This document shows positions 1 to 64,000 of a stretch of DNA of 64,000 nt, in pieces (the first letter of the stretch is position 1; each line of letters starts with the position of its first letter). Source of the DNA: an uncultured Actinomycetes bacterium (GTDB lineage: Bacteria; Actinomycetota; Coriobacteriia; Coriobacteriales; Atopobiaceae); the NCBI GenBank assembly GCA_900315165.1, contig OMXZ01000001.1, positions 1-64,000 of the forward strand, given 5' to 3'. Position numbers and translations under genes: made by a program. The notes under the pieces are model-generated. The model did no database searches. It was not told the DNA's origin and worked only from the letters and a program-made list of their open reading frames with translations.

Positions 1-1481
1 CGGAAGGCAGAGACCGGCACCTCGATAATGTCATCGATGAGATTCTCGCCCAACGTTGCGAGACCCAATCAATCGAGATTAAGGCCGCCGCAAACGGGAC
101 CCCGAAGCTCTACGACACCCTCTCGAGCTTCGCGAATCAAAGCGGGGGTGGAACCATCGTCTTGGGCATCGATGAAAGCGCCGGGTACCGGATCGTAGGG
201 GTATTCGATGCGCAACAGGCGCAAAGGGACATCGCGGACCAGTGCAAGGAGATGGAGCCCGAGCTGCATCCCACGTTCGAAACCGTACGGCGGGACGGCA
301 AGGTCCTCGTCGGTGTGACAATCGATGGATTGCCCATGGGCATGCGGCCTTGCTTCCGCAAGACCGCGGGGATTTCCAAGGGCTCGTACGTGCGCGTCGG
401 CGACCAGGACGTGCATATGACACAACCCGAACTCTATACAATTGAGTCGTTCAAGGATGGCATCCGAGGGGATGTCGCCGTCAGCCCGATCGCCGAGGAT
501 GCGATGCTCGACCCCGACAGGAAGGCCGAGTTCATTCGTCTGGCGAAGGCGGATCGCCCGAGGCTCGCCCATCGCGGGGATGACGAGGTCCTCACGCTGA
601 CCGGCGTCAAGCGGGAGGGCAAGCCGACCCTGGCGGGCCTCATGTGCCTCGGCGACTATCCCCAGCAGGTGTACCCCAACCTATGCATGACCGCCATCGC
701 CGTGGCCGGCACGCAGATCAGGCAGGGCGAGGACGGGACGCGCTTCCTAGACTCGAAGCGGTTCGAGGGTACCGTCGACCAGATCATCGATGACGCGCTC
801 GCCTTTGTGCGGCGCAACACAAAGACCCGCGTGGTAATCCGCAACGGACAACGCATCGATATCCCCGAATATCCCGAAAACGCCGTGCGTGAGGTAATCA
901 CCAACTCCCTCATGCACCGTGACTATGGCCCATACAACGAAGGCACGCCCAATAGGCTTGTCATCTATTCCGACCGTCTGGAGTGTTGGAACCCTGGTGG
1001 CATCTATGGCGGGCAAAGCGTGGACGAGTTGGGGCACGAAAACATTCCGACAAGGAACCCAACGCTTGTCTCGCTCCTGGAAATCCTCCGCACCGCGGAA
1101 AATCGGCACTCGGGCATCCCCGTGATCCGCGACGAGATGCACGCGGCGGGGCTGCGGCCGCCTGTCTTCGTCGACGCGCGGGACACGTTTGTGGTCAGAC
1201 TGTACAACGAGCCGGAATCACTTGACGAACAACAGAAGCCGAAATCCTCTGAAGAGTCGACCAAAGCCGGTCGCAGACCCGGCAAGACAAGCGCGGAGGA
1301 TATCGTCGCCTTTTGCACAGTCCCACGCAGCAGACGCGAGGTCGCAGAGCACCTCGGACGCACCGTCGCGTATGTGACGAGGGCTTTCCTGAACCCCCTG
1401 ACCGAGAGTGGCCGGCTCGTGCGGACCCTGCCCGAAAAGCCACGCAGCAAGGACCAGCGCTACGTCGCCCGCCGGGCGTGA
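1..1481 (+). CDS. AlbA_2 (Schlafen-type) ATP-binding transcriptional regulator, 5'-truncated
   Basis: The reading frame is open from the window edge, so the start codon lies outside. The visible N-terminal part has the AlbA_2/Schlafen pattern: a CETQSIEIKAA stretch, then KLYDTLSSFANQSGGGTIVL around residues 37-56 of the visible frame. A central region contains PENAVREVITNSLMHRDY, the helix typical of the HATPase_c_4 domain in this family. The last 75 residues look like a winged helix (SRREVAEHLGRTVAYVTRAF). Family members are usually 400-500 aa regulators; in most cases the target is unknown. A nearby toxin-antitoxin pair suggests an accessory region. The assignment rests on motif recognition only. 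Confidence 0.8.
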   Translation, partial: EGRDRHLDNVIDEILAQRCETQSIEIKAAANGTPKLYDTLSSFANQSGGGTIVLGIDESAGYRIVGVFDAQQAQRDIADQCKEMEPELHPTFETVRRDGKVLVGVTIDGLPMGMRPCFRKTAGISKGSYVRVGDQDVHMTQPELYTIESFKDGIRGDVAVSPIAEDAMLDPDRKAEFIRLAKADRPRLAHRGDDEVLTLTGVKREGKPTLAGLMCLGDYPQQVYPNLCMTAIAVAGTQIRQGEDGTRFLDSKRFEGTVDQIIDDALAFVRRNTKTRVVIRNGQRIDIPEYPENAVREVITNSLMHRDYGPYNEGTPNRLVIYSDRLECWNPGGIYGGQSVDELGHENIPTRNPTLVSLLEILRTAENRHSGIPVIRDEMHAAGLRPPVFVDARDTFVVRLYNEPESLDEQQKPKSSEESTKAGRRPGKTSAEDIVAFCTVPRSRREVAEHLGRTVAYVTRAFLNPLTESGRLVRTLPEKPRSKDQRYVARRA

Positions 1482-1507
1482 CAGTCCCCCGTCTCCTGTC
1501 ACGCGCA

Positions 1508-2068
1508 CTAGCGCAGCTGGGGGACGCCGGCCGCGAGCATATAGCCCTGCAGTTCCTCGAACTCGCCCGGCGCGAGGGCGCGGGTATCCACGATGAGGCC
1601 CTTGTGGTCGCGCCGCACGATGAAGAAGTAGGGCCCCGAAACCATCGCGCCGAGCATGGACGCCCACGGCATCACGACGGTGGAGAAGGGACTCCTGATT
1701 GTGGCGCCCGCGGCGTCGAACTCATAGGCAACCGTGGCGTCACCAAGCGCGCGCTGCTCCTCGAGGGCGGCGTGCACGGCCTTCTTCTGGTTGCGTTTGA
1801 CGACCTGCAGCGCGTACCACTGGTAGGCGGGTAGCGCGAGGATCAGGAAGATGGCCGCGATAACCACCAAAGCCACGGCAGCGGTATGGGGCGCAAGGCT
1901 CATCATGACGACGCTCACGAGGGCCATCCCGGCGACGGCTGCCAGGTAGTTGCGCAGGTTGACCAGCGCAACCTGCGGCACGCGGGCGTGCCCGGCCTCG
2001 GTCGCAAGCAGGGCGTCCTGCATCGCGTTTAGCGATTCCTCGGTGACGGTGACGGTGGTGCTGACCAT
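1508..2068 (-). CDS. YcxB-like membrane protein
   Basis: A 186-residue protein with two hydrophobic segments at about residues 40-58 and 62-84, followed by a soluble C-terminal domain. That domain has the YcxB layout: an aromatic-rich strand (GPYFFIVRRDHKGLIVDTRA) near residues 144-163 and a final acidic helix. The N-terminal 35 residues are soluble. The function of the family is unknown. It sits between a convergent regulator gene and a divergently placed toxin-antitoxin pair, with no sign of co-transcription with either. A good ribosome-binding site (GGAAG) lies just before the ATG. Confidence 0.65.
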   Translation of the reverse strand: MVSTTVTVTEESLNAMQDALLATEAGHARVPQVALVNLRNYLAAVAGMALVSVVMMSLAPHTAAVALVVIAAIFLILALPAYQWYALQVVKRNQKKAVHAALEEQRALGDATVAYEFDAAGATIRSPFSTVVMPWASMLGAMVSGPYFFIVRRDHKGLIVDTRALAPGEFEELQGYMLAAGVPQLR

Positions 2069-2114
2069 GGGGCTTCCTTCGACGGCGTTTTTTCGCTCCC
2101 CTACTCTAGCCCAT

Positions 2115-2417
2115 CTACTTCACGGCTGGGCCATACACCAGAGCGAGCACGTCGACAAACTCGTCGGCATGACGGTACACGATGATATAGGGCGGCACCA
2201 CGAGCTTGCGAAGCCCTTGGCCATAACGAAACGTCAGGGACGGCCGCACGTCGGGCGACCCGCTGTCTGGATAGGCAGAGACCAAGTTGACCTGGTCGTA
2301 TATGCGACCGAGCAGTTTGTCCGATTGAATTTCCGCAAGGCTCGCGATGAACTCGTCGGTGATGCGCAGCGTTACCGCAGGGTCGGCAGAACTGCCCCGA
2401 GACGCACGTTTAGGCAA
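2115..2417 (-). CDS. RelE/ParE-family toxin
   Basis: A 100-residue basic protein with the RelE/ParE fold pattern: an N-terminal helix pair (FIASLAEIQSDKLLGRIYDQ), a beta strand with GLRKLVVPPYIIVYRHA near residues 68-84 and a last strand VDVLALVYG. These toxins are usually mRNA interferases or gyrase inhibitors; the sequence does not say which. The start overlaps the end of the upstream antitoxin gene by 8 nt, the normal coupling for such pairs. The first 12 residues are low-complexity and may not belong to the folded domain. Confidence 0.8.
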   Translation of the reverse strand: MPKRASRGSSADPAVTLRITDEFIASLAEIQSDKLLGRIYDQVNLVSAYPDSGSPDVRPSLTFRYGQGLRKLVVPPYIIVYRHADEFVDVLALVYGPAVK

Positions 2418-2700
2418 GGCGAGGCCTCATCTCATTCGCGCGTCCGAAGGCCTCGTCCACCGAGGTCACATACCGACCAGCTTCGATGTCGGCGATGCCG
2501 CGACCGACCGCATCCAAGAGGCGGGCTTCATAGGCGGCATCCTCGCGCTCCCTTGCGATCCGCTGCTCAAAAGCATCCTCGCTGCAAAAGACGTAGGCCC
2601 CCGTGCCCTGCTCGGTGATACGCACCACCGAGCCGCGAGCGGCTTCCTTCACTTTGTTGGGGTTCCTCTGGAGCGTCGTCATCGAAAAGATTGGTTCCAT
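2410..2700 (-). CDS. Phd/YefM-type antitoxin
   Basis: A 96-residue partner of the RelE/ParE toxin. The N-terminus has the Phd/YefM-like pattern: an initial strand, MTTLQRNPNKVKEAA, then VVRITEQGTGAYVFCSEDAF, which would form the DNA-binding dimer. The rest is a charged helical tail that would wrap the toxin. An in-frame ATG 11 codons upstream exists, but AAGGAG lies 6 nt before the ATG at 2700, so the shorter form is preferred. A dyad just upstream (2722-2746) is a plausible autoregulation site. Confidence 0.8.
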   Translation of the reverse strand: MEPIFSMTTLQRNPNKVKEAARGSVVRITEQGTGAYVFCSEDAFEQRIAREREDAAYEARLLDAVGRGIADIEAGRYVTSVDEAFGRANEMRPRLA

Positions 2701-2721
2701 CAGCAGCTCCTTCTTCACTAA

Positions 2722-2746
2722 ATTATCTGACATATTAACAGATAAT
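2722..2746. promoter_or_regulatory. Candidate operator of the RelE/Phd pair
   Basis: Inverted repeat ATTATCTG-N9-CAGATAAT, perfect over 8-bp arms, 22 bp upstream of the preferred antitoxin start in an AT-rich patch. Antitoxins of this class normally repress their own promoter by binding such dyads. Position and symmetry are seen; binding is inferred. Confidence 0.5.
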
Positions 2747-2813
2747 CATCCGCAGGTCGCCAATAGAGACCCTGGCGTAGGATGAGGGAAAGTCGCCGAG
2801 TCGAGGAGGCGCC

Positions 2814-3392
2814 ATGTCCGCAGAACAGACCACGCATCAGACCGCTGACCAGCCGCAGCCCCAGTCCGCCGCAGCGCTCGCACCCGTCGACCATACCGCG
2901 CTCGAGCTCGCCATGTGCGACTACGACCGGGGCGACCCCCGCCGCATCCAACACTTCGTGAAGGTGCGCGCCTTCGCCCGCACGATCGCGCTGGCCGAGG
3001 GCGCAGACGCCGCCGCGCTGCACACGCTGGAGGCCGCAGCCCTCGTGCACGACGCGGGCATCCACGAGTCCGAGCGCCGCTACGGCAACACCGCCGGCCC
3101 GCACCAGGAGGAGCTCGGCCCGCAGGTCGCCCGCCCCCTACTCGAGGCCGCCGGCTACCCAGACACCGAAGTCGATCGCATCTGCTGGCTCGTGGCGCAC
3201 CATCACCATTATGCGAACATCGCGGACCTCGACCACCAGATCCTCGTGGAGGCCGACTTCCTCGTCAATATTTATGAGGACGCGCCGGACGACCACGACC
3301 AGCGCCGCCGCATGGCAGCCTCCGTGCGCGACAAGGTCTTCCGCACGGCAACGGGCACGCGCCTGCTCGACGACCTCTTCCTCGCGGATTAA
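2814..3392 (+). CDS. HD-domain metal-dependent phosphohydrolase
   Basis: A 192-residue protein with a complete HD signature: His47 (RIQHFVKV), the His79-Asp80 pair in ALVHDAGIH, a histidine cluster at 129-132 and the late aspartate Asp148 in EADFLVN. Such proteins bind divalent metals and hydrolyse phosphate esters or nucleotides; the substrate is unknown here. The first 25 residues are Gln/Pro/Ala-rich and probably disordered. The gene is transcribed alone, divergent from the toxin-antitoxin pair. Confidence 0.8.
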   Translation: MSAEQTTHQTADQPQPQSAAALAPVDHTALELAMCDYDRGDPRRIQHFVKVRAFARTIALAEGADAAALHTLEAAALVHDAGIHESERRYGNTAGPHQEELGPQVARPLLEAAGYPDTEVDRICWLVAHHHHYANIADLDHQILVEADFLVNIYEDAPDDHDQRRRMAASVRDKVFRTATGTRLLDDLFLAD

Positions 3393-3587
3393 CCCAGGCG
3401 CCGCGAGCTGGTTGCCGACACCCAGACACACAAAAAAGCCCGTCTCGCCTGCGCAAAAACGGACCATGTTTGGGTGTGCGATGTATCGCAGAGCCGGCCG
3501 TTCGGGCTGGCGAGCCGCCAGGCTGGCGAGCCGCCGAGCCGCCGGTGGCCGCCCGCTGGGCCGTTCTAGCTGCGCCTACTTGACCGC

Positions 3588-3857
3588 TTAGGGGACGTCA
3601 GCCGCATCGAGCTTGTCTGTGAAATCGGTATAGAAGAGGTCCTCGGGCTCGGCCCCGTCCATGACCGCCTCAAGCTCGGCCATCCCGAAAGCATCGCTCG
3701 GCGCGAACGTCACCTCCACGGTGTGCGGACTCTCCTCGAAGGACACCTCGGTCACCGGCCCCTCGGAATTCTGCACGACGCTCAGGCGGCCGTCCTCCCT
3801 CTCGCCGATCGTGATGGTGCGGGTCTCCTCGCCGTCGTCGAATGTCACCTGGCGCAT
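3588..3857 (-). CDS. Small acidic protein of unknown function
   Basis: An 89-residue acidic protein with no recognised domain. It looks like alternating beta strands (VTFDDGEETRTITIGE at the start, TVEVTFAP near the middle), then an acidic tail. AAAGGGAG is well placed before the ATG, and the start overlaps the last codons of the surface-protein gene by 13 nt. The two are therefore probably translated from one mRNA. No signal peptide. It could serve the surface protein, but that is only context. Confidence 0.6.
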   Translation of the reverse strand: MRQVTFDDGEETRTITIGEREDGRLSVVQNSEGPVTEVSFEESPHTVEVTFAPSDAFGMAELEAVMDGAEPEDLFYTDFTDKLDAADVP

Positions 3858-5326
3858 CTGCGCTCCCTTTCTGCCGCTGCGATCATCGCAACACCCAGTG
3901 CCGCCAAGAGGAACAATGCCGCTCCCCCGCCGGCCACAAACCGACCGGCCGCAGCCGCATCATCTGTCTGCGGGAGCGGCTCGGCCGCGGGTTCGGTGTG
4001 CCGTGTTTGCTGACTTGCGGCAGTATTCTCCTCCAACGCCGACGTCGCGGGCCTCGAGGATGGCACATCGCCTTGAGAATTCCCCACGGAAGAAGGACGT
4101 GAAGAAGGACGTGCGGCTTCCGGCTCCTCCGTCGGTGCGGGCGCGGGCGCCGCCGGGGTTGCAGGGTCCGACGAAGACGCAGGTCCCGTCGGCGTCGGCG
4201 GGTCATCGGGCGTTGGTGCCACCGGACCTGGCGTCGGCGTCTCGGGCTCCGTCGGCGGTACCGGGTCTTCGGGCGTTGCGGGGTCGGACGCCATGGGGCC
4301 GGGCGCCACGGGGTCCGCAGGCTTCTGAGCATCCTCCGGCGCCACCCACGGGTAGTACATTCCCTGCGCATCCGCCGTCATATCGACTGTCCCATAGGCG
4401 GGATACTCGCCCTTAAACTGGGAGAGCGCCTCCGCCGCGATCGGCGTGCGGAAGACCTGCTTGCCGCCGTTGGTGACCGTGTCGCTGACCGCGACCGCGT
4501 CGACGCTGCCGCCGGTGATGACGATGGAAGCGGCCGAGGACTCCGGCCCGTTGCCGAGAGCGGCCACCTTCTCGTCGCCCGCGCCGGTGTCGACCGTGCC
4601 GCCCGAGATCGCGACGTCGGTCTTCACGGTCGCCGGCACATAGCAGCTGCCGCCGACGGCGGCCTTCGATCCGCCGCGGGCTGTGACATGGCCGCCGCTG
4701 ACCCGTATCGTGCCCGCGCCATAGACCCCGCCGCCGATGCCCGTCCCACCGCCGCCCGGGCCGCTACTCCCGGTGGCATTGACGGCTCCGCCACTGATCG
4801 TAACCGTGCCCGTACCGCGAATGCTGCCGCCGATACCGGCACCGCCGCGTGCGCCCGTCGCCGTGACGTTGCCGCCGGCAATCGTGATCTGACCTGAATC
4901 CGGGGAGGCACCGTCGCCCCCGATGCCCGCGCAGGCACCGCCCCTCTTCGCGACGCCGGTCGCGACCAGGGTACCCGTGCCCGCCGCCTGACCCTCGATG
5001 GTGAGGGCGTTGCCCGCGGCGACCGTGATTCCCTGGGCTGCGGTGAGCGTGACGCCGTCGCGCAGGGTCAGGTGGACCTGGCCGAGGCAAGTCACTCGCT
5101 TCGCAATCGCCACATCCGTCTCAGGTGTGATGTACCAAGACTCAGTGCCAGCCGCGCCCCATGTGGTCATGTCCGCATCGAGCGTTGTCAGATCGGACGC
5201 CGCCGGATCGGACGCGCCGCCCTCTCCCGTCTCGGCATAGGTGGCCGCAGGCGCACCGACGATCGCGCATACCGTCAGCAGCATCGCGGCGTACGCTCTC
5301 AGGTGACGGGGAAATGTCCCACGCAT
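3845..5326 (-). CDS. Sortase-anchored glycine-rich surface protein
   Basis: A 493-residue secreted protein. Residues 1-31 form a signal peptide ending ATYA. Residues 60-290 carry repeated beta-helix-like units such as ITIAGGNVTATGARGGAGIG and VTISGGAVNATGSSG, as in cell-surface carbohydrate-binding domains of the right-handed beta-helix kind. A long Pro/Thr/Glu-rich wall-spanning stretch follows (about 325-445). LPQTD at 451-455, a hydrophobic segment and a basic tail (ERERRCAR) form a sorting signal; Asp replaces the usual Gly after the cleaved Thr. Translation starts after a clear GGAGG. A role in adhesion or glycan binding is inferred. Confidence 0.8.
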   Translation of the reverse strand: MRGTFPRHLRAYAAMLLTVCAIVGAPAATYAETGEGGASDPAASDLTTLDADMTTWGAAGTESWYITPETDVAIAKRVTCLGQVHLTLRDGVTLTAAQGITVAAGNALTIEGQAAGTGTLVATGVAKRGGACAGIGGDGASPDSGQITIAGGNVTATGARGGAGIGGSIRGTGTVTISGGAVNATGSSGPGGGGTGIGGGVYGAGTIRVSGGHVTARGGSKAAVGGSCYVPATVKTDVAISGGTVDTGAGDEKVAALGNGPESSAASIVITGGSVDAVAVSDTVTNGGKQVFRTPIAAEALSQFKGEYPAYGTVDMTADAQGMYYPWVAPEDAQKPADPVAPGPMASDPATPEDPVPPTEPETPTPGPVAPTPDDPPTPTGPASSSDPATPAAPAPAPTEEPEAARPSSRPSSVGNSQGDVPSSRPATSALEENTAASQQTRHTEPAAEPLPQTDDAAAAGRFVAGGGAALFLLAALGVAMIAAAERERRCAR

Positions 5327-5499
5327 GGGTCCTCCAAAAGGTAAAGGCGCCGGTAGATGTGTTGTTGTATAAGCCGATGCTATCGATTATCCGCGCGCCT
5401 GTCCACGGGGGTCGCCTCGCCCGCCGCCGGCGACCGCCGAATGTTTCGATTTCGTGAGGTACCTTGTGACAGGCGCTACACTATTCATGTCAATGCGTT

Positions 5500-5532
5500 G
5501 CCAGGTGGCGTAAGTCCGATTGACCACCTGGC
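5500..5532 (+). promoter_or_regulatory. Hairpin in the MFS gene leader
   Basis: Perfect 9-bp inverted repeat GCCAGGTGG / CCACCTGGC with a 15-nt loop, about 80 nt before the MFS start codon. No T run follows, so it is not a simple terminator. It could be an operator or an mRNA leader structure. Confidence 0.35.
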
Positions 5533-5611
5533 GGTCCGCACCTCGCACGCTCGTCACGTCGCATCCCTTGCCGACGGCCAGGATCTATTGGCCCGTCGAA
5601 AGGGATTTTTT

Positions 5612-6880
5612 ATGGCACAAGCTGAACAGACGCTGCAGGCGCCGGGCATGGGCATGCAGGCTTCGGGTGCGGAGGCGCAGCCGACCGCCGCCACGACCGG
5701 CATGCGCGCCCAACCCATGCTCTGGACCCGCGACCTCGTCCTCATCATCCTCGTGAACCTGTGCGTCTTCACCAACCACATCATGTCGCTCGCGACCTTC
5801 CCCTTCTATGTGAAGGCGCTCGGCGGCACGGAAGCGCTCGCGGGCATCTGCGCCGCGGTCTTCTCCTTCGTCGCTGTGATCATCAGGCCCTTTATCGGCT
5901 GGTGGCTCGACAACGGCGTGCGCCGCACCGCCCTCGTGATTGGCCTGCTCCTCATGAGCTTCGCGCCGGCGGGCTATGTGCTCGTGCCGTCGCTCTCCAT
6001 CGTGATCGCCTGCCGCATGATCCACGGCGTGGGCCTGTCCTTCTCCAACTCCACCACGGCTACCGTCGCCTCCGACGTCATCTGCAAGCCCCGCTTCGCC
6101 GAGGGCATGGGCTATTTCGGCATGGCCACGGCGCTCGCCTCGGCCATCGCCCCGGCACTCGGCCTTTCCCTCATGGAGGGCGCAGGCTTCCAAGCCCTTT
6201 ACTTCACGGCCATGGGCATCACGCTGGTGGGCCTCGTGCTCTTTATGCTCATCAAGGCACCGCGCATCGATGTGCCCAAGAAGAAGCTCGACTTCAAGAC
6301 CCTCATCAACCGCGACTCGCTTCCCGCCTCGGTCACCATGCTCGTCTTTATGTTCACCTTCGGCGCGCTCGAGAACTTTGTGGCCATCTTCGCCGCCGAG
6401 CAGGGCCTGCCCTCCGGCTCGATCTACTTCGTAATCATGAGCGTGATGCTGCTGCTCGTCCGTATCTTCCTGGGCAAGCTCGTGGACCAGAAGGGCGAGG
6501 CCATCTTCGTCTACACCTGCAACGCCGCCATGCTCGTGGCCTTCCTGCTGCTGGCCCTTGTGCCCAACACCGTGACCTACGTGCTGTCCGCCGCGCTTGC
6601 CGGCTACGCCTTCGGCGGCCTCGAGCCCTCGCTGCAGTCCATGGCCGTCCACACCTCCAAGGACGCGACGCGCGGCTCGGCCAACTCGACCTTTCTCTGC
6701 GGCTACGATATCGGTTACGGCCTGGGCGGCGGCATCGCCGGATCGCTGATCACGGGCCTGGGCTACTCGGCCATGTGGGTGATCGTCTCGCTGGCGTGCG
6801 TGGCGTCCGTCGCCTTTTACGTGTGCTGGGCCCGCCACAGCGACACGAGCTTCTCCAAGCAGCTCGCCCAGGGCAAGTAG
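5612..6880 (+). CDS. Major facilitator superfamily transporter
   Basis: A 422-residue membrane protein with about twelve hydrophobic segments starting near residue 38. The MFS loop signature between helices 2 and 3 is visible as RPFIGWWLDNGVRR. The first 35 residues are a hydrophilic Gln/Ala/Met-rich leader. The frame is open further upstream, but AAAGGG just before the ATG at 5612 and the poor quality of upstream codons support this start. The substrate cannot be read from sequence; the overall layout resembles arabinose-efflux-like multidrug or small-solute exporters. It is monocistronic, with a repeat and a hairpin downstream. Confidence 0.8.
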   Translation: MAQAEQTLQAPGMGMQASGAEAQPTAATTGMRAQPMLWTRDLVLIILVNLCVFTNHIMSLATFPFYVKALGGTEALAGICAAVFSFVAVIIRPFIGWWLDNGVRRTALVIGLLLMSFAPAGYVLVPSLSIVIACRMIHGVGLSFSNSTTATVASDVICKPRFAEGMGYFGMATALASAIAPALGLSLMEGAGFQALYFTAMGITLVGLVLFMLIKAPRIDVPKKKLDFKTLINRDSLPASVTMLVFMFTFGALENFVAIFAAEQGLPSGSIYFVIMSVMLLLVRIFLGKLVDQKGEAIFVYTCNAAMLVAFLLLALVPNTVTYVLSAALAGYAFGGLEPSLQSMAVHTSKDATRGSANSTFLCGYDIGYGLGGGIAGSLITGLGYSAMWVIVSLACVASVAFYVCWARHSDTSFSKQLAQGK

Positions 6881-6901
6881 CCCACTCGGGCAAGAGGGGT
6901 C

Positions 6902-6930
6902 GGACAATTGGGAAACGTCCCCTTTTGTCT
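6902..6930. repeat. Diverged copy of the GGACAAAAGGG hairpin repeat
   Basis: GGACAATTGGGAAACGTCCCC followed by TTTTGTC repeats the core seen at 14986, 16515 and 19970, in inverted orientation. The arms pair imperfectly. It lies 20 nt after the MFS stop codon. Confidence 0.6.
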
Positions 6931-6946
6931 TATTTATCTTACTTCA

Positions 6947-6978
6947 GTCGCCCGCCGTGCTCCCGTACGGCGGGCGAC
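6947..6978 (+). terminator. Probable terminator after the MFS gene
   Basis: Perfect 12-bp stem GTCGCCCGCCGT / ACGGCGGGCGAC with an 8-nt loop. The T tract after it is weak (GTGTTTACC), so termination may be partial. Confidence 0.5.
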
Positions 6979-7059
6979 GTGTGTTTACCGCCAATCCACG
7001 CACGTCACCGAAGAGAACCTGCCGGGGCCTGTCAATTTGTTAGGGTAGATGTATTCAAT

Positions 7060-7079
7060 TGCGGCGTGGGGACGCCGCA
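7060..7079 (+). promoter_or_regulatory. Hairpin directly before the hydrogenase operon RBS
   Basis: Perfect 8-bp stem TGCGGCGT / ACGCCGCA closed by a GGGG loop. It ends 2 nt before the AGGAGAGGA ribosome-binding site of the first hydrogenase gene. The position suits control of translation or mRNA 5'-end stability, or a DNA operator. Confidence 0.4.
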
Positions 7080-7097
7080 TATAGGAGAGGACAAACC

Positions 7098-8924
7098 ATG
7101 GCTAGGCTTCACGTGATGGAGCGCAGCGAGGAGCAGCGGATTATGGACGAGCTGCACGCTGCGGTCGGCCGCCGGCTGGCCGTCAGCTCGCTGGCACCCT
7201 GTCCGGTCGAGTTCACGATGTCGTTCATCGACATGTGCTCGACCCAGAGCTGCGGCAAATGCACCCCCTGCCGCGTGGGGCTACGCACCCTGCGTCACAT
7301 GCTGAGCGACGTGCTGCGCGGGCACGGGACGATGCAGACCGTCAACGACATCGAGCGCCTCGCGCAGGCAATTTACCTTTCGGCCGACTGCGCAATCGGG
7401 TTCGAGGCGGGCGCGATGGCACTCGAGGCGGTGCGCGGCTTCCGCGACGACTTCGAGCACCATGTGACCTTCCACGCCTGCGGATTCGAGCAGTCCGTCA
7501 AGGTCCCCTGCGTCTCGGGCTGCCCGGCGGGCGTGGACATCCCCGGCTATATCGCGCTAGTCGGGGCCGGGCGCAACGCCGACGCCGTCCGCTTGATCCG
7601 CAAGGACAACCCCCTGCCCGTGGTGTGCGGCCTCGTGTGCGAGCACCCCTGCGAGATCAACTGCCGCCGCGGCATGGTGGACAACCCCATCAACATCCGC
7701 GCGATCAAGCGCTACGCCACCGAGCACATGGAGCACGACTACACGCCCCGCCTCGCCCCCAAGACGGGCAAGCGCGTTGCCGTCGTCGGCGGCGGCCCGG
7801 CCGGCCTGTCGTGCGCCTACTACCTCACGCTCATGGGCCACGACGTCACGATCTACGAGGCCCGCCGCCACCTGGGCGGCATGCTGCGCTACGGCATCCC
7901 CAACTACCGCCTGCCGCGCGAGCGCCTGGACGAGGAGATCGGCTGGATCCTGAACCTGGGCGTGAAGGCGGAGCTCGGCCACAAGGTGGAGGGCGACCTC
8001 GCGCAGCTCCGGCGCGACTACGACGCTGTCTACCTGGCCGTCGGCGCTCATGCGGACCGCAAGCTCGGCCTTCCCGGTGAGGATGCCGAGGGCGTCGAGA
8101 GCGCCGTGGCCATGCTGCGCGCGATCGGCGACGACGAGATCCCCGACTACCGCGGCCAACGCGTGTGCGTGATCGGCGGCGGCAACGTGGCCATGGACGT
8201 GGCCCGCTCGGCCGTGCGCGCCGGCGCCGACAAGGTCTCGATCGTCTACCGTCGCCGCGCAGCGGACATGACGGCGCAGGACGAGGAGATCGCCGGTGCC
8301 CAGGCCGAGGGGTGCGAGCTGCTCGAGCTGAACGCCCCGGTGCGCATCGAGCACGACGAGGCGGGCAAGGTCTGCGGCCTCGTCGTCCAGCCGCAGATCA
8401 TCGGCTCCTACCGCGGCGGCCGCCCGTCGCCCCGGCCGGCCGACTCCCCCGAAGTCACCATCCCCTGCGAGCGCGTGATGGTCGCGATCGGCCAGGCCAT
8501 CGAGAGTCTGCCCTTCGAGGAGCAGGGCGTCGCCGCCAACCGCGGCCGCATCCAGGTGGCCGAGGACTCATCGGTCCCCGGTATGGACGGCGTCTTCTCA
8601 GGCGGCGACTGCCAGACTGGCCCCGCCACGGTGATCCGCGCCGTGAACGCCGGCAAGGTCGCGGCGGGCAACATCGACAACTACCTGGGCTTCGACCACA
8701 AGATCACGCTCGACGTGGACCTGCCGCCCGTCACCTCCGCCAGCATCGGCGAGTGCGGCCGCTGCGAGACCGTCCTGCGCGAGGCGGAAGACCGCAAGCA
8801 CGACTTCGACATGATCGAGAAGGGCCTCACCCGCGAGGAGGTCGAGCAGGAGTGCTCCCGCTGCCTGCACTGCGACCACTTCGGCATGGGCGCCTTCCGC
8901 GGCGGAAGGGAGCTCCAATGGTAA
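7098..8924 (+). CDS. Hydrogenase-associated NAD(P)-linked flavoprotein (NuoF-type FeS domain fused to GltD-like domain)
   Basis: A 608-residue two-part protein. Residues 40-110 match the C-terminal 4Fe-4S domain of NuoF/HydB (Cys47, then SCGKCTPCRVG). The rest is a glutamate-synthase small-subunit (GltD)-like FAD/NAD(P) oxidoreductase: CPAGVDIPGY near 140, a first dinucleotide site VVGGGPAGLSCAY near 229, a second VIGGGNVAMDVARS near 357, and a final Cys motif CSRCLHCDHF near 590. It overlaps the hydrogenase gene by 7 nt. The NuoF FMN/NADH-binding half is absent, so pyridine-nucleotide binding must come from the GltD part. HydDB-style group A2 enzymes are described as glutamate-synthase-linked; I infer the same architecture here. 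Confidence 0.85.
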   Translation: MARLHVMERSEEQRIMDELHAAVGRRLAVSSLAPCPVEFTMSFIDMCSTQSCGKCTPCRVGLRTLRHMLSDVLRGHGTMQTVNDIERLAQAIYLSADCAIGFEAGAMALEAVRGFRDDFEHHVTFHACGFEQSVKVPCVSGCPAGVDIPGYIALVGAGRNADAVRLIRKDNPLPVVCGLVCEHPCEINCRRGMVDNPINIRAIKRYATEHMEHDYTPRLAPKTGKRVAVVGGGPAGLSCAYYLTLMGHDVTIYEARRHLGGMLRYGIPNYRLPRERLDEEIGWILNLGVKAELGHKVEGDLAQLRRDYDAVYLAVGAHADRKLGLPGEDAEGVESAVAMLRAIGDDEIPDYRGQRVCVIGGGNVAMDVARSAVRAGADKVSIVYRRRAADMTAQDEEIAGAQAEGCELLELNAPVRIEHDEAGKVCGLVVQPQIIGSYRGGRPSPRPADSPEVTIPCERVMVAIGQAIESLPFEEQGVAANRGRIQVAEDSSVPGMDGVFSGGDCQTGPATVIRAVNAGKVAAGNIDNYLGFDHKITLDVDLPPVTSASIGECGRCETVLREAEDRKHDFDMIEKGLTREEVEQECSRCLHCDHFGMGAFRGGRELQW

Positions 8925-10780
8925 AGACGCAGGAAAAGACACCCGTGGCGGCCGCCACCGTCACCCTCAGCGTGGACGGCCGCGAGGTCACCGTGCCCGC
9001 CGGCACCACGATCCTGGACGCCTGCCGTGCCGCCGGGGCCGACGTCCCCACCCTCTGCTACCTGCGCGAGCTCAACGAAATCGGCTCCTGCCGCATCTGC
9101 GTGGTGGAGGTCGAGGGCGCCCCGCGCCTCGTCGCCGCCTGCAACAACGTCGCCGGCGAGGGAATGCGCATCCTCACCAACAGCCCGCGCGTCCGCCTGG
9201 CCCGGCGCGAGAACATGATGCTTTTGCTCTCCCAGCACAACTCCTCGTGCACCACTTGCACGCGCTCGGGCAACTGCACGCTGCAGTCCGTGGCGGTTGA
9301 CCTGGGCGTGATCGACTTCCCCTATCCCAAGATCATCGACCCCTCCGACTGGCCAGCGGACTTCCCGCTGATCCGCGACAACACCAAGTGCATCCGCTGC
9401 ATGCGCTGCATCCAGGAGTGCGAGAAGGTCCAGGCTTCCAGTATCTGGGGCCTCACCAACCGCGCGACACACACCCGCGTGGGCGTGGCGGGCGGCCTCG
9501 ACATCCGCGACGTGGACTGCACGCTGTGCGGCCAGTGCATCACCCACTGCCCCACCGGCGCCCTGCGCGAGCGCGACGACGTAATGCGCGTCTACGAGGC
9601 GCTCGCCGATCCGACCGTCACCACGATCGTGCAGATAGCGCCCTCGGTCCGCACGTCCTGGGGCGAGTACTGGGGGCTCTCCAAGGAGGAGGCCACCGTC
9701 GAGCGCCTGGTCGCGGCCCTGCGCCCGATGGGCTTCGACTACATCGTCAACACGGACTTCTCCGCCGACCTCACGATCATGGAGGAGGGCACCGAGCTGC
9801 TCGCCCATATGAAGAACGCGGACAAGGCCGCGGCCGCCGGCTCGGACCCCGCTGCGGCCGCGTCGCCCGTCTATCCGATGTTCACCTCCTGCTGCCCGGG
9901 CTGGGTCCGCTTCGTCAAGGCTCACTACCCCCAGCTCGTCGATGACGTCTCGACCAGCAAGAGCCCGCAGCAGATGTTCGGCGCGGTGGTCAAGAGCTAC
10001 TACGCCGAGCTGCTGGGCCTCGACCCGCACAAGGTCTTCTCTGTCTCGATCATGCCCTGCGTGGCCAAGAAGGCCGAGGCCGGCTATGCCAACATGAACG
10101 ACGCCTGCGGCGATCCCGACGTGGACTGCGTGCTCACGGTGCGCGAGGTCATGCGCATGCTGCGCGCCGACCACGTCGACCCGCGGCTGCTGGCGGACGA
10201 CGCCTTCGACGAGCCGCTCGGCTACGGCACGGGCGCGGGCATCATCTTCGGCGCGACGGGCGGCGTGATGGAGGCGGCCCTGCGCACGGCCCACTACCTC
10301 GTGACCGGCAAGGCACCGGCTGATGATATGTTCGCCGACGTCCGCGGCGAACGCGGCTGGAAGGAGGCCACCTTCGACCTGGCAGGCACTCCGGTGCGCG
10401 TGGCCGTGGCGAGCGGCCTGGCCAATGCGGACGCGCTTTGCCGCGCGGTCGTGTCGGGCGAAGTCGCCTACGACTTCGTCGAGGTCATGGCCTGTCCCGG
10501 CGGCTGCGTGGGCGGTGGCGGTCAGCCCATCCATGACGGCGAGGAGCTCGCCGGTTCGCGCGGAGAGGTGCTTTACGGCCTCGACCGTGTGGCCAAATAC
10601 CGCAATTCCTACGAGAACCCGGCGATCGTCCACTGCTATAACGAGTATCTCGGCGAGCCCCTGTCCGAGCGTGCCGAGCAGCTGCTCCACACCGACCAGC
10701 ACGCCTGGAAGATGCCCAGCGAGTGGATTCGCGCGGCCGAGGACGCGCCCGACGCTGAAGACCCCGGCGTGGACTGGTAA
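8918..10780 (+). CDS. [FeFe] hydrogenase, group A type catalytic subunit
   Basis: A 620-residue enzyme for reversible H2/proton conversion. In order: an N-terminal 2Fe-2S domain (Cys47, Cys58, Cys61, Cys75); a His-Cys3 FeS site (HNSSCTTC, residues 107-120); two 4Fe-4S motifs (CIRCMRCIQEC at 158-168, CTLCGQCITHC at 201-211). All three H-cluster motifs follow: TSCCPGW at 323, MPCVAKKAE at 379 and EVMACPGGCVGGGGQP at 522. A small-subunit-like tail ends near HCYNEYLGEP. All expected cluster ligands are present, including the proton-relay Cys of TSCCP. The gene overlaps the flavoprotein gene, so electrons probably pass to or from NAD(P) through that partner. Cytosolic. Confidence 0.95.
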   Translation: MVKTQEKTPVAAATVTLSVDGREVTVPAGTTILDACRAAGADVPTLCYLRELNEIGSCRICVVEVEGAPRLVAACNNVAGEGMRILTNSPRVRLARRENMMLLLSQHNSSCTTCTRSGNCTLQSVAVDLGVIDFPYPKIIDPSDWPADFPLIRDNTKCIRCMRCIQECEKVQASSIWGLTNRATHTRVGVAGGLDIRDVDCTLCGQCITHCPTGALRERDDVMRVYEALADPTVTTIVQIAPSVRTSWGEYWGLSKEEATVERLVAALRPMGFDYIVNTDFSADLTIMEEGTELLAHMKNADKAAAAGSDPAAAASPVYPMFTSCCPGWVRFVKAHYPQLVDDVSTSKSPQQMFGAVVKSYYAELLGLDPHKVFSVSIMPCVAKKAEAGYANMNDACGDPDVDCVLTVREVMRMLRADHVDPRLLADDAFDEPLGYGTGAGIIFGATGGVMEAALRTAHYLVTGKAPADDMFADVRGERGWKEATFDLAGTPVRVAVASGLANADALCRAVVSGEVAYDFVEVMACPGGCVGGGGQPIHDGEELAGSRGEVLYGLDRVAKYRNSYENPAIVHCYNEYLGEPLSERAEQLLHTDQHAWKMPSEWIRAAEDAPDAEDPGVDW

Positions 10781-10792
10781 GCAGGGGGTCCG

Positions 10793-11068
10793 ATGGAGCG
10801 GCAATCCGTGCGCTTCGTGGGGTTCGTCCAGGGCAGGGGCTTCCGCTGGGCATGTTGGAACTGCGCGCGGAAGGCCGGGGTCACCGGTTGTGTGCGCAAC
10901 GAGCGCGACGGCTCCGTGACCGCCGAGGTCCAGGGCGATTCCGCGCAGATATACGACTTCTACCTGCGGCTCGAGGACCTTGTGGACGGATACGGCAGCG
11001 GGTGGAGCCGCGGATCGTCGCATGAGCTTCCCGTCGTCGCGGGCGAGGCCAAATTCGTGGTCCGGTAA
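10793..11068 (+). CDS. acyP: Acylphosphatase
   Basis: A 91-residue protein with the acylphosphatase core: VRFVGFVQGRGFRWACW holds the phosphate-binding loop and catalytic Arg18, and VRNERDGSVTAEVQG holds the catalytic Asn near residue 40. It hydrolyses acyl phosphates such as acetyl phosphate or carbamoyl phosphate. The normal family length is 90-100. It starts 12 nt after the hydrogenase stop, so it probably shares that mRNA. A tidy hairpin follows. The usual Val of the loop (GVGFR) is Arg here. Whether it has any role with the hydrogenase is unknown. Confidence 0.85.
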   Translation: MERQSVRFVGFVQGRGFRWACWNCARKAGVTGCVRNERDGSVTAEVQGDSAQIYDFYLRLEDLVDGYGSGWSRGSSHELPVVAGEAKFVVR

Positions 11069-11075
11069 TCGGTAA

Positions 11076-11114
11076 ACGTTCTACCTGCGGTTATAGAAAC
11101 CGCAGGTAGAACGT
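11076..11114. terminator. 17-bp perfect hairpin closing the hydrogenase operon
   Basis: Arms ACGTTCTACCTGCGGTT and AACCGCAGGTAGAACGT are exact reverse complements, with a 5-nt loop, starting 8 nt after the acylphosphatase stop codon. No T run follows, so it may be a mRNA 3'-end or repeat element rather than an intrinsic terminator. Confidence 0.5.
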
Positions 11115-11657
11115 GCCATTGAGAGGCATGAGGAGCGGCGGGAACGACTCCTCGCGACCCTTGGGCCATAACGCGCGTCCCACCCCCGCAAATTGCGCCT
11201 CAGCGTCTCTATCGTGATTTGCGCAGGTAGCCTGCTTATTATTTTTTCCGCTGGGTTCGAGGAAAAATGCCGTATTAGCCCAGGTGTGGAATCGCATCTA
11301 TCTTTCAGACGATTTACCTGCTGGTTTGTACGTGCCAGTATTTCACGGTCCCTTATCGGGCTCATTTTTCATGCCTCCCACCTGGGGCGGAAGGAGGCTT
11401 CCTGGCGTCTATGCGGCGTGAAATGAAGACAAAAAGTACCACATTTGTATGTTTAATATATTATATTCGCAGGGTAATTTCCCATCAATATTCGTATTGT
11501 ATGCTTATTTGCGGTACTTTCTGGGACATCATTTCTCCCACGTTGAGCAACGCTGCCCACAAACCCCAGCTAGCCTCGCAGCAAACCGACGCACATACCA
11601 CATCGAGGTGTATTTTGCGTAGCTGCTGCTTGCCGTACACCACAGTAGGCTGGGACC
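11115..11657. other. AT-rich intergenic stretch without a convincing gene
   Basis: About 540 bp, clearly richer in A+T than its surroundings from 11400 to 11530. Short open frames here have poor codon use and no good ribosome-binding site. It contains an inverted pair AAAGTACCACA (11433) / TGCGGTACTTT (11510). It could be a remnant of a mobile element or phage DNA; no transposase or integrase fragment is recognisable. Confidence 0.5.
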
Positions 11658-12380
11658 TTAGACCTCCTGGCGCATGGCCACCGTGCTGAAGGAGAAGCAG
11701 TCCGGCCGGTGGTGCGAGCGGGTGTACTCGAACATGAGTCCCTCGGAGTCGAAGACGTGGTTGGTGACCACGGCCACACAGTCGTAGCCGTCCAGGTCCA
11801 GGTAGGCACGATCATCCTTGTCCACCGTCTCCACCGTGATGGTGCGCTTACTCATGGTCACGTGCATGCCCAGCGTGCCCTCCAGATATGCGAAGACGGA
11901 CCGCTTTGCGATCTCGCGCGTGAGGCCGGGCATCGCGCGCTGCAGGAAATAGTTGTCGTCCAGGATGAGGGCCTTGCCCTCGATGCGGCGGACGCGCTTG
12001 AGGTGCCAGAGGGGCTCCCCCACCGCAAAGCCCGACCGTGCGGCGAGCGCCTCGTCGCAGACGACCTCCTCGAAGGCCGGGATCTCGGTCACGGCGTTCA
12101 TGTGGTTGCGGGCGCTGGCCTCGGCGAAGGTTTCGAGCCCGCCCAGCTCGAAGGGGGCGCGGTGCTGGGGCAGGTAGGTCACGCGCACGCCCTTGCCGTG
12201 GATGGGCTGGACGTAGCCCTGCTGCGCGAGCATGGCGATGGCGCGGCGGACCGTGTTGTGCGAGCACTGGAAGCGCTCGACCAGCTGGCTCTCGGACGGG
12301 ATGAAGGACTGGTAGGGCCACTCCCCCGACCTCAGCGACTCCAGAAGCGTCCGATAGATGTCCCCGTAGACCGCCCTCAT
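11658..12380 (-). CDS. treR: GntR/HutC-family repressor, TreR-like
   Basis: A 240-residue regulator with an N-terminal GntR winged helix (residues 2-70; IPSESQLVERFQCSHNTVRR) and a C-terminal UTRA ligand domain. The length and the VYGDIYRTLLESLRSGEW start resemble trehalose-operon repressors, which sense trehalose 6-phosphate. The ATG at 12380 follows AAGGGAG; longer in-frame starts run through the operator region and are rejected. It is divergent from a broken PTS EIIBC gene whose EIIB start resembles trehalose permeases. The name treR is therefore likely but not proven. Confidence 0.7.
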   Translation of the reverse strand: MRAVYGDIYRTLLESLRSGEWPYQSFIPSESQLVERFQCSHNTVRRAIAMLAQQGYVQPIHGKGVRVTYLPQHRAPFELGGLETFAEASARNHMNAVTEIPAFEEVVCDEALAARSGFAVGEPLWHLKRVRRIEGKALILDDNYFLQRAMPGLTREIAKRSVFAYLEGTLGMHVTMSKRTITVETVDKDDRAYLDLDGYDCVAVVTNHVFDSEGLMFEYTRSHHRPDCFSFSTVAMRQEV

Positions 12381-12411
12381 ACCGAAAAACTCCCTTCTTT
12401 TCTTTTTAAAC

Positions 12412-12534
12412 TTATTCAAATCACATAAACGACCGTTCGCCACCCAAAACCCGCCGTTCACGAGAACCCCAGAATCTGCTTGAACACTCATTTGAATAAG
12501 TACATACTGTTCGTGTCGGAAGTTATTCGAATAA
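12412..12534. promoter_or_regulatory. Three TreR-like operator copies between treR and the PTS remnant
   Basis: A perfect 12-bp palindrome TTATTCGAATAA sits at 12523-12534. Related sites are TTATTCAAATCA at 12412-12423 and TCATTTGAATAA at 12488-12499, each matching 10 of 12. The spacing suggests one site controls the repressor gene and two control the divergent PTS gene. The GntR-family neighbour is the obvious binder. Confidence 0.6.
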
Positions 12535-12545
12535 GTACGGCATAA

Positions 12546-12752
12546 GACGCCAAGGAGTTGCTCCGGCTTGTCGGCGGCAAGGAGAACATCGCGGCGGTCA
12601 CGCACTGCATGACCCACATGCGACTCGCCCTGCAGGATCCCGCGAAGGCCGACGTCAAGGCCGCCTCGGCCAACAACCAGAACAAGCTCCAGCAGCTCAT
12701 GGGCGCCATCGCCGAGGTCTTCGCCCCGCTCGCCGCGCTCGCTGCGCCCGCT
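12546..12752 (+). pseudogene. Remnant of a trehalose-type PTS EIIBC gene
   Basis: The frame begins DAKELLRLVGGKENIAAV, a typical EIIB N-terminus, with the phosphorylatable Cys in THCMTHMRLAL. After about 38 residues the rest of EIIB is missing and the frame jumps to NKLQQLMGAIAEVFAPLAAL, which looks like the linker and first membrane helix of EIIC. Everything after that is gone. At the front a stop codon (TAA) directly precedes the EIIB sequence, and no ATG or ribosome-binding site remains beside the operator. So the gene has lost its start, half of EIIB and nearly all of EIIC. Confidence 0.7.
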
Positions 12753-12798
12753 ACAGAGCAGGCGAGGGTCGGGCCCTCCCGACCTGCGAGTTTCTTCT

Positions 12799-12847
12799 CG
12801 GACCCCCGTCTGCTCTGTATCCCATCCGCAGAGAGGACGGGGGTCCG
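12799..12847. repeat. Nested inverted repeat
   Basis: Outer arms CGGACCCCCGTC / GACGGGGGTCCG pair perfectly over 12 bp; inside, CTCTG / CAGAG can pair. The inner sequence CTGCTCTGTATC recurs about 80 bp downstream. It lies in the gene-free stretch after the PTS remnant. Confidence 0.55.
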
Positions 12848-13009
12848 GCTATGCCGACCTGGTCTTTTTCCGCCCGACCCCTCTCTGCTCTGTATCGTCC
12901 TCCTGTGCAGATGGGGTTAAAGCTTGGGCAGATGAAAACTAAAGTATGGGCGGGGCGAAAAAATAAATAGTAGGCCGGGCTAAGACGGGCCATCGTCATT
13001 TTTTTCTCC

Positions 13010-13206
13010 CACACCCCCATATCGTTGGTAGAGCGAAACCAACAATGAGGGGGTGTGACCAGAAAAACCGCAGGTCGCGAGATTCACACCCCCGTATCCT
13101 TGGTAATTCGAATACCAACGATGCGGGGGTGCGAGCCATAAAAGCCCAGTTGAGCGGGGCGACACCCCCGCATCGTTGGTAGAGGGTTACCAACGATGCG
13201 GGGGTG
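13010..13206. repeat. Array of three long hairpins
   Basis: Three related palindromes in a row: 13010-13057 (20-nt arms, three mismatches), 13087-13131 (19-nt arms, two mismatches) and 13163-13206 (19-nt arms, perfect; arm CACCCCCGCATCGTTGGTA). Loops are 6-8 nt. The spacers between units are unrelated in sequence. It fills the gap between the PTS remnant and the LpdD-IDI gene. The short open frames crossing it are by-products of the repeat. It could be a REP/MITE-type element or a strong 3'-end structure for the minus-strand operon. Confidence 0.75.
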
Positions 13207-13307
13207 CGGGACTCGGAACCTGGGTGCGTATCACGTGTTGCGAAGGCGAGACACAGGACGCAGATCGCGGGATACGGGGCGAGGTTGATGAGGCGGGCGC
13301 AGCACGA

Positions 13308-14375
13308 CTATCGGGAGGCCAGGACCAGACGGAGGGCCTCCGGCAGCCAGGCCGTATAGCGATCGGGATGCTCCGCGACGTCGCGCGACAGGTCGTTCAG
13401 CACCACCCAGCGCCAGTCCATAACCTCGGCGGGGTCGGGATTGAGCGTGAAAGCGGGATCAGGGTCGGGGTCGGAGGCGAGGGCAGGGTTGAGTGCGGGG
13501 CCGGGGTCGGACGCACCGGCCCACTCCCCCACCAGCACGTGGTCGTACTCGTACTCGGTGATGCCGTTCGCGAAGGCGGCGCGGTAGACGAAGCTGCCGA
13601 CCTCGTTGCAGTCCACGCCTGAAACGCCCAGCTCCTGGGCCAGACGGCGGGAAACGGCCTCGGCCAGGGTCTCGCCCGCCCGCGGATGCGAGCAGCAGGA
13701 GTTGGTCCACAGGCCGCCCGAATGGTACTTGCCCAGCGCGCGGCGCTGCAGGAGCAGGCGGTCGCCGTCGAGCAGGAAGACCGAGAAGGCACGGTGGAGC
13801 TGGCTGCGGCGGTGCACGTCGAGCTTCTCACCGGTCCCGACCTCGCGGTCCGCAAAGTCGACGAGGATGAGACGGTCGCGCGCCGCGGGGTCGGCGGATG
13901 GGTCGCCCGCCAGCTTCGCGACCAGCGCATCCACACAGGCGTCCACGTTGGCGCCGATAGTCGCGAGGTCGTCGGCCGTGGCGTCCTCCACATGGATGCC
14001 GGCCGCCACGCTCACGGCGCACCCGCACGCGATCGCGAGCCGGCGCGCCACGCCCCGCGCGGCCTCGGCATCCTTGTGGCCGGGCAACGTGGCGTCCCAC
14101 ACGTCGGCACGCGAGAGCTGCCGTCCGCCCAGCTCGGGGCCGGGAGCCGCCAGCGCCTGCCCGCCCACGTGGGGCACCTCGCCGCCGTAGAGATAGCAGG
14201 CGAGACCCCCGCCGTCGGGCGCGGCCGCGGCCTCTAGGGTCACGCCACAGCGCCCCTCCCCCGCATGGGTCGCGAAGCGGCGCAGGGCCTGCGAATCGCT
14301 CGCGGCCTGCATGCTGTATGCAGCCTGCAGGCCACCCGCGACCTGGAAATCGCTTGCGGCCAAAGGATCGCCCAT
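13308..14375 (-). CDS. Fusion of LpdD-like prenyl-flavin helper domain and type 1 isopentenyl-diphosphate isomerase
   Basis: A 355-residue two-domain protein. Residues 42-152 resemble LpdD, the small partner found with UbiD decarboxylases: GGEVPHVGGQALAAPGPEL, then LPGHKDAEAARGVARRLA and AGIHVEDATADDL. Residues 165-355 are a type 1 IPP isomerase: GLWTNSCCSHPRAGE carries the catalytic Cys (227/228), GETLAEAVSRRLAQELG is the Nudix-like helix, and TEYEYDHV holds the second acidic catalytic site. A Pro/Asp-rich insertion (about 288-316) lengthens the isomerase. The enzyme would make dimethylallyl diphosphate, the prenyl source for UbiX. The start codon overlaps the ubiX stop (TGATG) after GGGAGG. 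Residues 1-40 are low-complexity. The isomerase call is near certain; the LpdD call is good. Confidence 0.85.
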   Translation of the reverse strand: MGDPLAASDFQVAGGLQAAYSMQAASDSQALRRFATHAGEGRCGVTLEAAAAPDGGGLACYLYGGEVPHVGGQALAAPGPELGGRQLSRADVWDATLPGHKDAEAARGVARRLAIACGCAVSVAAGIHVEDATADDLATIGANVDACVDALVAKLAGDPSADPAARDRLILVDFADREVGTGEKLDVHRRSQLHRAFSVFLLDGDRLLLQRRALGKYHSGGLWTNSCCSHPRAGETLAEAVSRRLAQELGVSGVDCNEVGSFVYRAAFANGITEYEYDHVLVGEWAGASDPGPALNPALASDPDPDPAFTLNPDPAEVMDWRWVVLNDLSRDVAEHPDRYTAWLPEALRLVLASR

Positions 14376-14941
14376 CAGCCCTCCCAGGGACGGAACCGGT
14401 CGTACGTAATGCCGAACTGCATAAGGATCTTGCCGACAATATGGTCCACCTGGTCCATGGTTGTCTCGCAGCCATTATAGAAGGTGAGCATGGGCGGCAG
14501 GATCACGTATCCGTCCTGCGCAGCCTGCAGCATGTTGCGCAGGTGGGCCTGGTTGAGCGGCACCTCGCGCGGCACGAGCACGACGCGGCGCCCCTCCTTG
14601 CGGCAGACGTCGGCAGCCCGCACGAGCAGGTCGTCGTCGTAGGCGTTGACCATGCCGGAGAGCGACTTCATCGAGCAGGGGCACACGATCATGCCGTCGG
14701 TCACATAGGAGCCCGAGGAGATGGCCGCCGCGAGGTCGTGGTTGTCGTAGACGACGTCGGCCAGCGCCTCGGCGTCGGCGGCCGTCACGTCGCACTCGCG
14801 GTCGAAGATCACGCGCGCACCGTCGGAGATGATGAGGTGGGTCTCGACATCGGGCACGTCGCGCAGGGCCTGCAGCAGGCGATAGCCCATCTGGGCGCCG
14901 GTGGCGCCGCTGATGCCGACGATGATCTTGCGCTTGGGCAT
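14375..14941 (-). CDS. ubiX: UbiX-family flavin prenyltransferase
   Basis: A 188-residue enzyme that joins a dimethylallyl group to FMN to make prenylated FMN, the cofactor of UbiD decarboxylases. The N-terminal IIVGISGATGAQMGYRLL is the flavin-binding start typical of UbiX/Pad1; SSGSYVTDGMIVCPCSMKSL and LVPREVPLNQAHLRNM are the other family hallmarks. AAAGGAG before the ATG at 14941 fixes the start; the longer frame reads into a hairpin repeat. It is translationally coupled to the LpdD-isomerase fusion and lies in line with ubiD and a transporter. Confidence 0.93.
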   Translation of the reverse strand: MPKRKIIVGISGATGAQMGYRLLQALRDVPDVETHLIISDGARVIFDRECDVTAADAEALADVVYDNHDLAAAISSGSYVTDGMIVCPCSMKSLSGMVNAYDDDLLVRAADVCRKEGRRVVLVPREVPLNQAHLRNMLQAAQDGYVILPPMLTFYNGCETTMDQVDHIVGKILMQFGITYDRFRPWEG

Positions 14942-14985
14942 GGGAGCTCCTTTGGGGATGGGACAAGGGTCGGACAAAAGGGGGT

Positions 14986-15016
14986 CGGACAAAAGGGGAC
15001 GTTTCCCTTTTGTCCG
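14986..15016. repeat. GGACAAAAGGG hairpin repeat between transporter and ubiX
   Basis: Perfect 12-bp arms CGGACAAAAGGG / CCCTTTTGTCCG around a 7-nt GACGTTT loop. A partial direct copy of the left arm lies just before it at 14972-14984. It sits 45 nt upstream of the ubiX start, inside the operon. Confidence 0.75.
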
Positions 15017-15073
15017 TTCGGACAAGAAGGCCGCCCCGGGCGGAGGAGAAAGCCCGGGGCGGCAAGGTTTGTC

Positions 15074-16468
15074 TTACATCAGGCCCATGGCGTGGAACCA
15101 AGCGGCCTCGACCAGCACGACCGCAAACACGACGGCGGTCAGCGGGATGCCCATGCGCATGGCCTCCTTGGCGGAATACCCGGCAGCGTCCTCGCCCGAG
15201 CCCACGAGCACGGCCAGGTTGTGGAAGGGCAGGATGTAGTGGATGTTGATCGCGGAGAATACCATCATGCTCACGGCCAGAGGGCTGATGCCGGTGCCGG
15301 CCACGAAGGTCACAAAGGCGGGCACGCAGATGCCAAGCACGGCCATGACGGAGCCCATGAACATGTGGATGACCACGGTGATCAGGGCGATCAGCAGCGC
15401 GAGGACGAAGATGTTGTCGGGCACGGTGCTGGGCAGGATGACGTTGGCGATCCGGGCGTTCATGCCGGTCTCGCCGCCCACGGTGCCGATGGCCATGGCC
15501 GCGGTCAAAAAGACGAGCGTGTTGATGGGCACGGAGTCCCAGCTCTTGGGCGTGAGGACCTCGCCGATGAAGGGCAGGGCCATGCCCGCGCCGATGATCA
15601 GGGTCACAAATCCGATGTTGAGGCCCGTGATGCCCTCGGTCATCCAGAGGACCACGGCGATGGCGAGCCAGACGACCACGCGCTTCTCCGTGACGGAGAC
15701 GGGGCCCAGCTCCTCCTGCTTCTGGCGCACGACGTCGAGGTCGAGTTTGAACTCGCTCTCGGGCTTGAAGAGGGCGAGGCCCAAGCCCAGGGTGGCCAGC
15801 GTGGCGACCAGCATGGGGACGCTCATATAGACGAACCACTGGACGAAGGTGCACTCCACACCCGAGTCGCCCACGACGAGCGGGTTCAGGGTGGCGTCGC
15901 CCGTGAGGAAGAACATGGAGCCCGGGGCCGCGGCGGCGAAGGTCAGGAAGCCGACCTTGATCTTGTCGTTCTTGGACATGCCGGCGGCGTCGCAGATGGC
16001 CTGCATAACTGCCAGGATCATGAAGGCGCGCGGGAAGGGGTGCGGGATGATGAGCGACAGGATCACCGTGAGGGCAAAGATGCTGATCACGAGTGAGTTC
16101 CAGTCGCGCACGAACTTGAGCGAGAACCAATAAGCGATGCGCTCGCCCAGGCGCGAGTCCTTAACGGCCGTGGCGATGAGGTAGGCGCCGATGACCATCC
16201 ACATGGTGAGGCCGGTCCAGCTCTTGAAGACGACCGTGCCGTCGGCGGTGCCGGTCAGCATGAGAAGCGCCAGGTAGACAGCCGAGACGAAGGCGGGCTG
16301 GGCCACGCCGCAGGCCCACCAGACCACGGTCATGAGGGTGAGCGAGAGGCACATCTGGCCCTGGCTGCTGATCTCACCTAGGACACCCAGCGGCGCCACG
16401 AGCACGAGCGCGAAGACCGCGATGCCCGCGAGGAAGCCGATGCCCCTCTTGGATGCTAGTTTGGTCAT
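15074..16468 (-). CDS. DASS (SLC13)-family anion transporter
   Basis: A 464-residue membrane protein with about eleven to twelve hydrophobic segments. The divalent-anion:Na+ symporter pattern shows in SWTGLTMWMVIGAYLIATAV near residue 83, the paired hairpin regions with LTGDATLNPLV and FLTAAMAIGTVGGETG, and a conserved C-terminal INIHYILPFHN. These carriers import di- or tricarboxylates and related acids. AAAGGAAC precedes the ATG. Its place between ubiD and ubiX suggests it brings in the decarboxylase substrate or exchanges substrate for product; that is inference. Confidence 0.85.
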   Translation of the reverse strand: MTKLASKRGIGFLAGIAVFALVLVAPLGVLGEISSQGQMCLSLTLMTVVWWACGVAQPAFVSAVYLALLMLTGTADGTVVFKSWTGLTMWMVIGAYLIATAVKDSRLGERIAYWFSLKFVRDWNSLVISIFALTVILSLIIPHPFPRAFMILAVMQAICDAAGMSKNDKIKVGFLTFAAAAPGSMFFLTGDATLNPLVVGDSGVECTFVQWFVYMSVPMLVATLATLGLGLALFKPESEFKLDLDVVRQKQEELGPVSVTEKRVVVWLAIAVVLWMTEGITGLNIGFVTLIIGAGMALPFIGEVLTPKSWDSVPINTLVFLTAAMAIGTVGGETGMNARIANVILPSTVPDNIFVLALLIALITVVIHMFMGSVMAVLGICVPAFVTFVAGTGISPLAVSMMVFSAINIHYILPFHNLAVLVGSGEDAAGYSAKEAMRMGIPLTAVVFAVVLVEAAWFHAMGLM

Positions 16469-16496
16469 GAACGGTTCCTTTCTTCGTACAAAGGGT

Positions 16497-16543
16497 GGGA
16501 CAAAAGGGGATGTAGGACAAAAGGGGACGTTTCCCTTTTGTCC
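16497..16543. repeat. GGACAAAAGGG hairpin repeat between ubiD and the transporter
   Basis: Arms GGACAAAAGGG (16515-16525) and CCCTTTTGTCC (16533-16543) are exact complements around GACGTTT. An extra GGGACAAAAGGGGA copy lies at 16497-16510. It starts 29 nt before the transporter start codon, so it is in the transporter's leader. Confidence 0.75.
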
Positions 16544-16555
16544 CAGTCCTCCCTT

Positions 16556-18064
16556 CTAGTAGGCAAGCTCCTTGGCCCACTTGTCCTGGTCGATCTCCAG
16601 GAAGTGGCAGCGGTGGAAGTCGTCCTGCAGGTCATAGGGGACGGTGCAGTCGAAGATGGCCTTGCAGGCGATACCGTGCTCGCGAATCGACGGGTCGAAC
16701 TTGGGGTCGTTGGAGGGATCGAGCACGTGGCAGTGGCAGCCAGGGATCGTGATGAGGTCGCGGTCGGCCTGGAAGCGCGTGGTCATGGCCCACATGACGT
16801 CGGACATGTCGAAGATGTCCACGTCTGGGTCCACGAGGAAGACGTGCTTGAGCTCGGAGAAGGCCGAGAAGGCGAGCATGGCGGCGTTGCGCTGACGACC
16901 CTCGTCGTTCTTGTTGGACTTCTTGAACTGCAGGATCGCCACGAACTTGCCACCGCCGCAGGGCGCCGCGTGCACGTTGAGCAGGCGGCCCGGGATCGCG
17001 GTCTCGACCATCTTGTAAATCGAGGCCTCGGTGGGGATGCCGGCCATGGAGACGTGCTCGTGGGACGGGCCGATGCAGGACTGCATGATGGGGTGCTGGC
17101 GGGTGGTAACGGCTGTCACGTGGATCACGGGCAGGGCGGGCTTGGCGTCGCCGGTGTAGCCGGGGAACTCGGGCATGGCCTTGCCCGTGTTGGTGTTGAT
17201 GTCCTCGCGGACGGTGTCGGTGATGGAGAGGTAGCCCTCGAGCACGTACTCGGCGTTGGCAATGCATTTCTCGGGAATGGTCAGGCAGTCGGCCAGCTCC
17301 ACGGGCTTGCCGCGCAGGGCGCCGGCAATCTGGAGCTCGTTGTAGCCGAGCGGCGTGGTGGGCGCCTCGAAGCCGGCGCACATGTAGACGGCGGGGTCCA
17401 GGCCGATGGAGATGGAGATAGGCATGTCCTTGCCCTGGGCCTTGTACTTGTCGAAGAAGGCGCCCAGGTGACGGCTGCCCGGCGTGATCCACATGCCCAG
17501 GGTGTCGCGGGACTCGATGCACAGGCGGTGGATCGTGACGTCGGAGGTGCCGTTCTCGGGGTCGGTCCCCATGCAGAGGCCCATGGTGATGTAGGGACCG
17601 GCGTCCTCGGGGGTGTTGGTGGGCGCGGGGACGAGCTTGCGCAGGTCGAAGTCGGGGTCGGTGGCCTTGTAGACGACCTCCTGGCAGTCGATGTGCTTGC
17701 CCTCGCCGATCATAACGGGCGGGATGGTGTGCTGGAGCTTCTTGCCCATCTCGAGGCCGAGGAACTGCTCGTCCATGCCGATCAGCTGGGACACGCGACG
17801 GCGGCTCGCGAGCAAGCCGATGGCGACCTTGGCGTCGGGGAAGCCCTTGACGTTGTTGAAGACCATGGCCGGACCCTCCTTGGTCGGGCGCGCCACGGTT
17901 CCGCCAGCGCCAACGTGACGATAGACGCCCGACACCTCGGCGTCCGGATCGACCTCGGTATCGGTCTCGAGCAGCTGGCCCGGCTGGGTCCTCAGGTAGT
18001 CCAGCGCACTGCGCAGGTCGTGGATCTCCGACGCTTGAATCTCTGCTTCCTTGCTCTCTGCCAT
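16556..18064 (-). CDS. ubiD: UbiD-family prenyl-FMN-dependent decarboxylase
   Basis: A 502-residue enzyme that removes CO2 from an aromatic or alpha,beta-unsaturated acid using prenylated FMN. Family marks: GTSDVTIHRLC with Arg180, GSRHLGAFF with His199 as a likely metal ligand, GFEAPTTPLGYNELQIAGAL and NAEYVLEGYL, where Glu272 and Glu277 match the acidic pair of the E-R-E catalytic site. AAAGGAGG before the ATG at 18064 fixes the start. The substrate is unknown. LpdD partners are known from phenolic-acid decarboxylases such as gallate decarboxylase, so a hydroxybenzoate is a fair first guess. First structural gene after the MerR regulator. Confidence 0.93.
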   Translation of the reverse strand: MAESKEAEIQASEIHDLRSALDYLRTQPGQLLETDTEVDPDAEVSGVYRHVGAGGTVARPTKEGPAMVFNNVKGFPDAKVAIGLLASRRRVSQLIGMDEQFLGLEMGKKLQHTIPPVMIGEGKHIDCQEVVYKATDPDFDLRKLVPAPTNTPEDAGPYITMGLCMGTDPENGTSDVTIHRLCIESRDTLGMWITPGSRHLGAFFDKYKAQGKDMPISISIGLDPAVYMCAGFEAPTTPLGYNELQIAGALRGKPVELADCLTIPEKCIANAEYVLEGYLSITDTVREDINTNTGKAMPEFPGYTGDAKPALPVIHVTAVTTRQHPIMQSCIGPSHEHVSMAGIPTEASIYKMVETAIPGRLLNVHAAPCGGGKFVAILQFKKSNKNDEGRQRNAAMLAFSAFSELKHVFLVDPDVDIFDMSDVMWAMTTRFQADRDLITIPGCHCHVLDPSNDPKFDPSIREHGIACKAIFDCTVPYDLQDDFHRCHFLEIDQDKWAKELAY

Positions 18065-18192
18065 CTCGTCCTCCTTTACCGTGGGCCTTGCCCGAGGCAC
18101 TTGTCGTGTGGGGCCGGCGCCACGGTGTGCTCGGCACGCATCCGCAGTCGCGCGCTCTCAGTCACGCATGACGCCGCCCCTCCTCACGGAGG

Positions 18193-18246
18193 ACTGTACG
18201 AAAGTGTTGTTGGTATCGAGTCAAGCGGAAATCTGAAAATTTCCGC
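18193..18246 (-). promoter_or_regulatory. Candidate MerR-type promoter and operator of the ubiD operon
   Basis: On the minus strand TTGACT (18219-18224) and TACAGT (18193-18198) are separated by 20 bp, longer than the usual 17, as expected for MerR-activated promoters. Just upstream lies a dyad GCGGAAAT-N6-ATTTCCGC (18225-18246), perfect over 8-bp arms. The MerR gene is the next gene upstream. No experimental support; the elements are seen, the role is inferred. Confidence 0.4.
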
Positions 18247-18303
18247 CAGCGCCGGCGCCCGTTACGCGGCTCGCCTCACCGGACACGTCAGCCTCGCGAC
18301 CTG

Positions 18304-19179
18304 CTAGGCGGTGCGGACCTTGATCTCCACGCGGCTGAAGTCCGCGGCGTGCTCCTCGGTATGGAAGACCGTGTCGAACAGGCACCGGTCGATCGCGTCG
18401 CCCTCGGGCTCGAGCCCGCGCTCAGCCATCCACGCGAGCAGGCGCCGCTCGCCGGCCAGGTCGTAGGGCATGGCGTAGTGGTACATGGTGGCGTACACGC
18501 CGGCGGGGATGTCGATCACGGTGGCGCCCGGCACCTCGCGGTCATGCGGCAGGACGACGATCGAGCCGGCGCCCACCAGCGGCGTCTCGCTCCCCAGCGC
18601 GGCCACCCGCACGACCGACCCGAAGCCGCGCGAGGGAATCATCCCTGCGTCCAAAAGCTGGCCCCAGGCCTGCATGAGGGCGAGGTGGAGCTTGCCCGGG
18701 TCCATCTCCTGTGTGGGAAAGGGCACGTAAATGGCCCGGCGCGCATCGATCCACTGCACCTGGGGTAGGTCGTCGCCCAACTCGCGCGCCTCGGCGTGCA
18801 GGAAGAGCTCGCTCAACTGGTCGATCTCCTCGGCCTGCAGACTGAGGCGCGCCACCTCCCGGCGGATGTCGGACGCGCGCTCCCCCAGCACCGCCGCCAC
18901 GGCCCGCGGGTCGCGCCGGCCCCTCATGAGCTCGCGAATCTGCGCGAGCGGCACGCCCGTGGATTTGAGCAGGCAGATAAACCGCAGGTAGGGAAGCTGG
19001 TCCACGGAATAGTAGCGGTAGCCCGCATCGTTCACATAGGCCGGGTGGAGCAGGCCGTTCTTGTCGTAGAGGATCAGCGTCTGGCGCGAGACCCGCACCA
19101 TTGCCGCCATGTCCGAGATCTTGATAAGGCCGTCCGTCTTCGCACCGCGTCCCATCCCGCGGCCCTGCGTGACCTGCAT
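18304..19179 (-). CDS. MerR-family regulator with effector-binding domain
   Basis: A 291-residue regulator. Residues 18-90 are the MerR winged helix (LIKISDMAAMVRVSRQTLIL, then YYSVDQLPYLRFICLLKSTG), followed by a coiled-coil dimerisation helix to about 135. The C-terminal 150 residues look like a GyrI-type effector-binding domain, as in BmrR-like proteins that sense small molecules. ATG at 19179 follows GAGGGA by 8 nt; a GTG two codons earlier is too close to that site. It is in line with ubiD, 239 nt downstream, and is the likely substrate-responsive switch for the decarboxylase operon. Confidence 0.85.
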   Translation of the reverse strand: MQVTQGRGMGRGAKTDGLIKISDMAAMVRVSRQTLILYDKNGLLHPAYVNDAGYRYYSVDQLPYLRFICLLKSTGVPLAQIRELMRGRRDPRAVAAVLGERASDIRREVARLSLQAEEIDQLSELFLHAEARELGDDLPQVQWIDARRAIYVPFPTQEMDPGKLHLALMQAWGQLLDAGMIPSRGFGSVVRVAALGSETPLVGAGSIVVLPHDREVPGATVIDIPAGVYATMYHYAMPYDLAGERRLLAWMAERGLEPEGDAIDRCLFDTVFHTEEHAADFSRVEIKVRTA

Positions 19180-19219
19180 GCACACCGTCCCTCAAGTCCC
19201 GCGACGTCGGAGGGCGCCG

Positions 19220-19238
19220 CTGTATGGCAAGTATACAG
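19220..19238. promoter_or_regulatory. Dyad upstream of the merR gene
   Basis: CTGTAT-N7-ATACAG, perfect 6-bp arms, about 40 bp before the MerR start codon and 85 bp before the divergent LUD-protein start. It could be an autoregulatory operator shared by both genes. Confidence 0.35.
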
Positions 19239-19324
19239 TTGCGCCCAGACGACGGATGCCGAGGTCACGCGATAAAATAGCGGTCGTACGGAACAGCCGA
19301 TAGGGAATCCATAGGGGGTATCGC

Positions 19325-19951
19325 ATGGACCAGAACGTCATCAAGCGCAACGAGCTGCTCGCCGCCAAGACGATCAAGGGACTCGCAAGCCGCAACATCG
19401 AGGCGCAATACGCCCCCACCAGGGAGGAGGCGCTGCGCCTGGCGCTCGACCTCATCCCCACCGGTGCCAGCATCGGCATGGGCGGCTGCGCGAGCGCGCG
19501 GGAGATCGGCCTTACCGACGCGATCAGGCAGGGCGACTACCGCTTCATCGACCGCGACGCCATGGACCCGCGCGAGGCCCTGCTCGCGACGTACGACGCG
19601 GACTGGTTTGTGGCCAGCGCAAACGCCATGACCGACGACGGCGTCATCGTCAACATCGACGGCAATTCCAACCGCGTCTCCTGCATCGCGCAGGGTCCGC
19701 GGCACGTGCTCTTCCTCGTGGGCATGAATAAGATCTGCCCCGACGTCGACTCCGCCGTCAAGCGCGCCCGTTGCGTCGCCGCGCCGACCAATGCGCAGCG
19801 CTTCGACGTCAACACCCCCTGCAAGAAGCTCGGCACCTGCGCCAACTGCAAGGCGGCCGACACGATCTGCTGCAACTTCCTGATCACACGCTACTCGCGC
19901 CATGTGGGCCGCATGCACGCGATCTTGGTCGGGGAGGACCTCGGCTTCTAG
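19325..19951 (+). CDS. LUD-domain lactate-utilisation-type protein (YkgG/LutC family)
   Basis: A 208-residue LUD (DUF162) protein: PTGASIGMGGCASAREIGL near residues 47-65, MTDDGVIVNIDGNSNRVS near 104-121 and a Cys-rich end CKKLGTCANCKAADTICC. Family members include LutC of the L-lactate oxidation complex, but stand-alone versions such as this, without LutA or LutB, are common and have no proven role. A lactate permease follows in the same direction, which supports a lactate link. The Cys-rich tail could bind metal or a cluster. Confidence 0.75.
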   Translation: MDQNVIKRNELLAAKTIKGLASRNIEAQYAPTREEALRLALDLIPTGASIGMGGCASAREIGLTDAIRQGDYRFIDRDAMDPREALLATYDADWFVASANAMTDDGVIVNIDGNSNRVSCIAQGPRHVLFLVGMNKICPDVDSAVKRARCVAAPTNAQRFDVNTPCKKLGTCANCKAADTICCNFLITRYSRHVGRMHAILVGEDLGF

Positions 19952-19969
19952 CGTCGCCGCGGCCAAATC

Positions 19970-20066
19970 GGACAGTAGGGGACGTTTTCCTTTTGTCATT
20001 TCCCCTTTGTCACGCTTCCTCCGACAACGGGGAAGCGTGACAAAGGGGAAACGTCCCCTACTGTCC
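19970..20066. repeat. 97-nt double hairpin of the GGACAAAAGGG repeat family
   Basis: Outer arms GGACAGTAGGGGACGTTT (19970-19987) and AAACGTCCCCTACTGTCC (20049-20066) are exact complements. Inside, TCCCCTTTGTCACGCTTCC (20001-20019) and its complement (20031-20049) form a second perfect 19-bp stem. Only a 13-nt one-sided bulge breaks the helix. The GGGACGTTT..CCCTTTTGTC core matches the other family copies. Confidence 0.8.
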
Positions 20067-20122
20067 CGTCCCCTATAATCGAGGCAAGCACTGCCCGGCG
20101 GCCCCGTGGTTAGGACTCCCCC

Positions 20123-21664
20123 ATGGACCTTCTGCTCCCCTTCGTGCTCGGCCTGCTCCCCATCGTCTGGCTGGTCGTGGCCCTTGTTGGCCTCAAGATG
20201 CAGGCGCCCGTTGCGGCCGCCGGCGCCCTTGCCGTGGCGGCCGTGCTAGCCCTCGCCTGGTGGCACATGACGCCGGTCAACCTCCTGACCGCCGCGCTCG
20301 AGGGCGTGCTCATGGCCCTCTGGCCCATCGTAATCGTGATCATCGCAGCCGTCTTCACCTACAATGTCACGGTCCACACCGGCGCCATCGAGACGATCAA
20401 GGTCATGCTCACCTCCGTCAGCTCCCACCAGCGCGTGCTGGCCCTGCTGATCGGCTGGTGCTTCGGCGGCTTCCTCGAGGGCATGGCCGGCTTTGGCACC
20501 GCCGTGGCCATCCCCACCGCCATGATGATCGCCCTGGGCTTCGACCCGCTCAAGGCCGTGCTCGTCTGCCTGCTCGCCAACGGCGTGCCCACGATGTTCG
20601 GCTCCATCGGCATCCCCACCACCACGCTCGCCTCCATCACGGACCTCGACGCCACGCAGCTGGCGCTGACCCAGGCGCTGCAGGTGGCGCCCTTCGTGGT
20701 CGCCACGCCCTTCCTCATCGTGATGCTCGTGGGCAATGGCCCCAAGGGGATGCGCGGCATGGTCCCCCTCACCCTGCTCTCGGGCGTCTCGATGGCCGCG
20801 GCCGAGATTGCGACTGCAGCAGTCGCCGGTGCCGACCTGCCCATGGTCGTGGCCTCCGTGGTCTCGCTTGTGGTGACCTTCGCCGCGGCCAAGGCCTTTG
20901 GCCACAAGATCGACCTGCTCCACCCCGCCCACAACCCCAACCACGGCGCCAAGGTCGAAACCGCCCGCGCCCTGCGCGCCTGGAGCCCCTTCATCCTGGT
21001 CTTCGTGGTGCTGGTGATCACGAGCAAGATGGTGCCCGCCATCAACACCCCGCTTTCGGCCATCAAGTCCACGGTCAACATCTACCAGGGCGACCCCGAA
21101 GCCACCCTCACCTTCACCTGGATCAATACCCCGGGCGTCCTCATACTTCTCTGTGGCATCGCCGGCGCCCTGATTCAGGGCTGCACCGCCGCCGAGATCG
21201 GCCAGGTCCTGGGCGAGACGGTCAAACAAATGAGCAAGACGATCGCGACCATGCTCGCCATTCTGGCCTGCGCCAAGATCATGGGCTACTCGGGCATGAT
21301 CGCGAGCATCGCCGCCTTCTTCGTGGGGACGCTCGGCGACTTCTACCCGCTGGTGGCGCCGCTTCTGGGCGCGCTCGGCACCTTCGTCACGGGCTCGGGC
21401 ACCAGCTCCGAGGTCCTCTTCGGCAACGTGCAAGTCAGCGCCGCGCAATCGATCGGCGCCGACCCCTACTGGCTCGCCGCGTCCAACAGCCTGGGCGTGT
21501 CCGCGGGCAAGATGATCTCCCCGCAGAACATCGCCATCGGCTGCTCCAGTAAGGAGCTGGCTGGCAGGGACGCCGAGGTCCTCTCGCGCGTCGCGCCCTA
21601 TGCGGCGGCCTTTGCCGCGCTCATGGCCGTCCTGGTCTATGCCGGCACCCTGCTCGGCCTCTAG
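20123..21664 (+). CDS. lctP: L-lactate permease
   Basis: A 513-residue membrane protein with at least twelve hydrophobic segments. Hallmarks of the LctP family are GWCFGGFLEGMAGFGTAVAI near residue 110, ANGVPTMFGSIGIPTTTLA near 150, and TGSGTSSEVLFGNVQ near 420, with the late SPQNIAIGCS. It carries lactate (and often glycolate) with protons across the membrane. The gene follows a LUD-domain protein and the window also holds a D-lactate dehydrogenase, so the cell handles lactate as a fermentation product or substrate. The length matches the family. Confidence 0.92.
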   Translation: MDLLLPFVLGLLPIVWLVVALVGLKMQAPVAAAGALAVAAVLALAWWHMTPVNLLTAALEGVLMALWPIVIVIIAAVFTYNVTVHTGAIETIKVMLTSVSSHQRVLALLIGWCFGGFLEGMAGFGTAVAIPTAMMIALGFDPLKAVLVCLLANGVPTMFGSIGIPTTTLASITDLDATQLALTQALQVAPFVVATPFLIVMLVGNGPKGMRGMVPLTLLSGVSMAAAEIATAAVAGADLPMVVASVVSLVVTFAAAKAFGHKIDLLHPAHNPNHGAKVETARALRAWSPFILVFVVLVITSKMVPAINTPLSAIKSTVNIYQGDPEATLTFTWINTPGVLILLCGIAGALIQGCTAAEIGQVLGETVKQMSKTIATMLAILACAKIMGYSGMIASIAAFFVGTLGDFYPLVAPLLGALGTFVTGSGTSSEVLFGNVQVSAAQSIGADPYWLAASNSLGVSAGKMISPQNIAIGCSSKELAGRDAEVLSRVAPYAAAFAALMAVLVYAGTLLGL

Positions 21665-21765
21665 TTTGTCTTGCCCACGCACGACGGCGGAGGATATTAT
21701 TTGAGGGTGAAGTCGATTTCGGCCACGGACGGGACCGTCGCCCATGCGAGCGAAAGGGGGCCGGC

Positions 21766-24700
21766 ATGAGCGTAAACGAGCATGACGCCGATACGATGCC
21801 GACCAGCCTCATCGCGGCACTCGGCACGGGCATCGACAAAGCCCGCACCAACAAGGATCCCGAGGGCGCGGTCCGCGACTTCCTCGGCGAGCTGACCCGC
21901 GGGCTCGACGCCCCGACCGTCGCGGTCTGCCTGGACGGCGACGCCCACGGCCTGTCCATCACATATGGGGCGGGTTCCGAGGGCGTTGCGCTCGAGGGCC
22001 ACCGGATCGTCGCGGGACGGGACATCTCTTGGGCGGGACTCGAGTCCCTGCTCGCCGGCCAGTCCGTCCGCGAGCAGACTGAGGCAGGCTGCCTCACGGC
22101 GCTGCCGCTCGAGGGGGCCGGCGAAATCGGCTCCTCGCTGCTGGTCTACACCCCGCTCCCCTACCCCGAAGGTGAGACGGCCGACGCGGCGCTCCATGCG
22201 GCCGCCAGCACGCTCTGCCTCTTGCTGCGCGACCGCGATGCGGCCGACACTCGCACGAACGACCCCGACCGCATCGACCGGGTCACGGGCCTCTACACCG
22301 TGCGCGCCTTGGACGATGTGGTCTCCTCCCTCACCGAGCGGCTGGCCAACGGCGAGGCCGACCGCGACTTCGACATGGTCTATCTCAACATCGCCGACTT
22401 CAAGACCTACAACATCCGCTTCGGCTTCGAGGCGGGCGATGCGCTTTTGCGCCGCATGGCCCAAGCCATCCGGGAGGCCATGGGCTCCAGCCGCGCCATG
22501 CGCTACGAGGCCGACCACTTCTATGTGGTGTGCCCATCCATCAGGTCGGTCGACCTCCTCAGCTCGGTGCACGACGCGATGGCGGCGGACGGCGCCCACG
22601 TCCAGATCCATGCCGGCATCTATCGGATAAGCGGCCAGGAGTCCGGCCTCGTCCAGGTGCTCGACCGCGCGAAGATCGCCGGCGACGCCGCCTCGGGCGA
22701 TTTCGGCCGCTACTGGCGCCGCTACGACGAAGGTATGGAGCGCGAGCTCAACATGCGCTCCTATATCGTGGGCAATGTGGACCGCGCCGTCGCCGAGGGC
22801 TGGGTCCATGTCGTCTACCAGCCGGTGGTGGGCACCTTCTCGGGCAAGCTCGAGAGCTTCGAAGCCCTCGCCCGCTGGCAGGACCCGGTCTTCGGCCCGC
22901 TCTCCCCCGCGCAGTTCATCGACACGCTCGAGCGCGGACACCTCGCCCACAAGGTGGACCTCGAAATCCTCAGGCAGGTCTGCGAGGACATCGGGCAGCG
23001 CCGGGCCCTCGGCCAGTCCTATGCGCCCGTCTCGGTCAACCTCTCCCGCTACGACCTCGACCTCGACGATATCCACGAGCGGATCGACGATACCCTCGAG
23101 GCCCACAGCATCCCCCATGCGGCCATCCATTTCGAGATTACCGAGACGGCCCTCGTGCAGAACGAGAACCTGGTGCGGGAGCACGTGCGCACCTTCCACG
23201 AGCGCGGCTACGAGGTCTGGCTCGACGACTTCGGCAGCGGCTATTCCTCGCTCAACACGCTGCGCGGCTTCGACTTCGACTGCGCCAAGCTCGACATGGT
23301 CTTCATGCGCGACAAGTCGGACGGGCTCGAGCGCTTCCTAGGCGACCTCGTGGCCACCTGCAAGCACATCGGCCTCAAGACCCTGGCCGAGGGCGTCGAG
23401 ACGCAGGGCCAGCTCCAGATGCTCAAGCGCATCGGCTGTGGCAAGGCCCAGGGCTACCTCTTCTCCAAGCCCGCCCCCCTCGACGACTGCATCGCGACCA
23501 TCCACCGCCAGGGCATCGCCTCTGCCTCCCCTCGCGAGCGCCTCCTCTACGACGACCTCGGCATGGTGGACGTGCGCGACGGCTCGTTGCGCCTCGACGA
23601 CGAACGTGAGCTCTCCCGCCGCGAGTCGCCCCTCAGCATCTTCGTGGACGACGGCTCGTCCACGCGCTTCGTCTATGCCAACGCTGCCGCCGTCGCCTTT
23701 GCCGAAAAGGTGGGCATGCGCGACCTCACGTCCGGCAAGATAAACCACGATGCCGAGGGCTGGCTCTCGAGCGTCGTGCGCGAGACCACCCGCCGCCTGT
23801 CCGTCCCGGGGGACACGGCCCGGGTGCCCTTCACCAGAAACGGAGTGTCGGGCGTTGCCCACCTGCGCCTCATCTCGCGCCGGGGGCCCCTCTCCGCCTA
23901 CCTGATCGCCTCCGACCAGCAGGAGGACCGCGAGGGCGGGTTCCGCGACGACCTGCGCGACCTCGCCTCTCTCTTCAACACGGTCACCGTCGTCGCGCCG
24001 GAGACCGACGAGCTGCGCTGGGTGAGCGACCGCCTCGTCTACGACCGCGGCCAGACCGACGGGCTCGGATATGCCGACACCCTGACCTGGCTCGTGGAGA
24101 ACACCGTCCGGCCCGACGAGCGCGCCGACTTCCTCACCTTCGCCGACCCGGCGACCATTCTGGCGCGCTGCGACGCCGCGCCCGCCGGCACCATCAACGG
24201 CTTCTTCAACCTGCGCCTGTCCGAGACCCTCTACGAGCTCAAGCGCGTCGTGATCTCCCACATCCCCGGGTCGGTCAGCCCCGCGCGCTTCCTTTTCTGC
24301 ATCGCGCGCAACAGCGCCGGCTGGACCCGCGAGATGATCGAGCAGCCCGACCGCACCACCCCCGCCACGGTCGCCGGGCGCTCCCTGCACACCGACTCCC
24401 TCTGGAGCGCGCTCACCGAGAGCGGCACCCTCGCCCTCTTTTGGAAGGACACCCAGCGCCGCTTCCTGGGCGCCAATAAGGAGTTCCTTGATTACCAGGG
24501 TGTCGCCCTCAAAGACATCCTCGGCAAGACGGACGACGACATCGGCTGGAATCCCGACCCCGAGGCCATCGCCGACGACGAGCGCGCCGTGCTCGAGCGC
24601 GGTGCCACCATTCGCGACACCCCGGGCAAGGTCACGGTGGGCGGACGCGAGCACAGCATCATGATCAACAAGATGCCCATCTACGAGGAGGGCAAGGTCG

Positions 24701-26145
24701 TCGGCCTGCTCGGCCATATCAGCGACGCGACGCTCGCCGCCCAGCGGCTCATCGAGATGGGCGCGAGGCTGAACGATACGACGGGGGTTTCGGCCCAGAC
24801 CGACCCGGTCACCGGGCTCGCGGGCCCGGCCGGCCTCTTTCTCGCCGCCGAGGGCCTCACGGCCGATTACGCCTCGCGGGGCGAGGACTACGCCTGCATA
24901 TCCCTGCTCGTGACGGGCCCCAACGAATTCGCCGCGGCCTATGGCGCCGGCGCCCGCGACGACCTGCGGCGCTCCATTGCCGACGCCCTGCGCTCCGCGG
25001 CCCCCGACGGCGCCGTCGCGGGCCGGCTCTACGGCGACCGCTACGCGATCCTGCTCAAGGCTTCGGGGGCGGACGAGGCCGAGGGTGTCTGCGGCGCGGC
25101 CAAAAAAGCGATTCGGTCCATTCGGTCCGTCGGCAAGATCCCCTGCAATGTCTACGTCGCGGGAGGATGCGCCCTGTATTCCTGGTATCGCGACGGGGAC
25201 CTCATGGTGGCGGCGGCCGAGTCCAGCATGAACTCGGACCTGGCCTCCCGTACGGACCTGCGCCGCTACACCCACGCCGATATCGTCCGCCAGTTGCGCA
25301 GCGACGCCCCCGCCTGGGACTATGTCCGCCTTACCGACCCCGCGAACCTGAGCGCCGAGATGGTCGACGCGGACGGCGAGCTTCGCGGAGTCGCCGGGAC
25401 CTGCTCCGCCTTCTTCAGCGGGGAGGGCCGCTGCAAGGACTGCGTATCGCTGCGCGCCCTGCGCACCGGCAAGGTCCAGCGCAAGCTCGAGACCTTCGGC
25501 GACAAGGACTACTACGTGCTCGCCCAGCCCGTCGAGGTGGCCGGCGGCCGGCGGGTGATCGAGCGCATCGTGAGGGTCGACGGCAGGTTCACCCCGGCGG
25601 ATGCGTCGGACATGATCGATGCGCGCATCGCCAGCCTCGAGGACGAGAACGCCCGCCTCAGGCGCGAGACGCTGCTCGACCCGCTCACGGGTCTCTTCCA
25701 TCGCACCGGCTTCAACGAGGCGGCCCGCCCGCTGACGGAGGACTCGCGCGGCGCGATGGTCGTGGATGCCGACGTCGACGATTTCAAGGCCTTCAACGCC
25801 CGATGGGGCCACGAGGTCGGGGACGCCCTGCTGCGCGCACTGGCCGACGACCTACGGGCCGCCTTCCCAGACGGGCCGGTCGCGCGCGTGGGCGGCGACG
25901 AATTCCTGCTCGCGCTTGCCCCTGCCAGCGGCGATGCGGTCGAGCGGGCGCGCTCCTTCTTCGAACAGACGCGCACCCTCACCTACGGTACGCGTACCCT
26001 CAGCTATCACGTATCCGCCGGATATGCACTGGTCGAGAAGACGCCGCTGCCCGAGGCCGTCGCCATGGCGGGCAAGGCGCTCCGACGCGAGAAGGTCGTG
26101 CGCGACGGCAAACTGACCGGCTGGACGGCCGACCTCGAAGTCTGA
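21766..26145 (+). CDS. Multidomain cyclic-di-GMP protein: GGDEF-EAL-PAS-GGDEF-GGDEF
   Basis: A 1459-residue cytosolic signalling protein with no membrane segment. In order: a GAF-like N-terminus (to about 155); a degenerate GGDEF domain (170-320; YEADHF replaces GGDEF at 248); an EAL phosphodiesterase (about 330-590) with the catalytic set intact (FEALARW, NLSRYD, EITET, DDFGSGYSS, AEGVET, QGYLFSKP); a region with two PAS-like modules; a second degenerate GGDEF (RLYGDRY at 1087); a Cys-rich PAS-like module (Cys1213, Cys1223, Cys1226); and a final GGDEF with intact motif (1376-1380). It could both make and break c-di-GMP. GAAAGGGGG precedes the ATG. Monocistronic by position. Confidence 0.9.
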   Translation: MSVNEHDADTMPTSLIAALGTGIDKARTNKDPEGAVRDFLGELTRGLDAPTVAVCLDGDAHGLSITYGAGSEGVALEGHRIVAGRDISWAGLESLLAGQSVREQTEAGCLTALPLEGAGEIGSSLLVYTPLPYPEGETADAALHAAASTLCLLLRDRDAADTRTNDPDRIDRVTGLYTVRALDDVVSSLTERLANGEADRDFDMVYLNIADFKTYNIRFGFEAGDALLRRMAQAIREAMGSSRAMRYEADHFYVVCPSIRSVDLLSSVHDAMAADGAHVQIHAGIYRISGQESGLVQVLDRAKIAGDAASGDFGRYWRRYDEGMERELNMRSYIVGNVDRAVAEGWVHVVYQPVVGTFSGKLESFEALARWQDPVFGPLSPAQFIDTLERGHLAHKVDLEILRQVCEDIGQRRALGQSYAPVSVNLSRYDLDLDDIHERIDDTLEAHSIPHAAIHFEITETALVQNENLVREHVRTFHERGYEVWLDDFGSGYSSLNTLRGFDFDCAKLDMVFMRDKSDGLERFLGDLVATCKHIGLKTLAEGVETQGQLQMLKRIGCGKAQGYLFSKPAPLDDCIATIHRQGIASASPRERLLYDDLGMVDVRDGSLRLDDERELSRRESPLSIFVDDGSSTRFVYANAAAVAFAEKVGMRDLTSGKINHDAEGWLSSVVRETTRRLSVPGDTARVPFTRNGVSGVAHLRLISRRGPLSAYLIASDQQEDREGGFRDDLRDLASLFNTVTVVAPETDELRWVSDRLVYDRGQTDGLGYADTLTWLVENTVRPDERADFLTFADPATILARCDAAPAGTINGFFNLRLSETLYELKRVVISHIPGSVSPARFLFCIARNSAGWTREMIEQPDRTTPATVAGRSLHTDSLWSALTESGTLALFWKDTQRRFLGANKEFLDYQGVALKDILGKTDDDIGWNPDPEAIADDERAVLERGATIRDTPGKVTVGGREHSIMINKMPIYEEGKVVGLLGHISDATLAAQRLIEMGARLNDTTGVSAQTDPVTGLAGPAGLFLAAEGLTADYASRGEDYACISLLVTGPNEFAAAYGAGARDDLRRSIADALRSAAPDGAVAGRLYGDRYAILLKASGADEAEGVCGAAKKAIRSIRSVGKIPCNVYVAGGCALYSWYRDGDLMVAAAESSMNSDLASRTDLRRYTHADIVRQLRSDAPAWDYVRLTDPANLSAEMVDADGELRGVAGTCSAFFSGEGRCKDCVSLRALRTGKVQRKLETFGDKDYYVLAQPVEVAGGRRVIERIVRVDGRFTPADASDMIDARIASLEDENARLRRETLLDPLTGLFHRTGFNEAARPLTEDSRGAMVVDADVDDFKAFNARWGHEVGDALLRALADDLRAAFPDGPVARVGGDEFLLALAPASGDAVERARSFFEQTRTLTYGTRTLSYHVSAGYALVEKTPLPEAVAMAGKALRREKVVRDGKLTGWTADLEV

Positions 26146-26242
26146 CCTATACTATCAATAACGCATCCATTCGATGCTCAGCGCGCCTGCCTCGTGCCGA
26201 CGCACTGACTACACGCTCATCCTGCCGAAAGGTTCTTCATCT

Positions 26243-26992
26243 ATGTCCCCCGCTACCGACAAGAAGCCCCATCGACGCCGCATACTCGCGGTCGTCCTCG
26301 CTTTTCTCGCAGCGCTGGCCGTTGCCGCCCTCGTCTTCCTCAACACCTCCTACCCCGCATCCGACGCCGCCCTCACGGCGCTCGAGAGCGACGGTGCCGT
26401 CACCGTGACCACTCAGGACGATGGCGATATGGTCTTCGCACCCGCTTCCGCCGCCTCCGGCTGCGGCATCATCTTCTATCCCGGCGGCAAGGTCGACCCG
26501 CGCGCCTATGCCCCGCTCATGCGCGCCTTCGCCGAGCGCGGCTTCACCTGCGTACTGGTGCGCATGCCCTTCAACCTGGCCTTTTTCGATTCGAACGCCG
26601 CGGATGGCGAGCAGGCCGCCTTCTCCGAGGTCGACCATTGGTATCTGGGCGGCCATTCCCTCGGCGGTGCCATGGCGGCCCGCTATGCCGCCGGCCATGC
26701 GGATGACTACGAAGGCCTCCTCCTGTGCGCCGCCTATCCGACCGAGAACCTCGGCGATACGGACCTCGCGGTGGAGAGCGTCTACGGCAGCGAGGACGGC
26801 GTCCTCAACCGTGACCGCTACGAGGAGTGCCGCGCCAATGCGCCGCAGTTGGTCGAAGATGTGATTCCCGGCGGCTGCCATGGCTATTTTGGAGATTACG
26901 GTGCGCAAAAGGGCGATGGTACCCCAACCATCTCGCGTGAGGAGCAGATGTCGCGCACAGCAGACGACCTCATTACCCTCGCCGCCCGCTGA
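26243..26992 (+). CDS. Membrane-anchored alpha/beta hydrolase
   Basis: A 249-residue protein with a basic start, one membrane segment (residues 15-34, LAVVLAFLAALAVAALVFL-like) and an alpha/beta-hydrolase domain outside. GCGIIFYPGGKVDPRAYAPL is the first strand and oxyanion region; GGHSLGGAMAARYA carries the nucleophile Ser; SVYGSEDGVLN has the acid; PGGCHGYFGDYG has the late His. This resembles the PF12695-type hydrolases of unknown substrate. The ATG at 26243 is chosen because GAAAGG lies in front; the frame is open upstream but lacks one. A hairpin terminator follows. Confidence 0.78.
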   Translation: MSPATDKKPHRRRILAVVLAFLAALAVAALVFLNTSYPASDAALTALESDGAVTVTTQDDGDMVFAPASAASGCGIIFYPGGKVDPRAYAPLMRAFAERGFTCVLVRMPFNLAFFDSNAADGEQAAFSEVDHWYLGGHSLGGAMAARYAAGHADDYEGLLLCAAYPTENLGDTDLAVESVYGSEDGVLNRDRYEECRANAPQLVEDVIPGGCHGYFGDYGAQKGDGTPTISREEQMSRTADDLITLAAR

Positions 26993-27014
26993 CCGCTTCG
27001 CCCTAATAAGAAAA

Positions 27015-27036
27015 GGCCGAGGCGAACGCCCCGGCC
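27015..27036. terminator. Bidirectional hairpin between convergent genes
   Basis: GGCCGAGGCG / CGCCCCGGCC with one mismatch and a tiny loop, flanked by AAAA on the left and CTCTATTT on the right. It can end both the hydrolase gene and the convergent dehydrogenase gene. Confidence 0.6.
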
Positions 27037-27056
27037 CTCTATTTCATAGGCACATC

Positions 27057-28097
27057 CTACCAGGCGACCTCGTCGATCATCATCGGCTCGGTCTGATAGC
27101 GCAGCGGCTCCAGCTCGTCCACGGTGTGGTAGCCCGCGGGCGCCTCGAGCACCGTGGGGATGCGCTGTACGATAGTGGCGCAGGTGTGCTCGACCGTGGC
27201 CGGCTTGTCCACATGGAAGGTCGTGTCGGGCTCACCGGAGATCTTCCAGTCGCACAGGTCGCCATCCTCGGGACCATAGACCTTGCCGATCTGGGAGGTC
27301 ACGATGTCGATGCCCTGGTAGGTCTTGGTGGTCACGCGGGTGTTCATGCCCAGGACCTTACCGGCCGGGATGGTCTCTCCCATGGTGTCCGACCAGGTGT
27401 CCTTCTCGGCGATGTAGGGCACGTTCTCCTGGATGACCTCGCTGATCGTGAGGCCCAGCAGCTGCGTGAGGGCTTCGTTGGAGTTCCAGACGTAGGACGG
27501 GACGATCTCGTCGGGATGGGCGAGGGTCTTCTCGAACTCGTCGGGCGTGAGGCCCACACCGTGCGCTTTGGCCAAGGCCAGGCCATACTCCTCGACGTTG
27601 TAGGAGACAGCGCCCTCGATCTTGTCGATGCGGTTGACCGCGCCGGCGAGCAGGCCGACGATGCGGACCCAGAAGACGTCCTCCATGCCGGCGCCCACGA
27701 CGGTGGCGCCGGTCTCCTTGGCGATGGCGTCGAGACGGTTGGTGGTCGCCGCGGAGGTGGTCCAGGGGAAGGTGGCCTCCTCGCAGGTGGTCACGACGGA
27801 GATGCCGCGCTCCACGCACTGCTCGACCATGGGGGCGATGTCATCCACCAGGGAGAAGAGCGTGACGATTGCGATGTCGGGGGCGGTTTCGTCGAGGACC
27901 TTCTCGGCGTCGTCCGAGATCTTCACGCCCAGCTTGACGGGCAGGCCCGCAAAGTCGCCAGCGTCCATGCCCACCACGGCGGGGTTGACGTCGATGGCGC
28001 CCACGAGCTGCGCTCCGTGCTCGTGCAGATAGCGAATCGTGTACTTCGCCATCTTGCCGCACCCGTACTGCACTACCCTGATCGGCCTACGTCCCAT
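27057..28097 (-). CDS. 2,4-diaminopentanoate dehydrogenase-like oxidoreductase
   Basis: A 346-residue NAD(P)-dependent enzyme with an N-terminal Rossmann start ([19 protein letters not shown], residues 6-24) and a dihydrodipicolinate-reductase-like fold. The region [14 protein letters not shown] and [16 protein letters not shown] resemble 2,4-diaminopentanoate dehydrogenase (Ord) of clostridial ornithine fermentation. None of the other ornithine-pathway genes (or-1 to or-4 type) is nearby, so the physiological substrate is uncertain. GAGGAG lies before the ATG. Transcribed alone. Confidence 0.65.
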
Positions 28098-28254
28098 CGC
28101 AAACTCCTCTCGATGCGTCTGTGCCGGCGTGCGATACCACGCCGGTTTTCCGTCATCGTTCTACCCGTCCACGCTAGGCGCCGTGCCAAGGCACACGTCT
28201 GGTTTTCTAACCTGAAACATTCTTAGGCGCCAGTATCACAGGGATCTTTCGCCC

Positions 28255-28440
28255 CTAGGCGCCGGCGGCAATAAGCCGATCAACCAAAGCGCTTCTCGCA
28301 AACGCGCTTATTGAAACGCCCTCTTCCTTAGCTTCGCGCTCCTCATTTCTGAATTTCTTCGTCGGTGGCACCATTGCATGGAAAATGCACCAGACTCCAT
28401 CAATATCCAAAAATGCCACCTTCTCATACTTAACAGTCAT
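28255..28440 (-). CDS. Small protein of unknown function
   Basis: A possible 61-residue protein in a patch of lower G+C. The second half (AKEEGVSISAFARSALVDRL) looks like a ribbon-helix-helix or CopG-like helix pair, which would fit an antitoxin or a small regulator. The first half (KVAFLDIDGVWCIFHAM) matches nothing I can name. There is no strong ribosome-binding site. No partner gene is visible. It may be a remnant. Confidence 0.4.
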   Translation of the reverse strand: MTVKYEKVAFLDIDGVWCIFHAMVPPTKKFRNEEREAKEEGVSISAFARSALVDRLIAAGA

Positions 28441-28457
28441 ACTGCTCTAACAAGAGT

Positions 28458-28490
28458 AAAAAAGAGGCCAGGACCGAAGCCCTGACCTCT
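28458..28490 (-). terminator. Intrinsic terminator after tRNA-Phe
   Basis: On the minus strand AGAGGTCAGG..CCTGGCCTCT forms a stem with a TTCG-type loop, then TTTTTT. It ends 8 nt after the tRNA 3' end. Confidence 0.85.
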
Positions 28491-28497
28491 GCGTTTC

Positions 28498-28573
28498 TGG
28501 TGGCGGGGAAGGGAATCGAACCCCTGACACGGGGATTTTCAGTCCCCTGCTCTACCAACTGAGCTACCCAGCC
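28498..28573 (-). tRNA. tRNA-Phe (GAA)
   Basis: A 76-nt cloverleaf including an encoded CCA. Arms can be drawn by hand: D arm GCTCAGTTGGTAGAGC, anticodon stem GGGGA/TCCCC around CTGAAAA giving anticodon GAA, and T arm AGGGGTTCGATTCCCTT. The acceptor stem GGCTGGG/CCCCGCC has one T:C mismatch at position 4. A terminator follows directly. The same window holds pheST with a Phe T-box. Confidence 0.93.
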
Positions 28574-28649
28574 GAAGTGCCTGCGCTGCAAGCTTGTTTA
28601 TCTTACCAAAGCGCCAAAGCGTGTCAACACCCCATTTTCTCTGCACACC

Positions 28650-28954
28650 TCAGGCAACCGACACGCTCAGGCGCAGGCCGAGCGCGCGGAGCACCTTCAT
28701 GACGTTCGAGAAGCTGGGATTGCCGCCGGCGCAAACGCCTTGTAGAGCCCGTCACGCGTGATACCCGTCTCGCGCGAGAGCTGGGTCATGCCCCAGGAGC
28801 GCGCGATATCGCCAAGAGCCGCCCGGACGACCCGGTCATCGCTCTCCTCTAACGCCAGGTTGAGGTATGCGATCACCTTTTGCCTCGTGTCGAGGAATTC
28901 GGCCGCATCCCACTCGCCAGTGCGTTTGCACCCTCGAGGCTCACCCGTACTCAC
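28650..28954 (-). pseudogene. Frameshifted HigA-type addiction-module antitoxin
   Basis: The intact frame (28697-28954) gives an 85-residue protein with GEWDAAEFLDTRQKVIAYLN and MTQLSRETGITRDGLYKAF, the helix-turn-helix of the HI1420-type antidote family. After KAFAP the frame goes wrong. Restoring one missing G near 28726 gives GGNPSFSNVMKVLRALGLRL, the normal family end, with a stop at 28650. A single-base deletion has therefore split the gene. It starts at GTG and overlaps the remnant of its toxin gene. Confidence 0.75.
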
Positions 28955-28994
28955 GATCCAGCACCTTCGCTTTCTCGATATCCCTTACTTCTGA
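28941..28994 (-). pseudogene. C-terminal remnant of a HigB/RelE-type toxin
   Basis: The last 17 codons before a TGA read SEVRDIEKAKVLDREYG, which matches the conserved end of the phage-type HigB toxins that precede HI1420-like antidotes (DIEKAK helix). Nothing of the catalytic part survives upstream; the sequence turns AT-rich. The remnant overlaps the antitoxin start by 14 nt, the native arrangement. Confidence 0.55.
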
Positions 28995-29040
28995 ACTGTA
29001 TATCGTAATATACATATCAATAACCCGCATGGCTATCACA

Positions 29041-29670
29041 TCAGAACGCGCGACGGGGGACGAGATAGGTGCCGCAGAGGATGACGGGGGCGTCGAAGGG
29101 GACAATTGCGCTGCCCTCGATCGGACGACCCTGGTAAAGGGCCTGGTTGGTTGAGCCGAGGTCTCGGAAGCAGGCACCGTTTGGGTCCGGTGTGACGAGA
29201 ATGTGCCTCCGCGAGACTGCCTGGCTGTGGAGCACGATGTCGCATGACGGCTCACGGCCGACGCTGAGCCCTCTTTCGGGCAGCGGCACGCTCGCGTCGA
29301 TGTCGCCTGTACGAATCCACAGGGCCACGCGACTGGGAGGTTCGGACGGCTCGTCGGGCATCAGGTCGTCGGGCAGTAGCTTCTCCTCGAGATTTGGCAG
29401 CACCGTGTCCGTTTCCGCAGTCCCCTCGGCGTGCCTCCGGAAATCGTAGAGGCACCCATAGCAGACATCCATATCGGCAAAGAGTACCTGTCCGCAACGG
29501 GGACAGGTCTTCGTCGCAAGCTGTTCCGTCACAGGCTCTCCCGTTTCGAGGTGACCCTCTGCGAGCCGCTTCGTCGCGAGTTGCTCCGCCACGAACCGGC
29601 TCGCCGCAAGCACCTCGGCGCCGGCCTCCACCTCACGCTCCCTGCTCCCGAACACATACCGGTCCTTCAT
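29041..29670 (-). CDS. Zinc-ribbon/FHA-domain protein of the Tad locus
   Basis: A 209-residue protein. After a charged start with a repeated EQLATK motif (residues about 30-55) there is a zinc ribbon CPRCGQVLFADMDVCYGC near 57-74. The C-terminal 100 residues are an FHA domain: GLSVGREPSCDIVLHSQAVS, then RRHI and DLGSTNQ, the phosphothreonine-binding loops. FHA proteins bind phosphorylated partners of Ser/Thr kinases. The start overlaps the DUF192 stop (ATGA) after GGGGAGGA, so it is the last gene of the pilus operon. It may link pilus assembly to kinase signalling; inferred. Confidence 0.85.
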   Translation of the reverse strand: MKDRYVFGSREREVEAGAEVLAASRFVAEQLATKRLAEGHLETGEPVTEQLATKTCPRCGQVLFADMDVCYGCLYDFRRHAEGTAETDTVLPNLEEKLLPDDLMPDEPSEPPSRVALWIRTGDIDASVPLPERGLSVGREPSCDIVLHSQAVSRRHILVTPDPNGACFRDLGSTNQALYQGRPIEGSAIVPFDAPVILCGTYLVPRRAF

Positions 29671-30023
29671 GGCAACAATCCTCCCCGCGCATCGGCACGT
29701 TCGACGCACACGCTATCCCCCACATCGAACCAGGCGGTCAGGGCGTGCGGGCGTTCCAAGACATAAGCAGCGCCCAGGCAGCTTCGCAGCCGTCCTGGCT
29801 CGACATTGCGACACGCGCGTCCGACCGTCCCATCCCGTTCGACGAAAGCGAGGTCGAGTGCGTACCTCATGCCGAAGGTGTGGACAGACCGACAGCGCTC
29901 GATCAGCACCGGCGTTGCTTGCGGGCCCGTCCCGAGCAGCCCCCGCAGCCGCTCACGGAAGGTCGTGCACACCCTCACAGCAAAATCCGGAACCGTTCCG
30001 TTCGTCCTCACGAGGGCGCGCAT
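29667..30023 (-). CDS. DUF192 protein
   Basis: A 118-residue protein with the DUF192 pattern: FRERLRGLLGTGP near residues 22-34, then CRSVHTFGMRYALDLAFVERDG and VEPGRL. The function is unknown in the family. In Gram-positive Tad loci a DUF192 gene often sits near the pilin genes. It begins directly after the TadE-like gene stop (TAGATG) and overlaps the FHA gene by 4 nt. Confidence 0.85.
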   Translation of the reverse strand: MRALVRTNGTVPDFAVRVCTTFRERLRGLLGTGPQATPVLIERCRSVHTFGMRYALDLAFVERDGTVGRACRNVEPGRLRSCLGAAYVLERPHALTAWFDVGDSVCVERADARGGLLP

Positions 30024-30554
30024 CTACACCACCACCCCGCCGCGATACCGGTCGACGACCAGATCACGCTTGTGTTGCAAGACAAACGGTGCCCGATAGG
30101 CGACCCCCGCAATCGTGAAGGCGCTCGGCCAGGGACGGTAGCTCAGCGTGCAGGTGTACCGCGTGAGCAGAGGAGACACGGGAAACTCGATACCGTTCCC
30201 TCCTCCTCGCGCATGCCCGACACGCTCGGACTCGACCTCCACATCGACCACGTCGGCAGGCATGTCGAGGGCCTCCAGGATGCAGGAACGCACCTCCCCG
30301 TCCGGCGGAGACTCCGACTCGCCCTTAGGCGAGACGCCCTGTGCGATGACCGCCGCTGGTGCCGCCCGGTCGAAGGCCGCGCACGCCTCCACGAACTTTG
30401 CGAGGTTGAGCGCCATGAGCCCCACGACGATCACCACGGGAATCATCACCGCCAGCTCCACGACGAGCTGACCTGCGGTCGCCCGCGTGGCATGATAACT
30501 GCCTGCGACAGTGCAAGTTGCTTGCATTCGTACTGGTAGATAGCTTGTTTTCAT
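30024..30554 (-). CDS. TadE-like minor pilin
   Basis: A 176-residue protein with a type IV-like prepilin start: TAG|QLVVELAVMIPVVIVVG, cleavage after Gly with Glu at mature position 5, and one hydrophobic helix (about residues 30-50). The rest is an extracytoplasmic domain with two cysteines. Such TadE/TadF pseudopilins assist Flp pilus assembly. The 28-residue leader is long. GGGGATCG precedes the ATG. It lies 9 nt after the TadG-like gene. Confidence 0.8.
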   Translation of the reverse strand: MKTSYLPVRMQATCTVAGSYHATRATAGQLVVELAVMIPVVIVVGLMALNLAKFVEACAAFDRAAPAAVIAQGVSPKGESESPPDGEVRSCILEALDMPADVVDVEVESERVGHARGGGNGIEFPVSPLLTRYTCTLSYRPWPSAFTIAGVAYRAPFVLQHKRDLVVDRYRGGVVV

Positions 30555-30563
30555 GTCGATCCC

Positions 30564-32660
30564 CTATGACGAGCCAATAAAGTCAGCGAGGTCGATCGTG
30601 AGCGGAATCGCCACGCCGGTCCCGGGAATCTCGATCTCCGCAACGGTAAAGACGGTCCCATCCAAAACCCCGAGACGATTCAGCGCCTCCCGCGCCAACG
30701 TCGATGCAGCCCTCCGCCGGTCCTCGGGCAGCTCGGTTAGCACCTGTCGCGCAAAGCCCACATTCGACCCCGCCTCCCCCGCTTGGTCGAGCACGTTTTG
30801 GGAGTGCGTGAGGACGGGCTTGCGCGCACGCATGTCCACTGGCTCGAAACCAGCACCCGCCACGATATCCGAGATGCGGTTTTTTAACCAGCCGCCGACA
30901 CCGAGCCCGGATATCTCGTCGAAGCCGTCGAGGAAGCCGTCTACGTTCGTTTTGGCCGAGCCATAGTCCGCCCCGTAATCGACCAGCATCTCTCCCCAGA
31001 ACCCGCAGACCGCATCGGCCAGGTCACCCGCACCGAAACCGGAGCGCGACTTGAGCCCCGAGAAGAGATCGGACAGCACGTTGGTACCGTCGCTCGTCTC
31101 CTCGGTCGCGAGCACGGCAGCCGACACCGCGAGGCCCGGCGGCAGCTCTGCGCCCGAAAGGAACGAAGCCGTCAGCTCGGTCGGGACCGACACGCCGCCC
31201 TCGCGCCCGACCACTGCCACACATCCCTGCCAGCCCGCGGGTTTGAACTCGGGACGGTCGACGGAAAGCGCCTCGATCGCCTGCTCGAAAAGGTCCGCTC
31301 CCTCCTCGGCGATACCCTGGAGCTTCTCATCGGCATCAGCCTCCTCCGCCTTGGCCTGGGTATACTCGGTACCCGCCTCAGCGATGATGCGCCAGTAATG
31401 CTCGAAGCCGTTGTCGGTATTCGTCGAGGCGTTTGCGACGACGCCCATCATGCCCACGGTCATCTTGCAGGCCTCGCACCTCTGTACACCCGCATCGACC
31501 TCCGCGAGCGAAGCGGTGCCCGACGCGGGCCCCGTTGCACCCGGGCAATCAAGGGAGCTGTGCAATGTGCGCCCTCCCCCCTCGTCGGTACAGGGCCAAA
31601 TCGACTCGGTATAGAGGGGCGTCTCACGAATGTCGGCACCGTGCGGCATGACGGGCAGGTCGATCATGACCGTCCCGCCTTCCTCGACGCAGGTCGCCCC
31701 CTCAAGCTGCTCGATCGCGTATTGATAGAAACGTCTGCGCGCGGCGCTGCGGCTCATCGCCTCCGGGCCCGAACCGTCGGGCTTCTCGGCCTCCAGGCGC
31801 ACCCGGTAGTAATTGATCGCCCGGGTACGCGCATACCCCCACCGCCATGCCGACGCGCTCCCGTAATTCGGGTTGTAGACATCCGAGAGACCCGCGAGGT
31901 GTCCGGCTCGCTCGCGTGCGCATTTCGGGTCGTCCACGCAGTCGGCCCGCCACGCACGTTCGCGGGCGGCGTTCGCCTTGTCCTCAGCGGCCTTCCTTTC
32001 GTCCGAGGCGTCCTGCAGCTCCTGCGCACTCTGATCAAGCGCGGCCTCATCCTCGGCGGTTTCCGCGGCCTCCTGCTCCAGGAAGCTATAATCCGTCTCG
32101 GAGGTCAGGGGGCAGGGCACCGCCGTGCCCGAGTACTCCATCGAACCCGCGCAGTTTGCTGAGATGCACGACGACGCGTTCGCCATCACAATCGCGGGGA
32201 GCGCGGCCTCGAGCTTTTGCAGCCCCTGCGCCGCAGAGGTCGCAAAGCTCCTCCGCTCGTCCAATAGGCTCTTTCCCGCCTGCACCACATCCGCCGAGGC
32301 AGCCTCGGTCGGCCCCGTGGGTATCATGGCGAGCACGAGACCCGCGCCCAATGTGACAAGGCCGGCGATGCCCATCGAGAGCACGCAGGCATCCGACACC
32401 TGGGCGACGGTCGTGAAGCCCGCGACGGCGTTCTCCCCCGCCATCGCCGCCGCATCGGCAACCTGCTGCACGTCGGCCGCCCGCGCCTGAGACCAGGCTG
32501 CCGCTGCCGTCCCGAAGACGAGCGTGAGACTCACCAGCATCGCCACGACCAGGGCAATGGCGGTGTAACCTCCCTCGTCGTCGATGAAGGTCCCGATGTC
32601 CGGGCGGACGGAACGCCTACGCCCCCGCCGCTCAGCCCCACATCTCGAGCCAGTCCCCAT
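30564..32660 (-). CDS. Large TadG-like secreted/anchored pilus-locus protein
   Basis: A 698-residue protein with one N-terminal membrane segment (residues 30-53) after DEGGYTAIALVVAMLVS. This resembles TadG/TadE starts but lacks Glu5, so peptidase processing is doubtful. ADVQQVADAAAMAGENAVAG follows, typical of TadG N-termini. The long outer part includes an acidic coiled-coil-like stretch (about 190-235, rich in A/E/K/R) and several Cys pairs (for example CEACKMT). Function is presumably in pilus biogenesis or at the tip. The start overlaps the previous gene by 29 nt. Confidence 0.7.
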   Translation of the reverse strand: MGTGSRCGAERRGRRRSVRPDIGTFIDDEGGYTAIALVVAMLVSLTLVFGTAAAAWSQARAADVQQVADAAAMAGENAVAGFTTVAQVSDACVLSMGIAGLVTLGAGLVLAMIPTGPTEAASADVVQAGKSLLDERRSFATSAAQGLQKLEAALPAIVMANASSCISANCAGSMEYSGTAVPCPLTSETDYSFLEQEAAETAEDEAALDQSAQELQDASDERKAAEDKANAARERAWRADCVDDPKCARERAGHLAGLSDVYNPNYGSASAWRWGYARTRAINYYRVRLEAEKPDGSGPEAMSRSAARRRFYQYAIEQLEGATCVEEGGTVMIDLPVMPHGADIRETPLYTESIWPCTDEGGGRTLHSSLDCPGATGPASGTASLAEVDAGVQRCEACKMTVGMMGVVANASTNTDNGFEHYWRIIAEAGTEYTQAKAEEADADEKLQGIAEEGADLFEQAIEALSVDRPEFKPAGWQGCVAVVGREGGVSVPTELTASFLSGAELPPGLAVSAAVLATEETSDGTNVLSDLFSGLKSRSGFGAGDLADAVCGFWGEMLVDYGADYGSAKTNVDGFLDGFDEISGLGVGGWLKNRISDIVAGAGFEPVDMRARKPVLTHSQNVLDQAGEAGSNVGFARQVLTELPEDRRRAASTLAREALNRLGVLDGTVFTVAEIEIPGTGVAIPLTIDLADFIGSS

Positions 32661-33138
32661 AGCTCCCTCCCAACCACGACGGCCTCAGTACCTGCTTCAC
32701 CTCGACGTGAAGAACCAGCCCCGTACCGTCCCTTTCGGCCAATGGGGCCGACACCAGCGAAAAGAGCGGCAATGGCCTCGCGTGGCCCGTAATGGTGACG
32801 CTGGCAACGCGACCGTCATCACCCTGGGCGACACCGATCTGCCAGTCGTCCGTGCCTCCCACGTGGAAGACGGACACCTCGGGCACGGCCGCGAGCCTCC
32901 GGCGCGCATATTGCTCACATTCCGTCAGGTCCTCGGCGCCCCGCGCCGTCAGCACTGCGCGTGCGGTTTCTGCCGCAGTACCGTGCATGACTGCCCGGGT
33001 ATAGAGCAGGCAGACCGGCTGGACGAGGATCCCAAGCAGCAGCATCACGCTCGGGATGAGCACGGCGGCCTCCACCGTCGCCTGTCCCGCGCACTGGCGC
33101 CTAAAAGAGCAGGACGTCTTCCGCATGCACAAGCGCAT
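32632..33138 (-). CDS. TadE-like pseudopilin
   Basis: A protein of about 168 residues. The prepilin site is CAG|QATVEAAVLIPSVMLLLG, with Glu5 after cleavage and one hydrophobic helix. The soluble part is beta-rich, with one Cys (LTECEQYARRRL). The exact start is uncertain: the ATG at 33138 has only a G-rich site directly before it, and an ATG at 33126 is also possible. It overlaps genes on both sides, as elsewhere in this operon. Confidence 0.8.
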   Translation of the reverse strand: MRLCMRKTSCSFRRQCAGQATVEAAVLIPSVMLLLGILVQPVCLLYTRAVMHGTAAETARAVLTARGAEDLTECEQYARRRLAAVPEVSVFHVGGTDDWQIGVAQGDDGRVASVTITGHARPLPLFSLVSAPLAERDGTGLVLHVEVKQVLRPSWLGGSYGDWLEMWG

Positions 33139-33307
33139 CCCCCGCCCCGAGCACGTGCGACGCCGCATCGATCGCCAGGTTGAGCAGCCTGCCGTCCCGT
33201 CCCGCGTGCCAGAGCGCCCCCAGCGCCACGACCAGCGACAGGAAGACAAAAAGCACCACCGCGTATTCGACCGTCGATTGCCCGTCCGTCCCTCTCCCAT
33301 GCCTCAT
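33101..33307 (-). CDS. Small Flp/TadE-type prepilin
   Basis: A 68-residue protein with a short basic leader, the processing site DG|QSTVEYAVVLFVFLSLVV (Glu5, Tyr6 in the mature form) and little beyond the hydrophobic helix. In size and motif it is a second Flp-like subunit beside the flp gene at 33885. GAGGGGGC is well placed before the ATG at 33307. It overlaps its neighbours on both sides. Confidence 0.75.
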   Translation of the reverse strand: MRHGRGTDGQSTVEYAVVLFVFLSLVVALGALWHAGRDGRLLNLAIDAASHVLGAGDALVHAEDVLLF

Positions 33308-33888
33308 CACCCAGCCCCCTCGTCAACCTGTCCATATCCTTCAGCCGCAGCGGATGACGCCCATGCTTCGGCGTCCATCCGCACAGCCGTGGCCGCACAT
33401 CCTGCACCGGACTCCTCGGCGCGCAGCACGCATACGTCGACCCAGCCGTCCCCCTGGACCACGCAGCCCCACATCTCACCGTATAGGTCGAGATAGCCGC
33501 TCCTCACGAGCAGACAGTCCTTCCGGTCCCGATAGGCCGAGAGCAGCTCAGCACCCGCCTCCGGCACATCGACCGCGAACACGGCCTCCCCTCGGGCGCA
33601 TCCGTCCTCGTCCACCTGACCCGAGAGCTGTGCGAAGAGCTCCCGCACTTGAGTCGATCCGCTTCCCTGGCCCGCACCGACAGCCTCCGTCTCGGACGGG
33701 ACGGCCGCACCAGGTCCCGCAGGCCCGGCGGCGTCCGAGCCGCCGAGTCTGTCCGAGCCCGCGGAACCTTCGGAACAAAAGGAGGACGACGGGCTTGTCT
33801 GCAAATAGACGCCAAGCGCAACCAAGGCGACCACCGCCGCGATTGCGAGCACCATGCCCCGCACCGTCTTATCCGCCCGTCGCCTCAC
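33307..33888 (-). CDS. Single-pass membrane protein of the Tad locus, unknown function
   Basis: A 193-residue protein with a membrane helix at residues 12-29 and an extracytoplasmic domain after a Ser/Gly/Ala-rich linker. Paired cysteines (for example DGCARGEAVF, KDCLLVRSGYLDLYGEMWGC) suggest disulfides. A GTG start is chosen because it overlaps the flp stop codon (GTGA); an ATG 11 codons later is possible. No named family is recognised. Its place directly after flp suggests a role in pilin handling. Confidence 0.65.
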   Translation of the reverse strand: MRRRADKTVRGMVLAIAAVVALVALGVYLQTSPSSSFCSEGSAGSDRLGGSDAAGPAGPGAAVPSETEAVGAGQGSGSTQVRELFAQLSGQVDEDGCARGEAVFAVDVPEAGAELLSAYRDRKDCLLVRSGYLDLYGEMWGCVVQGDGWVDVCVLRAEESGAGCAATAVRMDAEAWASSAAAEGYGQVDEGAG

Positions 33889-34085
33889 AGCGAGTTGATC
33901 CCGCTCGCTATCGCGTCCCAGAGCGACTGGAGCTTGTCCTTGAAGGCGACAATCGCAACGATCGCGATTACAACCAGCACTCCGACAAGGATCGCGTACT
34001 CCGTCGTGCCCTGCCCGCGCTCGTCGCCGCCTATCCGGCGCAAGCCCTCGCCCACCTTCGTGACCGCCTTGCAATACGTCCTCAT
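33885..34085 (-). CDS. flp: Flp-type pilin
   Basis: A 66-residue prepilin: a 24-residue basic leader, cleavage site DERG|QGTTEYAILVGVLVVIA with Glu5-Tyr6, a hydrophobic helix and a short amphipathic tail ending SGINSL. This is the major structural subunit of the Flp/Tad pilus. AAAGGAGTG precedes the ATG at 34085. It lies 52 nt after tadC, a little more than other gaps in the operon, which may allow separate mRNA processing or promoter control for this abundant product. Confidence 0.92.
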   Translation of the reverse strand: MRTYCKAVTKVGEGLRRIGGDERGQGTTEYAILVGVLVVIAIVAIVAFKDKLQSLWDAIASGINSL

Positions 34086-34137
34086 CGCACACTCCTTTCC
34101 CCAGCGGCATCCGCCGCACATTGCCTCCTAACCGTTC

Positions 34138-34800
34138 CTAGCCAAGCGAGACCGCCGAGCCCAGAAGCGGGCCCAATATCGCGATCAGCATCGCAGGCAC
34201 GATCAACGTCCCCATCGGAATCAGCATCTTGACCGGCACCTTCTCAATCCGCTCCTCCATCTCGGAGCGCTGCTCATCGCGTATCGCCTGCGCCTGCTGC
34301 TCGAGCACCGCCGCCAGCGGGGAGCCGAAGGCGAGCGCCTGCGAGACAGCATCCGCAAACCGCCTCAGCGCTCCGATTCCCAACTCGTCCGACAGCCTCC
34401 TCAGAGCCTCGTCGCGCGTCGAGACGCCCATCCGCCAGGACTCGAGCGCCTCGCGGAACGCATGCGACAGGCCGCTGTCGCATCGGTCGCAGTAGAGCTC
34501 CAGCGACGCGTCGAACGACAATCCCGCCGACAGGCCCAGCGTCAGCACGTCGAGCATGTCCGGCATCTGCTGCAGGCCTTCCGAGCTGCGCCGGCGCCGC
34601 TCCTCCTGCCTGCGCATCTCGGCCAGATAGGGAAAGGCGGCTTCCGCCTTCTTTCGCATCTGCGCGACCAGGTCGCCGAGAGGGTCGCCACGCGGCTCCG
34701 CGGAGGGCTTCGCCCGCGTCCCGCCCAGCAGAACAAAAGTCGCCAACGCCCCGCAGCCCCCGCACGCCGCCGTCAGCACCACGCCTGTCAGGTCCATCAC
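34138..34800 (-). CDS. tadC: TadC-like pilus platform protein
   Basis: A 220-residue T2SSF-domain membrane protein: an N-terminal hydrophobic segment, a cytoplasmic helical bundle (MPDMLDVLTLGLSAGLSFDA, then SPLAAVLEQQAQAIRDEQ) and a C-terminal pair of hydrophobic segments. With TadB it forms the inner-membrane platform of the Tad secretion motor. It overlaps tadB by 4 nt. It is short for the family (TadC is usually near 300 residues), the N-terminal membrane region being reduced. Confidence 0.85.
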   Translation of the reverse strand: MMDLTGVVLTAACGGCGALATFVLLGGTRAKPSAEPRGDPLGDLVAQMRKKAEAAFPYLAEMRRQEERRRRSSEGLQQMPDMLDVLTLGLSAGLSFDASLELYCDRCDSGLSHAFREALESWRMGVSTRDEALRRLSDELGIGALRRFADAVSQALAFGSPLAAVLEQQAQAIRDEQRSEMEERIEKVPVKMLIPMGTLIVPAMLIAILGPLLGSAVSLG

Positions 34801-35744
34801 AACACCCCCTTCATGAGCCGTCGCACGATGGCGAGGGCAAGCGCGTCCATCGCAAGCGCCAGGAGCACGCTGACGATGCCCGCCGGGGTGGTCAGCCCCT
34901 TCTGAAAGTCAGGCGATATCAGCGAAAGCGTCCCCACCAGGACCAGCGGCAGCAGGCACACGACCCGTACAGAAAGGCGAACCTGGGCCGTCTTCACGTC
35001 GAGCAGGCGCTCCATCTCGCTCTGCCGCTCTGCGAGCTTCGCGGTCGTCTCGAGCAGGCCGCGCAGGGGGCTGCCCGTACGCTGGGAGATAAGGAGCGCC
35101 GTGACCAACAGGTCGGCGCGGGGAACAGCAAGCTCCCCCGAAAGGGACTCGAGCGCCTCGCGGGTCGAAGCCCCGCAGCGCAGGCGCATCGCGACGCGGG
35201 AGAACGCCTGGGCGGCCGGGCCTCGCCCATGGGAGCCGACGTAGTCAATCGCCTGCGCGAGGGTCTCGCCCGACCCAAGCGCCAATGCGAGGGCACGCAG
35301 GACGTCGGGCATCTCCTCCGCCATGCGTCTCGCACGCCGCCGCTGCCGGGACGAGTCCCAGAGCGGCACACCGACCGCAATCGCACCTATGGGCACCAAT
35401 GCCCCAGGGACGGAACGCGAGAGCAACGCGCAGACAAGGCAGGCGGCGCCGCAGCAGGTGAGCATCAGCCCCAACGCCTGCTCGCGACCGAGAGCCGGCT
35501 GCATTCTGTGGGTCTTCCGCGCGGCGGCGTCGGCGGCCTCGCGCCATGGGTCGAGATTCAGAAGCCATCCCACCAGGCGCATGCGACCCGCCGTACCCGC
35601 GACGAGGGACAGTTTCCTCCAAAAGGCGCGACGCATCTGGCTCGCACTATGGGCCTCCCTTGCGCCACCCGTCAGCACATACGCCGCAACCCAAACGACT
35701 GCTCCGCAACCCGCGGGGAGCGCTACCCCAAAAACCGCCTCCAT
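34797..35744 (-). CDS. tadB: TadB-like pilus platform protein
   Basis: A 315-residue T2SSF membrane protein with hydrophobic segments near both ends and the middle. The cytoplasmic T2SSF core includes MPDVLRALALALGSGETLAQ and ISQRTGSPLRGLLETTAKLA. It partners TadC in the membrane and is driven by the TadA ATPase. The start lies 22 nt inside the end of tadA. Length and order match Tad loci of Actinobacteria. Confidence 0.88.
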   Translation of the reverse strand: MEAVFGVALPAGCGAVVWVAAYVLTGGAREAHSASQMRRAFWRKLSLVAGTAGRMRLVGWLLNLDPWREAADAAARKTHRMQPALGREQALGLMLTCCGAACLVCALLSRSVPGALVPIGAIAVGVPLWDSSRQRRRARRMAEEMPDVLRALALALGSGETLAQAIDYVGSHGRGPAAQAFSRVAMRLRCGASTREALESLSGELAVPRADLLVTALLISQRTGSPLRGLLETTAKLAERQSEMERLLDVKTAQVRLSVRVVCLLPLVLVGTLSLISPDFQKGLTTPAGIVSVLLALAMDALALAIVRRLMKGVL

Positions 35745-37060
35745 GCTGCCACCTCCCCCTCACCAAGTCCGCCGGAGGCAAGCGCCGGCACGATGAAGTC
35801 CGGTTCGCGCACAAGCCGCCACGCATCCGACGCAGCGTCATACGAGACGCATTCGGTCAGCTCCACGCCTCCTTCGGCGCCGCGCGTCACCGTCGATAGA
35901 GACGTGATCCGTCGTTCACCACCGGGCAAGCGGGCGCTCATCACGATCAGGTCGAGCGCCGTCGCGATCTGTTCCTCGATAATCGAGGCGGGTAGGTCCA
36001 TCCCGAAGCGCGCCATCAGCACCAGACGCAGGATGGCTTCCTCGGACGTGCCGGCATGCAATGTGGTCAGGCTGCCGTCGTGACCCGTGTTCATGGCCTG
36101 CAGCATGTCAATCGTCTCGGCGCCGCGGCACTCGCCGACCACGATGCGGTCCGGGCGCATACGCAGGGCATTGCCCACCAGGTCGCGGATCGTGATGGCG
36201 CCGCTGCCCTCGATCGAGGCGTCGCGGGCCTCCAGCCTCACGACGTCGGGATGCGAGTCGAACCGCAGCTCGGCGGAGTCCTCGATCGTCACGATGCGCT
36301 CCGCTGGGTCGATCTCGCACGACAACGCATTGAGCAGGGTTGTCTTTCCCGAACCGGTTCCGCCCGCCACCGCAATGTCCTGCCGCATGCGCACCGCCCA
36401 CGACAGCAGCATCGCGTACCACTCCGGCAGCGATCCCAGCTCTACCAGCTCGTTCAGGGTCGTAATGCGGTTGGAGAACTTGCGGATGGTCACCGCCGGC
36501 CCGTCGATCGCGATGGGACGTGCCACGGCGTTCACACGGTCGCCGTTGGCGAGGCGAGCGTTCACCAGAGGACTTGCCCGATCGAGACGACGTCCGAGCG
36601 GGGCCAGGATGCGGTCGATCGTCACCATGATCTGCTCTGCCGACTCGAAGGCGACGTCTGCCCGCCAGAGTCTGCCTCCCCGTTCATAGAAGAGGCGTCC
36701 GGGCCCGTTCACGATGACCTCGGTCACCGTGTCATCATCAAGCAGCGACTGTATGGGGCCGAGTCCACAGACCTCGTCGAGCACTTGCTCGATCAAGGCC
36801 TCGCGGGCGGCGGCCGACTCCCCCTCGTATTCAGACGAGTTCAGGATGGCCTGACAGGTCACGCGCAGCTCGTCGCGCGCCCGCGCCGCATCGGACCCCG
36901 AGACCAGGGCCGCCATCGCCTCGAGTCCCAGACGCGAGACCAGCTCGTCTTTCAGGTGCTCACGCAACTCTGCACGGGCCTGGCGGTCCTCGTCGGCGAC
37001 GTCCTCCTGGACCCCGCGGTATTTTTCCTCCTGCTCCCGCACGCGCTCCAGAACCGACAT
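35723..37060 (-). CDS. tadA: TadA/CpaF pilus assembly ATPase
   Basis: A 445-residue secretion ATPase that powers Flp pilus assembly. An N-terminal helical region is followed by the core: Walker A AGGTGSGKTTLLNAL near residue 235, the Asp box IVTIEDSAELRF, then the His box GHDGSLTTLHAGTSEEAILR. GAAGG before the ATG at 37060 fixes the start, which overlaps the tadZ stop (TGATG). All ATPase motifs are intact. Confidence 0.95.
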   Translation of the reverse strand: MSVLERVREQEEKYRGVQEDVADEDRQARAELREHLKDELVSRLGLEAMAALVSGSDAARARDELRVTCQAILNSSEYEGESAAAREALIEQVLDEVCGLGPIQSLLDDDTVTEVIVNGPGRLFYERGGRLWRADVAFESAEQIMVTIDRILAPLGRRLDRASPLVNARLANGDRVNAVARPIAIDGPAVTIRKFSNRITTLNELVELGSLPEWYAMLLSWAVRMRQDIAVAGGTGSGKTTLLNALSCEIDPAERIVTIEDSAELRFDSHPDVVRLEARDASIEGSGAITIRDLVGNALRMRPDRIVVGECRGAETIDMLQAMNTGHDGSLTTLHAGTSEEAILRLVLMARFGMDLPASIIEEQIATALDLIVMSARLPGGERRITSLSTVTRGAEGGVELTECVSYDAASDAWRLVREPDFIVPALASGGLGEGEVAAWRRFLG

Positions 37061-38340
37061 CAGCTTGCCTTCTTTCGACCGATCGCGAAATGTTTTTTGC
37101 GTGGCTGGGCGTCTTCCAGCGCCCGGTTTGCGGCCTCCGCTGCGGGGAGGCATCCGAGCTCCTCGAGAATCTGCGCCAAGGCCTGTGCGACCGACGCCGT
37201 GAAATCCGAGTCCAACCGGGCCAGCTCGGCCACGTTGCCCTCCGCAAGCAGCTCCCCTACCTCATAGCCGCCTTCCAGCACGCGGTAGGCGCGTGCCGTC
37301 TCGAGGCCCGCCTCGCCACGACCGACAGAGCGGTCGAAGTGCCGCCTGCGGTCCCCGTGGTTTGCCACGCGCACGATGCGGGTGCGCGCGACGCCGAGCC
37401 GTACCGCCAGAGCCGAGACACGCGCCAGCGAGCCGATCTTCACAGCCGACTCCGGATGTACGAGCAACAGACGGCTACAGCGTTGAAAGGCCTGTGCCGT
37501 CGCATCGGTACAGGTAGCCGAGGTGTCCACCAGCACCAGGTCGCAAGAGAATGCGGCGGCGTCCAGGAGCGGCATCACCAAGGGTGCCGCACGTTCCGCG
37601 AGCTCCGGCCTCGAACAGGGCCCCCACAAGGTGACGCCCTCGGCCGCCGCGACGCCGATTCCGCCCCAGTCCATTTCGTCAGGAGCATCCCCCTCGGGAA
37701 CGCCGTCCAACGCCGCCCCATGGGGAAGGCCAAAACAGGTGAAGAGGTTGCCGCATGCCAGGTCAAGGTCGACCGCTGCCACCCGCATTCCCCAAGAGGC
37801 CGCAACCATCGCCGCCGTGGCGACAATCGCGGTCTTGCCCACGCCCCCGCGTCCCGAGGAGACCGCCAGGACAGGTGCTCCTTGTTTCATCTCCAAAGCC
37901 GTACTCCCTTCCCCCGCCCGCATGGACGGCGCGGACTGGCGTCGGCCGTCCCCATACCGCCGTTTCGCCCCATCCGGGGCCACGGACAGCGCGCCTTCCC
38001 TGCGGGCGGGCAATGCGTCCACGTCGACCGTGAGCGTCACGCCCGCCGCCTGCGCACGCGACCGCTCGGACCCTGAAGGCCCTCTGCCGACCAGCACGAC
38101 CTTGCGTGCCAGCCCGTCCGACACGAGCGCGGCGGCGAGGTTGATGTCCGACACGCCGCGCTCGGTCATCCCGACCGCCGCTCCGACCGCACCCGGCTCC
38201 TCCTCTCGGAAAGCCAGGCGCATGGCTTGCGGGTCCTCCTCGAAATGCACCTCTGCCTCGGGTTCCAGCGACCGCACCGCCCGGACGAGGTCACCGCGAG
38301 CTGCCTCCGCGCAGCAGGCGAGCCAGAGGTTCCCGCTCAT
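37060..38340 (-). CDS. tadZ: TadZ/CpaE-like localisation ATPase
   Basis: A 426-residue protein. The N-terminal 110 residues resemble a receiver-like (atypical, no phosphoacceptor) domain; an Arg/Ser-rich linker follows. The ParA/MinD-like ATPase starts at the deviant Walker motif SSGRGGVGKTA (161-171), with VAAVDLDLACGNLF as the Walker A' region. TadZ proteins place the pilus machine at the cell pole. The stop overlaps the tadA start, and the start overlaps the cpaB stop by 4 nt (ATGA). Confidence 0.88.
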   Translation of the reverse strand: MSGNLWLACCAEAARGDLVRAVRSLEPEAEVHFEEDPQAMRLAFREEEPGAVGAAVGMTERGVSDINLAAALVSDGLARKVVLVGRGPSGSERSRAQAAGVTLTVDVDALPARREGALSVAPDGAKRRYGDGRRQSAPSMRAGEGSTALEMKQGAPVLAVSSGRGGVGKTAIVATAAMVAASWGMRVAAVDLDLACGNLFTCFGLPHGAALDGVPEGDAPDEMDWGGIGVAAAEGVTLWGPCSRPELAERAAPLVMPLLDAAAFSCDLVLVDTSATCTDATAQAFQRCSRLLLVHPESAVKIGSLARVSALAVRLGVARTRIVRVANHGDRRRHFDRSVGRGEAGLETARAYRVLEGGYEVGELLAEGNVAELARLDSDFTASVAQALAQILEELGCLPAAEAANRALEDAQPRKKHFAIGRKKAS

Positions 38341-39134
38341 TGGCCTGCCCCCTGCCCCTCGGACCCAGTCGCCTCTGGGGCGCCGTCCGACGGCTCGGCG
38401 GTGTCTGACGCCTCGTCGCCGTCCGAAGGCTCGGCGCCGTTCTGCACCTGATCGACCGGCAGCTCAGCAGGGGCCTCCGCATCCGCATCCCCCGTGGCCT
38501 CACCGGCTGCGTCGTCAGCCGGCACGACCAGGCGCAGCGTGCCTTCCGCGCTCGCTTCCAGCACCGCCGCCACGTCCTCCGGCTTCACGGAGACCGTGAT
38601 CTGCGCCCCGCTCAGGCTGGCGTTGCCCGATGGCTTGGACAGGACGTGCATGCCCTCGGCCACCTTGGCCGTGCCGTCATCGCTCACGGCAAACGCCTCG
38701 AGCATGGACCCCTGAGCGATGGTGCGTGGAATTCCGAGCTTGTCCGTAATGGGCAACGTGAGTGCGACGTGTCCCTCGGGAACCTCGGCCATCGCCTCGT
38801 CTGCGCGGAAGTTCACGTCGGTCAGCGGCGCACCGTTTGCGGCGGGCACGCTGATCTCCTGACCGAGGACCTTGTCCAGGTCTGTGATGGCACCGTCGGG
38901 CGCCATATCGGCAAGCCAGTCGCGGGTCGCGACATTAGACCTGCTCACCACATCGCCCGGTTCCAGGGCGGTCGTGGCGACGACGAGCTTCACGACCTCG
39001 CCGCCGTAGCGCTCGATCGCCTCGGACCGCACGCGGTCAGCCTCCTGGCGCACATGGCTCGCGTACAGGGAGCAGAGCATCATGCAGAGCACCGCGCAAG
39101 CACCCGCAAAGATGAGCCTGAACCTCTTCGACAT
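38337..39134 (-). CDS. cpaB: CpaB/RcpC-like pilus assembly protein (SAF domain)
   Basis: A 265-residue protein with an N-terminal membrane segment (residues 5-24), then a SAF domain (VKLVVATTALEPGDVVSRSN near 50) and a CpaB-like beta domain. The last 60 residues are an acidic, repeat-like tail (AEPSDG twice). A long G-rich ribosome-binding site (GGGGGGAGGGG) precedes the ATG at 39134. First gene of the pilus operon. In Gram-negatives CpaB acts with the secretin; here there is none, so it probably binds the cell wall or pilus base. Confidence 0.82.
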   Translation of the reverse strand: MSKRFRLIFAGACAVLCMMLCSLYASHVRQEADRVRSEAIERYGGEVVKLVVATTALEPGDVVSRSNVATRDWLADMAPDGAITDLDKVLGQEISVPAANGAPLTDVNFRADEAMAEVPEGHVALTLPITDKLGIPRTIAQGSMLEAFAVSDDGTAKVAEGMHVLSKPSGNASLSGAQITVSVKPEDVAAVLEASAEGTLRLVVPADDAAGEATGDADAEAPAELPVDQVQNGAEPSDGDEASDTAEPSDGAPEATGSEGQGAGQ

Positions 39135-39416
39135 CGCATCCCCTCCCCCCGGCCGCCCTGCGCGGTCGGTACAGGGGATTTTTGCGCGCCATACCCGCTC
39201 GGCGAACGGGAATCTCGGCCGGGCTTGCAGCAAACAGGCTGGCAGCTTGCACGAAACTATGCGCGCAAACTTGCCTGCGCAGCTTGTGCGCGCGCCCGTC
39301 CTACGTCGTATCGCAGCTTGCCAACGGAAGACCTACCGTCCGCGGATTCATGCTCACCATCCACCGATGCACATATTTGCTCATGGCAAGCTTGCCAAAC
39401 TCAACGAACATGCCAA
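39135..39416. other. Leader region of the Tad operon
   Basis: About 280 bp between the rsgA terminator and cpaB with no convincing gene. The promoter of the ten-plus-gene pilus operon must lie here, but no clear -35/-10 pair stands out. A G/C-alternating patch (GCAAACTTGCCTGCGCAGCTTG, written in two parts around 39265) can fold weakly. Confidence 0.45.
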
Positions 39417-39420
39417 TAAA

Positions 39421-39449
39421 ACGAGCCGCAGCCAGAGGCCACGGCTCGT
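39421..39449 (-). terminator. Terminator after rsgA
   Basis: Arms ACGAGCCG / CGGCTCGT pair perfectly, with an inner GCC/GGC. On the minus strand the stem is followed by TTTTATT. It lies 24 nt past the rsgA stop codon. Confidence 0.8.
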
Positions 39450-39472
39450 ATGCAGACAAAATATGGGGTGCG

Positions 39473-40624
39473 CTACAAGACTATATCGGGGTCGAGCAGG
39501 GCGGCGCTTTCGCGCATCTCGCCCGCCAGCGCCAGATACGCTTCCAGCGCCTCGGGCGTGAAAGCCCCCGCGGCGAGCGCCTCGCGGACGGCGCAGCCCG
39601 GCTCATGGGTGTGCGTGCAGTCCCGGAAACGACAGCCCAGCGCCGCTTCGGCAATCGCAGGAAAGACAAGCCTGAGCCCGCGCTCGTGACCGACAAGCGG
39701 CAAGGACCGCAGCCCCGGTTCGTCGATGATCACGCCACCACCCGGCAAAGCAACCATGCGACGTGCCACGGTCGTATGGCGGCCTTTGTCGTCGCGTGCG
39801 CGCACGGCACCCGTCTCCAGCGCCTCATGTCCGAGCAGGGCGTTGAGCAGCGTCGATTTGCCGGCTCCTGACTCGCCCAGCACAATCGCGACCGTGCCCG
39901 GGGGCACCAACGCACGCACGTCCTGCACGCCGGCGCCGTCGTGTGCGGACGATGTCACGACGACGGGCACCTCGGCGCTCAGCACCGCCCGAACCAGCGC
40001 AAGGTCGGACTTGAGCACATCCAGTTCCGCGCGGTCCGCCTTGGTGAAAACGACCGCGACACGCGTACCGCAGTCTGCCGCGATCACGGCTGAGCGAGCG
40101 AGGCGATCGACGCTGATGCGACGCGGGCCCAGCGCCTGTGCCACCAGCACGATGTCCACGTTCGCAGCCAATGTCTGGCGCTCGCCGCGGGCTCCCCCGC
40201 GCCAACGTGCGACGTCGCTCTCGCGGGGCAGAATGGCCTCGATCTGCGCCTTGTCGTGCCCCTCGGGGACACGCAGGACCACCCAGTCGCCCACCGCCAC
40301 ACGGGAGTCGTCGGCCCCTTTGGTTAAGCCAGCGGAGAATTCGGCGCGCACGAGCCCGTCTTCCCAAGCGATAGCCGGAAAGCCTCGGTCGAGGCGAACC
40401 ACACATCCCAGATGCAGGTCGGATGCCACGGCGGGCTGGCCTGCGGCGGACACCCCCGCCCGGTCGCGCTCGTCGACAAGGACCGTGCCAAAGGCGGCCT
40501 TCTGGCGCTCGCTGGGCGTCAGAAGCGAGAACGGTGGGATATCGGAGAGAGAGGAAAGCGCCGGAAGGGCAGAATCGACCCCGCCGGCGCTCTTCTTGCG
40601 TGAGCTATGCGCGCGCTTGGACAC
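39473..40624 (-). CDS. rsgA: Ribosome small-subunit-dependent GTPase RsgA
   Basis: A 383-residue circularly permuted GTPase that helps late 30S subunit maturation. After a basic 40-residue extension come an OB-fold domain, then G4 TKAD (194-197) before G1 GESGAGKST (250-258) and the DEPG box, the permuted order of RsgA. The zinc-binding end CRFRDCTHTHEPGC is complete. The GTG at 40624, preceded by AAGGAC, begins just after the P-type ATPase stop (40626), so the two are probably co-transcribed. Confidence 0.93.
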   Translation of the reverse strand: MSKRAHSSRKKSAGGVDSALPALSSLSDIPPFSLLTPSERQKAAFGTVLVDERDRAGVSAAGQPAVASDLHLGCVVRLDRGFPAIAWEDGLVRAEFSAGLTKGADDSRVAVGDWVVLRVPEGHDKAQIEAILPRESDVARWRGGARGERQTLAANVDIVLVAQALGPRRISVDRLARSAVIAADCGTRVAVVFTKADRAELDVLKSDLALVRAVLSAEVPVVVTSSAHDGAGVQDVRALVPPGTVAIVLGESGAGKSTLLNALLGHEALETGAVRARDDKGRHTTVARRMVALPGGGVIIDEPGLRSLPLVGHERGLRLVFPAIAEAALGCRFRDCTHTHEPGCAVREALAAGAFTPEALEAYLALAGEMRESAALLDPDIVL

Positions 40625-40625
40625 G

Positions 40626-43307
<2,682 letters not shown>

Positions 43308-43500
43308 GTTCCCCTCCTGGTATACCTGCGCGTATGCGCATATCTCACACCCAACAGGTTGATGCCCGATCATAATTCCCCAGGAGGGGCAAGGGCTCAT
43401 CAAGGTTGCCGTGTCAGGCGCCTTGCTAAGTTTTCATATTACCCGAACTTAGCCTGTCGCACGACCACATCACAATTTCCCACCTCTCCCCCATTTCGAC

Positions 43501-44208
43501 CTACACGGTCTCAAGCAGGGCGGATGTTTCACAACCGAGCACACGGGCCAGCGAGGCAAGCGAGGCGGCCTGCGCCTTATTGATGTCCTTATTGCGCTGC
43601 TCCCACATTTGTACCGAACGCACCGATACCCCAGCCCGCTCGGCAAGCGATTGCTGCGTGATCCCCCGTGCCCTCCGAACCGCCGCGAGCCTTGTCACCG
43701 GCTCATGCTGTTGACGCCTTTTCCGTAAGACCGATACGAACTTCTCCTCCGGGGCCTCATGCAGCGTCGGGTACAGGGCGAGGGCGTCATGGGCGGGAAT
43801 CGCCTGGAAGATGGTTCTGAAGTCCCAGGCCGTCTCCCACTGGGCATAGGCATACACCCAGCCCGCCCAATACTCCGCCCCCTTATCTATCCGCAAGCTC
43901 GTGGTTGGCAGCGACGAGTACTCGACTGCCGTTACTTTGCCTGAAAGGCGAATGATCTCTGCCGTCCGCCCCGGCCCCCGGACCAGCATGCCCACCTCAC
44001 CCAACAGGCGGAGGACGAGTTCCTCTCCGGACATGCCTGCGACCACGCGCGGCTCGCCGACTTCGAAAGAGCGACCCAGCCTCGATGACGCAAACGGTGC
44101 CGAGAACTCGTCGGCTTCCTGTCCGAGGTCGAGGCAGGCATACTCGAACGCTTCGGCGAGGCAGCACATGGCATCATCGAGGTAGTCTTCATCGTAGGCG
44201 TGGGCCAT
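43501..44208 (-). CDS. HTH protein, probable antitoxin of a DUF3990 toxin
   Basis: A 235-residue protein. The N-terminal part (DYLDDAMCCLAEAFEYACLD ... VVAGMSGEELVLRLL) resembles short proteins found beside DUF3990 genes. The middle has AEYWAGWVYAYAQWE and FRTIFQAIP. The last 65 residues are an XRE helix-turn-helix (ITQQSLAERAGVSVRSVQMW). It overlaps the DUF3990 gene by 20 nt. Toxin-antitoxin function is inferred from arrangement; the fusion of the DUF3791-like piece to an HTH would let it bind toxin and DNA. GGGGAGG precedes the ATG at 44208. Confidence 0.65.
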   Translation of the reverse strand: MAHAYDEDYLDDAMCCLAEAFEYACLDLGQEADEFSAPFASSRLGRSFEVGEPRVVAGMSGEELVLRLLGEVGMLVRGPGRTAEIIRLSGKVTAVEYSSLPTTSLRIDKGAEYWAGWVYAYAQWETAWDFRTIFQAIPAHDALALYPTLHEAPEEKFVSVLRKRRQQHEPVTRLAAVRRARGITQQSLAERAGVSVRSVQMWEQRNKDINKAQAASLASLARVLGCETSALLETV

Positions 44209-44872
44209 CGCCTGCCACCTCCCCACGGATGATATCCCTCATATAGAGGCCATCGATGTCATCCTCAAGCGCAAGTTCTCGGAAGGACGCCCGCGCCTTT
44301 TCGTCACGTGCCTTCCTCCGTGGGAACCATATGCCGTCATCGACAGGATCAGCACCATGGAACTCGAGACGTTCGAAGGCGGCGGGGCTCTTCAAGCAGA
44401 TCTGTTCGCCCAACTCGCCCAACCTCATCGCACGTGATAATTGATTAATCGAAATCGTGTTGCGCAGAAACGAGCGCGCGAAACTGAAATATGAATCGTC
44501 CGCCCGATACCCGATGACGATATCGGCCTTCCGGACGTCAGGCAGGTACCGCTCACGCAGGCATGCAATACCGCGTGCCTCGATAGCCGACTTCGGGGCG
44601 AACCTTCTATTGTCCACCAGCAAGGCGAGCCAATTGAGGATGCCATATTCCCCAGTCCCTAAATTGAGCACGGCGAGCCCGCTCATATCCAATGCGTACC
44701 TATTCGCAAAGCCGCCGCCCGCATCCGTACAGGCCCATTCGCATGCAAGGTCACGATGCTCGGTGCAATAGAAGCCCTGGCCGTAATCGTTGTATGCATA
44801 GCCCAGATGCGGCTCAGGGCGTGCGACCACATGGTCGGACCCGTGCCATATCTCTTTTTTTCCCTGCCCCAT
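44189..44872 (-). CDS. DUF3990 protein, probable ADP-ribosyltransferase-like toxin
   Basis: A 227-residue protein with the DUF3990 start: IWHGSDHVVARPEPHLGYAY, then NDYGQGFYCTEHRDLACEWA, and LDMSGLAVLNLGTGEYG. The family is related in pattern to ADP-ribosyltransferase-type folds and is often near HTH or DUF3791 genes. Its chemistry has not been seen here and is inferred. It is the first of two overlapping genes, so the toxin-like gene is upstream of the HTH gene, the reverse of most type II pairs. Confidence 0.7.
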   Translation of the reverse strand: MGQGKKEIWHGSDHVVARPEPHLGYAYNDYGQGFYCTEHRDLACEWACTDAGGGFANRYALDMSGLAVLNLGTGEYGILNWLALLVDNRRFAPKSAIEARGIACLRERYLPDVRKADIVIGYRADDSYFSFARSFLRNTISINQLSRAMRLGELGEQICLKSPAAFERLEFHGADPVDDGIWFPRRKARDEKARASFRELALEDDIDGLYMRDIIRGEVAGDGPRLR

Positions 44873-44985
44873 GCTGGCTCGCCTTTCTCGGTGACTATCA
44901 CCACAGTGATACTTTACTTAATGTCATGGAGAAAAGCAAGTACGATTGTTCGATTTCTGGAGAGCATGGCATTGGCGGATTCGCC

Positions 44986-45735
44986 CTAGTGCTTGTCGTT
45001 CTGGCCCTGGTTCCTGTCGCCATGACGGCTGAAGCGCTCGGCGAAACCCTCGAGGCGTTCGCGCTGCCACACGCCCACGAGGGCGATCGCGGCACCGATG
45101 ACGAACAGGACGGCCGCGCGCACGTAGTTGCCCTTCGAGATGTCGGCCGCCGCGAAGCAGGAGACGAAGACGCCCGGGATGCGGCCCACCGTAGTCAGGA
45201 AGAGATAGCGCTCGAGCGGCATATCCGTGAGCGGCACGAGGTAGGCGAAGGTGTCCTTGGGCAGACCCGGGATCAAAAAGAGGACGAAGACGATTAGGTC
45301 CAGCTTGCCCGTCTTCTCGAATTCGCGGAACTTCTCGGTGTGCTCCTCGCCCACCATGTCGCGGACGAAGGGGGCGCCCAGCTTGCGAACCAGCACGAAA
45401 ATGACCGCGCCCGCGATGATGCAGCCGACCAGAATAATCAGCGTGCCGAGCCAGGGGCCGTACATGAGACCGGCTGCCATCTGGACGAGCTCGCCGGGGA
45501 TGAAGGTCACGACGACCTGCAGGACCTGCATGCCGAGCAGGACGAAGACGCCGCGGGCGCCCATGTCCTGCACGCGCTCCACGACGCCGTTCACACCGCC
45601 CGTCTCATAGGCGTCGCTCAGGAAGGGCCAGAAGCGATAGGTTGCATAGCCGACGATGGCGAAAAAGGCGAGCAGGCCAAGGGCGCCAACGATGTCGCTG
45701 TGGGAAAAACGCCTGTCCTTCTTGCCGTCCGTCAC
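44986..45735 (-). CDS. TVP38/TMEM64-family membrane protein
   Basis: A 249-residue membrane protein of the SNARE-associated (DedA-related) family: segments at residues 18-36, 65-83 and 95-125, the hairpin PGELVQMAAGLMYGPWLGTL near 78-97, then RKLGAPFV, FLIPGLPKDTFAYLVPLT and TVGRIPGVFVS. These proteins are thought to move or scramble lipids. GTG at 45735 is preferred over a TTG four codons earlier because GAGGC precedes it. Monocistronic. Confidence 0.82.
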   Translation of the reverse strand: MTDGKKDRRFSHSDIVGALGLLAFFAIVGYATYRFWPFLSDAYETGGVNGVVERVQDMGARGVFVLLGMQVLQVVVTFIPGELVQMAAGLMYGPWLGTLIILVGCIIAGAVIFVLVRKLGAPFVRDMVGEEHTEKFREFEKTGKLDLIVFVLFLIPGLPKDTFAYLVPLTDMPLERYLFLTTVGRIPGVFVSCFAAADISKGNYVRAAVLFVIGAAIALVGVWQRERLEGFAERFSRHGDRNQGQNDKH

Positions 45736-45927
45736 AATGCCTCGCAATGCGATCGAGCCAATAACCCCATAAATCTTAGGGCTCGTTTGTGAAGTTGGCT
45801 ACGACAAGAAGGTCAACAGGCCCATATCTCCTCACGAATGTGCTCGCACAAGTTAGTGTCCGCCCGCCGCGCTAAAATACTTACAAGTGCGGACCGCACG
45901 TACACATCGCGAGAAAGGGCAAGAAGC

Positions 45928-46932
45928 ATGAGGATCCTCTTCTTTGGCACGGCGAGCTACGACAAGGAGTCCTTCGAGAAGGAGCTGCCTGACTATCCCG
46001 ACGTCAAGATCGACTTCACCGAGACCAACCTCACGCCCATGACCGCCGCCCTCGCCCGCGGCTACGACGCGGTGTGTGCCTTCGTCAACGCCGACGTGTC
46101 GGCCATGACGCTCGAGATCCTCAAGGGCTTCGGCGTCGGCCTCGTGCTGATGCGCTGCGCCGGTTTCGACGCCGTGAACGTCCCCGTGGCCACCGACCTG
46201 GGCATCAAGGTCACCCGCGTGCCGGCCTACTCGCCTGAGGCCATCGCCGAGCATGCCATGGCCCTCGGCCAGACGGCAAACCGCCACATCCACAAGGGCT
46301 ACATCCGCGTCCGCGAGAACAACTTCGCCCTCGACGGCCTGGTCGGCGAGACCCTGCACGGCAAGACCGCCGGCATCATCGGCACCGGCCGCATCGGCGC
46401 CGCCCTCTGCCGCATCTGCAAGGGCTACGGCATGTACGTCCTGGGCAGCGACCTCTATCCCAACCAGAAGCTCGTGGACGAGGAGCACGTCGTGGACGAG
46501 TACGTCGACTACGACGAGCTCTACCGCCGCTCCGACTTCATCAGCCTCCACGCCTTCCTCAACAAGGAGAGCTACCACATGATCGACGATGAGGCGATCG
46601 CCAAGATGAAGGACGGCGTGATCTTCGTCAACACCGGCCGCGGCGCCCTCGTGGACACCCAGGCCCTCATCCGCGGCATCATCTCCGGCAAGATCGGCGC
46701 CGCTGGCCTCGACGTGTACGAGGAGGAGAACGCCAACGTCTACCAGAACCGCTCTGGCGCCGTCATCGACTCCGTCACGGCCCGCCTGTGCTCCTTCCCC
46801 AATGTCGTCATGACCTCGCACCAGGCCTTCTTCACCCGCGAGGCCCTCTCGCAGATCGCCTGCGTGACGCTCGACAACGCCGTCGCCTATGCCAACGGCA
46901 CCGATTTTGTGGAGAAGAGCGTCGTTTGCTAA
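45928..46932 (+). CDS. ldhA: D-lactate dehydrogenase (2-hydroxyacid dehydrogenase)
   Basis: A 334-residue NAD-dependent enzyme: pyruvate to D-lactate. The nucleotide-binding site is TAGIIGTGRIGAALCRICKG (near 150); the catalytic set is Arg in NTGRGALVDT, Glu in LDVYEEE and His in VMTSHQAFFT. The N-terminal MRCAGFDAVNV is typical of D-LDH rather than glyoxylate reductases. AAAGGGCAAGAAGC stands before the ATG at 45928; upstream codons are not coding-like. A small dyad GTGCGG-A-CCGCAC (45887-45899) is close upstream. Pyruvate kinase follows 114 nt downstream. Confidence 0.88.
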   Translation: MRILFFGTASYDKESFEKELPDYPDVKIDFTETNLTPMTAALARGYDAVCAFVNADVSAMTLEILKGFGVGLVLMRCAGFDAVNVPVATDLGIKVTRVPAYSPEAIAEHAMALGQTANRHIHKGYIRVRENNFALDGLVGETLHGKTAGIIGTGRIGAALCRICKGYGMYVLGSDLYPNQKLVDEEHVVDEYVDYDELYRRSDFISLHAFLNKESYHMIDDEAIAKMKDGVIFVNTGRGALVDTQALIRGIISGKIGAAGLDVYEEENANVYQNRSGAVIDSVTARLCSFPNVVMTSHQAFFTREALSQIACVTLDNAVAYANGTDFVEKSVVC

Positions 46933-47046
46933 GTGTTACCAAGCGCTAACCCAAGCCGCCGCACGTCTTGATATGCTCGTTTCTAGCATGTCATCGTGCG
47001 GCGCTTCATATGTCAAGACACCCGCACCCGGATAGCAAGGAGTGAC

Positions 47047-48486
47047 ATGAACAAGAGAACGAAAATCGTTTGCACCATGGGACCCGCGACGGACGACGAC
47101 GACGTCCTGCGCCAGCTCATCGTCAACGGCATGAATGTCGCGCGCTTCAACTTCAGCCACGGCAGCCACGAGTACCACAAGAAGAACATCGAGCGCGTGC
47201 GTGCCATGTCCACCGAGCTGGGCATCCCCGTCGCCATCATGCTCGACACCAAGGGCCCCGAGATCCGCACCGGTGAGCTCGTCGACCACAAGCCCGTGAC
47301 GCTCACCGCCGGCGAGCATGTCGTCGTCTCTACCGACACCAGCGTGCCGGGCACCTCCGAGCGCTTCTCGCTCGACTACAAGAACCTCCCCCACGAGGTC
47401 GAGGAGGGCTCCGTCATCCTGATTGACGACGGTCTGATCGGCCTTCAGGTCGAGAGCGCGACCGACACCGAGATCCACTGCCTCGTCACCAACGGCGGCG
47501 ACCTGGGCGAGAAGAAGGGCGTGAACCTGCCCGACATCGACGTCCAGCTGCCGTCCGTGACCGATCAGGACCGTGCCGACATCGCCTTTGGCTGCGAGAT
47601 GGGCATCGACGCCATCGCCGCCTCCTTCATCCGCAACGCAGGCGCCGTCGAGGAGATCCGCGCGATTTGCGCCGACCACGGCCTCTTTGACGTCTACATC
47701 ATCCCCAAGATCGAGAGCGCCTTTGGCGTGAAGAACTTCGACGAGATCCTGGCCGTGTCCAACGGCATCATGGTCGCCCGCGGCGACCTGGGCGTGGAGG
47801 TCCCCGCCGAGCAGGTGCCCCACATCCAGAAGCAGATCATCCACAAGTGCAACGCCGCCTATAAGCCCGTCATCACGGCCACGCAGATGCTCGACTCCAT
47901 GATCCGCCACCCGCGCCCGACCCGCGCCGAGGTCACCGACGTCGCCAACGCCATCTACGACGGCACCGACTGCGTGATGCTGTCCGGCGAGACCGCGGCG
48001 GGCAAGTACCCCGTCGAGGCCGTCAAGACCATGGCCAATATCTGCCGCGAGACCGAGCAGTACCTGCCCGAGCGCCCCGAGTTCACCGACCGCGGCGGCG
48101 TGCGCAACGTCAACTCCTCCATTGGCCATGCCTGCGTGGAGATCGCCGACCAGGTCGACGCCAAGTGCATCGTGTGCCCCACGCACACCGGCCGCACCGC
48201 CCGCCTGATCTCGACCTTCCGCCCGCACCTGCCGATCTACGCGATGTCGCCCATCGCCGCGACCGCCCGCCGCTGCTGCTTCATGTGGGGCGTCGAGTCC
48301 TACCGCACCACCGAGCAGGGGTCGCTGTCCGCGACGCTCTACAACGCGCTGCAGGTCGCCAAGGCCCATGGCGCCGTGGACTCCAACGACATCGTCGTGA
48401 TCACTGCCGGCGACGCGCAGACCTCGCCGCGTCAGGGCGACTACACCACGTCCACCAACATGGCCATGGTGGCCCAGGTCCAGTAA
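47047..48486 (+). CDS. pyk: Pyruvate kinase
   Basis: A 479-residue glycolytic enzyme (phosphoenolpyruvate + ADP to pyruvate + ATP). Signature pieces are KIVCTMGPATDDDDVLRQL, NFSHGSHEYH, MLDTKGPEIRTG, then IIPKIESAFGVKNFDEIL with the catalytic Lys, MVARGDLGVEVP and TATQMLDSM. The C-terminal effector domain is standard. AAGGAGTGAC precedes the ATG. It lies just after D-lactate dehydrogenase on the same strand; the two catalyse successive steps. A strong terminator follows. Confidence 0.95.
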   Translation: MNKRTKIVCTMGPATDDDDVLRQLIVNGMNVARFNFSHGSHEYHKKNIERVRAMSTELGIPVAIMLDTKGPEIRTGELVDHKPVTLTAGEHVVVSTDTSVPGTSERFSLDYKNLPHEVEEGSVILIDDGLIGLQVESATDTEIHCLVTNGGDLGEKKGVNLPDIDVQLPSVTDQDRADIAFGCEMGIDAIAASFIRNAGAVEEIRAICADHGLFDVYIIPKIESAFGVKNFDEILAVSNGIMVARGDLGVEVPAEQVPHIQKQIIHKCNAAYKPVITATQMLDSMIRHPRPTRAEVTDVANAIYDGTDCVMLSGETAAGKYPVEAVKTMANICRETEQYLPERPEFTDRGGVRNVNSSIGHACVEIADQVDAKCIVCPTHTGRTARLISTFRPHLPIYAMSPIAATARRCCFMWGVESYRTTEQGSLSATLYNALQVAKAHGAVDSNDIVVITAGDAQTSPRQGDYTTSTNMAMVAQVQ

Positions 48487-48514
48487 CCGGTCTTTCCCCC
48501 TCAAGGGATTCCGG

Positions 48515-48556
48515 CGCCGCTGTCCAGCTCATCTTGCTGGCAGCGGCGTCTTTTTT
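48515..48556 (+). terminator. Intrinsic terminator after pyk
   Basis: CGCCGCTG-T-CCAGC pairs with GCTGGCAGCGGCG (one bulge) around a 7-nt loop, then TCTTTTTT. The stop codon is 29 nt upstream. Confidence 0.92.
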
Positions 48557-48580
48557 CGATCGGCTGGGATGATAATCGGC

Positions 48581-49348
48581 CTAGTCGATGCCTTCGCGCC
48601 AGAGATCGGGAGTGCGCGTCTCGGCGGTCTCGGCATCCCAGTGCACGTGATAGTGACGGCAGTCGCAGATCGGCTTGAAACGCGACCAGCCGCAGCGGCA
48701 GAGGGTGTACTTGGTCCTCTTCTCGTACTGGTGGCCGTCGGCCGCGATGAGCCTGAAGTTGCCGCGCGCCCAGAAGGGGCCAGAGCATTCGTAGCCGGGA
48801 TCCTCCAGCACGATGATCTCGTTGGGATAGCGCGGCTCCAGCACCTCGCCCGTCCGGGCATCCTTCATGACCAGGCGACCTGCCGGGCACTCGTCAGCCG
48901 CACGGATGGCCAGCTCGCGGGCCTCGGAATCGTCCCCGCATTCCATGAGCTGCCAGATCTTGCCTCGGTCGGTATGGCAGAAGCGCGCCAGGCAGCACAT
49001 GTCGTAGTCATCGTAGAGCACAAGGCCGTTGCCCTCATAGACCTTGGCACGGCTCTCGAAGGGCTCGTCCCAAAGGGCCTCGGTACCGTCCCAGCCGTGA
49101 TGTGCCATCCGGTCGCAGAAGGGCTGGATCGGTGATTTGCCGCAGCGGCAGAGGATAAACTTGTCGTCGTGCGGAATCACGCCGTCGTCGCGGTAGACGT
49201 AATGGTCAGGATCCTTGTGCACGATGGTCGCCTTGCGCAGCGTCACCTGCCCCGTGACCAGCAGCGGTCCATCTTTGACCACGCGGATGGTATAGACGTG
49301 CCCATCTTGCATGCACGTCTCGTCTTTCACATCAGAGTTATCGGCCAT
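48581..49348 (-). CDS. Double CDGSH iron-sulfur protein
   Basis: A 255-residue protein with two CDGSH-type motifs: CRCGKSPIQPFCDRMAH and CRCGWSRFKPICDCRHYH, each able to hold a 2Fe-2S cluster with three Cys and one His. Between them is a central domain with its own Cys set (MCCLARFCHTDRG, ADECPAGRLV, GYECSGPFW), like the mitoNEET-associated divergent 4Fe-4S domain. Likely electron carrier or cluster sensor. The Gly of CDG is Arg or Cys here. GAGGGGTCAT precedes the ATG at 49348; further upstream starts are less likely. Confidence 0.82.
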   Translation of the reverse strand: MADNSDVKDETCMQDGHVYTIRVVKDGPLLVTGQVTLRKATIVHKDPDHYVYRDDGVIPHDDKFILCRCGKSPIQPFCDRMAHHGWDGTEALWDEPFESRAKVYEGNGLVLYDDYDMCCLARFCHTDRGKIWQLMECGDDSEARELAIRAADECPAGRLVMKDARTGEVLEPRYPNEIIVLEDPGYECSGPFWARGNFRLIAADGHQYEKRTKYTLCRCGWSRFKPICDCRHYHVHWDAETAETRTPDLWREGID

Positions 49349-49680
49349 ATGACCCCTCTTCTGCATCTGCGAAGACCCCTCTTCGAGAAAACGACCCTTT
49401 TGAGTCATTTCATACGCATCATACATCCGAAAAAATGCAGGTAGATTGGGGTGGGATTTCAACCCGGGAAAACACGGCACTTTCTCTGTTGTTCATATTC
49501 TTATATATGCAGGTAGATACATCGTAATAGAATCAAGAAGGTCGAAAGGAACGCTCGAAGACTACCCGTTGACTCAGAAGGGTCAAAATCTCGAACGGGC
49601 GTCTGGTCAATCAATTTGCCATCCGTTGTTTACGCGTAAAGTCATTGTGGGAAGCCAGGTCGGAGGAACTGCGTGACGCA
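49349..49680. other. AT-rich gap without a gene
   Basis: About 330 bp, lower in G+C than its neighbours. The sequence ATGCAGGTAGAT occurs twice (near 49435 and 49508), and GCAGGTAGA also ends the hairpin at 11098-11114. Open frames here lack a start signal and coding bias. Possibly a scar of a lost element. Confidence 0.45.
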
Positions 49681-49803
49681 CCAAAAGGACGTGCCGAGGT
49701 TCAGACGCGTTACGCCTGGCTATGCGTGGCAGCTGCCGCGTGCTGGGTCCTCGCCGGCGTCCTCATGCTCGCCTTAACGCCCGACAACAAGGGTCGGGCT
49801 TAG
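49681..49803 (+). pseudogene. Possible C-terminal fragment of a membrane transporter
   Basis: After a stop codon the plus-strand frame gives 40 residues: a short charged start, then YAWLCVAAAACWVLAGVLML and TPDNKGRA before TAG. This looks like a last transmembrane helix and tail of an MFS-type carrier. Nothing upstream is related. Too short to be sure. Confidence 0.3.
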
Positions 49804-51500
49804 CGCTCACAGAGCCAGTAGCGCGTGCCGAAGGCCTCGATCTCGCTGCCGCCGCCGAAGTCGTGGTCCTCGCCTGTGATGAGGTCGACGGCACGGCCGC
49901 AACCGGCATCGAAATGCAGCGTCACCGAGGCATCTGCCGCATTGATGGCGACGATCACGCGCTTACCGCCCGCCGCACGCTGGAAGACGAGCTGTTGCGG
50001 CTGACAGACCAGCTCGTGGTAGTCGCCCATGCAGAGCGCCTCGGCACCGTCGGAAGTGAGGCGCGCCGCCACCAGCGCCGCGATCCAATCCGTCAGCTCG
50101 TTCCATTCCGGCGCAGCGAAAGCGGGACGCAGCTCGTGGTCGCCGTACTTCTGCTCGCCCTCGACGCCCCACTCGCTGCCGTAATAGACGCAGGGCACGC
50201 CGTTCATGCCAAAGAGCAGGCCGTACAGGGGACGGAGGTGGCGCTTGTCCGCAAGCTGGGTCGCGATGCGCGGCACGTCGTGGTTGTCGATGAAGGTGAG
50301 CAGGTGCTTGCCCGTGTAGAGGTCCCAGGGCTTGTCACCGCTCTGACGCTCGAGCGCGTAGGCGATCTCGTGCATGTTGGCCGAATTCATGGACGACCAC
50401 ATGCCCTTGTAGGCCTCGTAGTTGTAGACGGAGTCGCAGGCGTTGTCGTTCAGCCACTTGTTGTAGTCGCCGAACATCGTCTCGCCGACCAGCGGGAACT
50501 TCTGGCCGCGCTTGTCGGTAAGCGAGTTGGCAATTTGGCGCAGGTAGCCGAGGAAGCCCAGGTCCAGGCAGAAGGCTACGTCCAGGCGCAGGCCGTCGAT
50601 GTCGAACTCGCTCTCCCAGCCGCGGATCACATTGGCGAGATACTCGTTGAGCTCGAAATTGCCGTGGTTGAGCTTGACGAGATGGGAGTCGCCGCCCCAG
50701 TTTTCGTAGCCGAAGCCGTCGTTGTACTCGTCGTTGCCGCCCCAGTCGATCGCGAACCAGCCGGCATAGGGGCTCGCTTGCTTCTTCTCCACCACGTCCT
50801 GGAAGGCCCAGAAGCCGCGCCCCACATGGTTGAAGACGCCGTCGAACAGCACGCGGATGCCCGCCTCGTGGAAGGCCTCGACCACGCGGCGCAGATCCTC
50901 GTTGGTGCCGAGGCGCGAATCAACCTTGGTGTAGTCGCGCGTGTCATAACCATGACCATCGCTCTCGAAGGGCGGGTTGAGCATCACGCAGGTTGCGCCG
51001 AGCTTCTTGATATGGCCAACCCAGCCGTCGTCAATGATGTTGAGCAGACGATGCCCGTCTGTCGCATGCGTGCCGACCGCAGCCTCCCCCTCGGCGCCGC
51101 CGTCGTTGCGCCACGGCGTGCCGCACAACCCGAGCGGATAGATCTGATAGACCGTCGCACCCTCATACCAGTTCATATCGTTCCTCCATTCCTGCGGACG
51201 GGCCTCGCGCGGCTTGTAGACCCGCTGCGGCACACCGCGTGAAAGCCCGATGCGGCCGAGCTCGCTTTCCGCCGGATCAAACGAGGCGGCGACCTTATCG
51301 AGCAGACCGAAGGCGCCCGCGAAGTCGAGCACCGTGCCGACACCGACGCCCGTGTCGCCGCGCTCCACGCGCGACACCGTGTCGCGGCTCACGCCCAGCT
51401 CGCCGGCGAGCTCGTCCGAGGTAAGGCCCGCCATCGCGCGCCAGCTCTTGAGGCTGCAACCGATCCTGCGCATGGCTTCGTTGCTTTTTTCGGTCGCCAT
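49800..51500 (-). CDS. XRE helix-turn-helix fused in frame to a GH13 alpha-amylase-type glycosidase
   Basis: A 566-residue protein. Residues 12-70 are an XRE DNA-binding domain (SLKSWRAMAGLTSDELAGEL, then GVSRDTVSRVERG), with a tail resembling HipB-type regulators (DPAESELGRIGLSRGVPQRV). From residue 109 a GH13 enzyme begins (WYEGATVYQIYPLG). Its nucleophile Asp307 is in GLRLDV, acid/base Glu340 in VGETMFG and Asp408 in FIDNHDVPR, so it should be active on alpha-glucans. An excellent internal site (GGAGGAACGAT-ATG at 51176) could give a free enzyme as well. ATG at 51500 follows AAAGGTGG. No signal peptide: cytosolic. Confidence 0.85.
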   Translation of the reverse strand: MATEKSNEAMRRIGCSLKSWRAMAGLTSDELAGELGVSRDTVSRVERGDTGVGVGTVLDFAGAFGLLDKVAASFDPAESELGRIGLSRGVPQRVYKPREARPQEWRNDMNWYEGATVYQIYPLGLCGTPWRNDGGAEGEAAVGTHATDGHRLLNIIDDGWVGHIKKLGATCVMLNPPFESDGHGYDTRDYTKVDSRLGTNEDLRRVVEAFHEAGIRVLFDGVFNHVGRGFWAFQDVVEKKQASPYAGWFAIDWGGNDEYNDGFGYENWGGDSHLVKLNHGNFELNEYLANVIRGWESEFDIDGLRLDVAFCLDLGFLGYLRQIANSLTDKRGQKFPLVGETMFGDYNKWLNDNACDSVYNYEAYKGMWSSMNSANMHEIAYALERQSGDKPWDLYTGKHLLTFIDNHDVPRIATQLADKRHLRPLYGLLFGMNGVPCVYYGSEWGVEGEQKYGDHELRPAFAAPEWNELTDWIAALVAARLTSDGAEALCMGDYHELVCQPQQLVFQRAAGGKRVIVAINAADASVTLHFDAGCGRAVDLITGEDHDFGGGSEIEAFGTRYWLCER

Positions 51501-51514
51501 TGCATCCACCTTTG

Positions 51515-51570
51515 CGTCGGATATACTTGACGTTGTCGGTTATTTCCGACAACGTCAAGTATATCCGACG
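51515..51570. repeat. 25-bp perfect palindrome upstream of the XRE-amylase gene
   Basis: Arms 51515-51539 (starts CGTCGGATATACTTGACG, ends TTGTCGG) and 51546-51570 are exact complements with a 6-nt loop TTATTT. It lies 15 bp before the XRE-amylase start and 16 bp after the GntR stop. It could be an operator for the XRE domain, a terminator for the upstream operon, or both. Confidence 0.85.
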
Positions 51571-51586
51571 TTACGAGAGATGCAAG

Positions 51587-52357
51587 CTACATCACACGAC
51601 GGGTCTCATTGGAGATGACGCAGCGGTTCGCGGGCAGCCAGACGCTGCCCCATTCGAAGGGGGTGCCGTCCTCCAAAAAGACCAGCTGGTCGAGATCGAG
51701 GACCGGGGCGTGCTCATCGCATTCGAGCAGGGTGCCGCGGACCTTGCCGACGGCACGGGCGCTGTAGACCATCTCGGAATGGCCGACGCTACGGCCCGAC
51801 AGGCGCTCGACGATAGCGAAGAGCGGCTCTTTCTCGAAATCCTCGCGCTCCAGCCCCGGGCAGGCAGCAAGCGACAGGTGGCTCTCGATCAGCATCACGG
51901 CGCGGCGGCGCACATAGCGCACGCGCATCAGGTAGAGATAGTCGTCACCCTCGTTTATCTGCAGGTTCTCCGCACAGGCGGGATTGGCCTGCTCGACGCG
52001 GCAGACGGCCGTCTTGGTCTGGTAGTCGATGCCCTGGGCGCTCATGGACTCGCCGAAGGACAGGAGTCGGTTGGACGACGGGCGCGCCATGATCGGCTGT
52101 GTGACAAAGGTGCCGCGCCCGCGCTGCTGCACGAGCAGACCCTCGTCCACCAGCTGGCGGATGCCCTTCTGCACGGTACCGCGCGAGAGGCCGAGCATGT
52201 CCATCAGCTCGTGCTCCGAGGGAATGGGTTCGTCGACGCCCCACTCCTTGGAGTAAATCTTCTCGCGCACGAAATCCGACACCTGCACATAGAGCAGCTC
52301 GCCCTCGGAGCGTGCGAAGCCCTTGGCCGGACCGTTCGTCTTTGTCGCAAGCGTCAT
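51587..52357 (-). CDS. GntR-family regulator with UTRA domain
   Basis: A 256-residue regulator: GntR winged helix at residues 20-90 (IPSEHELMDMLGLSRGTVQKG) and a UTRA ligand-binding domain after it (EGDDYLYLMRVRYVRRRAVM, then PFEWGSVWLPANR). UTRA regulators sense sugars, sugar phosphates or amino acids. It starts one base after the stop of the upstream gene and is followed by the palindrome and the XRE-amylase. A sugar-linked role is likely but the ligand is unknown. Confidence 0.88.
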   Translation of the reverse strand: MTLATKTNGPAKGFARSEGELLYVQVSDFVREKIYSKEWGVDEPIPSEHELMDMLGLSRGTVQKGIRQLVDEGLLVQQRGRGTFVTQPIMARPSSNRLLSFGESMSAQGIDYQTKTAVCRVEQANPACAENLQINEGDDYLYLMRVRYVRRRAVMLIESHLSLAACPGLEREDFEKEPLFAIVERLSGRSVGHSEMVYSARAVGKVRGTLLECDEHAPVLDLDQLVFLEDGTPFEWGSVWLPANRCVISNETRRVM

Positions 52358-52358
52358 G

Positions 52359-53051
52359 CTAGTCTCCCGCTATCGTCCCCGCGTAGGCGATAAGCCCACG
52401 CGTAATCGTCTCGTTCACCTCGTCGGCCACGCGCGCGAAAAAGGATGCGGACAAGAGGCTATAGTCCGGCTCCCCCGCCAGATGGTTGTCCCGCGTATCG
52501 CGCACGATGTCCCGCGCGACGTCCACCGCCGCCCGCACGTCCGGCTCCACCACCTCGTACTGGGGGAAGGCGGAGCACTGCGCAATCAGCTCCGGCGTCG
52601 CCTCAGGCACCATATGGATGTCTAGCGTGTGGCCGAATTTGTCGAAATCCCCCTGCTTGCGCACACGTAAAGGGTCGCCATACGTAAGTCCCTGCTCGTC
52701 AACGAGCCGGTTCACGTTGTGGTTGTAGAAACAGTCGGCGACCAGATGGGCCCAGGCACCGAGCGTCACATCGGAGACGCGACCCGCCTTATCGCGACTC
52801 GGCTCCGCGTACCGCTCCCAAAACTCCTGGTAGCGCGGCTCGGGCATGTGGTGCGGGTCGGCAAAGTGCGAAACGCGGTAATCGATCGTCTTGGTCGGGC
52901 CGGGCACCATATAGCCCACATAGACATCGGGCAGGAAGTTGCCGAAAAGGAAGCAGTTGACGTCGCGGATGCCGAGCTCGCCCGGCGTGTGTTCGCGGAG
53001 CAGCCTCTCGACGTGCGCGGTATGTACATTCCAGCTCGGCATGGCGCTCAT
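52359..53051 (-). CDS. Putative metal-dependent hydrolase (zinc phospholipase C-like)
   Basis: A 230-residue protein with a set of spaced His/Asp residues: SWNVHTAHVERLL at the start, FGNFLPDVYVGYM, SHFADPHHMPE, and GAWAHLVADCFYNHNVNRL. This order (H, D, H, HxxxD, H) resembles the zinc-dependent phospholipase C/S1-P1 nuclease fold. No signal peptide, so not the classical secreted toxin type. The GntR gene begins one base after its stop, so the two form an operon. The first codon could be 53051 or 53042. Confidence 0.5.
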   Translation of the reverse strand: MSAMPSWNVHTAHVERLLREHTPGELGIRDVNCFLFGNFLPDVYVGYMVPGPTKTIDYRVSHFADPHHMPEPRYQEFWERYAEPSRDKAGRVSDVTLGAWAHLVADCFYNHNVNRLVDEQGLTYGDPLRVRKQGDFDKFGHTLDIHMVPEATPELIAQCSAFPQYEVVEPDVRAAVDVARDIVRDTRDNHLAGEPDYSLLSASFFARVADEVNETITRGLIAYAGTIAGD

Positions 53052-53115
53052 TCTAACATCTTAGCCCGCGACGGCCGCGCTGGCCCGGCGCCTATACACC
53101 ACGTCCGCATTCCCC

Positions 53116-53469
53116 TTACGCGCAGCTTTGAGAAAGCAAGTAGACGCAATACTGATTCATACTCACGCCTTCGCGCCGCGATGCCAGGGTTAGGGCTCTA
53201 TGCAAACTTCGGGGAATCCTCAGCTTGAACTGCCCGGAATAATTATCGAGCTCGTCTGGCAGCGGGATATCTTGCCCCATCTCAAGAGCCGCTTCGAACC
53301 ACTCCTTCTTTGCGTCCTCGGCATTGGCGATAGCTTCGTCGACCGTATCGCCGGTGCTCAGACATCCGGGGAGGTCGGGATAGCTGACTACAAATCCGCC
53401 CTCATCGGAATCGGGGGTTAACTCCAAGCGATATGCCAGATGCATGTACTCTTCCAAAGCCTTAGTCAT
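53116..53469 (-). CDS. hicB: HicB-family antitoxin
   Basis: A 117-residue antitoxin. The N-terminal partial RNase H fold is typical (LAYRLELTPDSDEGGFVVSY, PDLPGCLSTGDTVDEAIANA). The C-terminal 40 residues form an Arc/CopG-like DNA-binding helix pair (KLRIPRSLHRALTLASRREG). It overlaps the HicA stop by 8 nt, the normal toxin-first order. GGGAAGGAAC precedes the ATG at 53469. Confidence 0.92.
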   Translation of the reverse strand: MTKALEEYMHLAYRLELTPDSDEGGFVVSYPDLPGCLSTGDTVDEAIANAEDAKKEWFEAALEMGQDIPLPDELDNYSGQFKLRIPRSLHRALTLASRREGVSMNQYCVYLLSQSCA

Positions 53470-53710
53470 GTTCCTTCCCCTCTTCCTCAACCACATCGCG
53501 AATCATCTTGATATAGACACGCTTGATCTTTCCGTGCCTTGGAACGGTAATGGGACGCTTCCCTGCCTTACGGAATACGTAATGACTGCTCCCTGGCCTC
53601 GATGTTTGCAGATGATAGCCGCATGCTTCGAGGATCTTCCTTAGTTCGTAGAAACGCAGACCCTCATCGAGGTCTGACAACCTGCTGAGAAGCTTTTCCC
53701 ATGACGACAT
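53462..53710 (-). CDS. hicA: HicA-family mRNA interferase toxin
   Basis: An 82-residue toxin with the dsRBD-like HicA fold: FYELRKILEACGYHLQTSRP, then GSSHYVF with the catalytic His, and ITVPRHGKIKRVYIKMIRDV. The ATG at 53710 follows GAGGTTGGG; an in-frame TTG further upstream would start inside the operator. Translation halts when HicA degrades mRNA; HicB neutralises it. The pair looks complete and functional. Confidence 0.92.
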   Translation of the reverse strand: MSSWEKLLSRLSDLDEGLRFYELRKILEACGYHLQTSRPGSSHYVFRKAGKRPITVPRHGKIKRVYIKMIRDVVEEEGKEHD

Positions 53711-53727
53711 CCCAACCTCGATTCTAT

Positions 53728-53796
53728 TTGATACCAAATGTGGTGTCAATCTTTTGTTCCCAGTAATAGTATAACACTTGTTCTTTTATAGGACAA
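53728..53796 (-). promoter_or_regulatory. hicAB promoter and operator
   Basis: Minus strand: TTGTCC (53791-53796), 17 bp, TATACT (53768-53773), a good sigma-70-type pair. About 20 nt downstream a 22-bp near-palindrome TTGACACC..GGTATCAA (53728-53749; 18 of 22 positions symmetric) lies between promoter and the hicA start. HicB proteins with DNA-binding tails repress at such sites. Confidence 0.6.
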
Positions 53797-53884
53797 CTGT
53801 TCTTTTCTCGAAAAAAGTGCCTGCCGACCTTCTCATCAACAGGCTCGCCCAGATCAATAAGTTGAAGCGTATCAAGCTCCGGCG

Positions 53885-54481
53885 TTACGGACGGATGACG
53901 CGCTGGAAGACGAAGCGGTGCGCGAGGTCCTCCGCACAGGACCCGTCGTAGGTAAAGACCATGCAGCTGCAGTTGGGCATCGGATTGGCAACCGTGGGGT
54001 CGCCGCCCGTAGCGAGCAGGAAGTTGAACATCGCGCCTGCATGGGAAACGACCAGGGCCCGACCAACAGTGGAAGGACTCATCACCTGGTCGAGCGCCTC
54101 GGCCATGCGCAGCTGCACCGTGCGGGCGTCCTCCCCGCCGAACTGCGCGAAGAAGGACTCGAAGGCCTCAAGCCCGGGCTGGAGGTATTGCTGCTCCCCC
54201 TCGAAGACGCCGTGGTTGAACTCTTTGAGCCCCTTGAGCCGCGCATACGGCTCGCCGGCGTGCCCGAGCTCGGCCATCACGAGCTCAAGCGTGTCGCTGG
54301 CCCGCTCGGAGGTCGAACTGGCAAAGGTGTCGAAGTCGAGCCCCGCCTGCACGAAAGCCCGGCCGGCGACCCGCGCCTGCTCGCGACCCTCGTCGGTCAG
54401 CGGCGAGTCGCACCAGCCCTGAATCTTGTGCTGACGGTTGAACAGCGTCTCGCCATGACGCAGCAAGTAGAGCTCTTTCAA
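53885..54481 (-). CDS. Histidine phosphatase family protein
   Basis: A 198-residue phosphoglycerate-mutase-like phosphatase: ELYLLRHGETLFNRQHKIQG carries the catalytic His of the RHG motif, DSPLTDEGREQARVAG follows, and GRALVVSHAGAMFNFLL has the second His. Substrate unknown (sugar phosphates or nucleotides are usual). The frame continues upstream through a Pro/Arg-rich stretch, but the protein core begins at a TTG at 54481, preceded by a G-rich site; start uncertain. Confidence 0.8.
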   Translation of the reverse strand: MKELYLLRHGETLFNRQHKIQGWCDSPLTDEGREQARVAGRAFVQAGLDFDTFASSTSERASDTLELVMAELGHAGEPYARLKGLKEFNHGVFEGEQQYLQPGLEAFESFFAQFGGEDARTVQLRMAEALDQVMSPSTVGRALVVSHAGAMFNFLLATGGDPTVANPMPNCSCMVFTYDGSCAEDLAHRFVFQRVIRP

Positions 54482-54575
54482 GACGGACCCCCCGACAGCC
54501 GATACCGGTACGCCGCAGATGCCGGATACGCGCCGCGGGAGCGGCGGGATCCGGCAACTGACGATGGATAGAAAA

Positions 54576-54604
54576 GGCCGGGCGCCCGCGTGCGGCACCC
54601 GGCC
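54576..54604 (-). terminator. Terminator after pheT
   Basis: GGCCGGGCGCC / GGCACCCGGCC, 11-bp stem with one wobble or mismatch and a 7-nt loop. On the minus strand TTTTC follows. It lies 12 nt past the pheT stop codon. Confidence 0.85.
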
Positions 54605-54615
54605 CGTTAGGCATG

Positions 54616-57072
54616 TTACGAGCGCACCTCGCCACCCGTGGACTTCATGACCTTGGTCACGAGCTTGGCGTGGGCTTTCTCGACCTCTTCGGAGGTCAGC
54701 GTGTGGTCGTCCGCGCGGTAGGTCAGCGTGAAGGCCATGGACTTCTTGCCCACGCCCACACGCACGGGATCGCGGTAGACGTCGAAGAGGCGGACGTCGC
54801 GCAGGAGCTTGCCGCCCGCGGACTTGAGGCGCTGCATAACCATCTCGCAGGTGACCTTCTCGTCCACGACGAGAGCGAGGTCCACGTCGACGCCCGGCAG
54901 GGTCGGCACCTCCTCGTAGGGCAGCTCGCGCTGAGCCAGGCGCAGGAGCGCCGCCACGGACAGCTCGAAAGCCACGACCGGCTTGTCGATGCCGAAGTTC
55001 TTGAGCGAGGCGGGATGGATATTGCCCACCCAGCCGAGCAGCTCGCCTTGGGCCAGCACCTCGGCGGCGCGGCCCGGCTGCAGCCAGCCGTACTTATCGG
55101 GATCGGCCACCTTGTAGCGCACCTTGGTGATGCGCAGCGCCGCCAGCAGCTGCTCGACCGCGCCCTTGGCGTCGAAGAAGTCGAGCTCGGGATACTTGAT
55201 GTTCCACTGGTCGAGGTCCCACTGACCGCACAGGACGCCGGACACATAGGTCGGCTCGTCGGGCGCGCTCTTATGCTCGTGGCCGAAAAAGACGCGGCCC
55301 ATCTCGTAGAGCTGGACGTTGGGCGTACCGTGGTCCAGGTTGTAGGCGACCGAGCGCAGAAGGCCCGGGATGATGGAGCGGCGCATCTGAGACTGGTCAG
55401 CGACCAGCGGGTTCATAATCTGGACGGGGATGCCGCGACCCTCCTCGGACATACCGAGGCGCTCGAGGTCGCCCGCCTCCGCGAAGCAGTAGGTGGTCGT
55501 CTCGGACAGGCCGCAGGCGCGCAGGGTGGCGCCGATCTTGCGCAGGCGCTGCTGCTCCACGGTGAGGCCGCCGGCGTGGTTGCGGGCGGCAGGCAGGGTC
55601 GGCTCGATGTCGCCCTCGCCGTAGAGACGCACGACCTCCTCGATCAGGTCGACCTCGCGGGTAAGGTCGGGACGGTTGGTGGGGGCGGTCACCGTGAAGT
55701 CATCGCCCGTGCGCTCGACCGTGCAGCCCAGACGGGTCAGGCGCTTCTGCATGAAGTCGTCCTCGATCGGGGCGCCGCCCAGCATGCGGACGCGGTCGGG
55801 GCGCAGGGTGATCACGGGATTGGCGAGCGGCGTCGGATACACGTCAACCATACCCTCACAGACCTCGGCGCCGCAGCACTCCTCGAAGAGGGCCGCCGCG
55901 ATGGCGGACACGTCGCCGCAGGCGTTGGGGTCGACCTGGCGCTCGTAGCGGATGGAGGCCTCGCTCATGAGGTCCAGGCCGCGACTGGTGCGCGAGATGT
56001 GGCCGTGGTCGAAGCAGGCCGCCTCCAGCAGGACGTCGGTCGTGCCCTCGTCGATCTCGGAGTTGAGGCCGCCCATGACACCGGCCAGGCACACAGGGGT
56101 CTTGCCGTCGTCGGTGATGACGGCCATGTCGGGCGTGAGCGTGCGCTCCTGCTCGTCGAGGGTCACGAGCTTCTCGCCCTCGTGCGCCGCGCGCACCACG
56201 ATGTGGCGCTTGCCGTCGCGGACGGAGAGCTTGCCCAGGTCGAAGGCGTGCAGGGGCTGGCCCGTAAGGAACATCACATAGTTGGTGACGTCGACGACGT
56301 TGTTGATCGTGCGGGCACCGGCAGCAGTCACGCGGCGGGCCAGCCAGTCGGGGCTGGGGCCGATCTTGACGTTCTTCACGACGCGGGCCGTATAGCGGCT
56401 GCACATCTCGGGATCATCGATGGCGACGTCCACGAGGTCTGCCACCTTCTCGGCCGTCTCGTGCTTGATGGTCGGCAGCTCGATGTGGGTGTCCTCGTCG
56501 AGGATGGCCGAGACCTCGGTCGCCACGCCGGTCATGGACAGGCAGTCGGGGCGGTTGGGGGTCATCTCGCAGTCGATCACGGTGTCGCCGATGCCGTACC
56601 AGTCCACGAAATCCACGCCCACCGGCGCGTCCTCCGGCAGGATCATGATACCGGAGTGGTCGGCGGAGATGCCCAGCTCGCGGGCGGAGCAGTTCATGCC
56701 GTAGGACTCCACGCCGCGCAGCTTGCTCGCCGTGATCTTGACACCGCCGGGCAGCTCGGCCCCCTCCATGGCCACGACGATGTGGTCGCCTGCATGGACG
56801 TTCGGAGCGCCGCAGACGATCTGCAGCGGGGCGGGGTTGCCGTCGGCATCCGTGTTCTTCTTTCCCACGGACACCTGGCAGATCCACATGTGGTCCGAGT
56901 TGGGGTGACGCTCGGCGGTCAGGATCTGGCCGGTCACGACGTTCTTGAGGTCGGCGCCCATCTTCTCGACCGCCTCGACCTCAGTGCCAGTGCGGACGAA
57001 CTGATTGACCAGCTCCTGGGGGTCATCGGGGACGTCCACCATCGACTTGAGCCATTCATATGAGATGCGCAT
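54616..57072 (-). CDS. pheT: Phenylalanyl-tRNA synthetase beta subunit
   Basis: An 818-residue subunit of the alpha2-beta2 enzyme that charges tRNA-Phe. In order: the start MRISYEWLKSMVDVPDDP, the EMAP/tRNA-binding domain (residues 40-150; VVTGQILTAERHPNSDHMW), B3/B4 editing domain (about 210-380), B5 domain and the C-terminal ferredoxin-like FDX-ACB domain (EVPTLPGVDVDLALVVDEKV). AAAGG precedes the ATG at 57072. It is 40 nt downstream of pheS, in the same T-box-controlled operon. Length is normal. Confidence 0.96.
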   Translation of the reverse strand: MRISYEWLKSMVDVPDDPQELVNQFVRTGTEVEAVEKMGADLKNVVTGQILTAERHPNSDHMWICQVSVGKKNTDADGNPAPLQIVCGAPNVHAGDHIVVAMEGAELPGGVKITASKLRGVESYGMNCSARELGISADHSGIMILPEDAPVGVDFVDWYGIGDTVIDCEMTPNRPDCLSMTGVATEVSAILDEDTHIELPTIKHETAEKVADLVDVAIDDPEMCSRYTARVVKNVKIGPSPDWLARRVTAAGARTINNVVDVTNYVMFLTGQPLHAFDLGKLSVRDGKRHIVVRAAHEGEKLVTLDEQERTLTPDMAVITDDGKTPVCLAGVMGGLNSEIDEGTTDVLLEAACFDHGHISRTSRGLDLMSEASIRYERQVDPNACGDVSAIAAALFEECCGAEVCEGMVDVYPTPLANPVITLRPDRVRMLGGAPIEDDFMQKRLTRLGCTVERTGDDFTVTAPTNRPDLTREVDLIEEVVRLYGEGDIEPTLPAARNHAGGLTVEQQRLRKIGATLRACGLSETTTYCFAEAGDLERLGMSEEGRGIPVQIMNPLVADQSQMRRSIIPGLLRSVAYNLDHGTPNVQLYEMGRVFFGHEHKSAPDEPTYVSGVLCGQWDLDQWNIKYPELDFFDAKGAVEQLLAALRITKVRYKVADPDKYGWLQPGRAAEVLAQGELLGWVGNIHPASLKNFGIDKPVVAFELSVAALLRLAQRELPYEEVPTLPGVDVDLALVVDEKVTCEMVMQRLKSAGGKLLRDVRLFDVYRDPVRVGVGKKSMAFTLTYRADDHTLTSEEVEKAHAKLVTKVMKSTGGEVRS

Positions 57073-57112
57073 TGCTTTGCCTTTCTTATCTGGGGTGTGC
57101 CTGAGAAGCGGA

Positions 57113-58180
57113 TTAGAACTGGTGGAGGAAGCGTTCGTCACCAGTCATCAGCATGCGCAGGTCGGGCAGGTCGTAGCGGAGTGCCGCAACGCGCTCGACG
57201 CCGATGCCGAAGGCAAAGCCGGTGTACTTCTCGGAGTCGATGCCCACGTACTTGAAGACGTTGGGGTCCACCATGCCGCAGCCGAGGATCTCGAGCCAGC
57301 CCGTGCCCTTGCAGAAGCGGCAGCCCTCACCGTGGCAGACGCCGCAGGAGACGTCCACCTCGCAGCTAGGCTCCGTGAAGGGGAAGAAGTGCGGGCGGTA
57401 GCGAGTCGCGCGGTCCTTGCCGAAGATCTCGCGCGTGAAGTAGTCGAGGGTGCCCTTGAGGTCGCCAAAGGTGATGCCCTCGTCCACGACGAGGCCCTCC
57501 ACCTGCGTGAATTGGGGCAGGTGGTTGGCGTCGGCCGTGTCGGGGCGGAAGACCGTGCCCGGGCAGATCATGTAGATGGGGGGCTGCTGCTTCTCCATCA
57601 CGTGTACCTGGACGCCCGAGGTCTGGGTGCGCAGGAGCAGGTCGGAGGAGGAAAGTCCTAGGTCGCCCTTGCCCTCAGGCGCGTTGTCGACTACGTAGAA
57701 AGAGTCGGAGGCCGCGCGGCTCGGGTGGTCCACCGGGGCGTTCAGCGCGGTGAAGTTGTGGTAGACGTCCTCGATGTAGGGACCGTCCTCGACCGTGTAG
57801 CCCAGACCGCAGAAGACGTCCTCAATCTCCTCGCGGATCTGGTTGATGAGGTGCTGCGTGCCGAGGGACAGGCTGCGGCCGGGCAGGGTGATGTCGGCTG
57901 CCTCGCCGGCGATCTTGGCATCGAGCACGGCGCGGGAGAGCTCCTCCTTGCGCTTGTTGATCGCGGCGTCAACGTTGGCGCGCACGGTGTTGGCGAGCTT
58001 GCCCATGGCGGGACGCTCCTCGGGCGGTACCTTGCCCATCATGCGCATGATGGCCGTGAGCTGGCCCTTCTTGCCCGTGGCCGCCACGCGGACCTGCTCG
58101 AGTGCCTCCATGGTCTGCGCGGCCGCGAGGCCCTCCTTGACCTGCGCCTCGATGGCCGCAAGATCGTCCTGCATCGACAT
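57113..58180 (-). CDS. pheS: Phenylalanyl-tRNA synthetase alpha subunit
   Basis: A 355-residue catalytic subunit. The N-terminal coiled coil (residues 1-90) binds tRNA; class II motifs follow: HPSRAASDSFYV (motif 1 region), TVFRPDTADANHLPQFTQVE (motif 2) and FAFGIGVERVAALRYDLPDL (motif 3). CGVCHGEGCRFCKGTGWLEI is a Cys-rich insertion seen in many Actinobacteria and may bind zinc. AAGGAAGGG precedes the ATG. The leader carries a Phe T-box. Confidence 0.96.
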   Translation of the reverse strand: MSMQDDLAAIEAQVKEGLAAAQTMEALEQVRVAATGKKGQLTAIMRMMGKVPPEERPAMGKLANTVRANVDAAINKRKEELSRAVLDAKIAGEAADITLPGRSLSLGTQHLINQIREEIEDVFCGLGYTVEDGPYIEDVYHNFTALNAPVDHPSRAASDSFYVVDNAPEGKGDLGLSSSDLLLRTQTSGVQVHVMEKQQPPIYMICPGTVFRPDTADANHLPQFTQVEGLVVDEGITFGDLKGTLDYFTREIFGKDRATRYRPHFFPFTEPSCEVDVSCGVCHGEGCRFCKGTGWLEILGCGMVDPNVFKYVGIDSEKYTGFAFGIGVERVAALRYDLPDLRMLMTGDERFLHQF

Positions 58181-58200
58181 AGTGCCCTTCCTTTCCTAAT

Positions 58201-58480
58201 AAAAAACCGTCCTTGCGCGTGGCTCTCGCCACTGCCCAAGGACGGAAGATTCCGCGGTACCACCTCGGTTGACGCACACGTTGTCTCTCGCGAGCGCCCA
58301 CTCGTTAGCCCCGTGTCGTGGGGCGGCCGGCTCGCCTACTTGCCCAAAAAACGGACGTTAAGCTCGCAGCTGGTGGAGTGAACTCCGTGCGTCGGCCTCG
58401 TGGGCGCCTCTCAACCGGTGGGCGTCCTCTCTGTCCTTGGCCACGCGACGCGCGGACCTCTCCGTCATCGCACAAGACGG
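58201..58480 (-). promoter_or_regulatory. T-box riboswitch of pheST (Phe specifier)
   Basis: Read on the minus strand: Stem I with an AGAGAGG-type bulge (near 58430) and a specifier loop GGAGTTCACTCC, whose TTC (58380-58382) is a Phe codon. The T-box AGGTGGTACCGCGG (58252-58265) can pair with the NCCA end of uncharged tRNA. The competing terminator is CCGTCCTTG..CAAGGACGG followed by TTTTTT (58201-58245), just before the pheS ribosome-binding site. High uncharged tRNA-Phe would let transcription through. Confidence 0.92.
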
Positions 58481-58566
58481 AAGCATAGCACAAGCGACCC
58501 GCGATGGCAGGGCAATCAGTTTCTACACGGGGCGCATGCCCGCGGAGCCCGATGGCATCCGGGTGC

Positions 58567-59388
58567 CTAATCCGAGAAGGGCCACTCCCCCACCACGAGC
58601 GCCTCGATGGCGACTGCCACCGCATCGTCCTCGCAGCGGCCGATGTGATAGCGTGCTGCCGCGGCAGCCTCGGGCGTCGCCCCGGCAACCGCGGCAGAAT
58701 GCCCGGCGACCCGGAACATGGGCACGTCGTTGCCCGCGTCGCCGAAGACGAGCGCCTCATCGGTCGAGCAACCGATCGCGTCGCACAGCACGCGCACGGC
58801 CGCGCCCTTGGACCAGCCGCGGGGCGTCACATTGGACCAGGCCGCCTGCGGCACGTCGAAGGAGAGTTCGGGATACTCCCCGTTGAGCCGCCCGACGAAC
58901 GCCCGCGTGCCTTCCATATCCGTCAATTGGAAGACGTTGACCTTGACCGCGGGCGCGTCCGGCACGGCGCCGACCACGCGGCACGTCTTCGCATAGGCGG
59001 GAAAGCAGGCCGCCAGGTCGTCGAGCGCGCCCGCCACCAGCTGCGGCACCCCCTCGTCGAAGACGACCAGGCCCGCATGCGGCGTCTTGGCCATCTCCGC
59101 GGCAAGCTCCTCGAGCAGCCCGTACGCCACAGTTTCCCGATGGATGAGCTCGCCGTCCAGATAAACCTCCATGCCATTGGTCGCGAGCGCCGTCGTGCAC
59201 AGCTCGTCGCGCCCGCGCAGGAAGGGAACCATCCATGCCCGCGCGCGGCCGCTCGCCGGTCCCACGCGATAGCCGGCCGCGAGCGCCGCAGAAAAAACGT
59301 CAGCCGTACGCTCGCTCACGTACGGCTGACCTGCGGGCAATATGGTTCCGTCGATATCGCTCAGGATGAGCTCGATGGCATTGCCCAT
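58567..59388 (-). CDS. HAD-superfamily (Cof-type) phosphatase
   Basis: A 273-residue hydrolase: LSDIDGTILP carries the nucleophile and acid Asp residues, YRVGPASGRA is motif II, GWSKGAAVRVL holds the Lys and GDAGNDVPMF the metal-binding pair. The large cap domain (about 85-195) is the Cof/IIB type that acts on sugar phosphates or flavin/pyridoxal phosphates. Neighbours are a PTS EIIA and a glucokinase, so sugar phosphate dephosphorylation is plausible. The ribosome-binding site is weak. Confidence 0.85.
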   Translation of the reverse strand: MGNAIELILSDIDGTILPAGQPYVSERTADVFSAALAAGYRVGPASGRARAWMVPFLRGRDELCTTALATNGMEVYLDGELIHRETVAYGLLEELAAEMAKTPHAGLVVFDEGVPQLVAGALDDLAACFPAYAKTCRVVGAVPDAPAVKVNVFQLTDMEGTRAFVGRLNGEYPELSFDVPQAAWSNVTPRGWSKGAAVRVLCDAIGCSTDEALVFGDAGNDVPMFRVAGHSAAVAGATPEAAAAARYHIGRCEDDAVAVAIEALVVGEWPFSD

Positions 59389-59407
59389 GTCTTGTTACTT
59401 GCTCGTG

Positions 59408-59863
59408 TTAGTCGTGCAGGCGCTTGTTGACGGCCTCCGCGATGGTCTCGGCGTCGGTGGCCTCCTCCATCTCCTTGCGGAAGTTGGCGTGCGTGAGCAC
59501 GCGGGCGATCTTGGAGAGCATCTCGAGGTGGGCGCCGGAGCCCTCCTCCGTCGGTACAAGCAGCGCGATGGCGTAGACGACGGGATTGCCGTCCATGGTC
59601 TTCCACTCGGGGGCCTCGGCGAACTTCAGCACGATGACCGCGGTCTCCGTGATGTTGGGATCCATGGCGTGCGGAATGGCGAAGCCATCGGTCATGCCCG
59701 TGGAGCCCATGTCCTCACGCGCGCGGAAGGCACGGTAGATAGCATCGGCATCCTTGCCGAGACCGAGCTCGACGCTCTTGTCCGCGATGAATTTGAGGGC
59801 ATCGTCCACATCCTTTGCGTGGCAATCGAGGATGACATGGGACGGCTGGACGAAATCAATCAT
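59408..59863 (-). CDS. PTS EIIA component, fructose/mannitol type
   Basis: A 151-residue EIIA-2 protein. The phosphorylated His lies in GFAIPHAMDPNI near residue 65; the fold pattern (ILDCHAKDVDDALKFIADKS, TVLKFAEAPEW-like core, LLVPTEEGSGAHLEMLSKIA) matches. It takes phosphate from HPr and hands it to an EIIB that is not in the window. A stand-alone copy may be regulatory. GGAGATCCC precedes the ATG. It lies just upstream of the HAD phosphatase. Confidence 0.88.
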   Translation of the reverse strand: MIDFVQPSHVILDCHAKDVDDALKFIADKSVELGLGKDADAIYRAFRAREDMGSTGMTDGFAIPHAMDPNITETAVIVLKFAEAPEWKTMDGNPVVYAIALLVPTEEGSGAHLEMLSKIARVLTHANFRKEMEEATDAETIAEAVNKRLHD

Positions 59864-59981
59864 GGGATCTCCTCACTCGCGGGTCGGCGTCTGATGACGT
59901 GTCTCGTACAGAATACCACCGCACCGCCAGACGTGTCTCGCGACGGCGTAGCGGTGGTACTTGATGCCGTTATGTGGTCAT

Positions 59982-60920
59982 TTACTCGGCTTGCATGGCG
60001 CAATAGGCGGCGCCGTACATGCCCGCCTCGTTGCCGAGCGTAGCCGCCGAGATGCGCATCGCGGCGCACGCGGGGAAGCAGTACTTGCGGAAGGCCGTGG
60101 TGACCTTGGGGCCCAACACGTTCCAGGCGCCGGCGACGCCGCCGCCGACCAGCACGACCTCGGGGTCGACGATGGCCGAGATGATGGCGAGGGCACGGCC
60201 GAGCACCTCGGTCATCTGGTCGATGGCCTCCTCGGCACAGGGGTCACCCGCGGCGAGCGCGTTGAAGACCGAGATGGTGTCAGTGTCGTGCTCGATGGCG
60301 ACGGGCTCCTGCCCCGCGCGCTCGCAAGCCTCGCGGTAGGCGCGCACGATGCCCTTGGCCGAGGCATACTGCTCAAGGTGGCCGGTCTTGCCGCAGCCGC
60401 AGTGCAGGGTCTCGTCCGGGTTCATGTTGATGTGGCCGATTTCGCCGCCGGCACCGAAGGCACCCGCGACCAGCTTGCCGTTGCAGATGACGCCGCCGCC
60501 GACGCCCGTGCCCAGGGTGACCATCACGCAGTTGTCGACGTCCTTGGCACCGCCCTGCCAGACCTCGCCCATGGCCGCTGCGTTCGCGTCGTTGACGAAG
60601 GCGAGCGTGGCGTCTGTGAAGTGCGCGCGCAGCGCGTCCTTGAGACCGTCAGCATCGAGCGTGATGTTGGGCAGCACGCCCACCTTGCCGTCGGCGTCCA
60701 CGGGGCCGGGCACGTCGAGGCCCACAGCGACGACGTCGGCCGGGGTCGCGCCCTTGCCCTCGAGCAGCTTGTCGAGGCCGACGCAGACGATGCGGTAGGC
60801 CTCCTCGTTCACAAGCTCGGTCGTCTTGATCTTCGCGATGTCGAGCAGGGTGCCCGCCTCGTCGAAGAGGCCCGCCTTGATCGAGGTTCCGCCGATATCG
60901 ATGCCCAGTACGTACGCCAT
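59982..60920 (-). CDS. glcK: ROK-family glucokinase
   Basis: A 312-residue sugar kinase: GIDIGGTSIKAGLFDEAG is the ATP phosphate loop, GLDVPGPVDADG and FVNDANAAAMGEV (catalytic Asp) are the sugar site, GTGVGGGVICNGKLV follows, and CGCGKTGHLEQYASA holds the zinc-binding ROK cysteines. It phosphorylates glucose entering by non-PTS routes. AAGGAGCC precedes the ATG. Separated from the EIIA gene by about 120 nt. Confidence 0.92.
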   Translation of the reverse strand: MAYVLGIDIGGTSIKAGLFDEAGTLLDIAKIKTTELVNEEAYRIVCVGLDKLLEGKGATPADVVAVGLDVPGPVDADGKVGVLPNITLDADGLKDALRAHFTDATLAFVNDANAAAMGEVWQGGAKDVDNCVMVTLGTGVGGGVICNGKLVAGAFGAGGEIGHINMNPDETLHCGCGKTGHLEQYASAKGIVRAYREACERAGQEPVAIEHDTDTISVFNALAAGDPCAEEAIDQMTEVLGRALAIISAIVDPEVVLVGGGVAGAWNVLGPKVTTAFRKYCFPACAAMRISAATLGNEAGMYGAAYCAMQAE

Positions 60921-61006
60921 TTACGGCTCCTTCGCTCTGCTAACGCAACCATACAGTCTGGCCGTCGCCCGACCCGCGGGCGCAGCCCATCAACGCGCTT
61001 AGTCTA

Positions 61007-61474
61007 CTACGAGCGCGGCCGCGACAGTTCATCGGTGTCCAGCCAGACGGTAATCGGTCCGTCGTTGGTCAGGCTCACCTGCATGTCGGCGCCGAAGATG
61101 CCGCGGCCCACGCGCGCCCTCCCGAGGTCGGCCTCGGCCAGCTCGCAGAAGCGCCGATAGAGCGCGTCCCCCAGCTCGGGCGGGGCTGCGGAGGTGAAGG
61201 AGGGGCGGTTGCCGCGGCGGCAGTCCGCATAGAGCGTGAACTGGCTCACGACCAGCACCTCGCCCTCCACGGAGTCGAGCGCCAAGTTCATCTTGCCCGC
61301 CTCGTCGTCGAAGACCCGGAGCTTATGAATCTTGGTCCAGAGCCGCTCGGCAGTCTCAGGCGTATCGTCGGGGCCCACGCCGAGCAGGATGAGAAAGCCC
61401 CGGCCGCAGCGGCCGACGGTCTCGCCCGCGACCGCCACCTCGGCATGACTGACTCGCTGGACGAGAGCGCGCAT
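61007..61474 (-). CDS. dtd: D-aminoacyl-tRNA deacylase
   Basis: A 155-residue proofreading enzyme that removes D-amino acids (and Gly) from t[21 protein letters not shown] is the typical start, [20 protein letters not shown] the active-site strand with Thr/Gln, and [20 protein letters not shown] carries the Gly-cisPro equivalent end region ([10 protein letters not shown]). Normal length. It begins 4 nt after the carboxypeptidase stop codon, so it is co-transcribed with that gene. Confidence 0.95.
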
Positions 61475-61477
61475 ACC

Positions 61478-63298
61478 CTAGAGCCCGTAGATGGCCGAGT
61501 ATTTTTCGACCAAGTAGTCGGTGTAATAGGTAACGTCGAAGGGCTCGCCGCACGCGTCCGCGATCAGCTCCGCGGGGTCTTTGGCGCGGCCGTACTTCCA
61601 GATGTGCTCACGCAGCCAGTTGCGGATCCGGCGCAGGTCGCCGGAGGCCAGCGTGCCATCCCAGTCCATGCCCTCGGCGATCATCGCGTGGCGCAGCTGG
61701 GCACCGTAGGCCCCGCCCAGGGCGTAGGTCGGGAAGTAGCCGATCATGCCGCCGGACCAGTGGGTGTCCTGCAGGGCGCCGGTCGCGTCGTTGGGCACAT
61801 CGATGCCCAGGTACTGACGGTACTTTTCGGTCCAGAGGGCCGGCACGTCGGCCGCCGTGGCCTCGCCGTGAAGGAGGTCGCGCTCGATCTCGTAGCGCAC
61901 GAGGATATGCAGCGGATAGGTGAGCTCGTCGGCCTCGGTGCGGATGGGCTGGGCCTCCACACGGTTGGTCGCCAGATAGAGCTGGCGGGCGGTCACGCGG
62001 CCGAACTGGCCCGGGAAGTGCTTGCGCAGGACGGCGAGCAAGGGGGCCGAGAAGGCCTCGGAGCGGCCAACGTAGTTCTCGAAGAAGCGCGACTGACCCT
62101 CGTGGATGCCGCTTGAGGTGCCGCCCTTGAGCGAGGTGTAGTTGTAGGCGGGGTCGACGCCCTGCTCGTAGAGGGCATGGCCTCCCTCGTGCAGCATCGT
62201 GAAGACATTGGAAAGCACATCGTTCTCATAGGTATGGGCCGCGATCACGGCGTAGTTGGTCGTGAGGGCGTCGGAATAGGGATGCTCCGTGTGGGTGAGC
62301 AGCAGCGTGTCGGGGTCGATGCCCTCGAGCTCAACGAGGTCGCGGGCGAGGTCCCACTGGCGGCGCTCATCGAAGCGGCCGTCCACGTAGCGGCGGGTAA
62401 GCTTGGGCTTGCGGGAGACCTCGGCCAGAAGCGGCACCGCCACCTCCTTGACCGCGTCGAAGAACCGGTCGTAGAAGGCCTGATCCGTGCCGTGCTCGAA
62501 CTCGTCGAGCCAGACGTCGTAGGGGTCGGCGCCGGGCTTCTTGTAGTCCGCGAGCTTACGCATCGACTCAACGATGCGGTCGAGGTAGGGCTCGAAGCTG
62601 GCCCAGTCGCCGGCCGCCTTGGCCGCGCGCCATGCCGCCTCGGCCTCGGTGGTCAGACGCTCGAAGGCGGCCTGCTCGTCGGCCGGCACGTCCACCAGGC
62701 GGGCACGGTCGCGGCGAAGCACACGCACCTGGGAGCGCTGGGTGTCGTTGAGGAACTCGTCATCGTCCTCGCTAGAGAGCCGGTCGAAGAGGGCACCGGC
62801 CTGCGGGGAGCAAAGGAGCTCCTGGTCTTCCTGCATAAGCAGGGCCAGGGCCTCGCCACGGTCCTTGGTGGCCGCGGGCGGGTCGATCGAGGGGCCGGTG
62901 CAGCCCATGAGGATCTCGGCGTAACGGTGGGCGTAGAGGTGCTGCTCGAGCTCGTTTAAGGCATCGATGTCAGCGCGCGGGTTGGGCACAGCCGCGGGCA
63001 CCGCGTCGCGCGGCATGCCCGGCAGCATGGGCTGCGTGCCGGCCGGCTCGGGCTCCTCCGCTCCAGCCGCCGGATCGGGCACCTGCGAGGCCTCGGGCGT
63101 CGGCATCGCAGGCACGGGGCGGGCGTCGAGCGTATCGATGATGAGCGTGGGGTCGTCGGGCTCGTCGGGGGTGAGGGTAGCGGGCGGCATCGCGGAACCC
63201 GCCGCCGGGCGCGCCGACGGCCGGGCACTTGCCTTGTCTTGCTGGGTGCGTTTCTGCTGCTGGCTGCGCTTCAGGAAATCGGGCATGTTTCCGGACAT
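61478..63298 (-). CDS. M32-family (Taq-type) metallocarboxypeptidase with N-terminal extension
   Basis: A 606-residue zinc peptidase. The metal site HEGGH is at residues 370-374 (TMLHEGGHALYEQGV) with Glu further on in GIHEGQSRFFEN, both family marks. IEQLS-type C-terminal helices are normal. The first 110 residues are an extra Gln/Pro/Asp-rich extension not found in typical 500-residue members. GGGAGAACG precedes the ATG at 63298; the longer open frame further upstream is antisense-like noise over another gene. It removes C-terminal residues from peptides. Confidence 0.9.
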   Translation of the reverse strand: MSGNMPDFLKRSQQQKRTQQDKASARPSARPAAGSAMPPATLTPDEPDDPTLIIDTLDARPVPAMPTPEASQVPDPAAGAEEPEPAGTQPMLPGMPRDAVPAAVPNPRADIDALNELEQHLYAHRYAEILMGCTGPSIDPPAATKDRGEALALLMQEDQELLCSPQAGALFDRLSSEDDDEFLNDTQRSQVRVLRRDRARLVDVPADEQAAFERLTTEAEAAWRAAKAAGDWASFEPYLDRIVESMRKLADYKKPGADPYDVWLDEFEHGTDQAFYDRFFDAVKEVAVPLLAEVSRKPKLTRRYVDGRFDERRQWDLARDLVELEGIDPDTLLLTHTEHPYSDALTTNYAVIAAHTYENDVLSNVFTMLHEGGHALYEQGVDPAYNYTSLKGGTSSGIHEGQSRFFENYVGRSEAFSAPLLAVLRKHFPGQFGRVTARQLYLATNRVEAQPIRTEADELTYPLHILVRYEIERDLLHGEATAADVPALWTEKYRQYLGIDVPNDATGALQDTHWSGGMIGYFPTYALGGAYGAQLRHAMIAEGMDWDGTLASGDLRRIRNWLREHIWKYGRAKDPAELIADACGEPFDVTYYTDYLVEKYSAIYGL

Positions 63299-63349
63299 CG
63301 TTCTCCCATCTCGCGACTCACTCACCCGTCCAGTGTACTTCTTCGGTAC

Positions 63350-63379
63350 AAAAAACGCCCCGACCATACGGCTGGGGCG
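63350..63379 (-). terminator. Terminator after the small membrane protein gene
   Basis: CGCCCC / GGGGCG with extra pairing (CCGTATGG) inside; on the minus strand TTTTTT follows. It lies 23 nt after the stop codon of the gene at 63403. Confidence 0.88.
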
Positions 63380-63402
63380 CCAAACGTGCTTTGTGCTTAT
63401 CC

Positions 63403-63909
63403 CTACTGCTGGTCCGTGGGGAAGACGTCCTCGTCCTTGACGATCTTGTGGGCGAGCTTGGCGATCGGCTTCTGGGTCAGAAGCGAGATGATCATGCAGA
63501 GGATCCAGACGGGGATGTAGTTGATCAGGATACCCATGATGGTGCCGATGAGGGGCACCTTGGCCAGAATCTGGGTGTTGAGGATGGTCATGCAGATGAC
63601 CAGGATCGTGGTGTACCAGGTGTTGATGTGGATGCCCATCCACTTGTCGAACTCCTTGGAGCCCGGCTGGCCGTGCTTGGCAGCCAGGGGGAAGGCATGC
63701 TTGGGCGGCTGGATGCAGATGCCGATGATGTCGGCGATGACCCAGGCAACCAGGACGTTGATCCAGTACATGGGCCAGATCCAGTGGGGCACGTTGCCCT
63801 GGAGGATGGCGATGCCCTGGCACATGGCGGACACGGCCAAGGACATCGGGATGTTGTTGATCAGGGCATCGGTGACGACAAAGAACTTGGACTGCTTCAT
63901 CTCGGGCAT
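63403..63909 (-). CDS. Small membrane protein (DUF2798-like)
   Basis: A 168-residue protein with about four hydrophobic segments (residues 15-36, 43-65, 96-118, 122-145) arranged as two hairpins. Short polar stretches such as KFFVVTDALINNIPMSLAVS and the charged tail KIVKDEDVFPTDQQ stand out. The pattern resembles DUF2798 membrane proteins. Function unknown. AGGAGAGGAAAG is upstream of the ATG at 63909. Its terminator separates it from the carboxypeptidase. Confidence 0.7.
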   Translation of the reverse strand: MPEMKQSKFFVVTDALINNIPMSLAVSAMCQGIAILQGNVPHWIWPMYWINVLVAWVIADIIGICIQPPKHAFPLAAKHGQPGSKEFDKWMGIHINTWYTTILVICMTILNTQILAKVPLIGTIMGILINYIPVWILCMIISLLTQKPIAKLAHKIVKDEDVFPTDQQ

Positions 63910-64000
63910 GGGTGCTTTCCTCTCCTTCGGAAATATGCACTAGAACCGCTTCATCATATCTTCAAATTTCAGCCCGCCCTATGGTACCCATCACAAAGGA

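Follow-up and report, generated by a model that had tools for sequence, protein, structure and literature searches.

Within the window (the whole 64,000-nucleotide stretch of DNA analysed here, from an uncultured bacterium of the Atopobiaceae), a single gene encodes an LpdD-like domain fused to a complete type 1 isopentenyl-diphosphate isomerase (IDI), in a cluster that also contains ubiX and ubiD. The source organism is a gut or rumen bacterium. The explanation that we favour, and which we hold to be reasonably probable, is that the fusion is a two-domain supply protein for prenyl-FMN (prFMN), which would combine the making of DMAPP with the carriage of prFMNH2 around UbiX. It is based on the identity of the two domains, their intact active-site residues, the position of the gene in the operon, the recurrence of the gene pair and the existence of two independent fusions. 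Read along the minus strand from 19185 to 13308, the order of the genes is MerR, ubiD, DASS transporter, ubiX and fusion, with the following coordinates:

18304..19185, minus strand: MerR-family regulator, a probable local regulator (PF13411, 2.3e-14)
16556..18061, minus strand: ubiD, closest to AroY protocatechuate / 3,4-dihydroxybenzoate decarboxylase (600 bits to 5o3n/5ny5; PF01977, 2e-52)
15074..16468, minus strand: DASS-type anion transporter (PF00939, 2.3e-32)
14375..14941, minus strand: ubiX, flavin prenyltransferase (TIGR00421, 209.9 bits for a cut-off of 108.9; closest solved structure 1sbz)
13308..14375, minus strand: lpdD-idi fusion gene, a single 355-codon frame with an ATG start and a TAG stop (355 aa)
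13902..14288, minus strand: LpdD-like domain, residues 30-158 of the fusion (PF21758, LpdD profile, fold match)
13311..13880, minus strand: type 1 IDI domain, residues 166-355 (curated profiles, residues, fold)
13440..13511, minus strand: DP-rich insert in the IDI domain, residues 289-312

The initial annotation had described this gene as one open frame joining an LpdD-type domain to a complete type 1 IDI, coupled to ubiX in a ubiX/ubiD setting, and all of these elements are borne out. Most differences from the nearest relative fall at third codon positions in both the LpdD domain (49 of 85) and the IDI domain (68 of 127), which indicates that both are read as protein, and chance is excluded as the source of the frame. 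The last base of the ubiX stop codon, 14375, is also the first base of the fusion start codon (TGATG), a GGAGG lies four bases 5′ of the fusion ATG, and ubiD is on the same strand.

The N-terminal domain matches PF21758 (PAC_bac) at residues 44-155 with an E-value of 4.9e-24 (84.7 bits for a cut-off of 27). This family is named after its likeness to proteasome assembly chaperones, but here the match can be equated with LpdD, because a profile built from relatives retrieves the LpdD crystal structure 8po5 as its first match (E 1.6e-9) and because the predicted fold (pLDDT 88.7) has the same Lactobacillus plantarum protein as its best PDB match (E 1.7e-7, TM 0.69/0.73). Residues H69, H100 and D102, aligned with H35, H61 and D63, the Mn ligands of LpdD (PMC10865409), are candidate Mn ligands, so that the window domain and L. 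plantarum LpdD share both the fold and the residues of the Mn site. LpdD is already published as a prFMNH2-binding chaperone (PMC10865409) and, by analogy, the window domain would also bind prFMNH2. The earlier remark that LpdD-type proteins accompany UbiD decarboxylases understates the role of a protein with a published chaperone function. Both LpdD proteins are encoded beside a UbiX; however, that of L. plantarum stands alone with ubiD elsewhere on the chromosome, whereas that of the window is fused to IDI and has ubiD in its own cluster.

The C-terminal domain gives a NUDIX match at residues 193-343 of the fusion and passes both NCBIfam equivalog models for IDI, NF002995 (158.5 bits, cut-off 127) and TIGR02150 (112.6 bits, cut-off 105.8); its fold matches that of the E. 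coli IDI (1nfs, TM 0.83-0.85 of target). Window residues H188, H194, C228, H230 and E248 correspond to H25, H32, C67, H69 and E87 of E. coli Idi, and Y264, E274, E276 and W343 to Y104, E114, E116 and W161. The E. coli Idi sequence and its residue roles served as the reference, and the stretch displayed in the alignment agrees with them. The window domain retains the full catalytic and metal-binding set of the E. coli enzyme, catalytic Cys included, and would isomerise IPP to DMAPP. While sharing their fold and these residues, it differs from E. coli Idi and human IDI1 by the additional N-terminal chaperone domain and by the DP-rich insert, which is mostly of low confidence in the model and absent from the aligned relatives. 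Moreover, known type 1 IDIs serve general isoprenoid supply, whereas this one is encoded in a prFMN operon.

Residue 168 of the window UbiX is a His, at the position of H164 in the O157 UbiX. UbiX proteins with His or Gln at this key position use DMAPP, while some bacterial UbiX need DMAP; PaUbiX binds isopentenyl monophosphate without reaction, a dimethylallyl donor being strictly needed (PMC6541611). The window UbiX therefore probably uses DMAPP, as far as can be judged from this residue. The key residue is His in all UbiX compared from clusters with either canonical or Cys-less IDIs (see below), with no split between the two, so that it does not single out the window.

Since the UbiD of the cluster is closest to AroY, it probably acts on an acid of the catechol or gallate type, such as a protocatechuate- or gallate-like aromatic acid, with the closest relative as the sole guide. 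The cluster does not qualify as a VdcBCD vanillate decarboxylase by the curated cut-offs, which the scores for VdcB (246.7, below 290) and VdcC (441.9, below 650) both miss. A MerR neighbour is also present in four of the related loci described below (L039, L040, L042 and L043). Between the transporter and ubiX lies a terminator-like GC-rich hairpin (window 15031-15043), so that ubiX and the fusion may share a transcript that does not include ubiD. A palindromic repeat, GGACAAAAGGGGACGTTTCCCTTTTGTCC, occurs in gaps between operon genes (window 14984-15015, 16512-16543, 19967-19998 and 20035-20066).

In the mechanism that we propose, the IDI domain would convert IPP into DMAPP, raising DMAPP when the operon is on, UbiX would join DMAPP to FMNH2 to give prFMNH2, and the LpdD domain would bind prFMNH2 and hand it over to the AroY-type UbiD of the same cluster. 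Fusing the two domains would fix equal amounts of the donor-making enzyme and of the cofactor chaperone. It may also hold both next to UbiX, a contact that could allow channelling of the donor. The initial annotation had the prenyl precursor delivered to the decarboxylase system itself; this should be corrected, the donor going to UbiX and prFMNH2 to UbiD via LpdD.

To place the fusion among its relatives, 398 Coriobacteriia genomes were scanned and the neighbourhoods of the matches fetched. In five Atopobiaceae genomes, lpdD and idi are separate direct neighbours, often overlapping, in the same order as in the window: uncultured Coriobacteriaceae bacterium RUG13628 (L039), uncultured Olsenella RUG004 (L040), Olsenella sp. 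kh2p3 (L041), Atopobiaceae bacterium (L042) and L046. Three more loci (L043, L057 and L078) have ubiX-idi without lpdD close by, and in seven loci from genomes coded f11 and f12 (L098, L179-L184) the distance from idi to ubiX-lpdD-ubiD is no more than about 4 kb. Atopobiaceae genomes with ubiX-idi (L195, L196 and L197) also have an LpdD that is distant or on another contig, of the type found in the second family (f3, see below) and without an IDI domain. Among the 140 Atopobiaceae genomes, IDI-1 is present in 16 of the 18 with UbiX and in 38 of the 122 without it (Fisher 4e-6, not corrected for kinship). All 18 UbiX-bearing genomes have LpdD, including two (G304 and G395) from which IDI is absent.

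The pairing is also found beyond the Coriobacteriia. Only about 12 of 391 Clostridia genomes have a strong IDI-1 match, but one of their loci (L252) reads ubiD-DASS-ubiX-lpdD-idi, the exact order of the window, and another (L253) ubiX/lpdD-idi. In the latter, a frame directly 5′ of idi (8822-9415, minus strand) joins a C-terminally shortened UbiX to an N-terminally shortened LpdD, which corresponds either to a deletion or to an assembly error. None of 188 Synergistota genomes carries an lpdD-idi fusion; in one Synergistaceae genome idi is 3.4 kb from lpdD. In a Synergistaceae prFMN cluster (L110, 5645-8300), lpdD and idi are separated by genes for an AAA ATPase and for a VWA protein with a weak resemblance to CoxE. 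Only separate IDI matches were obtained outside Coriobacteriia in an Actinomycetota sample of 396 genomes. The occurrence of lpdD and idi side by side in unrelated bacteria suggests that the making of the prenyl donor is a built-in part of the decarboxylase system.

Within the Coriobacteriia, the same domain pair was found fused in 18 of the 67 genomes of family f3, single-contig genomes among them; f3 is a second family of the order, probably Coriobacteriaceae. In a tree of IDI domains, the window groups with four unfused neighbours (99/92), with the f3 fusions in a group of their own. For the LpdD domains, the tree gives RUG13628 as the sister of the window (95/87), and supported branches force two changes of the fused label. 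As the window sits with unfused relatives and apart from f3 in both trees, the fusion arose at least twice, and a single ancient fusion common to the window and f3 is ruled out. That this pair was fused twice independently argues more strongly for a functional link than a single event would. Together with the lpdD-idi neighbours across phyla, the two fusions support such a link, and the initial annotation was right in its idea of a linked cofactor supply. A tree with Clostridia added did not discriminate between a single and a multiple origin of the cluster idi.

Alternatively, the IDI could be the one that balances isoprenoids for the whole cell, captured in the operon and fused through a fortuitous deletion, in which case it would have no particular connection with prFMN. 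The fusion contains the only IDI found in the source genome, which has one IDI-1, one UbiX and IspH, and in which no type 2 IDI (IDI-2) was found. In many relatives, a solitary idi is located well away from ubiX. Weighing against the favoured explanation, many Coriobacteriia have idi but lack a ubiX in its vicinity, which implies that IDI has other uses, and two Atopobiaceae genomes have UbiX and LpdD but no IDI, as noted above. In addition, IspH is the last enzyme of the MEP route and gives both IPP and DMAPP; organisms with this route already make DMAPP through IspH, so that IDI should be helpful rather than essential. As for the rival, IDI-1 matches and a full UbiX are both absent from the four other genomes in the genus of the window, so that members of the genus can apparently do without IDI-1, and the system seems to be either complete or missing. 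The recurrence of lpdD-idi or ubiX-idi pairs in several lineages and a second phylum, and the second independent fusion, also argue against a captured housekeeping enzyme, an explanation that we consider unlikely although it retains some weight.

The IDIs encoded in the clusters of f3, f11 and f12 make up a distinct clade, in which Ala replaces the catalytic Cys (motif D-S/T-C-A-G-H) and Asp occupies the position of N64, and are nearly always found in prFMN clusters. This Cys-less IDI-like clade comprises fused (L090-L097 and L271) and unfused (L098 and L179-L184) members. Of six scored with the NCBIfam models, five pass NF002995 and none passes TIGR02150. From these sequences, the cluster IDIs of f3, f11 and f12 may no longer be isomerases and may have changed activity, which does not concern the window copy. 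Since the f3 IDI has lost the catalytic Cys, isomerase activity may not be what links lpdD and idi in all lineages. NudJ and other Nudix enzymes can convert DMAPP to DMAP, and have been discussed as a source for prFMN (PMC12359138). As some UbiX need DMAP, a hydrolase role is possible in the Cys-less clade.

A joint reading can be formulated for both kinds of fusion, in which a prenyl-diphosphate enzyme and a prFMNH2 chaperone are joined around UbiX and channel the C5 donor to the cofactor, the Cys-less IDI domain of the sister lineages having a new activity in the same pathway, e.g., as a DMAPP-to-DMAP hydrolase; we regard this reading as rather doubtful. It seems quite improbable that the window domain itself performs another prenyl step, as a DMAPP pyrophosphohydrolase making DMAP, for instance, or as a binding domain. 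The DMAP requirement of some bacterial UbiX (PMC6541611), the production of DMAP from DMAPP by Nudix enzymes such as NudJ (PMC12359138) and the substitutions at the catalytic Cys and N64 in f3 and f11/f12 would fit such a role, but in the window domain the catalytic Cys and all other IDI residues that were compared are intact, and the key residue of the accompanying UbiX is the one associated with DMAPP use.

At the junction between the two domains, about 41 bases are absent from the window compared with RUG13628, in which this stretch carries the stop of one gene and the start of the next, and the linker of the fusion agrees with the start of the relative's IDI (GDPAARD). The misassembly by frameshift envisaged in the initial annotation is ruled out by this alignment, which shows no one-base slip. 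An assembly or sequencing error merging two overlapping genes is very improbable: the source genome is fragmented (80 contigs, 88.7% complete), the joined frame is known from one assembly of the species and the two genes are unfused in the nearest relatives of the window, but a deletion of about 41 bases is more than a single-base error, the linker agrees with the IDI start of the relative, and single-contig genomes of another family also carry the fusion.

Returning to the favoured explanation, a supply protein for prFMN, the window operon resembles the AroY/LpdC UbiD-UbiX hydroxybenzoate decarboxylase operons in having an AroY-like UbiD and UbiX in one cluster, together with LpdD, and differs from them by a prenyl-donor enzyme, of which there is no mention in the LpdD or PhdC papers cited here. 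Similarly, in the PhdABC phenazine decarboxylase operon an extra gene beside ubiX and ubiD aids cofactor activation; PhdC, a maturase that resembles flavin reductases, acts after UbiX (PMC13040415), whereas the IDI of the window would act before it. The LpdD chaperone, IDI and UbiDX are each known, but we found no paper linking IDI to UbiX, prFMN or gallate decarboxylase clusters in a search that covered subscription literature thinly, and IDI in prFMN clusters would be a new element of the UbiDX-LpdD system. The fusion was equally new to the initial annotation; it is not a one-off, though, since the f3 family supplies 18 further genomes with a fusion of separate origin. The earlier interpretation as a whole is therefore partly supported.

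Some UbiD decarboxylases are difficult to produce in active form in a foreign host, since prFMN loading and maturation fail (PMC10865409). Should IDI prove to be a regular partner of UbiX and LpdD, these bacteria would have solved the supply of the donor by operon design and gene fusion. The fusion could then be used directly to activate recalcitrant UbiD enzymes, and the source of the prenyl donor of UbiX could be tested in a natural setting.

Downstream of the fusion gene, the window contains inverted-repeat units with a spacing of 75-76 bp (12754-12896 and 13011-13206). A short frame adjoining a GntR/UTRA regulator (12558-12920) encodes a PTS EIIB remnant (PF00367, 31 residues).
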